Program-made: the position numbers and the translations under genes | Shown here: positions 1 to 38,586 of the stretch, piece after piece | Layout of the letters: the number at the start of each line of letters is the position of its first letter | Position numbering within the stretch: the stretch's first letter is position 1 | DNA from: Rubrivivax sp. | GTDB lineage: Bacteria; Pseudomonadota; Gammaproteobacteria; Burkholderiales; Burkholderiaceae_C | Reading direction: 5' to 3' | Length of the DNA stretch: 38,586 bases | Assembly: GCA_016789865.1 (NCBI GenBank) | Contig: JAEUPC010000065.1 | Location: 1-38,586, forward strand | The notes under the pieces: model-generated | Databases searched by the model: none | What the model was told of the DNA's origin: nothing | What the model saw: the letters and a program-made list of their open reading frames with translations, nothing else

Positions 1-1228
1 GCGCATGCTTCAGCGCGGCGATGGTGTCGGCCGTCTCGCCGCTCTGGCTGATGGTGACGACCAGCGTCTTCGGGTCGGGCACGCTGTCGCGGTAGCGGTA
101 CTCGCTGGCGATCTCCACGGTGGTGGGGATGCCGGCGATGCCCTCCAGCCAGTATCGCGCGGTGCTGCCGCTGTAGTAGCTGGTGCCGCAGGCCAGGATG
201 AGCACGCGGTCGACCAGCTTGAAGATGCGGTGCGCGCCGTCGCCGAACAGCTCCGGGCTGATGCCTTCCACACCTTCCAGCGTGTCGGCCAGCGCGCGCG
301 GCTGCTCGAAGATCTCCTTTTGCATGTAGTGCCGGTACGGGCCCAGCTCGGCGGCGCCGCTGTGCGCGTTGACCGTCTTCACCGGGCGGTCGGCGGGCAC
401 GTAGCGCACGTGCGCGGCAGCATGGCCGTGGCCCGGCGTGGGCAGGGTCTCCGGTCGGGTGACCCAGACCCTGCCCATCTGCAGGTCGGCGACGTCACCT
501 TCTTCGAGGTAGATGATCTGGTTGGTGACGCCGGCCAGCGCCATCGCGTCGCTGGCCAGGAAGTTCTCGCTGGTTCCCTTGCCGCCGGCCGGTGGCGCGC
601 CCACGCCCACCACCAGCGGCGAGCCCATGCGCGCGCCCACCACGCGGTGCGGCTCGTCGCGGCAGAACACGGCAATCGCGTAGGCGCCGCGCAGCCGCGG
701 CACGGCGGCCTGCACCGCTTCGAGCAGGTCGCCTTCGTACAGGCTGTGCACGAGGTGCGCGATGACCTCGGTGTCGGTCTGGCTGGCGAAGACGTAGCCG
801 CGGCGCTTCAGTTCGGCGCGCAGCTCGTCGTGGTTCTCGATGATGCCGTTGTGCACCAGCGCGATGCGGCCGGTGACGGTGTCCGGGGCCGCGCCGGCTT
901 CGTCATTGTCGAAGAACTCACCGAAGCCCGTGCTGGCCGCGTCGATGCCGGGCCCGGCGCTGAAGTGCGGGTGGGCGTTGTGCACCGCGGGCGCGCCATG
1001 TGTGGCCCAGCGCGTGTGCGCGATGCCGGTGCCGGCGCTGACGCGGTCCTCGCGGACGTTGGTTTCGAGCTCGGCCACACGCGAGGTGCTGCGTGCGCGG
1101 CGCAACTCGCCGCCCTGGTGCACCGCGACGCCGCAGCTGTCGTAGCCGCGGTACTCCAGGCGCTTGAGGCCCTCGATGAGGATGGGGACGATGTTGCGGG
1201 TGCTGACCGCGCCGACGATGCCGCACAT
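1..1228 (-). CDS. glmS: Glutamine--fructose-6-phosphate aminotransferase, 3' end cut by the window edge
   Basis: This enzyme makes glucosamine-6-phosphate from fructose-6-phosphate and glutamine, the entry step to UDP-GlcNAc, peptidoglycan and LPS. The start at 1228 gives MCGIVGAVS, where Cys2 becomes the N-terminal nucleophile of a class II glutamine amidotransferase. [21 protein letters not shown] and LVHNGIIEN follow as expected for that domain. After a linker comes the first SIS sugar-isomerase domain, with [11 protein letters not shown] and [11 protein letters not shown]. About 409 codons are present out of roughly 608 in the family, so the second SIS domain lies beyond the window. The gene diverges from an Lrp-type regulator 150 bp away. 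The identification is secure. Confidence 0.97.
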
Positions 1229-1274
1229 GGGGGTTGTTCTCCGGGGGGGCTGGTGCCTGGGGTGGGGCGGGATA

Positions 1275-1378
1275 CTAGGAGCGACCAGATGCAATGTTCT
1301 TGCGACTTTATTGATCAGATGAGCAGCAGCAGCCAATCGTGACAAGCGGCAGCGCTATCGATCAAAATCAGCGCTCAC
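1275..1378. promoter_or_regulatory. AT-richer intergenic control region between glmS and the Lrp-type gene
   Basis: This stretch is clearly richer in A and T than its surroundings. It holds spaced inverted TTGATC (1311-1316) and GATCAA (1360-1365) elements. Divergent promoters and an autoregulatory Lrp site would be expected here. I do not see a convincing -35/-10 pair, so this is a positional inference. Confidence 0.3.
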
Positions 1379-1867
1379 ATGGAAGAAGCAATCACGCCTG
1401 ATCTCGACAAGACCGACCTGCGCCTTCTCGAGCTGCTGCAGGCCGACGCGTCGTTGTCGAACCAGGACCTGGCAGCCGCCGCCCACACGTCGCCGGCCAC
1501 CGCGCTCAGGCGGGTGCGCCGGCTCGTCGATGCCGGCGTTATCGACCGCCGTGTGGCGCTGCTGAATCCGGACCGCATCGGGCACGGCCTCACGGCCGTC
1601 GTCGAAATCACGCTCGACCGCCAGGGTGCCGAGCATCTGGATGCCTTCGAGCAGCGCGTGCAGCCCGACGCCGAGGTGCAGCAGCTGTGGCGCGTGTCGC
1701 CGGGGCCCGACTTCGTGCTCGTGGTGCACACCGCCGACATGGCCGGCTACCACGCGCTCGTGCAGCGCCTGTTCACCCAGGAAGGCAACGTGCGCAACGT
1801 GAAGGCGTACTTCAGTGTCAAGCGGGCGAAGTTCGACCCGCGCGTGGTGCTGCGGCGCGCGCCGTAG
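1379..1867 (+). CDS. Lrp/AsnC family transcriptional regulator
   Basis: This is a 162-residue DNA-binding regulator of normal Lrp/AsnC length. Residues about 8-60 form the winged helix-turn-helix (LDKTDLRLLELLQADASLS, then a recognition helix around SPATALRRVRRLVDAG). The C-terminal part, from about residue 70, has the alpha-beta pattern of the RAM/AsnC ligand-binding domain. Members usually form octamers or similar assemblies and sense amino acids, but the ligand cannot be read from the sequence. It faces away from glmS, and self-regulation from the shared intergenic region is likely by family habit. The next gene is convergent. Confidence 0.9.
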   Translation: MEEAITPDLDKTDLRLLELLQADASLSNQDLAAAAHTSPATALRRVRRLVDAGVIDRRVALLNPDRIGHGLTAVVEITLDRQGAEHLDAFEQRVQPDAEVQQLWRVSPGPDFVLVVHTADMAGYHALVQRLFTQEGNVRNVKAYFSVKRAKFDPRVVLRRAP

Positions 1868-1917
1868 CCGGCGCGCCATGCTCGGGTGGGGCGGACGAGA
1901 GCGCGCCGCCCGGCGCC

Positions 1918-3138
1918 TCAAGCCGCCTTCAGGATCGCCAGCCCCTTCAGGTACTCGCCCTCGGGGAACACCATCGTGGTCGGGTGGTCGGGCGCGCCTT
2001 CCAGGCGCTGCAGGATGGCGCCATCGACTTCGGCATCGATGGCCGCGCCGGCCACGATCTTGTGGAACAGCTCGGCGCCCACGCCGCCGCTGCAACTGAA
2101 GGTGAGCAGCAGCCCGCCGGGTGCCAGCAGCTTCAGCGCCAGCCGGTTGATGTCTTTATAGGCGCGCGCCGCGCGCTCGGCATGGGCGGCGGTGGGCGCG
2201 AACTTCGGCGGGTCGAGCACGATGGCGTCGAAGTGGCGCCCGGCCTTGAGCGCTTCGCGCAGGAAGGCGTTGACATCCGCATCGGCGACCTGGCTGCGCG
2301 CAGTGTCGAAGCCGTTGAGCGCCACATGCGATTGCACGCGCGCCAGCGCCGGCGCCGAGGAATCCACGCTCACCACCTGCTCGGCGCCACCGGCCAGCGC
2401 GGCCACCGTGAAGCCGCCGGTGTAGCAATAGCAGTTGAGCACGGTCTTCAGCCCGAACCGGCGCACCCAGCGCGCGAATGCCGCGCGGTTGTCGCGCTGG
2501 TCGAGGTAGAAGCCGGTCTTGTGGCCACCTGCCACGTCCAGCGTCAGCCGCCAGTCGTGCTCGGTGATCGTGACCTCGGTGCGGCCTGCAACGTCGCCTT
2601 GGGTGCGGCTGTCGCCGCCGCGCAGCCAGCCGGTCACGGGCTCCAGTCCTTCGAGGCCGCGCACGCCCGAGTCGCTGCGCTCGTACAGGTGCTGCAGGCC
2701 GGTGGCGGCGAGCAGCGCGTCGGCGATCGCGCCTTTCCAGCGCTCCGCCCCGGCCGACAGGAACTGCGCCGACAGCACATCGGCATAGCGGTCGACGATC
2801 ACGCCCGGCAGGCCGTCGGCCTCGCCGTGCACCAGCCGCACGCCGCTGCTGTGCGCAGCAAAGATGCCCAGCTGCTGGCGCAGCGCCAGCGCGCGCGCCA
2901 CGCGGCGCTTGAAGAACGCGTGGTCGATGCGCTCGGCCTCGTCGAAGCTCCAGGCGCGCACGCGGATCTGCGAGCTGCCGCTGTAGGCGCCCCAGGCCAG
3001 GAAGCGGCCGTCGGCGGCCTCCACGCGCACGGTTTCGCCCGCATCGGCCTTGCCACGGGCCACGCTGCCGGCGAACACCCAGGGGTGGCGCCGCAGCAGC
3101 GAGCGTTCCTTGCCCTCGATGAGCCGGATGGACTTCAT
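1918..3138 (-). CDS. rlmI: Class I rRNA (cytosine-C5) methyltransferase, RlmI-like
   Basis: This 406-residue protein has the RlmI/RlmK layout. An N-terminal PUA-type RNA-binding domain (about 1-75, RHPWVFAGSV and FLAWGAYSGSSQIRVRAWSF) is followed by a central extension and a Rossmann methyltransferase domain. LDQRDNRAAF, VLNCYCYTGGFTVAALAGGA (SAM-binding motif I), DAIVLDPPKFAP (motif IV) and LLTFSCSGGV (with the cysteine near motif VI) are all visible. RlmI of E. coli makes m5C1962 in 23S rRNA. The same target here is inferred. Its start lies 4 nt after the stop of the TIR-like gene, so the two are probably co-translated at the end of the dapF-xerC gene string. Confidence 0.88.
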   Translation of the reverse strand: MKSIRLIEGKERSLLRRHPWVFAGSVARGKADAGETVRVEAADGRFLAWGAYSGSSQIRVRAWSFDEAERIDHAFFKRRVARALALRQQLGIFAAHSSGVRLVHGEADGLPGVIVDRYADVLSAQFLSAGAERWKGAIADALLAATGLQHLYERSDSGVRGLEGLEPVTGWLRGGDSRTQGDVAGRTEVTITEHDWRLTLDVAGGHKTGFYLDQRDNRAAFARWVRRFGLKTVLNCYCYTGGFTVAALAGGAEQVVSVDSSAPALARVQSHVALNGFDTARSQVADADVNAFLREALKAGRHFDAIVLDPPKFAPTAAHAERAARAYKDINRLALKLLAPGGLLLTFSCSGGVGAELFHKIVAGAAIDAEVDGAILQRLEGAPDHPTTMVFPEGEYLKGLAILKAA

Positions 3139-3142
3139 GCGG

Positions 3143-4054
3143 TCACAGGGCCTCGGCGAACTTGCGCAGCACCGGTCGGACGGCGGCGATGTTCGTACCG
3201 GCCGGAAGCTCGGCGTAGATGTCGCCCCCCAGATCAGCGGGCAGCTTGGCGCCTTGCTGCAGCACGATCAGCGTGCGCCCCTTGCCCTTCGAGGCGGCGA
3301 AGTACCCGGCCTCATAGACAACGTTGTCGCGCGGCACGGCCCGCACCTTCGCTCCCGGCTTGGCCAGCTTGTCGTCGCGGGTGAACAGGAACACGCCTGC
3401 GCCGCACAGCCGCGCGGCGCGTTCGATCTCCTGCTGGATGCTGCGGGCGGGGTCGAAGTCCACCGCCCAGTCGAGCACCGTCAGGTCCAGGCTGCGCGTC
3501 AGGTAGTCCTTCAGCGCCTTGGCCACCGGCGACGCGCTGCTGCAGTAGCCGAGGAAGACATCGCGGCGCTCGTCCAGCCGGTCGCGGAAGTAGCCGAATG
3601 GCACCGTGAAGTGCCTGGTCTTGAACCACTGCGGGCTCGGCGTCGCCGGGATCTCGCCCATGAAGCCGGCCACCTGGCGATCGAACACGACGCGCGGCGC
3701 CACGCCTTGCTGCACCCAGCTGACCAGGGGCAGCCGCAGCATCTGCGCCACGGCTCCCTCGTAGTGGTTGTATTCGGAGGGCATGGCTTCGTGGGGGCCA
3801 CCGGCCGCGACCTGCCAGCGGCGCATCCCCAGCAGCACGCAGCCGTCGCAACGGCGCATCACGGCCTCGCAGGCCTCGCGGCTCCACGACTGCCCGCCGG
3901 CCACGGAATCGGCATTGCCGCGCGGGTCGGTGAAGACCTCGGCCACGTAGCCCAGCCGCTCGAAGCGCTTGACGATGCCCCACTTCAGCTCGCGCTCTGC
4001 CGGGGTCTGCCAGTTGTCCGCCGGCATGCTGAAGAACAGGCGCGAAGTCTTCAT
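3143..4054 (-). CDS. Two-domain protein with a C-terminal TIR-like (CAP12/Pycsar-effector-type) domain
   Basis: This is a 303-residue protein, probably soluble. Residues about 165-290 match the predicted nucleotide-binding TIR-like family (PF10137, COG4271) by pattern. A beta strand with FLGYCSSAS is followed by GVFLFTRDD, then RDNVVYEAGYF (Glu248, in the position of the family's conserved glutamate), then a strand and LPADLGGDIYAEL. Residues 1-125 look like a second Rossmann or deoxyribosyltransferase-like fold, with RLFFSMP, CDGCVLLG and SEYNHYEGAVA. I chose the ATG at 4054 because GGAG sits 5 nt upstream. An open frame continues further upstream but overlaps xerC. PF10137 relatives include anti-phage NADase-type effectors; any such activity here is inference. 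The gene lies between xerC and rlmI, 38 nt after xerC, with an 8-bp hairpin in the gap. Confidence 0.72.
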   Translation of the reverse strand: MKTSRLFFSMPADNWQTPAERELKWGIVKRFERLGYVAEVFTDPRGNADSVAGGQSWSREACEAVMRRCDGCVLLGMRRWQVAAGGPHEAMPSEYNHYEGAVAQMLRLPLVSWVQQGVAPRVVFDRQVAGFMGEIPATPSPQWFKTRHFTVPFGYFRDRLDERRDVFLGYCSSASPVAKALKDYLTRSLDLTVLDWAVDFDPARSIQQEIERAARLCGAGVFLFTRDDKLAKPGAKVRAVPRDNVVYEAGYFAASKGKGRTLIVLQQGAKLPADLGGDIYAELPAGTNIAAVRPVLRKFAEAL

Positions 4055-4068
4055 GGTGTCTCCGTTCC

Positions 4069-4090
4069 CCGGGTGGACGCCGCCACCCGG
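4069..4090 (-). terminator. Hairpin between xerC and the TIR-like gene
   Basis: Perfect 8-bp arms, CCGGGTGG and CCACCCGG, flank a 6-nt loop just after the xerC stop and just before the Shine-Dalgarno of the TIR-like gene. No U-tract follows on the minus strand. It could weaken read-through or mark the 3' end of xerC messages. Its role is uncertain. Confidence 0.35.
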
Positions 4091-4092
4091 CC

Positions 4093-5103
4093 TCAACCCT
4101 TGCGCCGCGCGCGTGGGTGCGCCGCGTCGTACACCCGGGCCAGGTGCTGGTGGTCGAGCTTGGTGTAGACCTGGGTGGTGCCGATGCTGGCGTGGCCGAG
4201 CAGCTCCTGCACGGCGCGCAGGTCGCCGCTGCTTTGCAGCAGGTGGCTGGCGAAACTGTGGCGCAGCATGTGCGGGTGCACGGGCGTGGCCAGGCCGCTT
4301 TGCAGCGACTGCGTCTTCAGCCGCAGCCGCAGCTGCCCTGGCGACAGCCGCGTGCCGCGGCGGCTGACGAACAGCGCGGGCTCGTCGGCCGCCGCGAGCT
4401 GCGGGCGTACCTCGAGCCACGCGCGCAACGCGGCCAGCGCCAGGGGGCCCACGGGCACGGTGCGGCGTTTGCTGCCTTTGCCCAGCACCTGCGCGCTGGC
4501 GTCGGCCGGGTCCACCCAGCCGCGCGCGGCCGCGCCGGCGCGCACGTCCAGCCCCAGGATCTCTGCCACGCGCAGGCCGCTGCCGTAAAGCAGCTCGACG
4601 ATGGCGTGATCGCGCAGCGCCAGCAGCGGGTCGGCGGGCACCGACGCGGAAGATGGCGCGCGGGCGCGTTGCAGTGCGTGGTCGGCCAAATGCACCGCCT
4701 GCTCCACCGCCAGCGCCTTGGGCAGCGGCCTGCCGGCCTTCGGCGCCCGCAGGCCCTCCACGGGGTTGGCGGCGATGCGACCCTGCCGCCCCCAGTGCCG
4801 GTACAGGCCACGCCAGGCGGCCAGGGCCAGCGAGATGCTGCGCGGCCCGAGGCCGCTGCCGCGCAACTGCGCAGCCCAGCCACGCACGTGGTGGGGCTGG
4901 GCGGCCGGCAGCGGCACGCCGTCGGCCGCGGCCGACGCCTGCAGCCGGTGCAGCGCCTCGGTGTACAGCACCAGCGTGCGCTCAGCCAGCCGGCGCTCGA
5001 CCGCCAGGTGTTCGATGAACGCCTGCAGGTCGGGCGCGAGCCCCTGTGTTCCCGTCGGTGCCGCCGCCGGCGCCATGGTGGAGGGGCTGGCTCGTTCGCG
5101 CAT
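4093..5103 (-). CDS. xerC: Tyrosine recombinase XerC
   Basis: This 336-residue tyrosine recombinase resolves chromosome dimers at dif together with XerD. The N-terminal SAM-like core-binding domain covers about 22-110. The catalytic domain has all expected residues: Arg178 (SGLRVAEIL), Lys209 (LGKGSKRR), His278 and Arg281 (HPHMLRHSFASHLL), His304 (LLGHASIGTT) and the nucleophile Tyr313 (QVYTKLD). Length is slightly above the usual 300 because of an Ala/Pro-rich N-terminus; Met10 is an alternative start. The order dapF, DUF484, xerC matches the conserved proteobacterial arrangement, which supports XerC over XerD or a mobile-element integrase. Confidence 0.93.
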   Translation of the reverse strand: MRERASPSTMAPAAAPTGTQGLAPDLQAFIEHLAVERRLAERTLVLYTEALHRLQASAAADGVPLPAAQPHHVRGWAAQLRGSGLGPRSISLALAAWRGLYRHWGRQGRIAANPVEGLRAPKAGRPLPKALAVEQAVHLADHALQRARAPSSASVPADPLLALRDHAIVELLYGSGLRVAEILGLDVRAGAAARGWVDPADASAQVLGKGSKRRTVPVGPLALAALRAWLEVRPQLAAADEPALFVSRRGTRLSPGQLRLRLKTQSLQSGLATPVHPHMLRHSFASHLLQSSGDLRAVQELLGHASIGTTQVYTKLDHQHLARVYDAAHPRARRKG

Positions 5104-5177
5104 CGGCGGGCGGCAATTCGGTGGATGCGTGCGTCGGCCGTGGCGGCGAACCCGGCGCCCGGGCGGCGCGGCCTTGT

Positions 5178-5909
5178 TCAGCCCGCCGCGCGCAACCGCG
5201 CCAGCGCCGCGCCGGCCAGCTCGCCGATGCGCGACAGGAACTCGGTGCCCATGTCAGCCGAGTACCGTGTGGGGTCGGGCGAGCCGAGCACAAGCAGGCC
5301 GAACGCTCCGCCATCGACATGCGGCCCCGGTCGCAGCGGGATCATCGCCAGGCTGGACACCGTGGCGGCATCGTCCAGCCAGCCGGCGGCTTCGAAGCCG
5401 GCGTTCACGCCGCAGTAGGGCAGCGACAGGCTGGCGGCGAAGGTCTTCACGTCGTCGCTTGTGCCGCGTGCGCAGGCAGCGCCGGCATGGTCCTCGGCCA
5501 GCGACCACAGGCGAAGCGCCACCTGTGGAATGAGGAACTCGTGCTTCAGCGTCGCCACCACCACCTCGGGCAGTGCCGCGGCGTCGCTGGTGCGCATGAG
5601 CGCGCGCGTGAAGCGGTGCAGCCGATCGACCAGCGCCATGTTCTCCTGGCCGGCGCGGATCATCTCGACGATCTTCAGCTCCAGCCCTCGGATGCGCTCG
5701 CGCAGCATCTCCATCTGCCGCTCCTGCAGCGACACGGCGCGCTGGCCGTGCGGGCTGGTCAGGCGCACCGCGGCCAGCAACTCGGCGTGGCGTTCGAAGA
5801 AGCCGGGCGTGGCCGCCAGGTAGGCGGCGACGCCGGCCTCGCTGACGCCGGCGGGCAGGGGGGCGGCCGCGGCCCTGCCGGCGCCGCCACTGCTTTCGTG
5901 CTTGCTCAA
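5178..5909 (-). CDS. DUF484 family protein (GAF-like)
   Basis: This 243-residue protein belongs to the DUF484 family, whose members sit between dapF and xerC in many proteobacteria and whose biochemical role is not established. Conserved features include [19 protein letters not shown] near the N-terminus, a coiled-coil-like stretch rich in Glu, Arg and Leu ([19 protein letters not shown]), and a C-terminal GAF-like fold ending with [13 protein letters not shown]. The start appears to be TTG at 5909, which overlaps the dapF stop as TTGA and implies translational coupling. The open frame continues upstream without a better start. Confidence 0.85.
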
Positions 5910-6778
5910 AGCTCGATCTCTCCTTCGAACACGAACTCCGCCGGGCCGGTCATCAGCACCGTCGCGTCGTCGTGCGCCCACTCGACCGTCAGGTTGCCGC
6001 CGCGCGCGTGCACGAGCACGCGGCGGTCCAGCCAGCCCAGGCGGATGCCGGCCACCACCGCCGCGCAGGCGCCGGTGCCGCAGGCCAGCGTCTCGCCGGC
6101 ACCGCGCTCGTAGACGCGCAGCGCGACCTCGCCGCGCCGCACCACCTGCATGAAGCCGGCGTTCACCCGGCGCTCGAAGCGCGGGTGCGCCTCGATTGCC
6201 GGGCCCAGCGTGGCCACCGGTGCGGCGCGCACGTCGGCCACGCGCATCACGGCGTGCGGGTTGCCCATCGACAGCACCGCCACCTCGCCGAGCGCACGAC
6301 CGGCGGCATCGGTCAGCGGCCACAGCTCCAGGCCTGCCGCGTCCGCCCCGCCTTCGCGGCGCGGCACGAGGCCGTGGCCATCGAACGGGATGCGCTGCGC
6401 CTCGAAGATCGGCCGGTTCATGTCCACCGTCACCTGGCCGTCGTCCTGCAGCACGAGTTCGAGCAGGTTGTTCACCGTCTCCACCTTCACGCGCCGCGCG
6501 GTGGTCAGGCCACGTGCGTGCACGTAGCGCACGAAGCAGCGCGCGCCGTTGCCGCAATGCTCCACCTCGTCGCCGCTGGCGTTGAAGATGCGATAGCGGA
6601 AGTCCACACCGGGTGTGCTGCTGCGCTCGACCATCAGGATCTGATCGGCGCCGATGCCGAAGCGCCGGTCGGCCAGCCGCCGCGCCTGCTCGGCACTCAG
6701 CTCCACCGGCGTGCGTGTGCCGTCGAGCACGACGAAGTCGTTGCCCGCGCCTTGCATCTTGGTGAACTTCAGCCGCAT
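5906..6778 (-). CDS. dapF: Diaminopimelate epimerase
   Basis: DapF converts LL-diaminopimelate to the meso form for lysine and peptidoglycan synthesis. The protein is 290 residues, normal for the family. [19 protein letters not shown] is the classic N-terminus, so I start at 6778 rather than at the codon nine residues upstream. Both catalytic cysteines of the cofactor-free racemase mechanism are visible, in [10 protein letters not shown] and [20 protein letters not shown] is also conserved. It lies 55 nt after the GGDEF-EAL gene and overlaps the DUF484 start by 4 nt, so it heads a string running to xerC and rlmI. Confidence 0.96.
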
Positions 6779-6833
6779 GCGGCCGATTGTGCGGCAGGCG
6801 GCCACGCCCGCCCGGGCCGCCCGGCGGCCTCCT

Positions 6834-8909
6834 TCAGCCGGAAGCTGCCCGGCCGGCCTGGGCCCGCAGCATCGACTCGAACTCCCCGGCCGGCATCGGG
6901 CGCGCGAACAGGAAGCCCTGGTACTGCGCGACGCCGCGCTCGCGGATCCAGGCCAGCTGCTCGGGCGTCTCCACGCCTTCGGCCACGGCGTCCAGACGCA
7001 TCACACGGCACAGCTGGACGATGAGCTCGGCCAGCCGCTGGTCGTCGCCCACCGCCTGGATGAAGCTGCGGTCGATCTTCAGCGTGCCGATCGGAAAGCG
7101 CTGCAGGTAGGCGAGGTTGGAGTAGCCGGTGCCGAAGTCGTCCAGCGCGATCGACACGCCCAGTTCGCGCAGCGCGTGCAGGGTGGTCAGCGGTCGCTCC
7201 TCGCCGCCCAGCAGCATCGACTCGGTGATCTCCATCTGCAGCAGCTCGGGCGCGCAGCCGGCTTCGGCCAGCGTGGCGCCCACCCGCTCGGCCAGACCCG
7301 GGTCGGCAAACTCGCGCGGCGAGAGGTTCACCGACACCGGCAGCGCGAGCCCCGCCTCGGACCAGCGGCGCAGCTGTTCGACGACGTTGGCCAGCACCTG
7401 GCGCCCCACCTCGCAGATCAGCCCCGTGCTCTCGCACACCGCGATGAACTCGCCCGGCGGCACCAGCCCGCGGCGGGGGTGGCGCCAGCGCACCAGCGCC
7501 TCGGCGCCGACGATGCGGTTGCTCGTCACGTCCACCCGCGGCTGGTAGTGCACCTCGAATTCGCGGCGCTCGCAGGCGCCGCGCAGGTCGGCCTCCAGCG
7601 CGGTGCGCTGGCGGAACGACTCGCCCATGTCGTGCTCGAAGTAGGCCAGCGCGTTGCGGCCGCCTTCCTTCGCGGCGTACATGGCCAGGTCGGCGTGCTG
7701 CAGCAGGGTCTCGAAGTCGCTGCCGTGTTCGGGGTACAGGCTGACGCCCAGCGTCGCGGTGACCTGCACCTGCGTATTGCCCACCCACAGCGGCTGCGCC
7801 ACGGCGTCGCGGATGCGCGTGTCGATGCGGTCGACCTCGGCGCGGATGTCGCTGGACAGCACCAGCAGCAGGAACTCGTCGCCGCCGAAGCGCGACGCCA
7901 GGTCGCCCCGGCGCACCGACTGGCGCAGTCGGCTGGCCACCTCGATGAGCAGCTCGTCGCCCACCGCGTGGCCCAGCGTGTCGTTGACCTTCTTGAAGTG
8001 GTCCAGGTCGATGAGGATCAGCGCGGCCTGCTGGCCGCGTGTGCGCAGCGCGCTGGTGGCCTCGGCGAAGCACTGCTTGACCTGGCTGCGGTTGGGCAGG
8101 CCGGTCAGCACGTCGTGCGCGGCCAGGAAGCGCGCCTGCGCCTCGCTCTCCTTCAGCCGCGTCACATCGACCTCGCTGACCAGCAGCGCCGCCTCGCCGC
8201 TGACTGCGTCGACGCAGCGCTGCACCGACACCTCGTGCCAGCGCGCCCCCTGGGTGGTGCGGGCCTGCAGCGTCAGCGTGGCGGCGCCGCGCGTGGCCAG
8301 CGGGTCGGTCAGGCGCGGCAGGGCGTCGGGCTGCGGGAAGCGCTCGGCCAGCGTGGTGCGCAGCTCTGGCACCGAGGTGCGCGCCGCCGGGTTGCGGTAC
8401 ACCGGCTCGCCCTCGGGCGTGTACAGCGTGATCATCACCGGCGTGTGCAGCAGCGCCTCCACCGAGCGCAGCGATTCGGGCCGCTCCGAACCGAGCGGGC
8501 GGCCCTCGCACATCATCGCCATGCGGCCGTCGGGCAACCGGTAGCCGCTGAAGGTGACGTCCAGCGACACCGGCCTGCCCGCCGGGTACAGCGTCCACTG
8601 CTCGTTGAAGCTCGCGCCGTGGCCGATGAAGTCGCTCTGGTACTGCGCCAGCCGCGCCGCCACGCTGGCCGACATGTCCGCGCCCATGTCGCGTGCCGTC
8701 AGTTCGGCCAGCGATGGCGAAGACCACAGCGCCAGCGCCGCCGGGTTGGCCCAGGCCACGCGCTTGCGGTCGATGTCGAACACCCACACCGGCTGGCGCA
8801 GCTGCGCGACGAGCTGGTCGGCGCCGGCCATGCCCGGCAGTGGCGCGGGCACCGCCGGCAGGGCCGCGGCTGCCTCGCCCCGCGCCGGGCGGGCCCGCAT
8901 CGCCGTCAC
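6834..8909 (-). CDS. PAS-containing GGDEF-EAL cyclic-di-GMP protein
   Basis: This is a 691-residue regulator with two PAS-like sensory regions (about 30-135 and 150-265), then GGDEF (about 285-440), then EAL (about 450-690). The cyclase motif is an intact FGGDEF, with an RRGD that fits the RxxD inhibitory site five residues before it. The phosphodiesterase half also looks complete: [47 protein letters not shown] and QGFLFARPM. Both making and degrading c-di-GMP are therefore possible; the net direction cannot be read. No membrane segment is seen. The GTG start at 8909 overlaps the transferase stop as GTGA. An ATG three codons later is the alternative. Confidence 0.9.
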
Positions 8910-9571
8910 GCGGTCTCGGCGGCCGGCGCCGGGGCTTCGGCGGCCCCCGCCGAGGGGGCCAGCAGCGTGCCCACGTCGGCGTAGCCGGGCTGCGCCGCCA
9001 CCCGGTGCATCCAGCCGCGCATCGCGGGGTAGCCCTGCAGGTCGAAGCCGCCCTCGCCGGCCAGGTGGGTGTAGCCGTAGACGGCGATGTCGGCCACGCT
9101 GTAGGCATTGCCGGCGACGAAGGCATGGCTGGCGAGATGACGCTCCAGTTGGGCCAGGCCGGTGTGCCCGGCCTCCTGCCAGCGCTTGATGTCGTCGGCT
9201 CGCCGGTCGCGTTCGCCCGGCAGGATGTGCGTGAAGAACCGCGCCGGCGAGATGTTCGGCTCGAGCGCGGTCTGCTCGAAGATCATCCACTGCACCGCCT
9301 GCGCGCGGGCCAGCGCGGTGGCCGGCATCAGCGGCGAGCCCTCGGCCAGAAACCACGCGATGGCGTTGGACTCGCCCAGCCCCACGCCGCCATCGGTGAC
9401 GAGATAGGGCACCTGGCCGCGCGGGTTCACAGCCAGGAAGGCTGCGCCGCGGGTCTCGCCGGCCAGCACGTCCACCTGGCGCATGCGCAGCGGGCGGCCG
9501 GTCTGGCGCGCCACCAGCGCGGGCTTGAAGCTGTTGCCCGAACCGGGCGTGTAGTACAGGGTGTGGGCCAC
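8906..9571 (-). CDS. Glutathione S-transferase family protein
   Basis: This 221-residue protein has an N-terminal thioredoxin-like GST domain ([29 protein letters not shown], then [13 protein letters not shown] as the glutathione-binding ES motif). The all-helical C-terminal domain follows ([21 protein letters not shown], with the N-cap and conserved aspartate). The substrate is unknown. The start is GTG at 9571, supported by a strong AAGGAGGT five nt upstream. It is translationally coupled to the c-di-GMP protein by a 4-nt overlap. The 250 bp upstream, as far as the response-regulator stop, shows no gene and no clear terminator. Confidence 0.92.
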
Positions 9572-9821
9572 GGAAGACCTCCTTCGAAGGGCGCCAACGA
9601 CAAGCCCGCCGCAGGGGCCGCACCGGCGGCCTCAACCGCAGGCTGCTCAGCTCGGTGGCCCTTCAACGACGACGGGTTCCGCACGGCCGCGCAAAGCCGC
9701 GGCAGTCTGGCGGCTATCGGCAGCCTAACGGCGCAAGCCGACGGTGCCGGCAGAGGCAGACCGTGCAGAAGTCGCGCCAGTCGCGCGGGCGGGTCCGGCC
9801 ACTGCCGAACTCCTTGCCCGT

Positions 9822-10637
9822 TCACTGACCCTTGAACAGGTGTGCGTACAGGCGGCTGGCCGTCAGCCGTTCGGGCCGCCCGCGCAGCGTGAGGAAGACC
9901 TTGCCCGACTCGTCGCGGCGCGCGCTGGCAATGGCCGTGGCGCGCACGACCAGGCCGCGATGCACCTGCCAGAACTGCTGCGGATCGAGCTGCGGCAGCA
10001 GCTCGCGCAGGGCCAGCCGGATCAGGTGCTCACGCTCGGCGGTGACCACGCGCAGGTACTTGTCCGCCGCTTCGAAGTACAGGATTTCGTCGATCGGCAC
10101 CATGTGCACCAGCGCGCCGGCGCTGGCCTGGATGACCTGCAGCCGCGGCATGGGCGCCGGCGCCGGTGGCGCCTGGGTGCCCAGCAGGGCACGCAGCTGC
10201 ATGAGCGTCTGCTCCAGGGCCTGCGCCCGCCCGTCGGTCTCGTTCGCGGCACCGGCCAGGCGCGTCTTCAGCCGCTGAACGCAGGCCGCCAGTCGTGCCG
10301 TTTCCCAGGGCTTCACGAGGTAGTCCACCGCCTGCGCCTCGAACGCGCGCAGCGCGTACTGGTCGTAGGCGGTGACAAAGACGAGCAAGGGGAACGCCCG
10401 GCCCTCGGGCCACTCCTCGGCCAGTGCCTGCGCTGCCTCGAGGCCAGTGAGGCCCGGCATGCGGATGTCGAAGAAGCACACCGCCGGCCGCTTGGCCAGG
10501 GCCTGTTCGACCGCACTGGCGCCGTCGCCGACGATGGCGGCCAGCTGCAGCTCGGGCCACAGCCGCCCGAGCTCCTCGGCCAGCGCTTGGGCGAGCAGCG
10601 GCTCGTCCTCGGCGATCAACGCGACGGGCGCGTTCAT
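9822..10637 (-). CDS. LytTR-family response regulator
   Basis: This is a 271-residue regulator of the AlgR/LytR class. The receiver domain (about 5-125) has the acidic pair in LIAEDEP, the phosphoacceptor Asp57 in CFFDIRMPGLTG, the conserved Thr in FVTAYD and Lys in LVKPWE. The C-terminal LytTR DNA-binding domain (about 165-270) includes IDEILYFEAADKYLRVVT and FWQVHRGLVVRATAI. Proteins of this class bind spaced direct repeats. It is the last gene of the 9822-16765 unit. The ATG at 10637 falls inside a triplicated 12-bp repeat that links it to the kinase gene. Confidence 0.92.
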   Translation of the reverse strand: MNAPVALIAEDEPLLAQALAEELGRLWPELQLAAIVGDGASAVEQALAKRPAVCFFDIRMPGLTGLEAAQALAEEWPEGRAFPLLVFVTAYDQYALRAFEAQAVDYLVKPWETARLAACVQRLKTRLAGAANETDGRAQALEQTLMQLRALLGTQAPPAPAPMPRLQVIQASAGALVHMVPIDEILYFEAADKYLRVVTAEREHLIRLALRELLPQLDPQQFWQVHRGLVVRATAIASARRDESGKVFLTLRGRPERLTASRLYAHLFKGQ

Positions 10638-10671
10638 GCCGCACTCAATGCCGCACTCAATGCCGCACTCA
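10636..10671 (-). repeat. Three perfect 12-bp tandem repeats at the kinase/regulator junction
   Basis: The unit TGAGTGCGGCAT (minus strand) is repeated three times without gaps. The first copy supplies the kinase stop TGA and the last supplies AT of the regulator ATG. An ATGA at the kinase stop opens a 12-codon frame (MSAALSAALSAA) that closes with TGA overlapping the regulator start, again as ATGA. It may act as a coupling minicistron, or simply be a slippage product. Confidence 0.75.
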
Positions 10672-11856
10672 TGCCCCGCTCGCCGGCGCAAAGCGCACGG
10701 GCAGCCTCACGCGCGCCAGCGTGCCGCCTTCGGCGCCGGCGGCGGGTTCGAGTTCGAAGCGCGCGCGCTCGCCGAACATCGTCTCCAGGCGGGCGCGCAC
10801 ATGGGCCACGCCATAGCTCGCCGACCCGCCTGCGGTGGCCCCGCCACCAATAGCCGATGGCAGGGCCGGCGCCGTCACGCCGAGGCCGACACCCGTGTCG
10901 CGCACGGTCAGCTCCAGTGCGTCGCCGACGCGCCGCGCCGTCACGACGACGCGGCCGCCCTCGACCTTGGGTTCGAGGCCATGCTTGATGGCGTTTTCGG
11001 CCAACGGCTGCAGCAGCAGCGGCGGCACCATGCAGGCGCCCAGCTCGGCCGGCAGGTCGAACGCCACCTGCAGCCGCGCGCCCATGCGCACCTGCATCAG
11101 CGCCAGGTAGTCGGCCAGCCGCGCGAACTCGTCGGCCAGCACATGGGCGTCGCCGCGTGTGGCCGCCAGCGTGGCGCGCAGGTAGGCGATGAGGCGGTCG
11201 AGCATGGCCTGCGCGCGCGCCGCATCGACGCCGATCAGCACGCGCAGGTTGGCCAGCGTGTTGAACAGCATATGCGGCTCGAGCTGCGAGCGCACGAGCT
11301 TGAGCTGATGCTCCAGCGCCAGCGCATGCGCCGCTTCGGCGGCGGCGCGTTCCTGGTGCACCTGCTCGCGGCTGTGGAAGAAGTAGGTCGCGGCGACGGT
11401 CGCCAGCACCGTGATGACGACCGTGGCGCTGTTGTCGAGCAGGCTGGGCGAGACGACGCCGGTGAAGTGGTCGACGATGGCGACGCCCAGGCTGTAGCCG
11501 AAGGCCGAGCCGGCCGCGACGATGACCGCCAGCACCGGCACGCCGGGCCAGCGCGGCGCCGGCGAAGCCGCGGGGTTGAGCCAGCGCGTCAGGCCGTGGA
11601 TGGCCGAGTCGATCAGCAGCCAGCAACAGTTGCCGATGGCGAACGAGTAGGCCAGGTTGTAGCCCAGCGAGTGCAGGCCACCGAACTGCCACAGCGCCAG
11701 CGCGATGCCCAGGCACAGCACCTGCACCACCAGCCCGCGCGCGGCAAACTGGCGCAGCGCTTCGGTGGCCGTGCGCGGCGGGAGGGCGGGCATCGCGCGA
11801 TTCTGCGGCACCGCCCGTCGGGCCAGCACGGCGTCGGCGACGCGTTCAAAACGCAT
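10669..11856 (-). CDS. LytS/YehU-type sensor histidine kinase (His_kinase family)
   Basis: This is a 395-residue membrane kinase. About four hydrophobic segments lie between residues 40 and 165, followed by a short helix and the His_kinase signature LEPHMLFNTLANLRVLIG, in which the histidine is the predicted phosphoacceptor. The HATPase part has PLAENAIKHGLEP (N box), VRDTGVGLG and YGVAHVRARLETMFG. There is no recognisable periplasmic sensor, so the signal is probably sensed in the membrane or through a partner. The ATG at 11856 overlaps the barrel-like gene by 11 nt; Met22 is an alternative start. It is the natural partner of the following LytTR regulator. Confidence 0.9.
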   Translation of the reverse strand: MRFERVADAVLARRAVPQNRAMPALPPRTATEALRQFAARGLVVQVLCLGIALALWQFGGLHSLGYNLAYSFAIGNCCWLLIDSAIHGLTRWLNPAASPAPRWPGVPVLAVIVAAGSAFGYSLGVAIVDHFTGVVSPSLLDNSATVVITVLATVAATYFFHSREQVHQERAAAEAAHALALEHQLKLVRSQLEPHMLFNTLANLRVLIGVDAARAQAMLDRLIAYLRATLAATRGDAHVLADEFARLADYLALMQVRMGARLQVAFDLPAELGACMVPPLLLQPLAENAIKHGLEPKVEGGRVVVTARRVGDALELTVRDTGVGLGVTAPALPSAIGGGATAGGSASYGVAHVRARLETMFGERARFELEPAAGAEGGTLARVRLPVRFAPASGA

Positions 11857-13204
11857 GGATGGCGGCCAGCATCAACGTGCGGCGCGTGGGCAACTGAACG
11901 ACCAGCGCCTGCGCGGGGCCGGCGCTCATGCGCCAGGCCGCCTGCAGCCGCCACGCCGCGCCCTGCCACTGCACGGCCAGCGTGTGCAGGCGGCCGCGGT
12001 CGGCGGGCATGAACAGCGTGTCGAACGAGAGCTGCCACGGCTCGGGCGACCAGGCCAGGCGCAGGAACAGGTTGTCCTGCCGCAGGTTGGGGGCATCGAA
12101 GGGCGTGGCCTGCCAGGCCAGGTTTCCCGCCACGGCCGCCGCGGGCAGCGGGGGCGCGGCCGATGCCAGCGCCGCGTTGCGGTGCTGCCAGTCGTCCCAC
12201 TGGCCATCGGGCAGCGCAGTGCCGTCGTGCCAGGCCTCCACCATCACCGACTGCTTGCCAAGGCCGGTCCAATGTGCCCCGGCCAGCCACTGCGTGGCGC
12301 CGCCGCCGCGCAGCACACGGCGCCAGGGGTTGGTGGTCTGGGCCGACGCACCCGCTGCGGCGGCGATCTGCCAGCCCTCGTGGCGCTGCAGCCCGCGCCA
12401 CGAGACGTGCAGCTCCAGTTCGTCGGTGGCCACCCACGACAGCGCCGCACCGAGGCTGGCGCCGGTGCGGCGGCCGTGGCGGGCGAAGCCGTGCGCGTCC
12501 AGCGCGCCGAAGCGGCGGTAGCCGCGCAGCGCGATGGCGCTTTCGTCAGCGCTTTCGTCAGCGCTGGCCTCGGCGCTGCTCGGCGTGCCTGCCTGATCGG
12601 CGGCGGCCGTCTTCTTGTTCCAGCGCTGTGGATTGGCCCACACCGCCGACAGCGCGTGCTCGGCGCCGAAGTGCTCCAGCATCGCGAGCGGCCGGCCCTG
12701 CGGCGTGGTGGCCAGCAGGGTGCGGCGCGCCTCCTGCTGCACCACGTCGTTGGGGCGAAACCCGTAGCCCACGTCCCAGCCGACCACCTTGCGGCCGACG
12801 CTGGCCTGCCAGGGCCCGAGGTCGGCGCCCAGGTGCAGTTCGTTGAAACGCGCCGCCGCGCGGCTGGCGCGGTGTTCTGGCGCCGTGCCTTGCAGCCATG
12901 CGTTGGCGGCCAGCGAGAGCGGCAGCCCGCGGGCCTGCAGGTGCAGCGTGTGGCGCAGTTCGACATCGGCCGCGGCAGAGAGGCCCGCAGGGGGCGCGAG
13001 GCCCGGCGCCAGCCGGTCGGCGGCGGCCAGTGGCCCCCGCGAAGAGGCGCTGCCGTGCGCCGCGACGAGGCGCCACTCCCCGCCTGGGCCGGCGCTGGCC
13101 GATGAGGGTGCAGCTTGGCCGCCTTCGGCGGGGGCCTGCGCCGCCGCGCCCGCTGCCGCGCACAGCAGCCCTGCGGCGAGCGGCCGCTTCCAGGGTCTGC
13201 GCAT
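11846..13204 (-). CDS. Predicted outer-membrane beta-barrel protein of unknown function
   Basis: This protein of about 452 residues has a signal peptide (basic start, then LAAGLLCAAAGAAAQA). The rest is rich in Trp, Tyr, Gln and alternating hydrophobic/polar strands such as WQLSFDTLFMPADRGRLHTLA and WRLQAAWRMSAG. It ends in Phe (AAIHAF), as many barrels inserted by BAM do. I do not recognise a specific family, and a porin-like or DUF1302-like fold is only a guess. A duplicated 12-bp unit encodes ADESADES inside what is likely a loop. GGAG lies 9 nt before the ATG at 13204; a GTG one codon earlier is possible. It lies between the LolA-like and kinase genes, which suggests the outer-membrane part of the same machine. 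Confidence 0.68.
   Translation of the reverse strand: MRRPWKRPLAAGLLCAAAGAAAQAPAEGGQAAPSSASAGPGGEWRLVAAHGSASSRGPLAAADRLAPGLAPPAGLSAAADVELRHTLHLQARGLPLSLAANAWLQGTAPEHRASRAAARFNELHLGADLGPWQASVGRKVVGWDVGYGFRPNDVVQQEARRTLLATTPQGRPLAMLEHFGAEHALSAVWANPQRWNKKTAAADQAGTPSSAEASADESADESAIALRGYRRFGALDAHGFARHGRRTGASLGAALSWVATDELELHVSWRGLQRHEGWQIAAAAGASAQTTNPWRRVLRGGGATQWLAGAHWTGLGKQSVMVEAWHDGTALPDGQWDDWQHRNAALASAAPPLPAAAVAGNLAWQATPFDAPNLRQDNLFLRLAWSPEPWQLSFDTLFMPADRGRLHTLAVQWQGAAWRLQAAWRMSAGPAQALVVQLPTRRTLMLAAIHAF
12537..12565. repeat. In-frame 12-bp tandem duplication in the barrel gene
   Basis: Two perfect copies of GCGCTTTCGTCA plus five bases of a third give the acidic ADESADES repeat in the encoded protein. 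It does not shift the frame. Confidence 0.7.
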
Positions 13205-13210
13205 CACCCG

Positions 13211-14104
13211 TTACTCCACAGACGGGTTGCGCGCCAGGAACATCGGGTTGAGCCAGGTCTCGGGCACCTGCCTCGCCTGGCGCGAGAGGTAGCGCACGCG
13301 CGTCTCCTTGCGCGAGGCGAGGCGGTCGGCGAGCACCATCTCGTCCACCCGCGCCGGCAAGGGCCCCGGTTCCAGCACAAACGTGGCCAGCTTGGCCAGC
13401 TTGTCCGACTGCACGTACAGCTCGGCGCGCAGCGGCTCGTGGCGTTTGGCGCCCAGCCACAGTTCGATGCGCGCGTACGACAGGCCCTTGCGTGCCGCCT
13501 GCAGCGACAGGTGCAGGCACGGCACAGCCGGCCCGGCCGCGGTACTGCCGCCGCCCGCGCCCCCCGCGCTGCCTGGGCCGGCGGCCGGCGGGCAGCGTTC
13601 TTCGCCGACCACGGTGCCGGTGTAATCGCTGGCCCAGCTGAGCGTGGCGATGTCGCCGGTGGATGCATCGCCCAGCAGCTTCTGCGTGGGCGTGATGCGC
13701 ACCGGCCGCTGGCTGCCGGGCAGCAGCAGCCAGAAGTCGTCGCCCAGCATCAGCACCTTCTGGCCGGCCTCGGCCGGCGAACGCATCAGCACCAGCGACT
13801 TGTGGCCGGCCTGCACGAACACCGTGTAGCGGCGCTCCTTGTCGGTGCTGCCGTCGCGGTTGAGCACCGTGACCTGGGTCTCGACCTGCAGGTTCTCGGT
13901 CGCGCTGCCGCTGCGGTAGCGGTCGGCGGCCTGGAGCATGGCCGCCACGTCGGTGGCGGCCGCGGCCGCCCCGGTGGTCAGCGCGCCCAGCAGCGCCAGA
14001 GCCCGGCCGGCGCATCGCGCGGCTCGCACGGCTCGCACGGCTCGTGCGGCACGTGCGGTCAGCGGCACCGCCGGCGCACGCGCCTTCATGTTCATCGTTG
14101 CCAT
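13211..14104 (-). CDS. LolA-like outer membrane lipoprotein-sorting protein
   Basis: This 297-residue exported protein has an Ala/Arg-rich N-terminus and a signal peptide ending near TTGAAAAAATD. The body resembles the LolA-like outer membrane lipoprotein-sorting family (PF17131 type): YRSGSATENLQVETQVTVLNR, then YTVFVQAGHKSLVLM, then GQKVLMLGDDFWLLLPGSQRP, then RVRYLSRQARQVPETW near the end. Such proteins usually sit with FtsX-like permeases and are thought to carry a lipid-modified or hydrophobic substrate across the periplasm. The ATG at 14104 has GGAGG four nt upstream. A three-copy 9-bp repeat (14021-14047) lies in the signal-peptide region. Confidence 0.8.
   Translation of the reverse strand: MATMNMKARAPAVPLTARAARAVRAVRAARCAGRALALLGALTTGAAAAATDVAAMLQAADRYRSGSATENLQVETQVTVLNRDGSTDKERRYTVFVQAGHKSLVLMRSPAEAGQKVLMLGDDFWLLLPGSQRPVRITPTQKLLGDASTGDIATLSWASDYTGTVVGEERCPPAAGPGSAGGAGGGSTAAGPAVPCLHLSLQAARKGLSYARIELWLGAKRHEPLRAELYVQSDKLAKLATFVLEPGPLPARVDEMVLADRLASRKETRVRYLSRQARQVPETWLNPMFLARNPSVE
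14021..14047. repeat. Three 9-bp tandem repeats in the LolA-like signal peptide region
   Basis: Two exact copies of GGCTCGCAC are followed by GGCTCGTGC. They encode the Arg-Ala-Val-type repeats at the exported protein's N-terminus and do not shift the frame. Confidence 0.6.
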
Positions 14105-14111
14105 CACGCCT

Positions 14112-14137
14112 CCTTCAGACATGGCCTTCAGACATGG
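14112..14137. repeat. Perfect 13-bp tandem duplication at the permease/LolA-like junction
   Basis: CCTTCAGACATGG occurs twice in a row, spanning the permease stop (14128) and ending close to the Shine-Dalgarno of the next gene. The 13-bp unit is not a multiple of three, so the duplication changes the spacing and frame relation between the two genes. Confidence 0.75.
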
Positions 14138-15351
14138 GCCAGCGCGGCGACGACCGGCCGGTTGACGGTGCGCCGCGCCACCCACGCCGAGGCGAGCGTC
14201 GCCAGCAGCAGCACCGCGGCCAGCGTGAACGCATAGAGCGCGGGGTCGATGGCCACCTGCAGCGGGTAGCCCACGGTGCGGCCGGGGGGTGGCGGCATCT
14301 GCACCGGGAACACCAGCAGCCCCAACGCGACGCCCAGCGCCGCCAGTGCCCCCATCAGCGCGCCGGCACCGCCCAGCACCAGCCCTTCCAGCGCGAAGCT
14401 GCGCACCAGCTGGCCGGGCAGCGTGCCCAGGGCGCGCAGCGTGCCCACTTCGCGGGTGCGTTCGATGATCGCCATCGCCATCGCGTTGGTGACCACGAAC
14501 ACGACGATGACGCCGATGATCAGGCCGAGCGCACCGAAGATGCGGTCGTACAGCTCCTTCACGCTGCGGTAGAAGGGTGCCTGCTCCAGCCAGGTCTGCA
14601 CCGCCAGCCCGGGCAGCGCCGCCTGCAGGCGCACGCGGCCCGGCGCGGTGGCTTCCATGCCGTCGAGGAACACGCCCAGACTGGAGACGCGGTCGGTGAC
14701 CAGCAGCTTCTGCGCAGTGGCGATGTCGGTGTAGACGAGCCGCTTGTCGATCTCGGCGATGCCGGTGGAGAAGGTGCCCGCCACCGTGACGTCCAGCGCG
14801 TTGAGTGCGCCCTCGGTGGTGCTGGCCATCAGCGTCAGGCCGCTGCCGGGTGCGGCCTTCAGGCTGCGTGCCAGGCCCTCGCCCAGCATCACCTCCAGGG
14901 GCCGGTCGCCGGCCAGCACGCGGCCGGTGCGCACCTGCAGGAACGGCCCCTTGATGGCGAATTCGGCGTCGGGGTCGATGCCCGCGGCCATCATCACGAT
15001 CGACTTGTCGCCGTTGCTCACGAGGCCCGAGAACTCGATCTTGGGCAGCACCTGGCGCACCGCGTCGTCGGCCAGCAGCCGCTGGCGCAGTGCCGCGGCG
15101 CTGTCCAGGCCGTGCTGCAAAGGCACGTCCTCGTCCTGGGTGAACTGCTCGGCCTTGCCGATGACCAAGTGCCCGGTGGTGCGTGCCGACGACTGCGCCA
15201 GCGCCTCGTAGGTGAACAGCGCAAAGCCCCCGGCCAGCAGGATGGCCGCGGTGCCCAGCGCCGCGATGGCCACCGTGACCGCCGAGCGGCGCCGGTTGCG
15301 CAGCGTGTTCAGGCACGCGAACTTGAGCCAGGCGACGAAGGTGTGGTTCAT
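14128..15351 (-). CDS. FtsX/LolE/MacB-type ABC transporter permease
   Basis: This is a 407-residue inner-membrane permease. One transmembrane helix lies near the N-terminus (about 25-48, after LNTLRNRRRSAVTVA, a typical FtsX-family start). A large periplasmic domain covers about 50-270, and three more helices follow (about 278-300, 325-355, 375-400) with the EXXREVGTLRALGTLPGQLV coupling-helix type motif. This is the type VII ABC layout of LolC/E and MacB, which work mechanically on periplasmic substrates rather than forming a channel. Its ATG overlaps the ATPase stop by 4 nt, so the two form a pair. Confidence 0.9.
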   Translation of the reverse strand: MNHTFVAWLKFACLNTLRNRRRSAVTVAIAALGTAAILLAGGFALFTYEALAQSSARTTGHLVIGKAEQFTQDEDVPLQHGLDSAAALRQRLLADDAVRQVLPKIEFSGLVSNGDKSIVMMAAGIDPDAEFAIKGPFLQVRTGRVLAGDRPLEVMLGEGLARSLKAAPGSGLTLMASTTEGALNALDVTVAGTFSTGIAEIDKRLVYTDIATAQKLLVTDRVSSLGVFLDGMEATAPGRVRLQAALPGLAVQTWLEQAPFYRSVKELYDRIFGALGLIIGVIVVFVVTNAMAMAIIERTREVGTLRALGTLPGQLVRSFALEGLVLGGAGALMGALAALGVALGLLVFPVQMPPPPGRTVGYPLQVAIDPALYAFTLAAVLLLATLASAWVARRTVNRPVVAALAHV

Positions 15352-16067
15352 TGCAGGGCTCCATCGAGCAAGGCCAGCGCGCGGTCGCAGCGCACGAGCG
15401 CGCGGGCGTCGTGGGTGGCCACGAGAAAGGCCGCGCCATGCGCATGGCCCTGCTCGCGCATCAGGTCCAGCACCTGGTCGGCGGTGTGGGAGTCCAGGCT
15501 GGCGGTGGGTTCGTCGGCGATCACCAATGCCGGGCGCTTGACCAGCGCGCGGGCGATCGCCACGCGCTGGCGCTGGCCACCGGATAGCGCGTCGGGCCGG
15601 TGCTGCGCGTGTTCGCGCAGGCCCACGGCGTCGAGCATGGCGGCCACGCGCCGGCGGCGCTCGGCCGCCGGCATGCCGGCGATGAACAGCGGGTAGTCCA
15701 CGTTCTCGGCCACCGTCATCACCGGCACCAGGTTGAAGCCCTGGAAGACGAAGCCGATCGCGTCGCGGCGCAGCAGCGTGGCCTGGCGGCTGCCGGCGTG
15801 GCCGACCGGGCGGCCACGCAACACGACCTCGCCGGCATCGGGCGCGTCGATCAGACCGGCGATGTTCAGCAGCGTGCTCTTGCCGCTGCCCGAGGGGCCG
15901 GTCAGCGCCAGCATCTCGCCGGGCCGCAGCGCCAGGCTGACGCCACGCAGCGCATGCACCTCGTGCGTGCCCAGGCGGTAGCTCTTGCGCACGGCGCGCA
16001 ACTGCAGCACCGCGGGTCCGGCGGTCTCGCCGGGGGGAAGCGAAGGCAGGCGCAGCGGGGCGTTCAT
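15348..16067 (-). CDS. LolD/MacB-type ABC transporter ATP-binding protein
   Basis: This 239-residue ATPase has a complete nucleotide-binding domain: Walker A GPSGSGKSTLLN, a Q-loop in FVFQGFNLVPVMT, signature LSGGQRQRVAIARAL, Walker B ALVIADEPTASLD and H-loop VATHD. LVPVMTVAENVDYPLFI is typical of the LolD/MacB/FtsE group that serves FtsX-like permeases. I use the ATG at 16067. A GTG at 16082 overlapping the upstream stop as GTGA is also possible. It works with the permease at 14128-15351. Confidence 0.92.
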   Translation of the reverse strand: MNAPLRLPSLPPGETAGPAVLQLRAVRKSYRLGTHEVHALRGVSLALRPGEMLALTGPSGSGKSTLLNIAGLIDAPDAGEVVLRGRPVGHAGSRQATLLRRDAIGFVFQGFNLVPVMTVAENVDYPLFIAGMPAAERRRRVAAMLDAVGLREHAQHRPDALSGGQRQRVAIARALVKRPALVIADEPTASLDSHTADQVLDLMREQGHAHGAAFLVATHDARALVRCDRALALLDGALQ

Positions 16068-16078
16068 CGCGGCGGCCT

Positions 16079-16765
16079 TCACAGGTCCTTCAGGCGCGCC
16101 TGGGCGTCGGCGGCCTGCGGGGCGCGGCTGGCAGTGATCCTGCCGAACCAGGCGCGGGCGGCGGCCTTGTCTTCGGCCTTCAGGGCCTCCTGCCCGGCGC
16201 GCATCCACACCGCGCCCTTGAAGGGCAGCGGCGCGCCTTCCAGCAACGGGCTTGCGGTTACCTCGTCGAGCAGCTTCAGCCCGCGCGCCTGGCGGTTGAA
16301 CATCGACGGCATCGCCAGGAAGGTGGTGGCCGCCGTGAAGCGCGCTTCCAGGCTGGCCGGCACGCCGCGGTACAGCGGCGCATCGTGCGCTGCCGCGAGC
16401 TGCGCCAACGCCTTGTCCAGCAGCGCCAGGCCGTCCTCGGCGTGGCGCATCTTCTTCCACGGCAGCAAGGTGGTGCGCGCGCGCAGCGCCGTGGCGGCGC
16501 CGGCATAGGCGCGCAGCACCGGGTCGGCGGGCTCGGCCGCCGACAGCCGCGCGAGGCGCTCGGCGGCCGGCTCGACGGCGGCTTCGTCGCCGCCGAGGGC
16601 GCGGTCGAACTCGGCCATCGCCGCCGCGAAGGCTGGCGCCTCGGCGGCCTGGGCGGCCGGTGGCAGCGCGAGAAAGGTGAACCCGGCCACGCCGATCAGC
16701 GCGGTGGCCGTAGGCCCGGCGAGCCGGCAACGCAGCGAGCGCAGGAAACGAGGAGCGGTGGGCAT
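16079..16765 (-). CDS. Secreted protein of unknown function heading the ABC/two-component operon
   Basis: This protein of about 228 residues has a signal peptide or N-terminal membrane anchor (ALIGVAGFTFLALPPAAQA). The mature part is helical and alanine-rich in a TPR-like pattern: MAEFDRALGG, ERLARLSAAEPADPVLRAYAG, DGLALLDKAL and GLKLLDEVTASPLL. I do not recognise the family. GGAG lies 9 nt before the ATG at 16765, which favours it over the ATG at 16774. It is first in the 9822-16765 unit, and a periplasmic scaffold or sensor role for the ABC machine is inference only. Confidence 0.72.
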   Translation of the reverse strand: MPTAPRFLRSLRCRLAGPTATALIGVAGFTFLALPPAAQAAEAPAFAAAMAEFDRALGGDEAAVEPAAERLARLSAAEPADPVLRAYAGAATALRARTTLLPWKKMRHAEDGLALLDKALAQLAAAHDAPLYRGVPASLEARFTAATTFLAMPSMFNRQARGLKLLDEVTASPLLEGAPLPFKGAVWMRAGQEALKAEDKAAARAWFGRITASRAPQAADAQARLKDL

Positions 16766-16804
16766 GGGGAGCATCTCCGTTGGGTGGCGATGTGCGCATG
16801 CTCG

Positions 16805-16824
16805 GCACCGCGCCGGCGCGGTGC
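16805..16824. promoter_or_regulatory. Perfect 20-bp palindrome upstream of the ABC/two-component operon
   Basis: The sequence at 16805-16824 equals its own reverse complement, with no spacer. It lies 40-59 bp before the first start codon of the operon. It may be an operator, though GC-only palindromes arise readily in such DNA. Confidence 0.4.
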
Positions 16825-16837
16825 AGCCGCGGCGCGA

Positions 16838-16864
16838 CGAAACGCCGGTGGCCGACGCGAAACG
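16838..16864 (-). promoter_or_regulatory. CGTTTCG direct repeats, possible LytTR-type site
   Basis: Two copies of CGTTTCG on the minus strand (16844-16838 and 16864-16858) are separated by 13 bp, two turns of B-DNA in all. LytTR regulators such as AlgR bind pairs of short direct repeats with a CGTT core at about this spacing. The operon downstream encodes a LytTR regulator, so an autoregulatory site is plausible but unproven. Confidence 0.35.
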
Positions 16865-16865
16865 A

Positions 16866-16898
16866 CGCCGGTGCGGCGTGGTGCGCGCCGCACCGGCG
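16866..16898 (-). terminator. 13-bp perfect hairpin between the acyltransferase pair and the ABC operon
   Basis: Arms of 13 bp (16866-16878 and 16886-16898) pair perfectly around a 7-nt loop. It follows the acyltransferase stop on the minus strand, so it may end that transcript. There is no proper U-run, only TCGTTTCG. Confidence 0.4.
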
Positions 16899-16974
16899 CG
16901 AACGGATCACCGGTGTGGCCGGTGTGGGCGGTGTGGGCAGGGCCGGCGCCGGGCGGGCGGCGCGGCAGCCGGGC

Positions 16975-17931
16975 TCAGTACAGCGGCGCCGCGCCCGGCG
17001 GGCGGGTCTTGAACCGCTTGTGCACCCACAGGTACTGCGCCGGGTTGCGCCGGATCTCGCCTTCGATCCAGGCGTTCATGCGCCGCGCGTCGGCCTCGGC
17101 GTCGTCGGTGGGCCAGTCGGTCCACGGCTCCAGGAAGCGGATGCGCCAGCCGCGGCCACCGGGCAGCAGCTCACCGACCACCGGCTGCACGACCATGTCC
17201 AGCGAGCGCGCCAGCCGCGAGGGCGCCAGCAGCGTGGCCGCCGGCTGGCCGAAGAAGGGCACGAAGGCCGCGTCGCGCAAGCCGAAGTCCATGTCGCTGG
17301 GGTTGAAGAAGGGCTGCCCGCGCCGGATGGCACGCACCATCGGCCGCGCCCCTTCCTGGCGCGTGAACATGTCGGCCAGGCCGAAGCGGCCGCGCCCCTT
17401 GCGCAGCGCCGCGTCCAGCACCGGGTTGCTCTGCGCCGTGTAGATGTTGCACACCCGCCTGCTCTGGAACAGCTGGGTGGCGGCGCCGGCCACGTCCACC
17501 GCCAGGAAGTGCGGCACCAGCCACATCACCGGGCGGTCGCTGCGCTCGGCCAGGCCGATGTCGCCTTCCACCTGGATCAGGCGTTCCAGCCGCCCACGCG
17601 GCGCGTACCACAGCAGCGCGCGCTCGACGAGGCTGCGGCCGAGCCACTCGAAGTGCTCGCGCACGAGGGCGGCGCGCCCGGCCTCGCCCAGCTCCGGCAG
17701 GCACAGCGCCACGTTGATCTCGGCCACGCGGCGGCGGCTGCGGCCAAAGCGGTGCAGCAGGCGCCCCAACGCGCGGCCGAGCGCCGACTGCAGGGACAGC
17801 GGCAGCCACTGCACCGCCCAGAACAGCGCCAGCAGCAGGCGCGCGCCGGCGTTGGCCAGGGCCTGCCGCAGGACGGGTGCGCCGCCGCGGGTGGGGCGGG
17901 CCGCACCCCCGGCCGAGGCGTCCTGGGCCAT
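16975..17931 (-). CDS. Lipid A biosynthesis acyltransferase, LpxL/HtrB family (second of pair)
   Basis: This 318-residue inner-membrane-associated acyltransferase adds secondary acyl chains to lipid A. The family's HX4D catalytic motif is VPHFLAVD. The substrate-binding region has GARPMVRAIRRGQPFFNPSDMD and FVPFFGQPAATL, and the C-terminus has NPAQYLWVHKRFKTRPPG, all typical of LpxL-like proteins. A hydrophobic segment lies near residues 28-50. It begins 7 nt after the stop of the paralogous gene upstream. Chain length and attachment position cannot be told from the sequence. Confidence 0.9.
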   Translation of the reverse strand: MAQDASAGGAARPTRGGAPVLRQALANAGARLLLALFWAVQWLPLSLQSALGRALGRLLHRFGRSRRRVAEINVALCLPELGEAGRAALVREHFEWLGRSLVERALLWYAPRGRLERLIQVEGDIGLAERSDRPVMWLVPHFLAVDVAGAATQLFQSRRVCNIYTAQSNPVLDAALRKGRGRFGLADMFTRQEGARPMVRAIRRGQPFFNPSDMDFGLRDAAFVPFFGQPAATLLAPSRLARSLDMVVQPVVGELLPGGRGWRIRFLEPWTDWPTDDAEADARRMNAWIEGEIRRNPAQYLWVHKRFKTRPPGAAPLY

Positions 17932-17938
17932 CTGGCGC

Positions 17939-18853
17939 TCAGGCCTCTTCGGCCAGCCTGCCGGCGGCGGCGACCGGCGACTGCCGCGGCTGCTTGTAGC
18001 GGTGATAACCCCACAGGTACTGCGAAGGCGCCTGCTGCACCACCTGCTCCATGCTGCGGTTGACGGCCAGGGCGTCGGCCAGCGCCACCGCCTGCGCGTC
18101 GGCCGGCAGCGTGCGCGCGTCGGCCAGCGGCACCGGCAGCGGCAGCGGCCGTATCACGTAGCCGGCTCCGCGCGGCAGCCGTTCGCCCCAGATGGCCAGC
18201 ATGTCGGCGCCGCTTTGCCGGGCCAGCTTCGCCGCCAGCGTCATCGTGTAGGCCTCGCGGCCGAAGAACGGTGCCCACACGCCCATGCCATCGGGCGGCA
18301 CCTGGTCGGGCAGCAGGCCGACGGTCTCGCCGCGCTTCAGCGCCCGCATCAGCAGGCGCACGCCGGCCAGCGTGGCTGGCGCCGTGTGCAGGTGCGGGCG
18401 CGCGCGCGCGGTCTCCTGAAGCTCGCGCAGTGCGCGCTGGCGCGCCGGGCGGTACAGCACGGTGATCGGCTGGCGCGCGCCGAAGCGTTCGGCATAGGCC
18501 TGCGCGGCCACCTCGAAGCTGCCCATGTGCGGCGTGAGCAGGATGAGGCCGCGGCCCGAGCCGAGGAGCGGCTCGATCAGCTCGGCGCCTTCCCAACGCA
18601 CCGGGTCGGCGATCGGCGCGTCGTGCGCCCGCAGCCACAGGCGCGGCGTCTCCAGCGACATCCTGCCGGCCGCGGCGACCGCCGCGCGGCGATCGGCCGG
18701 CGCCACACCGGCCAGCGCCGCATTGGCGATCAGCCGCTCGCGGTAGCCGCGCGACAGCGCATAGGCCGCCCAGCCCACCCCCGCACCGAGGGCGTGCAAA
18801 AGGCGCAACGGGCAGCGGGCGAGGCCGCGCAGCAACCAGAACAGGACAGGCAT
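17939..18853 (-). CDS. Lipid A biosynthesis acyltransferase, LpxL/HtrB family (first of pair)
   Basis: This 304-residue paralogue of the following gene has the catalytic motif as HX4E ([10 protein letters not shown]). [40 protein letters not shown] and the C-terminal [15 protein letters not shown] are family hallmarks. The ATG at 18853 is preferred; an open frame extends upstream into the metK control region without a family match. Together with the next gene it probably adds two secondary acyl chains. It is divergent from metK, and its start codon overlaps the area of the metK promoter. Confidence 0.9.
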
Positions 18854-18859
18854 GCTGGA

Positions 18860-18865
18860 TAGAAT
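18860..18865 (+). promoter_or_regulatory. Probable metK -10 element
   Basis: TAGAAT lies about 6 bp before the first strong stem of the metK leader, so a transcript would start near 18872. No good -35 is visible at the right spacing. Confidence 0.4.
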
Positions 18866-18870
18866 TCGCC

Positions 18871-19116
18871 CCGGCCGCCGAGTTAACAGGACAACTTGCG
18901 GGGCGGCCGGCGGAGCGAAGCTTAAAGCGTCTGTCGCGCGTGCCCGGGCCCTTGGCCCGGCCACCGGGCCGAACGTGGAAGGCGGCAGCGCCGCGTGGGG
19001 CCGAGGAGCCCCTCCCATCCGCTAAAGCGTTCGCCGCGGCTCCAGCAACACTGACCGGCGCGCGACGCGAGTCAGTGCAACCCGGTCCCTTCGCGGGGCC
19101 ACTCTGGAGCCCCCAC
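18871..19116 (+). ncRNA. Hairpin-rich 5' leader of metK, candidate cis-regulatory RNA
   Basis: The roughly 245-nt leader holds several clear stems. There is a 9-bp stem (18871-18879 with 18902-18910) with AGTT/AACT pairing inside its loop, then a 7-bp stem with a 3-nt loop at 18944-18960, a small GCGGC/GCCGC stem at 18982-18994, and a 7-bp CACTGAC/GTCAGTG stem at 19049-19077. A further stem at 19084-19100 sits just upstream of the Shine-Dalgarno (19105-19108). TAAAGCG occurs twice, near 18923 and 19023. I could not match it to a SAM riboswitch class from memory. A metK leader of this kind is a natural place for a metabolite or methionine-cycle sensor. Confidence 0.45.
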
Positions 19117-20295
19117 GTGGCGAACGACTTCCTCTTCACCAGCGAATCCGTCTCCGAAGGCCACCCCGACAAGGTGTCCGATCAGATCTCGGACGCCATC
19201 CTCGACGCGATCTTCAAGCAGGACCCGCGCAGCCGCGTCGCTGCCGAGACGCTGTGCAACACGGGCCTGGTGGTGCTGGCCGGTGAGATCACCACCAACG
19301 CGCATGTCGACTACATCCAGGTCGCGCGCGACACCATCAAGCGCATCGGCTACGACAACACCGAGTACGGCATCGACTACAAGGGCTGCGCCGTGCTCGT
19401 GGCCTACGACAAGCAGAGCAACGACATCGCGCAGGGTGTCGATCACGCGTCAGACGACCACCTCAACACCGGCGCCGGTGACCAGGGCCTGATGTTCGGC
19501 TACGCCTGCGACGAGACGCCGGTACTGATGCCCGCGCCCATCTACTACGCCCACCGGCTGGTGGAGCGCCAGGCCATGCTGCGCAAGGACGGCCGCATGC
19601 CCTACCTGCGCCCGGATGCGAAGAGCCAGGTGACGATGCGCTACGTCGACGGCAAGCCGCACAGCGTCGACACCGTGGTGGTGAGCACGCAGCACGCGCC
19701 CGAGTGGAGCCTGGGCGACAAGATGAAGCCCGCGTTCTACGAGGCCGTCATCGAGGAAATCATCAAGCCCGTGCTGCCCAAAGAGTGGCTGAAGGACACG
19801 CGCTACCTCATCAACCCCACCGGCCGCTTCGTCATCGGTGGCCCGCAGGGCGACTGCGGCCTCACCGGCCGCAAGATCATCGTCGACACCTACGGTGGCG
19901 CCTGCCCGCACGGCGGCGGCGCGTTCAGCGGCAAAGACCCGAGCAAGGTGGACCGCAGCGCCGCTTACGCCGCGCGCTACGTGGCCAAGAACGTGGTGGC
20001 CGCGGGCCTGGCCAAGCAGTGCCAGGTGCAGGTGGCCTACGCCATCGGTGTGGCCAAGCCGATGAACGTGACGGTCTACACCGAAGGCACCGGCAAGCTC
20101 AGCGACGAGAAGATCGCCGCGCTGGTGAACGAGCACTTCGACCTGCGGCCCAAGGGCATCATTCAGATGCTCGACCTGCTGCGGCCGATCTACGAGAAGA
20201 CCGCTGCCTACGGGCACTTCGGGCGCGAAGAGCCCGAGTTCAGCTGGGAAAGAACCGACAAGGCGGCCGCGCTCCGCGCGGCGGCGGGGCTGTAG
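19117..20295 (+). CDS. metK: S-adenosylmethionine synthetase
   Basis: MetK makes SAM from methionine and ATP. The protein is 392 residues, normal for the family. Hallmarks are [20 protein letters not shown], with the ATP-binding histidine, [16 protein letters not shown], the [20 protein letters not shown] region, and [19 protein letters not shown], the methionine/triphosphate loop. I place the start at the GTG at 19117 because GGAG lies 8 nt upstream and the family N-terminus begins exactly there. It is followed by an intrinsic terminator. SAM made here feeds the SAM-dependent methyltransferases, and AhcY and MetF in the same window recycle the by-product. Confidence 0.97.
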
Positions 20296-20336
20296 GCCCC
20301 CGAGCGAAGCGAGCTTGTCGGTTCTCCGGTGCAGGC

Positions 20337-20357
20337 TAACTTCGCGCAGCGAAGTTA
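20337..20357 (+). terminator. 9-bp hairpin after metK
   Basis: TAACTTCGC and GCGAAGTTA pair around GCA. There is no U-run after it, so it probably stabilises the 3' end rather than terminating on its own. The clear terminator is about 60 nt further on. Confidence 0.35.
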
Positions 20358-20413
20358 AGGGGCCCTAGCCCCGTGCCGGAACCAGAAGAAGCGCACCGCG
20401 AAGCGGCACTTCT

Positions 20414-20450
20414 GACGGGCGCCTGTTCAAGGCGCCCGTCGTTGTTTCTG
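20414..20450 (+). terminator. Rho-independent terminator of metK
   Basis: A perfect 10-bp GC-rich stem (GACGGGCGCC and GGCGCCCGTC) with a 7-nt loop is followed by the T-rich GTTGTTTCTG. This is the best intrinsic terminator in the window. Confidence 0.8.
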
Positions 20451-20485
20451 CCCCGATTGGCGAGCCACCGCTTGAGGCCGCCGCG

Positions 20486-20635
20486 CGCCAAGGCCGCCGG
20501 GCGGTCGGCTCCGCGAATGTCCTCCTTCGAGCGCCTGGCTCCGCCAGGCCCTCGAATTCCCCCTTGATTTCGCTGCGCCGACCGCCCGGCGTCCTTGGCG
20601 GGACACGGGCGTGGTTCGGGACGAACTGTCGAAGG
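20486..20635. repeat. Large nested inverted repeat and REP-like sequence downstream of metK
   Basis: Outer arms of 24 nt (20486-20509 and 20577-20600) match at 23 positions. Between them a second hairpin (20526-20556) has TTCGAG/CTCGAA and GCCTGGC/GCCAGGC arms. Beyond the right arm, 20613-20635 contains GTTCGGGACGAAC and resembles the REP-like TTCGACAG...GAAC sequences common between genes in Burkholderiales. No gene is seen in 20296-20661. This may be a non-autonomous repeat or the border of the island that follows. Confidence 0.55.
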
Positions 20636-20661
20636 GCAACGCGGCCCGGGCCGCGGCGGGA

Positions 20662-21138
20662 TCAAGGCACCAGGCGCGCCTGCCCGTTCTCGAACCAGCT
20701 GGCGTCGAAGCCAACGCGCAGCAACACGCAGCGCGTAGGCAGAAGGCCTTCCGTGCGATGGCGGTCCACGTACTTCGCAGGCGTCCGCGCATCCTCCGCG
20801 AGAATGTGGCTGACGCCTTCGCATTGACACTGGGCCAGCAGCTTGAAGTCGTCCTTCACGCGCACGCGGTCGTCGCCCGGGTCGCGGGCCTGGGCCCGCA
20901 GCAACAGCCCGCAGGCCATCGCGTGGTCCACGTTGAACGGCAGCACCATGAAGTTGCGCAGGGGCAGGTCGTTGATGGCCTGCCGCACCTGGAACTCCGA
21001 GATCACGATGGTCGAAAGGAGCATCGGCACCTGCCGGGCAATGCACTCCTTGTAGTAGGCCGTGGCCTCGCTGTGATGAGGACGCGCCGGGTCGCTCAGG
21101 CTGATCAGGAAGCTCGTGTCGAGCAGGACGCTGTTCAC
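20662..21138 (-). CDS. PIN-domain protein, VapC-like
   Basis: This 158-residue PIN nuclease candidate has the acidic active-site pattern: Asp7 (VLLDTSFL), Glu48 (VISEFQV), Asp96/Asp97 (VKDDFKLLAQ) and Asp116 (ILAEDARTP). The first strand and helix SFLISLSDPARPHHSEA are typical of VapC-type PIN domains, which usually cleave RNA. The start is GTG at 21138, overlapping the stop of the 257-residue gene as GTGA, an arrangement seen in toxin-antitoxin pairs. The partner is much larger than a usual antitoxin, so toxin function is inference. Confidence 0.82.
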   Translation of the reverse strand: MNSVLLDTSFLISLSDPARPHHSEATAYYKECIARQVPMLLSTIVISEFQVRQAINDLPLRNFMVLPFNVDHAMACGLLLRAQARDPGDDRVRVKDDFKLLAQCQCEGVSHILAEDARTPAKYVDRHRTEGLLPTRCVLLRVGFDASWFENGQARLVP

Positions 21139-21908
21139 TCGACCCCGCCGCGCAGTTCTTCCACCCAGGCCGAGGCGTCGGCCACGTCCTTCCAAGCCTG
21201 CGCGCCGCGGCGATTCAGGCGTTCCAGTTCGGCCGCGTCGAAACGAGGCTCGTACTGCACGAACTCCACGAGCCGGGCATCCCGTAGCTCCCGCGTCAGG
21301 ACGTTGTACTGCGCCTGGATTCGCAGCATCGCCGGCTTGTACAGGCGGTTCACCGTGTCATCGCGCAGCACGTCGCGCTCGGTGCCCACCCGCAGCGTCG
21401 TGCCATCGGGTAGCCGCACATGCGCGTTTGCCTTGGTGGCGCCGCCGAGGTCGAGGATCTCGCCACGCACGTAGCGCTCCACGCGCACCCACTGGTCGGC
21501 GTCGTCGGCGCGAAAGTCCGTCTGGGCGTTGACGACCACCGGCCGCGGCAGGAACGGTGCCGCCACGCGATAGGACCACCCTTTGGTGGCGCGGGCCAGC
21601 TTCTGCCAGCGTTCGATCACTTCCCGGCGTCGGGCGTCGAGGGAGTCGATCAATTCGCTGTCGAGAAGGGAGCGCAGGTCGCGGAAGAGAGTCGGCGCCA
21701 GCGCGATCGGTTGCGTGATCACCTGCACCGAGCCGCTCTGGATGGCCACCTCGATGCTGCCGGGGTCGAGCTCGCGGGCCTGGCCACGCAGGAAGTCTGC
21801 GACATCCCGTGTGAAGTCCGCCAGCGCAGACAGGCGCACGCGTTCCGGCGTAGCTTCGTAACCCTGCGTCGCGTCGATCAGAGCGACAGTGATCGGCTGC
21901 GCTTCCAT
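21135..21908 (-). CDS. Protein of unknown function coupled to a PIN-domain gene
   Basis: This 257-residue, probably cytosolic protein does not match a family I can name. The first half contains SALADFTRDVADFLRGQAREL followed by IEVAIQSGSVQVI, a helix-strand pattern. The second half has a small beta-rich region (RYVRGEILDLGGATKANAHV, then LPDGTTLRVGTERD) and ends with RGAQAWKDVADASAWVEELRG, a short acidic helical tail of the kind that often contacts a toxin. It begins 38 nt after the MmeI-like gene and overlaps the PIN start. GC is lower than in neighbouring core genes (36 of 60 in 21301-21360). An antitoxin or effector-regulator role is possible but unproven. Confidence 0.7.
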   Translation of the reverse strand: MEAQPITVALIDATQGYEATPERVRLSALADFTRDVADFLRGQARELDPGSIEVAIQSGSVQVITQPIALAPTLFRDLRSLLDSELIDSLDARRREVIERWQKLARATKGWSYRVAAPFLPRPVVVNAQTDFRADDADQWVRVERYVRGEILDLGGATKANAHVRLPDGTTLRVGTERDVLRDDTVNRLYKPAMLRIQAQYNVLTRELRDARLVEFVQYEPRFDAAELERLNRRGAQAWKDVADASAWVEELRGGVE

Positions 21909-21946
21909 GGGCCGGATTCTAGGCAGCGGTCGTCTTGCCGGGCGGA

Positions 21947-24850
21947 TCAGCGTTGGCCTGCCCGCTCGCGGTTCAGCGCCAGCAGTCGGCGCAGTATTTC
22001 CTCGTCGGGCGTGGCCGGCGTGTAGTCGGTCCAGCCGTAGGCCGCGGCCACGGCGGCATCGAGCGCTTCATGCGCCTGCACCAGCCACGCCGGGCGTTGG
22101 TTGTAGAGGTTGGTGAGCGTGCGCTTGGCCAGTTCTTTTTCGAAGCCGGGCTTGGCGACGATGCGGTCGGGGTAGGGCGAGGTGGTCATGCCCAGCGGTA
22201 CCACCTCGGGCACGCGCTCGGCCCACTCGGGCGGGTTGAGCCAGCGCTCGCGCAGCGCGTTGAGCTTGAAGGCGGCCCCGGCGATGACGGCGGCGTGCGC
22301 GCGCGGTGGCTCGGGCAGGTTCGCGGGGATCAGCGCGCCGGAAGGCAAGAGTTCGGTGCGCTGGTGCGTGGTGTCGGCGGGCGTGAGGCCGGCGGGGAAG
22401 GGGAAGGTCTCGAAGCAGGTGGTGGGGGTGTAGCGGGGGCGGTCTTCGAGCGACGTGCCCAGGCGCAGTGACCAGAGTTCGTGGAAGCGGCTGTGCAGGA
22501 GGCCGAAGGTGCAGTCGTCGGCGCGCGCGACCGCGGCAACCGCGGAATCTGGTATCGCGATGCTGCTACGCCAGGCCCACAGACGGTGCTTCGCAACCCT
22601 CGGCGTAACGGCCACTCGTCGAAGCGGCGCTAAGGCCTTCCGAAGTCCAGGTACGGTCTCGCCATGCAGCCACCACCACTTTGCTCGCGACTCTCGCCGC
22701 TGCGCGAGTCGCGCAGGCTTCACCTGTAGCAAGACTTGGAGGAAAGGCCCTTCGAAGTTCGCCGCTTCCTGCTCGGGCATGGAGACCCCGAAGTCGATGA
22801 TCCAAACATCAGAGGGCCGGCGAGCGATATCAAGTCCGTTTACGTAGGGTCTGAGCACCTGCGAATTGCTGGCCCCGTGAGGGTTCGGGAGGGCGAGCCA
22901 CTTCCGAGCAAGTTCGCCGTGTATGTCAAACGCGCCGACCTTCACGGGACCCTGGAAGGCGGTGCCGGCGTTTCCAGGCAGCCGCGACGCGGTGTGCACC
23001 GTCGACACAGTGGTCTCTAGATTCGGGGTTATCGCGACGACCGAGACTCCGTCCAAATGGTTGGCGGTGTCGGGCGAACAACCAAACGCAACCAATGAGA
23101 CACGAACAGCGGCGCCATCGTTTACCCACGGCAAGTCGCTCCAAGCGGTAAAGATGCGCGTGGTAGTCGCTACAGCCTCGAGCACCTCGCGGTTGGCGCC
23201 CCCGCGAATCGAATTCGTCGCCACCAACCCCGCCCGCTTCAGCCGCCTCGCCTCGATCTCCTGCCTCGCCCGCTCGAACCAGAAGCACACGAGGTCCGCG
23301 CCGCCCGGCACGCGCCCCTTGTAGGCCGCGCGCAGGGCCTCGGTGTATTCGTCGCCCAGTTCGCCGCGCATCTTCTTGTCGCCCACGAACGGCGGGTTCC
23401 CCACCACCGCATCCACTGCCGGCCAGCTCGCTTCCTTCCCATCCGGCCCCAGCACCGCGTCGCGGCACTCGATGTGATCGAGCGGCTCCAGCACCGGGTG
23501 CGTCTTGAAACCGTAGCCCTTGTCCAGCCGCCACTGCAGCTCGCCGATCCACACTGTCACGCGCGCCAGTTCGGCGGCGTATTCATTCAGCTCGATGCCC
23601 AGCACGTTGTGCGGGCCGGTCACGTCGTGCTGCCGCTCCAGGCCCAGCGCCTCGGCTTCCAGGTTCACCTGGTGCTCGATGTCCTTCAGCGTCTTCAGCG
23701 CCAAGTACAGGAAGTTGCCGCTGCCGCAGGCCGGGTCGAGCACGCGGTAGGCTTTCAGCCGCTCGAGGTAGCCCACGAACACGGCCTGCGCGTCGCGGTA
23801 CGCCTTGTCGCCGTGCTTCTTGCTCTTGGCCAACGCCGCCTCGATGCGCTGGCGCTCGCCGGCCCATTCGGCCAGCAGCGGGCGCTGCACCACGGGCTCC
23901 ACCAGCCGCAGGATGGTGGCCGGGTCGGTGTAGTGCGCGCCGAGCTGCGCGCGCTTGGCCGGGTCGAGCCCGCGCTCGAAGAGGGTGCCGAAGATGCTGG
24001 GGTCGATGGCGCTCCAGTCCAGGCCGCTGGCGGTCTTCAGCGCGGCCACGTCGGGCTCGGCCAGGGGCGGCACGTCGATGGCGGCGAACAGGCCGCCGTT
24101 GAACCACGGTACGGCGTCCACGCCGAAGAGGCCGCCGTCTCTCATCGCCACGAACAGCGCCTGCAATTGCGCGCGCAGCGTGGCCGGCGGCACCGCCACG
24201 CCCACCAGCCGCTCGAACAGGCGCGCGGGCAGCAGGCCCACGTCTTCGGCGAAGAAGCAGAACACACACTGCGTCAAGAAGTGGCTGGCCTGCGGCGCCG
24301 GCACGCCCGCGGCGCGCAGCCGCTCGGCGGTGCCGGCGAAGGTGCGCGCGGCCTCTTCGGTGATCTCGCGGTTGGTGCGCTTGGGCTTGAAGCGTTCGGG
24401 GTCCTGCCACAGCGCGCGCAGCTTGTGCTGCGCGGCGGGGTCGCCGAGCTCTTCGAGCTTGAAGCGGTGGCACTCGCTGGGCGTGCCGGTGAAGTGCGTG
24501 TGCACCTCGATCACCAGGCGGTCGCTCACCACCAAGAGCGGCGGGTTCTCCAGCGGCAGCGCGTACATCATCAGCTGCCTGAGCGCACCCTCCAGGCTCT
24601 TGCCCGGCGCCTTGTATTCCCACGCGAAGTGGCCGCGCAGCCACACGTCGGCAAAGCCGTCGGTGCGAGTGCGGGCCGAGCCGGTCTTCGTGACGCCGCG
24701 CTCGAAGCAGTAGTTCTCCGGGTCGGCCGGCTCGGGCACGCCGAGCAGGCGGCACAGGTCGATGAAGTGGGCCTGCGCGCCGGCGCGCTCGTTCAGCTCG
24801 TGGGCCGGCGCGCCCGGCTGCCACTTGCGGATGAACTCGTGGGCCTGCAT
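21947..24850 (-). CDS. MmeI-like single-chain restriction-modification enzyme (type IIL)
   Basis: This 967-residue protein combines nuclease, adenine methyltransferase and target recognition in one chain. The N-terminal nuclease has Asp68, nine residues, then Glu78-Tyr79-Lys80, the same D-X9-EXK spacing as MmeI, within FAWEYKAPGKSLEGALRQL. A helical spacer (about 150-350) leads to methyltransferase motif I VLDPACGSGNFL (370-381) and the catalytic motif IV GNPPF (484-488), typical of gamma-class N6-adenine enzymes. The part encoded at about 22540-23220 is the expected target-recognition domain and is notably poorer in G and C. All catalytic motifs look intact, so it is probably active. It cuts and methylates with no separate specificity subunit in this family. 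It leads the minus-strand island with the 257-residue and PIN genes. Confidence 0.88.
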   Translation of the reverse strand: MQAHEFIRKWQPGAPAHELNERAGAQAHFIDLCRLLGVPEPADPENYCFERGVTKTGSARTRTDGFADVWLRGHFAWEYKAPGKSLEGALRQLMMYALPLENPPLLVVSDRLVIEVHTHFTGTPSECHRFKLEELGDPAAQHKLRALWQDPERFKPKRTNREITEEAARTFAGTAERLRAAGVPAPQASHFLTQCVFCFFAEDVGLLPARLFERLVGVAVPPATLRAQLQALFVAMRDGGLFGVDAVPWFNGGLFAAIDVPPLAEPDVAALKTASGLDWSAIDPSIFGTLFERGLDPAKRAQLGAHYTDPATILRLVEPVVQRPLLAEWAGERQRIEAALAKSKKHGDKAYRDAQAVFVGYLERLKAYRVLDPACGSGNFLYLALKTLKDIEHQVNLEAEALGLERQHDVTGPHNVLGIELNEYAAELARVTVWIGELQWRLDKGYGFKTHPVLEPLDHIECRDAVLGPDGKEASWPAVDAVVGNPPFVGDKKMRGELGDEYTEALRAAYKGRVPGGADLVCFWFERARQEIEARRLKRAGLVATNSIRGGANREVLEAVATTTRIFTAWSDLPWVNDGAAVRVSLVAFGCSPDTANHLDGVSVVAITPNLETTVSTVHTASRLPGNAGTAFQGPVKVGAFDIHGELARKWLALPNPHGASNSQVLRPYVNGLDIARRPSDVWIIDFGVSMPEQEAANFEGPFLQVLLQVKPARLAQRRESRAKWWWLHGETVPGLRKALAPLRRVAVTPRVAKHRLWAWRSSIAIPDSAVAAVARADDCTFGLLHSRFHELWSLRLGTSLEDRPRYTPTTCFETFPFPAGLTPADTTHQRTELLPSGALIPANLPEPPRAHAAVIAGAAFKLNALRERWLNPPEWAERVPEVVPLGMTTSPYPDRIVAKPGFEKELAKRTLTNLYNQRPAWLVQAHEALDAAVAAAYGWTDYTPATPDEEILRRLLALNRERAGQR

Positions 24851-25016
24851 GGGCGGCGATTGAAGCACGCGCCGCCCGACGATAAGTGCCTGCCGCGGGT
24901 TGCCGGCTTCGCCTGCTGGCGCCGGAGGCGATATCGTGCCGGCCCACCGCGTGAACGGGCGATGCCCTTCTCTGGCCCGGGTTGCCGGTGCCTTCACCGC
25001 CCAGCACCTGCCGACC

Positions 25017-25487
25017 ATGCCGCTTCGCTGCACCGATCTCCTGGCCCAGGCCCGCGCCCAGGTGCGGGAGTTGATGCCGTGGGACCTGGCCGCGCGGCTG
25101 GCCGGGCCCGAGCCGCCGCTGCTGCTGGACGTGCGCGAGGCGGCCGAGTTCGCCGCCGCGCACATCGCCGGCGCGCTGAACGTGCCGCGTGGCGTGCTGG
25201 AACAGGCTTGCGAGTGGGACCACGACGAGACCGAGCCGGCGCTGGCGGGGCAGCCCGCGCGGGCCATCGTGGTGGCGTGCCGCTCGGGCAAGCGCTCGTT
25301 GCTGGCCGCGCACACGCTGCAGCAACTGGGCTATTCCGACGTGGTGTCGCTGGCCACCGGCGTGCGCGGCTGGAACGACGCCGAGCAGCCGCTGGTCGAT
25401 GCCGGTGGAGACAAGGTGGAAGGTGACGCGGCTGAAGCCCTGCTTGCGCCGCGCCTGCGGCCCGACCAGCGCCGGCCCCGCGGCTGA
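25017..25487 (+). CDS. Rhodanese-like domain protein
   Basis: This 156-residue protein has a single rhodanese domain. MPWDLAARLAGPEPPLLLDVREAAEF is the usual opening, and the active-site loop is VACRSGKRS with its catalytic cysteine. VVSLATGVRGWNDAEQPL closes the fold. Single-domain forms act in sulfur transfer or cyanide detoxification; the partner is unknown. The start at 25017 is chosen because the family match begins directly after it. It is divergent from the MmeI-like gene, with 166 bp between them, and marks the return to core-like composition. Confidence 0.9.
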   Translation: MPLRCTDLLAQARAQVRELMPWDLAARLAGPEPPLLLDVREAAEFAAAHIAGALNVPRGVLEQACEWDHDETEPALAGQPARAIVVACRSGKRSLLAAHTLQQLGYSDVVSLATGVRGWNDAEQPLVDAGGDKVEGDAAEALLAPRLRPDQRRPRG

Positions 25488-25507
25488 AGGCGCCGGCGCG
25501 CTCCAGC

Positions 25508-26257
25508 CTATCGAGGCGCGGGCGATGCGGCGGCCCCCGCCCCCGCCCCCGCTCCGGCGAACAGCTGCGCGGCGAGCTTGCGCTCGCGCTGGCCGATGAT
25601 GCGCAGGAACTCTTTCGCGCCGCCCATCGCGCCGAAGGCGTCGAAGCCGGCCTCCAGGAAGTGCTGCAGCGCCTCCAGACCTGCGGCGCGCGCCGGGGCG
25701 CGCATCATGTGCAGCGTGGCGCGCAGCAGCCGGCTGCGGGTGTGGCGGTCCAGTGCCTCGCCCACTTGCAGCAAGAGCGCGATCTGGCGTTCGCGATGCT
25801 CAGGCTGGCCGACGGCGCGCCATGCGTGGCCATAGGCCTGCGCGTCGAGTTCGCCGCTTTCGGCTGCGGTGCCCGCCGCCTCGGCCCAGCGTTGTGCCAT
25901 CTGCGAATCGAGGCGCTCGGACAGCGCATGCAGTTCGCCGAGCGCGACGATGGTCTGCGCGACCTCCTGCGGCAGCAGCTTCAGCCCGCCCACCACGCGC
26001 GCGAACTGGGTGTCGCGGCGCGCGAAGTCCTCCGGGCCGTACAACTCGTCCAGGAAGAAGGCGGTGGCCTGGCGGTAGCGCGGCATCGCCGCCAGGTCGC
26101 TGTAGGCGGCGGCCAGGCGCTGCTGCTGAAAGTGCTTGACCAGGTGCACGCGCTTGGCCAGCGCGGGGTCGGCGGTGCGGCGCTCGCGCTCGCGCCGCAC
26201 CTCGTCGAGGCTGGCGAGGATGGCCTCGGCGGCCGAAGGCGCAGCGTCGGAGCCCAA
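25508..26257 (-). CDS. Conserved helical protein of unknown function
   Basis: The product is about 249 residues, all helical by appearance. HFQQQRLAAAYSDL, MPRYRQATAFFLDELYGPEDFARRD and ALGELHALSERLDSQMAQRW are reminiscent of a conserved proteobacterial family with an FFL-ELYGP-DF-RRD signature, whose function I do not know. The C-terminus is an Ala/Gly repeat tail. The start is uncertain. TTG at 26257 fits the beginning of the conserved part, while the frame stays open to another TTG at 26515 through a repetitive Ser-Pro-Ala stretch that looks non-conserved. Confidence 0.65.
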   Translation of the reverse strand: MGSDAAPSAAEAILASLDEVRRERERRTADPALAKRVHLVKHFQQQRLAAAYSDLAAMPRYRQATAFFLDELYGPEDFARRDTQFARVVGGLKLLPQEVAQTIVALGELHALSERLDSQMAQRWAEAAGTAAESGELDAQAYGHAWRAVGQPEHRERQIALLLQVGEALDRHTRSRLLRATLHMMRAPARAAGLEALQHFLEAGFDAFGAMGGAKEFLRIIGQRERKLAAQLFAGAGAGAGAAASPAPR

Positions 26258-26380
26258 GTCAGCGCCGGCCTGCCGCCGGCGGCGAGGCCGGCGGTGCGAC
26301 CGCGGCCGTCGATGGCGCTGGAAGGCGGGTCGGCCCCTCGGCCGCAGCCAGCGCTGCGCCCCATGGCGGGAGCTGCCCGG

Positions 26381-26470
26381 TGATGCAGCGGCGGGTGATC
26401 CAGCGGCGGGTGATCCAGCGGCGGGTGATGCAGCGGCGGGTGATGCAGCGGCGGGTGATGCAGCGGCGGA
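26381..26470. repeat. Six 15-bp tandem repeats
   Basis: Units of TGATGCAGCGGCGGG or TGATCCAGCGGCGGG run without gaps for six copies, differing only at the fifth base and the last base. They occupy the 321-bp stretch between the MBL hydrolase stop and the conserved helical gene. If the longer reading frame of the latter is used they encode a Ser-Pro-Ala-Ala repeat. No other gene or promoter is seen in that stretch. Confidence 0.85.
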
Positions 26471-26515
26471 TGAAGGCGGCTTGGAACACGATGGCCGCAG
26501 TGTAGGTGGCGGCAA

Positions 26516-26547
26516 GGTGAATCGGGCCGCAGGTGAATCGGGCCGCA
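26516..26547. repeat. Two perfect 16-bp tandem repeats
   Basis: GGTGAATCGGGCCGCA is repeated exactly, shortly after the end of the MBL hydrolase gene and close to the six-copy 15-bp array. Confidence 0.8.
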
Positions 26548-26578
26548 GCCCCGGCCCGCGTGGCGACGCGCGGCCCGC

Positions 26579-27535
26579 TCAGCGATCGACCACGACCTCG
26601 CCTTCGAGCGCCAGCGCGCCGGCGGCCACCAGCTCGGTGATGAAGCCCTCGATCCAGCGTTCGAGCCCGCCCGCGTTTCCGTGCGGCGGGCCGAACCGGC
26701 GCCACACCTCGCGCATCAGCGGCGCGGCGGCCGACCAGCGCACCAGCTCGGCATGCGGCACGCGGCGTTCCTCCATCACGTGGTACTTCACCAGCACCTT
26801 GGTCGCGTGGCGGGCATGCCGCCGCGGGTCGGCGCGAAAGCCCTCCAGCCGCGAGCGCGCCCGCGCCAGTGCGCCGGCCACGTCGGTGAACGGTGCGCCG
26901 TGACCAGGCACCACCACCTTCACCGGCAGCGACTCGATCCGCTGCAGCGTGGCGGCCACGCCGGCGAAGCCACCTTCCTCGCCCACCAGTTCGGGGAAGA
27001 CGACGCCGAAGCCGTTCTCCCACAGCGCATCGGCCGTCAGCAGCAAACCCGCGGCCTCGTCGAACAGCATCAGCGAGTGCGGGTCGTGCCCCGGCGCGGC
27101 CAGGGCCCGCCACTGCCGGCCGCCGGCCGTGAAGTGCTCGCCCGGTGCGAGCGTGCCTTCGATGAAGAAGCGCTCGCGCAGCCCGAAGTCGTCGTGCGAC
27201 AGGCGGGTCAAGTCCCACGCCCGCACCGCATCGGCCAGGCCGGGCGGAATGACGATGGGCGCCCCATGCTCGCGCTGCATCGCGGCGTTGCCGCCGCAGT
27301 GGTCGGAGTGCAGGTGTGTATTGACGATGCGCGCCAGCGGCCGGCCGGCCAGCGCGTGCCGCACCAGCGCCTGCGTCTGCGCGGCGTGCACGAGGTGCGC
27401 GGTGTCGACCAGCACCGCGCCTGCTTCGCCCGCGGCAGGGTGGATGAGCACGTTGTTGGACGACAGCCAGCCGCGCTCCAGCACGGTCAGGCCGTGCAGC
27501 GCCCGGGCGAGGGTGGCTTGGGATGCGCTGGTCAT
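26579..27535 (-). CDS. MBL-fold metallohydrolase
   Basis: This 318-residue metallo-beta-lactamase-fold hydrolase carries the binuclear metal motif THLHSDHCGGN. The further ligands are in APGHDPHSL, LLTADALWENGFG and VVPGHGAPF. The C-terminal winged-helix-like region (RWIEGFITELVAAGALALEGE) resembles that of the LACTB2-like group. The substrate is not evident; thioester or nucleic-acid hydrolysis are both possible in this superfamily. The ATG at 27535 is preferred; one at 27559 would reach almost to the divergent YcaQ-type gene, 33 bp away. The shared control region is therefore very short. Confidence 0.88.
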   Translation of the reverse strand: MTSASQATLARALHGLTVLERGWLSSNNVLIHPAAGEAGAVLVDTAHLVHAAQTQALVRHALAGRPLARIVNTHLHSDHCGGNAAMQREHGAPIVIPPGLADAVRAWDLTRLSHDDFGLRERFFIEGTLAPGEHFTAGGRQWRALAAPGHDPHSLMLFDEAAGLLLTADALWENGFGVVFPELVGEEGGFAGVAATLQRIESLPVKVVVPGHGAPFTDVAGALARARSRLEGFRADPRRHARHATKVLVKYHVMEERRVPHAELVRWSAAAPLMREVWRRFGPPHGNAGGLERWIEGFITELVAAGALALEGEVVVDR

Positions 27536-27568
27536 TGCGCCCGATTCTCGCTGCGGCATGATTGGCCG

Positions 27569-28687
27569 ATGCCCCTCAGCGAGCCCGTCGTCACGCTGGA
27601 CCACCTGCGCCGCCATGCCGTAGCGCGCAGCCTCTTCGCGCCCACCACGCTGCCGCGCGCCATCGCCCGGCTGGGCTTCGTGCAGGCCGATCCCATCCGC
27701 GCGCCGGCGCGGGCGCAGGACCTGACGCTGCGCCACCGCGTGCGCGGCTACCGCGCCGGCGACCTCGAGCGCCGCTACGCGCAGCTGGCGATCGAGGAAG
27801 ACTTCTTCGTCAACTACGGCTTCCTGCCGCGCGCCACGCAGGCCTTGATGCACCCGCGCGCCGGCTTCGGCTCCAAGTGGTCGAAGGCCCGCACCGCGCA
27901 AGCCCAGGCGGTGCTGGCCTACGTGCGCGAACACGGCACGGTGCACCCGCGCGACGTGGATGCGGCCTTCCAGCACGGCAAGACGCGCAACTGGTTCGGC
28001 GGCTCCACCAATGCCAGCACGCAGCTGCTGGACGCCATGCACTACCGCGGCCTGGTGCGCATTGCCGGGCGCGAAGGCGGCGTGCGCACCTACGCCGCGA
28101 GCACGGCGAGCGGCGCACCGCCGCCCTTGGCCGACCCCGACGCGGCCTACGACGCGCTGGTGGACGTGGTGGTGGCCAAGTACGCGCCGCTGCCCGAGCG
28201 CTCGCTGGCCGAGCTGGTGCTGCGGCTGCGCTATGGCGTGCCGCAGTGGGCCGGCCGCCGGCAGGCGGCGCTGGCGCGGGCGAAGGCGCGGCTGGCCTGG
28301 GCATCGGTCGGCGGGCAGCCCTGGTACTGGCCGGTGGGCGAGAACCCCTGGGCCGCGCGCCACGCCGCCGCGGCCGAAACCCCCACCCTGCGCCTGCTGG
28401 CGCCGTTCGACCCCGTGGTGTGGGACCGCCGCCGCTTCGAGCTGCTGTGGGGCTGGGCCTATCGCTTCGAGGCCTACACCCCGGCGCCAAAGCGCCTGCG
28501 CGGCTACTACGCGCTGCCGCTGCTGTGGCGCGACCGGGCGATCGGCTGGGGCAACGTGTCCTTTGCCGATGGCCGGGTGGACGCCGAGCTCGGCTACGTG
28601 GCCGGGCGCGCGCCGGCCGGGCGGGCCTATCGGGCCGCGCTGGACGAAGAGATCGAGCGCCTGCAAGCCTTCCTCTCGCCGCGATGA
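27569..28687 (+). CDS. YcaQ/AlkX-type winged-helix DNA glycosylase
   Basis: This 372-residue protein belongs to the HTH_42 (AlkZ/YcaQ) family of winged-helix DNA glycosylases that unhook interstrand cross-links and remove bulky alkylated bases. GFVQADPIRAPARAQDL carries Gln-Ala-Asp, the Q-x-D catalytic form of the YcaQ branch rather than the Q-x-Q of AlkZ. Other family features are YAQLAIEEDFFVNYGFLPR, LLAPFDPVVWDRRRFELLWGW and the YYALPLLWRDRAIGW region near the C-terminus. Its stop overlaps the start of the next membrane-protein gene by 4 nt. Confidence 0.88.
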   Translation: MPLSEPVVTLDHLRRHAVARSLFAPTTLPRAIARLGFVQADPIRAPARAQDLTLRHRVRGYRAGDLERRYAQLAIEEDFFVNYGFLPRATQALMHPRAGFGSKWSKARTAQAQAVLAYVREHGTVHPRDVDAAFQHGKTRNWFGGSTNASTQLLDAMHYRGLVRIAGREGGVRTYAASTASGAPPPLADPDAAYDALVDVVVAKYAPLPERSLAELVLRLRYGVPQWAGRRQAALARAKARLAWASVGGQPWYWPVGENPWAARHAAAAETPTLRLLAPFDPVVWDRRRFELLWGWAYRFEAYTPAPKRLRGYYALPLLWRDRAIGWGNVSFADGRVDAELGYVAGRAPAGRAYRAALDEEIERLQAFLSPR

Positions 28688-29433
28688 GGCCCACGCCGCC
28701 GCCTGCTGCGACCGCCGGCCTGCCGCTGTGGCCGCTGGCGCTGCTGGCCGGGCTGCTGCCGCTGGCCGCGGCGCTGGGCGCCTGGGCGTTGTCCACCGCG
28801 CAGGGGCTGATCCCGGCGTGCAACCCGTTCGTCGATGGCTGCGTGTCGGTCAGCCGCGCGGCGCGGCACGACCTGCCCAACCACCTCTTCCGCGCGCTGA
28901 TGCTGCCGGCGGCGGCGCTGCAGGCGCTGTGCTGGCTGCTGGCGTCGCGCTGGCTCGCCGGCCTGCTGGGCCTGCCCGGCCGCTATCGGCTGCTGGCCTG
29001 GCTGGCGCCGCTGGGTGCGGCGGCCTCGGTCGCGCTGGTGCTGTACGCCACCTTCCTCGGCACCGAGGGCGCCATCTACCGCTGGCTGCGCCAGTACGGC
29101 ACGGTGGTGTACTTCGGCGGCACCTGCATCTGCCTGCTGATCGCCGGCGGCGGCGTGCAGCGCGCGGTGCGCGCCGGGCGGCTGGCGCTGGCACGGTGGG
29201 CCGAGCAGGCGATGGTGGCGTTGGCAGTGACCCTGGTGACGCTGGGTCTGGTCAACGCGCTGGTGGCCGCCTTCATGGGCGACGAGCTGAAGGGCCGCAT
29301 GGAGAACGTCACCGAGTGGTGGGGGGCGCTCATCTTCGTGCTCGGCTTCTTCGCGCTGGCGGTGATCTGGCGGCGCGCGGGGCTGGTGCTGGAGCTGCAC
29401 GCCAGGCCGCGCGGCGGCCGAGGTGGGGCCTGA
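28684..29433 (+). CDS. Multi-pass inner-membrane protein of unknown function
   Basis: This 249-residue protein has about six hydrophobic helices (around residues 15-40, 70-90, 100-122, 140-158, 175-200 and 210-230). A conserved-looking external loop has CNPFVDGCVSVSRAARHDLPNHLF. The pattern vaguely recalls the Frag1/DRAM/Sfk1 or DUF998 groups, but I cannot assign it. It is translationally coupled to the YcaQ-type glycosylase by ATGA, which suggests co-expression, not necessarily a shared pathway. The C-terminus is Arg/Gly-rich and cytosolic by the positive-inside rule. Confidence 0.78.
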   Translation: MRPTPPPAATAGLPLWPLALLAGLLPLAAALGAWALSTAQGLIPACNPFVDGCVSVSRAARHDLPNHLFRALMLPAAALQALCWLLASRWLAGLLGLPGRYRLLAWLAPLGAAASVALVLYATFLGTEGAIYRWLRQYGTVVYFGGTCICLLIAGGGVQRAVRAGRLALARWAEQAMVALAVTLVTLGLVNALVAAFMGDELKGRMENVTEWWGALIFVLGFFALAVIWRRAGLVLELHARPRGGRGGA

Positions 29434-29520
29434 GCGCGCCGCCCCTGGCCCCCAGCGGGGCGGCCCGCGACGCGGCGCGCGAGAAGGCCCCGCGCCCCAC
29501 GGCCGTGCCCGGGCGGGCCC

Positions 29521-30735
29521 TCACCCGGCCCGCGCGGGCACCGGCCGCTGAGCGCAGGCGAGCGCCGCGCCCGCGGCCAGCAGCCCCGCGCTCACCACGA
29601 AGCCGCGCGCCAGGCCGCCGGTGCCATCGGCGATGAGCCCCACCAGCATCGGGCCGACGATCTGCCCGGCCGCGAACACGACCGTGAACACGGCGATGCC
29701 CGCCGGCCAGGCCGCCGCCGGCGCGTTGTGCCGCACCATTGCCGTGGTCGACGCAACCACCGACAGGAACACCGCACCGAACAGCGCCCCTGACGCGAAC
29801 ACCACCGGCGCCCGCGTGCTCAGCACCGGCAGCAGCGTGGCCAGCGCCAGCAGGCCGTTCAGCAGCGCCAGCGCGAGCCCGCCGCGCTGCCGCTGCAGCA
29901 GGCCGGCCCACAGCCACGACGAGGCCACCACCGCGGCGCCCAGCAGCATGTAGAAGGCGGTGATGAGGCCGGGCGCCAGGCCCTGCTCGCGCAGCAGCGT
30001 GACGACGAAGGTCATGTAGCCGATGTAGCCCAGGCCGAACATCGCGTAGCCCGCCAGGCCGAAGGCGAAGTGCCGCCATGCGAAGGGCGCCCGGGCGGCT
30101 TGCGGCATGGGCTGGGCCGCCAGCCGGCGCGTGCCGCGCGCCGTGGCGGCAGTGGTCAGTGCGGCCAAGGCGCCCAGGGCTGCCCAGGCGGCCGGCCAGC
30201 CGGCCGCGCTGCCCGCGGTGAACCAGGGCACCAGCGCCGCCGAGGCGACGATGCCCAGCCCCACGCCGCCGTAGTAGATGCCCAGCACAAGGCCGCTTCG
30301 GCCCGGCGCCTGCAGTGCGAGCCGGGCCGCGAGCAGCCCGCCGCCGACGAAGCTGAGCGCGCTGGCCGCGCCGCTGGCACCCCGCAGCACGTACAGCGCC
30401 GCATCGGACCGCACGGCGCCGTGCAGGGCCAGCAGCGCGGCCGAGAGCGCGCCGCCGGCCAGCAGCACGCTGCGTGCGTCCCAGCGCCGCATCAGGCCGG
30501 GGGCCACCAGCGCCGCGGCCAGGTAGCCGCCGGCGTTGACGGTGTTCATCGCGCCGGCCGTCAGGTAGCTCCAGCCGAGGTCGGCGCGCATCGGCGGCAG
30601 CAGCAGCGCATAGGAAAAGCGCGCCAGTCCGAGCGACACTGCGGCTGCGGCGGCGAGCGCAAACGCCTCGGCAAGCGCGAGGCCCGGGCCGCCTTGACCG
30701 GCATCAACGGCGCTGCGCCGCGGCGTGTCGATCAT
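29521..30735 (-). CDS. YbfB/YjiJ-family MFS transporter
   Basis: This 404-residue inner-membrane protein has about twelve helices. The N-terminal region matches the YbfB/YjiJ (MFS_4) type: LGLARFSYALLLPPMRADLGWSYLTAGAMNTVNAGGYL, where the ARF-Y segment and the Asn-x-x-GY are family features. ASGALFGAVFLSVVAS and VFAAGQIVGPMLVGLIAD mark the second half. The substrate is unknown; members are usually drug/metabolite exporters. It diverges from PPK2 with only 35 bp between the two start codons. Confidence 0.9.
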   Translation of the reverse strand: MIDTPRRSAVDAGQGGPGLALAEAFALAAAAAVSLGLARFSYALLLPPMRADLGWSYLTAGAMNTVNAGGYLAAALVAPGLMRRWDARSVLLAGGALSAALLALHGAVRSDAALYVLRGASGAASALSFVGGGLLAARLALQAPGRSGLVLGIYYGGVGLGIVASAALVPWFTAGSAAGWPAAWAALGALAALTTAATARGTRRLAAQPMPQAARAPFAWRHFAFGLAGYAMFGLGYIGYMTFVVTLLREQGLAPGLITAFYMLLGAAVVASSWLWAGLLQRQRGGLALALLNGLLALATLLPVLSTRAPVVFASGALFGAVFLSVVASTTAMVRHNAPAAAWPAGIAVFTVVFAAGQIVGPMLVGLIADGTGGLARGFVVSAGLLAAGAALACAQRPVPARAG

Positions 30736-30770
30736 GATCGTTTCATCCGCGGCTTCGACGAGGTTCCACC

Positions 30771-32099
30771 ATGGCCAGAGATTCTGCGGCCCCAGCGACA
30801 GCGGCCCCGAAGAAGAAGAAGGAGGCAGCGCACCCGCGCCGCCCGCCAGCGGCTGGCGGGCGCGACAAGGGGCCCGTCGTGCCGGCGCGCGCCTCGGGCG
30901 GCCATGGCCGCAGTGGCCGCAGTGGCAACAGTGGCAACAGTGGCAACAGTGGCAGCAGCCCGGCGATCCGGCCGGTGGCCGCCGGCGACATCGCGCCGCG
31001 GCTGAACGGTGCGGCCATCGAGAGCCAGCGCGTCGCGCGGGCCACCACGCGGGCCCACACCGTCACCGCCATGGCGCTGGGCGACGTGCTGCAAAGCCAC
31101 GCCCAGGGGCACGGCTTTCCCTCCGGGGCGCCGGGCGAGTGGATCGCGCAGGTGAAGGCGCTCATCGAGGGGGCCTCGCCCGACGAGGCGCGCGCGCTGC
31201 GCAAGGCGCTGTTCGAGCGCGGCGAGGGCGATGCGGGCAAGGAAGGCGCCCCGGGCGGCGGCATCGACCCCGACCTCGAACTGGCTCCCGGCTGGCGCGA
31301 AGGCGGCTACCCGTACAAGAACCTGATGTCGCGCCGGAACTACGAGCGCCAGAAGTACCGGCTGCAGGTCGAGCTGCTGAAGCTGCAGGCCTGGGTGAAG
31401 GAGACCGGCCAGCGCGTGGTCATCCTGTTCGAAGGCCGCGACGCCGCCGGCAAGGGCGGCACCATCAAGCGCTTCATGGAGCATCTCAACCCGCGCGGCG
31501 CGCGCGTGGTGGCGCTGGAGAAGCCCAGCGACGTGGAACGCGGGCAGTGGTACTTCCAGCGCTATGTCGAGCACCTGCCCACGCGCGGCGAGATCGTGCT
31601 GTTCGACCGCAGCTGGTACAACCGCGCCGGCGTCGAGCGGGTGATGGGCTTTTGCACGCAGGCCGAGTACGACGAGTTCATGCGCCAGTGCCCGGAGTTC
31701 GAGCGCCACCTGGTGAGGAGCGGCGTGCACCTGGTGAAGTTCTGGTTCTCGGTCAGCCGCGCCGAGCAGCGCCGGCGCTTCAAGGAACGCAAGGCGCACC
31801 CGCTCAAGCAGTGGAAGCTGAGCCCCGTGGACATGGCCAGCCTGGACAAGTGGGACGACTACACCGTGGCCAAGGAGCAGATGTTCCTGCACACCGACAC
31901 GTCCGATTCGCCGTGGACGGTGATCAAGAGCAACTGCAAGAAGCGCGCGCGGCTGAACGCCATGCGCTACATGCTGCATCGGCTGCCGTACAAGAACAAG
32001 GATGTCGCGGTGCTGGGCAGCGTCGACCCGCTGCTGGTGGGCCGCGCGGCACTGGTGTCCGGTCGCGCCGAGGAGATGGTGGCGGGCGTCAGCGCGTAG
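30771..32099 (+). CDS. ppk2: Polyphosphate kinase 2 with a long N-terminal extension
   Basis: PPK2 transfers phosphate between polyphosphate and nucleotides. The 442-residue product has its kinase domain from about residue 175 onward: YPYKNLMSRRNYERQKYRL, Walker A FEGRDAAGKGGTIKRF, Walker B LFDRSWYNRAGVERVMGF and WKLSPVDMASLDKWDDYT. The first 170 residues are additional. They are basic (PKKKKE, RRPP), carry an SGNSGNSGNSGS tract from a 9-bp DNA repeat and then a helical part with QRVARATTRAHTVTAMALG. GAGG lies 7 nt upstream of the ATG. Its stop lies within the convergent glycosyltransferase-like gene, an 11-nt tail-to-tail overlap. Confidence 0.93.
   Translation: MARDSAAPATAAPKKKKEAAHPRRPPAAGGRDKGPVVPARASGGHGRSGRSGNSGNSGNSGSSPAIRPVAAGDIAPRLNGAAIESQRVARATTRAHTVTAMALGDVLQSHAQGHGFPSGAPGEWIAQVKALIEGASPDEARALRKALFERGEGDAGKEGAPGGGIDPDLELAPGWREGGYPYKNLMSRRNYERQKYRLQVELLKLQAWVKETGQRVVILFEGRDAAGKGGTIKRFMEHLNPRGARVVALEKPSDVERGQWYFQRYVEHLPTRGEIVLFDRSWYNRAGVERVMGFCTQAEYDEFMRQCPEFERHLVRSGVHLVKFWFSVSRAEQRRRFKERKAHPLKQWKLSPVDMASLDKWDDYTVAKEQMFLHTDTSDSPWTVIKSNCKKRARLNAMRYMLHRLPYKNKDVAVLGSVDPLLVGRAALVSGRAEEMVAGVSA
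30911..30955. repeat. Five 9-bp tandem repeats in the PPK2 gene
   Basis: CAGTGGCAA (three exact copies) is flanked by CAGTGGCCG and CAGTGGCAG. The array encodes the Ser-Gly-Asn/Arg linker of the N-terminal extension and does not shift the frame. Confidence 0.8.
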
Positions 32100-33069
32100 C
32101 CGCGCCGGTGCCGCCGGCCTGCGCGAAGTTGGCCAGCAGCACATTCAGCGGCGATGCGGTATCGACGCGCCGCAGGTGCACGAGGCTGCGGCGCACGCCC
32201 TCGAGCTGCCGGGCCGGGTCGTGCAGCAGCGACGCGCAGGCATCCGCCAGGCGCTCGTAGTCGGCGAAGACGATGCCCGAGCGGCCCCAATCCGAAAGGG
32301 CCGGGCACACCGAGGTCTCGCAGACGATCGGCACCGCGCTCGCCAGCGGCTGCAGCATGCGCGCCACCGGAAACAGGCGCGTGTCGTAGTAGTGCACGTG
32401 CAGCACCAGGCGCGCGCGCTGCAGCGCCGGCGTCAGCTCGCTGCCGTAGGCGCCCGAGACCACCTCCAGCGTCAGGCCGGCAGCGCGCAGCGCCTTGAAG
32501 ACGCGCTCACGCCGCGCATTGGTCGTGCCGTAGAACAGCACGTCGACGCAGGGCGTGATGCCGGCCTCGCCCGCGAAGCCGACCGATCCGCCCGGCACCA
32601 CAGGAATCTCGTGCACCCGCTGCGCCGGCCCGTTGGCGGTGCGCAGGAACGCGACGTTGGCGCTGCTGTAGTCGGCCACCGTCCAGCGTGCGAGCATGCC
32701 GATGTAGCCTGCGCGAGCCCATGGCGAGTCGCTGCCCAGCTGCTCCATGTTGAACAACACGGTGCGGGCCGGGTCGAGCCGGGCCAGCGCCTGCTCCCAG
32801 CCGTCGGTGGGCACGAACAGGATGTTGATCGCATCGGGGTCGATCTCGTTGACCAGGTGCTCGGCGTGGTGACCGGCGGCACGCAGCATGTCGCGCAGGC
32901 TCAGCGCGATCTCCGTGAAGACGAAGGGGCGCGGCGCATGGCGGTTCAGCTCCACCACGCACACGTGCGGGCCGTCGGGCGCCGGCGTGCTGCCCTGCGG
33001 GCCGGCCGCGCCCTGCGGGCCGGCCGGGCCCCCGTCGGGCTGGGGCGGGGTGGGGCGGGCGGGCGGCAT
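32089..33069 (-). CDS. Glycosyltransferase-like protein (GT1-type fold)
   Basis: This is a 326-residue protein with a Pro/Gly-rich start (PAGPQGAAGPQG) and then a two-lobed Rossmann pattern. The N-lobe has HVCVVELNRHAPRPFVFTEIA, NILFVPTDGWEQAL and VLFNMEQLGSDSPW. The C-lobe has DVLFYGTTNARRERVFKALR, ARLVLHVHYYDTRLFPVARM, ASAVPIVCETS and GIVFADYERLADACASLL, the region that binds the sugar nucleotide in group-1 transferases. The acceptor is unknown. It is convergent with PPK2 and divergent from the SAH-riboswitch/ahcY unit. Confidence 0.72.
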   Translation of the reverse strand: MPPARPTPPQPDGGPAGPQGAAGPQGSTPAPDGPHVCVVELNRHAPRPFVFTEIALSLRDMLRAAGHHAEHLVNEIDPDAINILFVPTDGWEQALARLDPARTVLFNMEQLGSDSPWARAGYIGMLARWTVADYSSANVAFLRTANGPAQRVHEIPVVPGGSVGFAGEAGITPCVDVLFYGTTNARRERVFKALRAAGLTLEVVSGAYGSELTPALQRARLVLHVHYYDTRLFPVARMLQPLASAVPIVCETSVCPALSDWGRSGIVFADYERLADACASLLHDPARQLEGVRRSLVHLRRVDTASPLNVLLANFAQAGGTGAATR

Positions 33070-33139
33070 GGCGCGGCATTCTGGTTCGCGCCCGTGTTTG
33101 ATGCCACGGCCGGCGGGCCACGCCGGCGCCCGGGCTGCC

Positions 33140-33145
33140 TATAAT
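33140..33145 (+). promoter_or_regulatory. -10 element of the ahcY-metF promoter
   Basis: A perfect TATAAT lies about 8 bp before the first base of the SAH riboswitch, consistent with the RNA starting just ahead of its first stem. A good -35 is not obvious. Confidence 0.6.
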
Positions 33146-33152
33146 TTCGCCC

Positions 33153-33254
33153 GTCCGAGGAGCGTTGCAACCCCCACCCGGTCGTTGGGACAAGAGAAGA
33201 CCGGGAACCCATGGGGCCAGGCTCGGAACCACGCATTGCAACCGCGCTCACCTG
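33153..33254 (+). ncRNA. SAH riboswitch
   Basis: The sequence has the conserved blocks of the S-adenosylhomocysteine riboswitch in order: TCCGAGGAGCGTTGCAA at its 5' end, CCAGGCTCGGA in the middle, then AACCGCGCTCACC at the 3' end. CCGAG pairs with CTCGG to form P1, and GAGCG pairs with CGCTC to form the pseudoknot. Between them lie a variable helix with CCCGGTC/GACCGGG pairing and a CATTGCAA block. The class turns on ahcY expression when SAH builds up, by a mechanism known for these RNAs. The placement upstream of ahcY and metF fits exactly. Confidence 0.93.
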
Positions 33255-33368
33255 CACGTCCGGCCGGCCGTGGGTGAGCAGAACCCCAGCAAGCTCTCTC
33301 ACCCGCTCTCGCGCTGCCGTGCGGGCCCGTGTTTGCCTCGCATGAAACTCTTTGGAGCCCTGGACACC

Positions 33369-34805
<1,437 letters not shown>

Positions 34806-34819
34806 ACGCCCCCCCGGAA

Positions 34820-34869
34820 GCGGCCTGACGGCCGCCTCCCCGAGCCCTGCGAGGGGCTCTTCGAGCCCC
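34820..34869 (+). repeat. Two GC hairpins between ahcY and metF
   Basis: GCGGCC/GGCCGC around TGAC (34820-34835) and GGGGCTC/GAGCCCC around TTC (34853-34869) are perfect hairpins without U-runs. They look like REP-type or mRNA-stabilising elements that could set the ahcY/metF expression ratio, rather than a full terminator. Confidence 0.45.
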
Positions 34870-34981
34870 AGGGGGCACCGCCGCCGGACCGGCCGAGCCG
34901 GGTCCGCGGCGGCCGCCGGCCTGGGTTCGCTGACCTCCAGCGCCGCAAGTCGAGCCAACGTGGCGGCCCGGAAAGACCACC

Positions 34982-35818
34982 ATGGTCCCCATCAGTTTCG
35001 AGTTCTTTCCTCCCAACACCCCGGTCGGCCGCGAGAAGCTGAAGACCGTGGTGGCCGATCTCGCGGCGGTGAAGCCCGAGTTCTTCAGCGTCACCTACGG
35101 CGCTGGCGGTTCGACGCGCGACAAGACGCTGACCACGGTTCAGGACATCCGCGCCGCCGGCCACGAGGCCGCGCCGCACCTGAGCTGTGTCGGCTCCACG
35201 CGCGAGGGCGTCGCCGAGATCCTGGCCGGCTACCGCACGCTGGGCATCCGCCGCATCGTGGCGTTGCGTGGCGACCTGCCCAGCGGCACTGCCGTGGCCG
35301 GGGAGTTCCGCCATGCCAGCGACCTGGTGGGCTTCATGCGCGAACAGCCCGGCGGCGCAGACTGGCAGGTCGAGGTGGCGGCCTTCCCCGAGTACCACCC
35401 GCAGCAGCGTTATGCGCGGCGCGATCTCGAGCACTTCGCGGCCAAGGTCAAGGCCGGGGCAGACGCCGCCATCACGCAGTTCTTCTTCAACCCTGACGCC
35501 TACTTCCACTTCGTCGACGAGGTGCGCAAGCTCGGCGTCACGGTGCCCATCGTCGCGGGCATCATGCCGTTCCACAACTACGCGAAGATCGCCCAGTTCG
35601 CGGCGCGCGACGGCATCGAGGTCCCGCGCTGGGTGGCGCTGAAGATGGAAGGGTTCATGGACGACGCCGCCTCGATCCGCGAGTTCGGGCTGGAAGTCGT
35701 CACGCGCCTGTGCGAACGGTTGATCGCCGGCGGCGTGCCCGGCATCCACTTCTACACGCTCAACCAGAGCGCGCTGTCGCTGGAGATCTGCCGGCGGCTG
35801 GCCGGCGGCGCGGCCTGA
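34982..35818 (+). CDS. metF: 5,10-methylenetetrahydrofolate reductase
   Basis: MetF reduces methylene-THF to methyl-THF with FAD, supplying the methyl group for methionine synthesis from homocysteine. The 278-residue protein has SFEFFPPNTPVGREKL, FFSVTYGAGGSTRDKT, HLSCVGSTREGV, RIVALRGDLPSG, DAAITQFFFNPDAYF, PIVAGIMPFHNYAKI and the terminal GVPGIHFYTLNQS, all conserved in bacterial MetF. It follows ahcY by 176 bp and is probably under the same riboswitch, so homocysteine release and remethylation rise together. Its TGA stop is part of the long palindrome that follows. Confidence 0.97.
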   Translation: MVPISFEFFPPNTPVGREKLKTVVADLAAVKPEFFSVTYGAGGSTRDKTLTTVQDIRAAGHEAAPHLSCVGSTREGVAEILAGYRTLGIRRIVALRGDLPSGTAVAGEFRHASDLVGFMREQPGGADWQVEVAAFPEYHPQQRYARRDLEHFAAKVKAGADAAITQFFFNPDAYFHFVDEVRKLGVTVPIVAGIMPFHNYAKIAQFAARDGIEVPRWVALKMEGFMDDAASIREFGLEVVTRLCERLIAGGVPGIHFYTLNQSALSLEICRRLAGGAA

Positions 35819-35975
35819 GCTTGTGAAGGTATCCGCCGCGTCCGAGCGGGCGGCCCAGGGCGCGCCACTCATCGTTGCAAATCCTCGCGATACCGCCGGG
35901 TATCGCTGCGGTTTGCGCCTCGATTGGCGCGCTCTGGGCCGCCCGCTCGGACGCGGCGGATACCTTCACAAGCTC
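35817..35975. repeat. 159-nt near-perfect palindrome between metF and the IclR gene
   Basis: Arms of 51 nt (35817-35867 and 35925-35975) are reverse complements with one difference (G35859 opposite T35933), which is still a G-U pair in metF-direction RNA. The inner part (35868-35924) pairs further, including GCGATACC/GGTATCGC around a GCCG apex and a GCAAA/TTTGC segment. It begins inside the metF stop codon and ends 34 bp before the IclR stop, so it lies between convergent genes. It could serve as a two-way terminator or RNA-stability element, or be a miniature transposable repeat. No open frame is needed to explain it. Confidence 0.9.
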
Positions 35976-36009
35976 TGAGCCCCGCCGGCGCCCAGGCTCG
36001 GGCCGGTCC

Positions 36010-36786
36010 TCAGGCCGCCTCGCGGCAACCCAGTTGCGCCGACAGACGCCGCGCGGCGTCGGCCAGCAACTGCGCGGCGTGCCGGCCCGTGTTGCCTTCG
36101 AGCTGCGCACTGGGGCCGATGACGGTCAGCGCGAGCACCATCGAGCCGCTGCTGTCGAACACCGGCGCAGCCATCGCACTGACCCCGGGCAGCGCCAGGC
36201 CCTGCACGCGGGCGAAGCCGGCGCTGCGGATGCGCTCCAGCTCGGTGGCCAGCTCCGGCTCGATGCGCGTGGGCTCGCCTTCGGCGCGCAACGCCGCCGC
36301 CACCTGCGCGCGCGGCAGGTGCGCCGCGAACAGCCGCCCCGACGCGGTGGCGCGCAGGCTCATCACCGTGCCGTGGCGCATGCTCACGTGCACCGGGGCG
36401 TTGGCCTCGGCCACGCGCACGATGGTGGCGCCGTGGTTGCCCCACACGGCCAGCGCCGTGGTGTGCCCGAGTTCGGTGGCCAGCTGTTCGACCAGCGGTG
36501 AGCCCAGCGCCACCGGGTCCAGCGCCTGCAGGCTGATCAGGCCCAGCTGCATGGCCAGCGGGCCCAGGCCGTAGCGGCCCGTGGCGTCGCGTTCGACGAG
36601 GCCGATCTTGCCGAAGCTCACCAGGTACGGGTGAGCCTTGGCCGGCGCCATGCCGGCCCTGGCCGCCAGGTCCTTCAGGGGCAACGGTCGCCCGTGATGG
36701 GCCAGCGCCTTGAGCAGCGCCCCGCCCACCTCGATGCTCTGAATGCCGCGCTGGGCGGCCGCCGGTGCCTCGCGGGGTGACGACAT
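36010..36786 (-). CDS. IclR-family transcriptional regulator
   Basis: This 258-residue regulator has an N-terminal winged helix (about 15-75, GIQSIEVGGALLKALAHHGRP, LPLKDLAARAGMAPAKAHPYL, FGKIGLVERD). The C-terminal IclR effector domain (about 80-250) includes ATIVRVAEANAPVHVSMRHGTV, LRATASGRLFAAHL and GLALPGVSAMAAPVFDSSGSM. IclR proteins commonly control divergent aromatic or carboxylic acid catabolic genes and respond to the pathway substrate. Here the divergent genes encode an MBL-fold protein and an FAD monooxygenase, which fits. The ligand is unknown. Confidence 0.93.
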   Translation of the reverse strand: MSSPREAPAAAQRGIQSIEVGGALLKALAHHGRPLPLKDLAARAGMAPAKAHPYLVSFGKIGLVERDATGRYGLGPLAMQLGLISLQALDPVALGSPLVEQLATELGHTTALAVWGNHGATIVRVAEANAPVHVSMRHGTVMSLRATASGRLFAAHLPRAQVAAALRAEGEPTRIEPELATELERIRSAGFARVQGLALPGVSAMAAPVFDSSGSMVLALTVIGPSAQLEGNTGRHAAQLLADAARRLSAQLGCREAA

Positions 36787-36795
36787 GGCGGCATT

Positions 36796-36821
36796 TTGCC
36801 TAAAGCGAATGCATTAGACAA
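36796..36821. promoter_or_regulatory. Candidate IclR operator
   Basis: TTGCCTAA and TTAGACAA form an inverted repeat, matching at 7 of 8 positions, separated by 10 bp of mostly A/T-containing sequence. It is centred in the 104-bp gap between the IclR gene and the divergent operon, 9 bp from the regulator start, where an autoregulatory site would be expected. Confidence 0.5.
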
Positions 36822-36890
36822 TGGCGAAGTCACCCGCTATCATCGCGGCCCGTTCGCCGCCTGCTCTCCGGGAAAGAGGACCCGCCCACC

Positions 36891-37844
36891 ATGTCCAAAG
36901 CCTTCGCCAGCCAAGCCGATCTCGAAGAGAAGAAGGTCACCTTCGCCAAGCTCTCCGAGCACGCCTACGCCTACACCGCCGAGGGCGACCCGAATACCGG
37001 CATCGTCGTCGGCGACGACGCGGTGATGGTCATCGACACGCAGGCCACGCCGGTGATGGCCGAGGACGTGATCCGCCGCATCCGCGAGGTGACCGACAAG
37101 CCGATCAAGTACGTGGTGCTCAGCCACTACCACGCGGTGCGCGTGCTGGGCGCGTCGGCCTACCGGCCCGAGCACGTCATCGCCAGCGAAGACACGCTGG
37201 GCATGATCAAGGAGCGCGGCGAACAGGACAAGGCCAGCGAGATCGGCCGTTTCCCGCGGCTGTTCCGCAATGTCGAGAGCGTGCCGCCGGGGCTCACCTG
37301 GCCCACGCTCACCTTCACCGGCAAGATGACGCTGTGGCTGGGCAAGCTCGAGGTGCAGCTGCTGCAGCTGGGGCGCGGCCACACCAAGGGCGACACGGTG
37401 GTGTGGCTGCCCGCCGAGCGCATCCTGTTCTCGGGCGACCTCGTCGAGTACGACGCCACGCCGTACGCCGGCGACGCGTATTTCACCGACTGGCCGGCCA
37501 CGCTGGACCACATCGCCGCGCTGAAGCCTGCGCAGCTGGTGCCCGGCCGCGGCGCCGCGCTGCAGAACGAGGCCCAGGTGGCCGCCGGCCTGAAGGGCAC
37601 GCGCGACTTCATCGCCGACGTGTTCGCCAGCGTCAAGGCCGGTGCCGCCGCCGGCAAGGATCTGAAGAGCGTCTACCGCGAGACGGTGGACAAGGTGCGG
37701 CCCAAGTACGGCCACTGGGTCATCTTCGACCATTGCATGCCCTTCGACGTGAGCCGTGCCTACGACGAGGCCACAGCGCACCGCGACCCGCGCATCTGGA
37801 CCGCCGAGCGCGACGTGGAGATGTGGAAGGCACTCGAGAGCTGA
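36891..37844 (+). CDS. MBL-fold protein with altered metal-binding motifs
   Basis: This 317-residue protein has the overall metallo-beta-lactamase fold: TGIVVGDDAVMVIDTQATPVM, then YVVLSHYHAVRVLGASAY, then GRGHTKGDTVVWLP, FSGDLVEYDATPY and LVPGRGAAL. The usual HxHxDH is HYHAVR and the usual PGHG is PGRG, so at least three metal ligands differ. GHTKGD and SGD remain. Either it binds a single metal or it is no longer a hydrolase of the standard kind. It lies 22 nt before the FAD monooxygenase and divergent from IclR, suggesting a role in the same catabolic route. Confidence 0.85.
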   Translation: MSKAFASQADLEEKKVTFAKLSEHAYAYTAEGDPNTGIVVGDDAVMVIDTQATPVMAEDVIRRIREVTDKPIKYVVLSHYHAVRVLGASAYRPEHVIASEDTLGMIKERGEQDKASEIGRFPRLFRNVESVPPGLTWPTLTFTGKMTLWLGKLEVQLLQLGRGHTKGDTVVWLPAERILFSGDLVEYDATPYAGDAYFTDWPATLDHIAALKPAQLVPGRGAALQNEAQVAAGLKGTRDFIADVFASVKAGAAAGKDLKSVYRETVDKVRPKYGHWVIFDHCMPFDVSRAYDEATAHRDPRIWTAERDVEMWKALES

Positions 37845-37866
37845 GCGGCGGGCAGGGGCCACGGCA

Positions 37867-38586
37867 ATGCTGAAGACATACACCTACCCGAGCTACGAGT
37901 ACCGCAAGCCGCCCGAGCTCGGCCCCGGTGCACCGGTGCGCCGCGTGCCGCTGGTCGTGGTGGGCGCGGGGCCGGTGGGCCTGGCCGCCGCGCTCGACGG
38001 TGCGCACCGCGGCCTGCCGGTGCTCGTGCTCGACGAAGACCGCACCGTGAGCATCGGCTCGCGCGGTGTGTGCTACGCCAAGCGGGCGCTGGAGATCTTC
38101 GACCGGCTGGGGCGCGGCGCCGAGGGGGGTCTGGGCCAGCGCATCGTCGACAAGGGCGTCACGTGGAACGTGGGCCGCACCTTCCACGGCGAGCGCGAGG
38201 TGTTCAGCTTCAACCTGCTGCCCGAGGCCGGGCACCGCCGCCCGGGCATGGTCAACCTGCAGCAGTACTGGCTCGAGCAGTACCTGGTCGAGCGCGTCGG
38301 GCAGCAGGCGAATGTCGAACTGCGCTGGCAGCACAAGGTCACGCGCGTCGCGCCCGATGCCTCGGGCGTGGAGCTGCAGGTCGAAACACCCGACGGCACC
38401 TACACGTTGCAGTGCGACTGGCTGGTGGTGGCCGACGGCGCCCGCAGCGGCATCCGCCGCCAGCTCGGGCTGGACATCGAAGGCAAGGTGTTCCAGGACC
38501 GCTTCCTCATCGCCGACGTGGTGCTCAGCCGCGAGATCTTCCCGGCCGAGCGCACCGAGCGGCGCTTCTGGTTCGAGCCCACCTTC
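37867..38586 (+). CDS. FAD-dependent aromatic-ring monooxygenase, 3' end cut by the window edge
   Basis: The first 240 residues are present. They show the class A flavin monooxygenase features: VPLVVVGAGPVGLAAALDGAHRG (FAD GxGxxG dinucleotide fold), SRGVCYAKRALEIFDRLG, MVNLQQYWLEQYLVERVGQ and CDWLVVADGARSGIRRQLGL (the second FAD motif, DG). Members of this type hydroxylate phenolic or phenylpropionate-like rings with NAD(P)H and oxygen; the substrate here is unknown. The gene follows the MBL-fold gene and probably belongs to its operon, controlled by IclR. Confidence 0.9.
   Translation, partial: MLKTYTYPSYEYRKPPELGPGAPVRRVPLVVVGAGPVGLAAALDGAHRGLPVLVLDEDRTVSIGSRGVCYAKRALEIFDRLGRGAEGGLGQRIVDKGVTWNVGRTFHGEREVFSFNLLPEAGHRRPGMVNLQQYWLEQYLVERVGQQANVELRWQHKVTRVAPDASGVELQVETPDGTYTLQCDWLVVADGARSGIRRQLGLDIEGKVFQDRFLIADVVLSREIFPAERTERRFWFEPTF

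Follow-up and report, generated by a model that had tools for sequence, protein, structure and literature searches.

A palindromic element with a conserved bulged tip, common behind stop codons in Burkholderiales, that may move as a folded single strand

The attC sites of integrons lie just after the stop codon of a gene in one orientation and are folded from their bottom strand with extrahelical bases; they are recognised by the R-box motif (RYYYAAC ... GTTRRRY). For REP/REPIN sequences, which are associated with RAYT transposases of the Y1 type, strand-specific insertion is likewise expected, and transposases of the IS5 type have a target preference for TNA or TA. Correia elements (CREEs) are dispersed non-coding hairpins which, according to the part of PMC2649163 drawn on here, are reported only from Neisseria, often insert at TA, and are mobilised by a mechanism reported as undetermined; binding of RNase III to them is also described there (PMC2649163). 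In the portion of PMC4853749 used here, MITEs of Thiomargarita are likened to Correia elements by structure. The family described below is a widespread variant of this palindromic MITE/Correia kind, of which no account was found in the open-access PMC literature, searched also by sequence words. It has two properties not expected of that kind, namely an orientation linked to a stop-codon target and a fold that favours one strand whichever arms are present.

The window is a stretch of 38,586 nucleotides from Rubrivivax sp. (contig JAEUPC010000065.1). Within it, metF (MTHFR; 34982–35818, + strand; PF02219) ends with a TGA at 35816–35818, and its downstream neighbour on the opposite strand is an IclR-type regulator gene (36010–36786, − strand; assigned by domain match and ORF), forming a convergent pair. 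Between the two lies a palindrome, the longest among 23 inverted repeats of the window (arms of at least 20 nt, spacing up to 250 nt), the arms of which (35817–35870 and 35922–35975, + strand) are 54 nt each and 96% complementary, with 51 nt in between. The main features of the original prediction hold: the palindrome begins inside the metF stop codon, the GA of which is common to stop codon and left arm, and the outer 51 nt of each arm (35817–35867 and 35925–35975) contain a single discrepancy, a G·T at pair 43. The RNA fold of 35800–35990 has an energy of −175 kcal/mol, compared with −93.3 ± 4.5 kcal/mol in 200 shuffles (z = −18.2), none of which was as stable. The inner sequence, thought at first to extend the pairing of the arms, is indeed paired, but instead of a mere extension it forms a conserved bulged hairpin in its own right (35871–35923).

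Together with its flanking TGAs, the whole element copy occupies 35816–35978 and belongs to class A as defined below; on the + strand its tip reads CGTTGCAAAT...TTTGCGCC. The orientation of an element is defined here by the direction of the tip core, and in the family it is the opposite strand which folds better. From the sequence and the family ends, the metF stop codon (35816–35818) is taken as the left target copy, and the TGA at 35976–35978 (+ strand) is a direct repeat of it, TGA being the right-hand triplet in 59 of 75 class A copies. The window copy is without two nucleotides of the family left end (TGAGCTTG here, TGAGAGCTTG in the family).

The tip core (35871–35923, + strand) was described by a model of 53 positions built from 35 inner sequences (R1) and by a wider model (R2); the window copy, which is among the sequences from which both were built, matches with 71.9 bits (E 1.6e-17). 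In its anatomy, a GCAAA/TTTGC stem is followed by a single bulged T and two pairs; a small internal loop separates these from an apical stem that covaries. Across 86 distinct sequences, 95.5% of the cells are paired and both sides change in 13 of 17 pairs. The covariation score is 0.435, against 0.125 in shuffled alignments and at most 0.079 for slid partners, in an alignment fitted to the structure; an earlier MAFFT alignment gave 0.266, against 0.090 when shuffled and at most 0.047 for slides. On the tip strand, mismatches inside the helices are far more often A·C (394) than G·U (56), columns common by descent being counted repeatedly; the single conserved U·G of the tip runs opposite to this trend.

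Arms of no fewer than three unrelated kinds surround the same tip: kind A, with TGA followed by GAGCYTGTGAA... and with AGAAGGTGTGAACGAA...; kind B, with CTAG followed by TGTAGTGTTTC...; and kind C, with TTAG followed by GGAAACGCTGAACAAG.... At 68% identity the arms form 28 clusters, several of which are related within one kind, and element size across the superfamily runs from about 100 to 270 bp. An alignment of 38 class A elements contains 50 pairs, with compensatory changes in 27, and CCGCTC-like unpaired motifs on both arms. Longer variants with an extra hairpin in one arm were seen at four loci (L041, L044, L045 and L056), two of which (L045 and L056) measure 273 bp between the end motifs. 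A truncated copy (L204) has a right arm that appears to provide the stop codon of the upstream gene.

In its own genome, the window copy is accompanied by a second full copy at 94% identity elsewhere in the assembly, by short copies of about 60 nt consisting of the outer arms only, by a diverged relative, and by other-armed palindromes with the same inner 50 nt. Matches to the window copy (E ≤ 1e-5) are present in 17 of 61 genomes including its own, that is, in 16 of 60 others; the search of the genome and its relatives that had been proposed with the original prediction thus returned several copies, as a repeat would. With stricter filters, the tip model gave matches in 43 of 200 Burkholderiales genomes; across the class, 24 of 276 genomes had the tip (own genome included in each case), several genomes being multi-copy, and an exact pattern search of named genomes gave at least 119 stretches. 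Among 80 matches listed, all but four carry titles of Burkholderiales or Betaproteobacteria, to which we assigned the genera in the record titles; the exceptions are three titled Proteobacteria and one titled as a Bacteroidetes MAG. The tip on a contig labelled Bacteroidetes MAG-117 (L270) may reflect misbinning or transfer.

With three elements as queries, 6 to 9 of 72,556 plasmid records matched per query. These plasmids are mostly from Burkholderiales; the alphaproteobacterial ones are two from Rhizobium, in which the match covers just an arm and half of the tip, and one from Martelella, with the tip. The Martelella match is tip-like (NZ_CP020331.1, 387936–387986; H18) and lies outside the class searched with the model. 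No plasmid matched a gammaproteobacterial element, and no annotated feature lies beneath the plasmid matches listed. Two records filed under plasmids in PLSDB (NZ_CP119140.1 and NZ_CP119142.1) are N. gonorrhoeae sequences of 2.17 Mb and are chromosome-like. Phages gave no match at E ≤ 0.01, and one exact pattern was absent from viral contigs.

Mobility is best documented in a genome of the same genus (G012; 7.3 Mb, 99% complete), which carries dozens of 165-bp copies and has 107 matches to the end pattern against one for the reversed pattern (at most one mismatch). Of 53 loci taken from it, 40 had the core and both ends as detected by script, the other 13 being deletion forms or copies with undetected ends. 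In 30 of the 40 full copies, the left end lies flush with the in-frame stop codon of the gene upstream (TGA at −3 in 22 and at −4 in six, TAA in one and TAG in one). As judged from GC at codon position 3, a sense frame lies upstream of 35 and downstream of 36 of the 40. Thirty loci corresponding to metF were read from 80 genomes of the genus and gave no clean empty site, and another insertion was therefore used for this comparison: for a G012 copy between aceE and aceF (identified by eye), ten loci were aligned, and three genomes cited here (G015, G254 and G239) have empty sites with a single TGA. The early suggestion of a mobile, MITE-like repeat is borne out by the many copies, their sharp ends, the TGA on both sides in most of them, and these empty sites.

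In class A, 59 of 75 copies have TGA within the left 4 nt and none has TCA there, about 40 of the 75 being from G012, and the right flank has TGA in 59 of 75 and TCA in four. Among 36 class A copies less than 88% alike, 29 have the left TGA and none has TCA (counted from the flanks). TGA stands on both sides in 41 of the 75; one copy has TAA/TAA, and some have unlike triplets, for example TAA/TGA. The target context is C-TGA-G, with C preceding TGA in 42 of 50 cases and G following it in 48 of 59, whereas the targets of the other classes are palindromic or CTAG/TTAG-like. Since TGA is found on the left in 59 copies and TCA in 0 of 75, the target seems to set the orientation of insertion. The main argument for this is the contrast between classes in the side on which a stop codon lies within 20 nt: in class A it is on the left only in 52 copies, on the right only in two, on both sides in five and on neither in 25, whereas the corresponding numbers in the other classes are 19, 14, 4 and 46. 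Among the ten G012 copies that do not lie exactly at a stop codon, the left triplet is TGA in eight, CGA in one, CTA in one and TCA in none, so the direction follows the target and not transcription.

The strand opposite to the reading direction of the tip is the more stable when folded, in 73 of 73 class A elements and 105 of 109 others with RNA energies, and in 73 of 73 and 107 of 109, respectively, with DNA energies. When the tip is swapped for a fixed loop, the opposite strand still folds better in 163 of 167 elements and in 27 of 28 arm clusters, although these statistics rest on related sequences and several of the clusters are mutually related. The bias agrees in 19 of 20 loci from other families of the class, the exception being L430, and it holds in 13 of 14 copies with the host gene on the other side. 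A total of 216 distinct cores gave 183 past the arm filter, of which 182 were folded and 167 entered the arm-only, host-side and motif counts; the split between class A and the others (73/109 for folding, 84/83 for the host side) differs as two regular expressions were used. The 13 of 14 copies with the host mRNA on the other strand rule out weakening of the mRNA as the source of the bias. A role in the host mRNA would not yield such a bias, whereas it could arise if the element itself passed through a single-stranded stage. The folding strand is more likely to move as DNA than as RNA, since in class A it is mostly antisense to the operons and thus the wrong strand for their mRNAs, although the data do not separate the two. 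Integron attC sites share the position after a stop codon, the single orientation and the bottom-strand fold; membership in that group was rejected, as neither strand of any of the 167 elements has the R-box pair.

We consider it somewhat probable (roughly 0.55) that the palindrome is a non-autonomous mobile hairpin element which moves as a folded single strand by means of an enzyme acting in trans, with a direction set by its target and a later homogenisation of its arms. Directly observed are the multi-copy spread, the sharp ends, the flanking TGAs of most class A copies, the empty site with a single TGA, the agreement of insertion direction with the target triplet, and a fold that is better on one strand whichever arms surround the tip. 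In the proposed mechanism, the moving strand would, in class A, be the one antisense to the upstream gene; the enzyme would recognise the bulged tip together with the feet of the hairpin and integrate that strand at short target sequences (CTGA for class A, CTAG/TTAG-like for the other classes). Since a stop codon is part of CTGA and of TAG, both neighbouring genes would be spared by an insertion at such targets, and copies at stop codons would survive. In the window copy the two arms would then have been converted to each other, which would have made a near-perfect palindrome out of a quasi-palindrome. Of the ten G012 copies away from a stop codon, the two with CGA or CTA on the left fit this proposal less well, and the flanking TGAs and near-perfect terminal repeats fit a cut-and-paste MITE with a 3-bp duplication too, one copy having TAA/TAA.

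An ordinary MITE of that sort would have terminal inverted repeats and be mobilised in double-stranded form; a DDE transposase, for example of IS5 type, would move it and duplicate a target of 3 bp (TNA) or TA. Terminal repeats of about 12–20 bp, the C-TGA-G context, the paired flanking TGAs of 41 among the 75 copies (although a TGA belonging to the element end would look identical) and the single TAA/TAA copy are all in keeping with such an origin, as is the frequent insertion of Correia elements at TA (PMC2649163, in the part used here). As C-TGA-G is nearly symmetric and the element ends are inverted copies of each other, however, both orientations would be expected, and orientation is not random at this symmetric target (59 TGA to 0 TCA of 75); the unlike triplets of some copies also argue against it, and the conserved tip and the strand bias under different arms would be left unexplained. 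IS-derived MITEs, including the Correia-like ones of Thiomargarita (PMC4853749, in the portion consulted), resemble the family in their terminal repeats, their hairpin and the lack of a known parental IS, but differ from its fixed TGA orientation in class A and its one tip under different arms. On balance we regard an ordinary MITE as an unlikely explanation, albeit one to be taken seriously.

No mobilising enzyme was found, and no longer copy with the same ends, nor a transposase with matching ends, was recognised among the G012 matches listed, the fetched loci (one class A end pattern) or the plasmids (one class B end); this tells against both the folded-strand proposal and the ordinary MITE. 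Y1_Tnp is more frequent among Burkholderiales genomes with the tip (36 of 43) than among those without it (88 of 157; p = 7e-4), and the PF01797 profile found no Y1 transposase in G012. A RAYT-based profile, searched on the tip-positive side only, gave clear matches in five of the seven tip-positive genomes without PF01797, the window genome included, with a weak match in one (G116, E 0.1) and none in another (G202); it also matches in G012. The RAYT-like proteins of G012 and the window genome are, however, unlikely to be active, because the HUH histidines are missing by eye and there is no Pfam match. This weakens the association of Y1/RAYT enzymes with the element, and they were not retained as the mobiliser; absence of a RAYT with the HUH motif from the window genome has to be read against an assembly of 247 contigs that is 77% complete. 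Inspection around 12 Y1 and 10 RAYT-like loci revealed no convincing tip (best E 0.48). REP/REPIN elements are, like the family, non-autonomous palindromes with a short target at the hairpin foot, but the family has a far larger single hairpin, the GTAG foot occurs in one of 167 elements, and no intact Y1 was found in G012 despite its dozens of copies. DDE_Tnp_1 matches number two in G012 and none in G061, despite the 20 tips of the latter. An IS481-family transposase gene directly beside a same-tip palindrome (L073, Cupriavidus pRK1-5) seems to be an independent neighbour, bounded by ends that differ from those of the palindrome.

RAYT-like proteins were noted at L417 (own genome, C199:18200–22000), L418 (G012), L411 and L414; by eye, that of L411 is without one HUH histidine and the rest are without both. 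In several of the genomes concerned, their genes adjoin what is apparently the gene for the large subunit of glutamate synthase, and may represent a domesticated transposase.

It is improbable that the hairpin is instead a functional RNA, kept for a role in the transcript such as protection of 3′ ends or RNase III processing, although the strong fold with its covariation, the position right behind stop codons and the reported binding of Correia elements to RNase III (PMC2649163, in the part available here) would suit such a role. The better-folding strand of class A is mostly not the mRNA strand, the bias tracks the tip and not the gene, and the G012 copies off stop codons keep their left TGA in eight of ten cases, with TCA in none. 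No Rfam family was matched at gathering score by the window stretch or by eight loci, which gave only sub-threshold matches to miRNA hairpins and isrG. The idea that the palindrome gives rise to a structured RNA survives in so far as one strand appears to be selected to fold; that strand is opposite to the tip reading and, in class A, mostly opposite to the upstream mRNA, whatever the direction of the host gene.

A bidirectional intrinsic terminator, also put forward at first, would suit the convergent arrangement of metF and the IclR-type gene, but is very improbable: no terminator-like site was detected in the window stretch, TTTT occurs within 10 nt past the stem in two of 167 copies on each strand, and many copies lie between co-directional genes, with a co-directional coding frame (by GC at codon position 3) downstream of 36 of 40 in G012. 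An assembly artefact of inverted duplication, for which the fragmented assembly (247 contigs, 77% complete) might speak, can be dismissed for the family and is extremely unlikely for the window copy: the structure recurs at unrelated loci of that assembly (including the 94% second copy), 16 of 60 further genomes match this copy, and single-contig genomes, for example G043, have the structure too.

Returning to the folded-strand proposal, the arms of the window copy inform on how this copy became near-perfect. In the window copy's own register, 11 of 54 arm pairs differ from those of the G012 relative. Eight of these, mismatched in the relative, have without exception become pairs in the window copy; of the other three, two remain pairs and one has turned into a G·T. 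Six of the eight mismatch-repairing changes fall on the left arm, among them a motif nearly invariant across the family: at 35838–35849 (+ strand) the family's unpaired CCGCTC motif has given way to a sequence complementary to the right arm. An intermediate state is seen in the second copy of this genome. This pattern corresponds to the trace expected from template-directed correction of a quasi-palindrome, and the window copy is probably near-perfect because its arms have been homogenised.

Comparison with Correia elements was made on 90 kb of an N. gonorrhoeae record, in which short CREEs were located by their ends. With R2 and filters off, the six short CREEs take ranks 1–6, with E values that are weak one by one but consistent as a group (0.015–0.16), whereas of four CREEs of about 155 bp one ranks 16th and three are absent at E ≤ 10. 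Under R1, three elements of about 105 bp rank 1 to 3 and other CREEs 4, 5 and 9. These matches count as about one event because CREEs resemble each other. CREEs are like the family in being non-coding hairpins of 100–155 bp with terminal repeats, many dispersed copies and a short target of TA type. They are unlike it in that their tip stem is without the AAA/TTT part, their target is TA, and their strand bias is at most slight (four of five elements, by 0.7–3.1 kcal/mol); the window copy ends in TGA followed by GAGCTTGTGAAG, and not in the 26-bp Correia terminal repeat TATAG[CT]GGATTAA... (CREE ends as given in the part of PMC2649163 used here). From the sequence comparison, common descent of the tip and the Correia core is likely, but not proven. 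The wider reading, in which one superfamily spanning the Gammaproteobacteria (beta included) and embracing Correia elements moves as a folded single strand, by a trans enzyme that reads the tip and not the terminal repeats, which would allow entirely unlike arms to bear one tip, with the direction set at stop-containing tetranucleotides, is offered tentatively and may well prove too broad.

If the Correia core is one branch of a class-wide tip, the search for its mobiliser can shift to hosts that are free-living and non-pathogenic and that harbour near-identical copies. Concrete, testable constraints on the moving enzyme come from the link between direction and target and from the preference of one strand for folding. 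The family also accounts for long unannotated hairpins behind stop codons, and illustrates a route by which a quasi-palindrome may become near-perfect.

Elsewhere in the window, at 20251–20600, a run of strong hairpins lies immediately behind, and partly overlaps, an ORF that by eye resembles metK; one of them has 32-nt arms at 91%. This run has a fold z of −7.3 and no match to the tip model. Some loci of the family show compound arrangements. At L126 (610–663) and L142 (392–443), a second, weaker tip core in the reverse direction adjoins the first, giving a branched hairpin, and at L278 two class A elements (5750–5907 and 5911–6067) lie in tandem and co-oriented, with one TGA in common.
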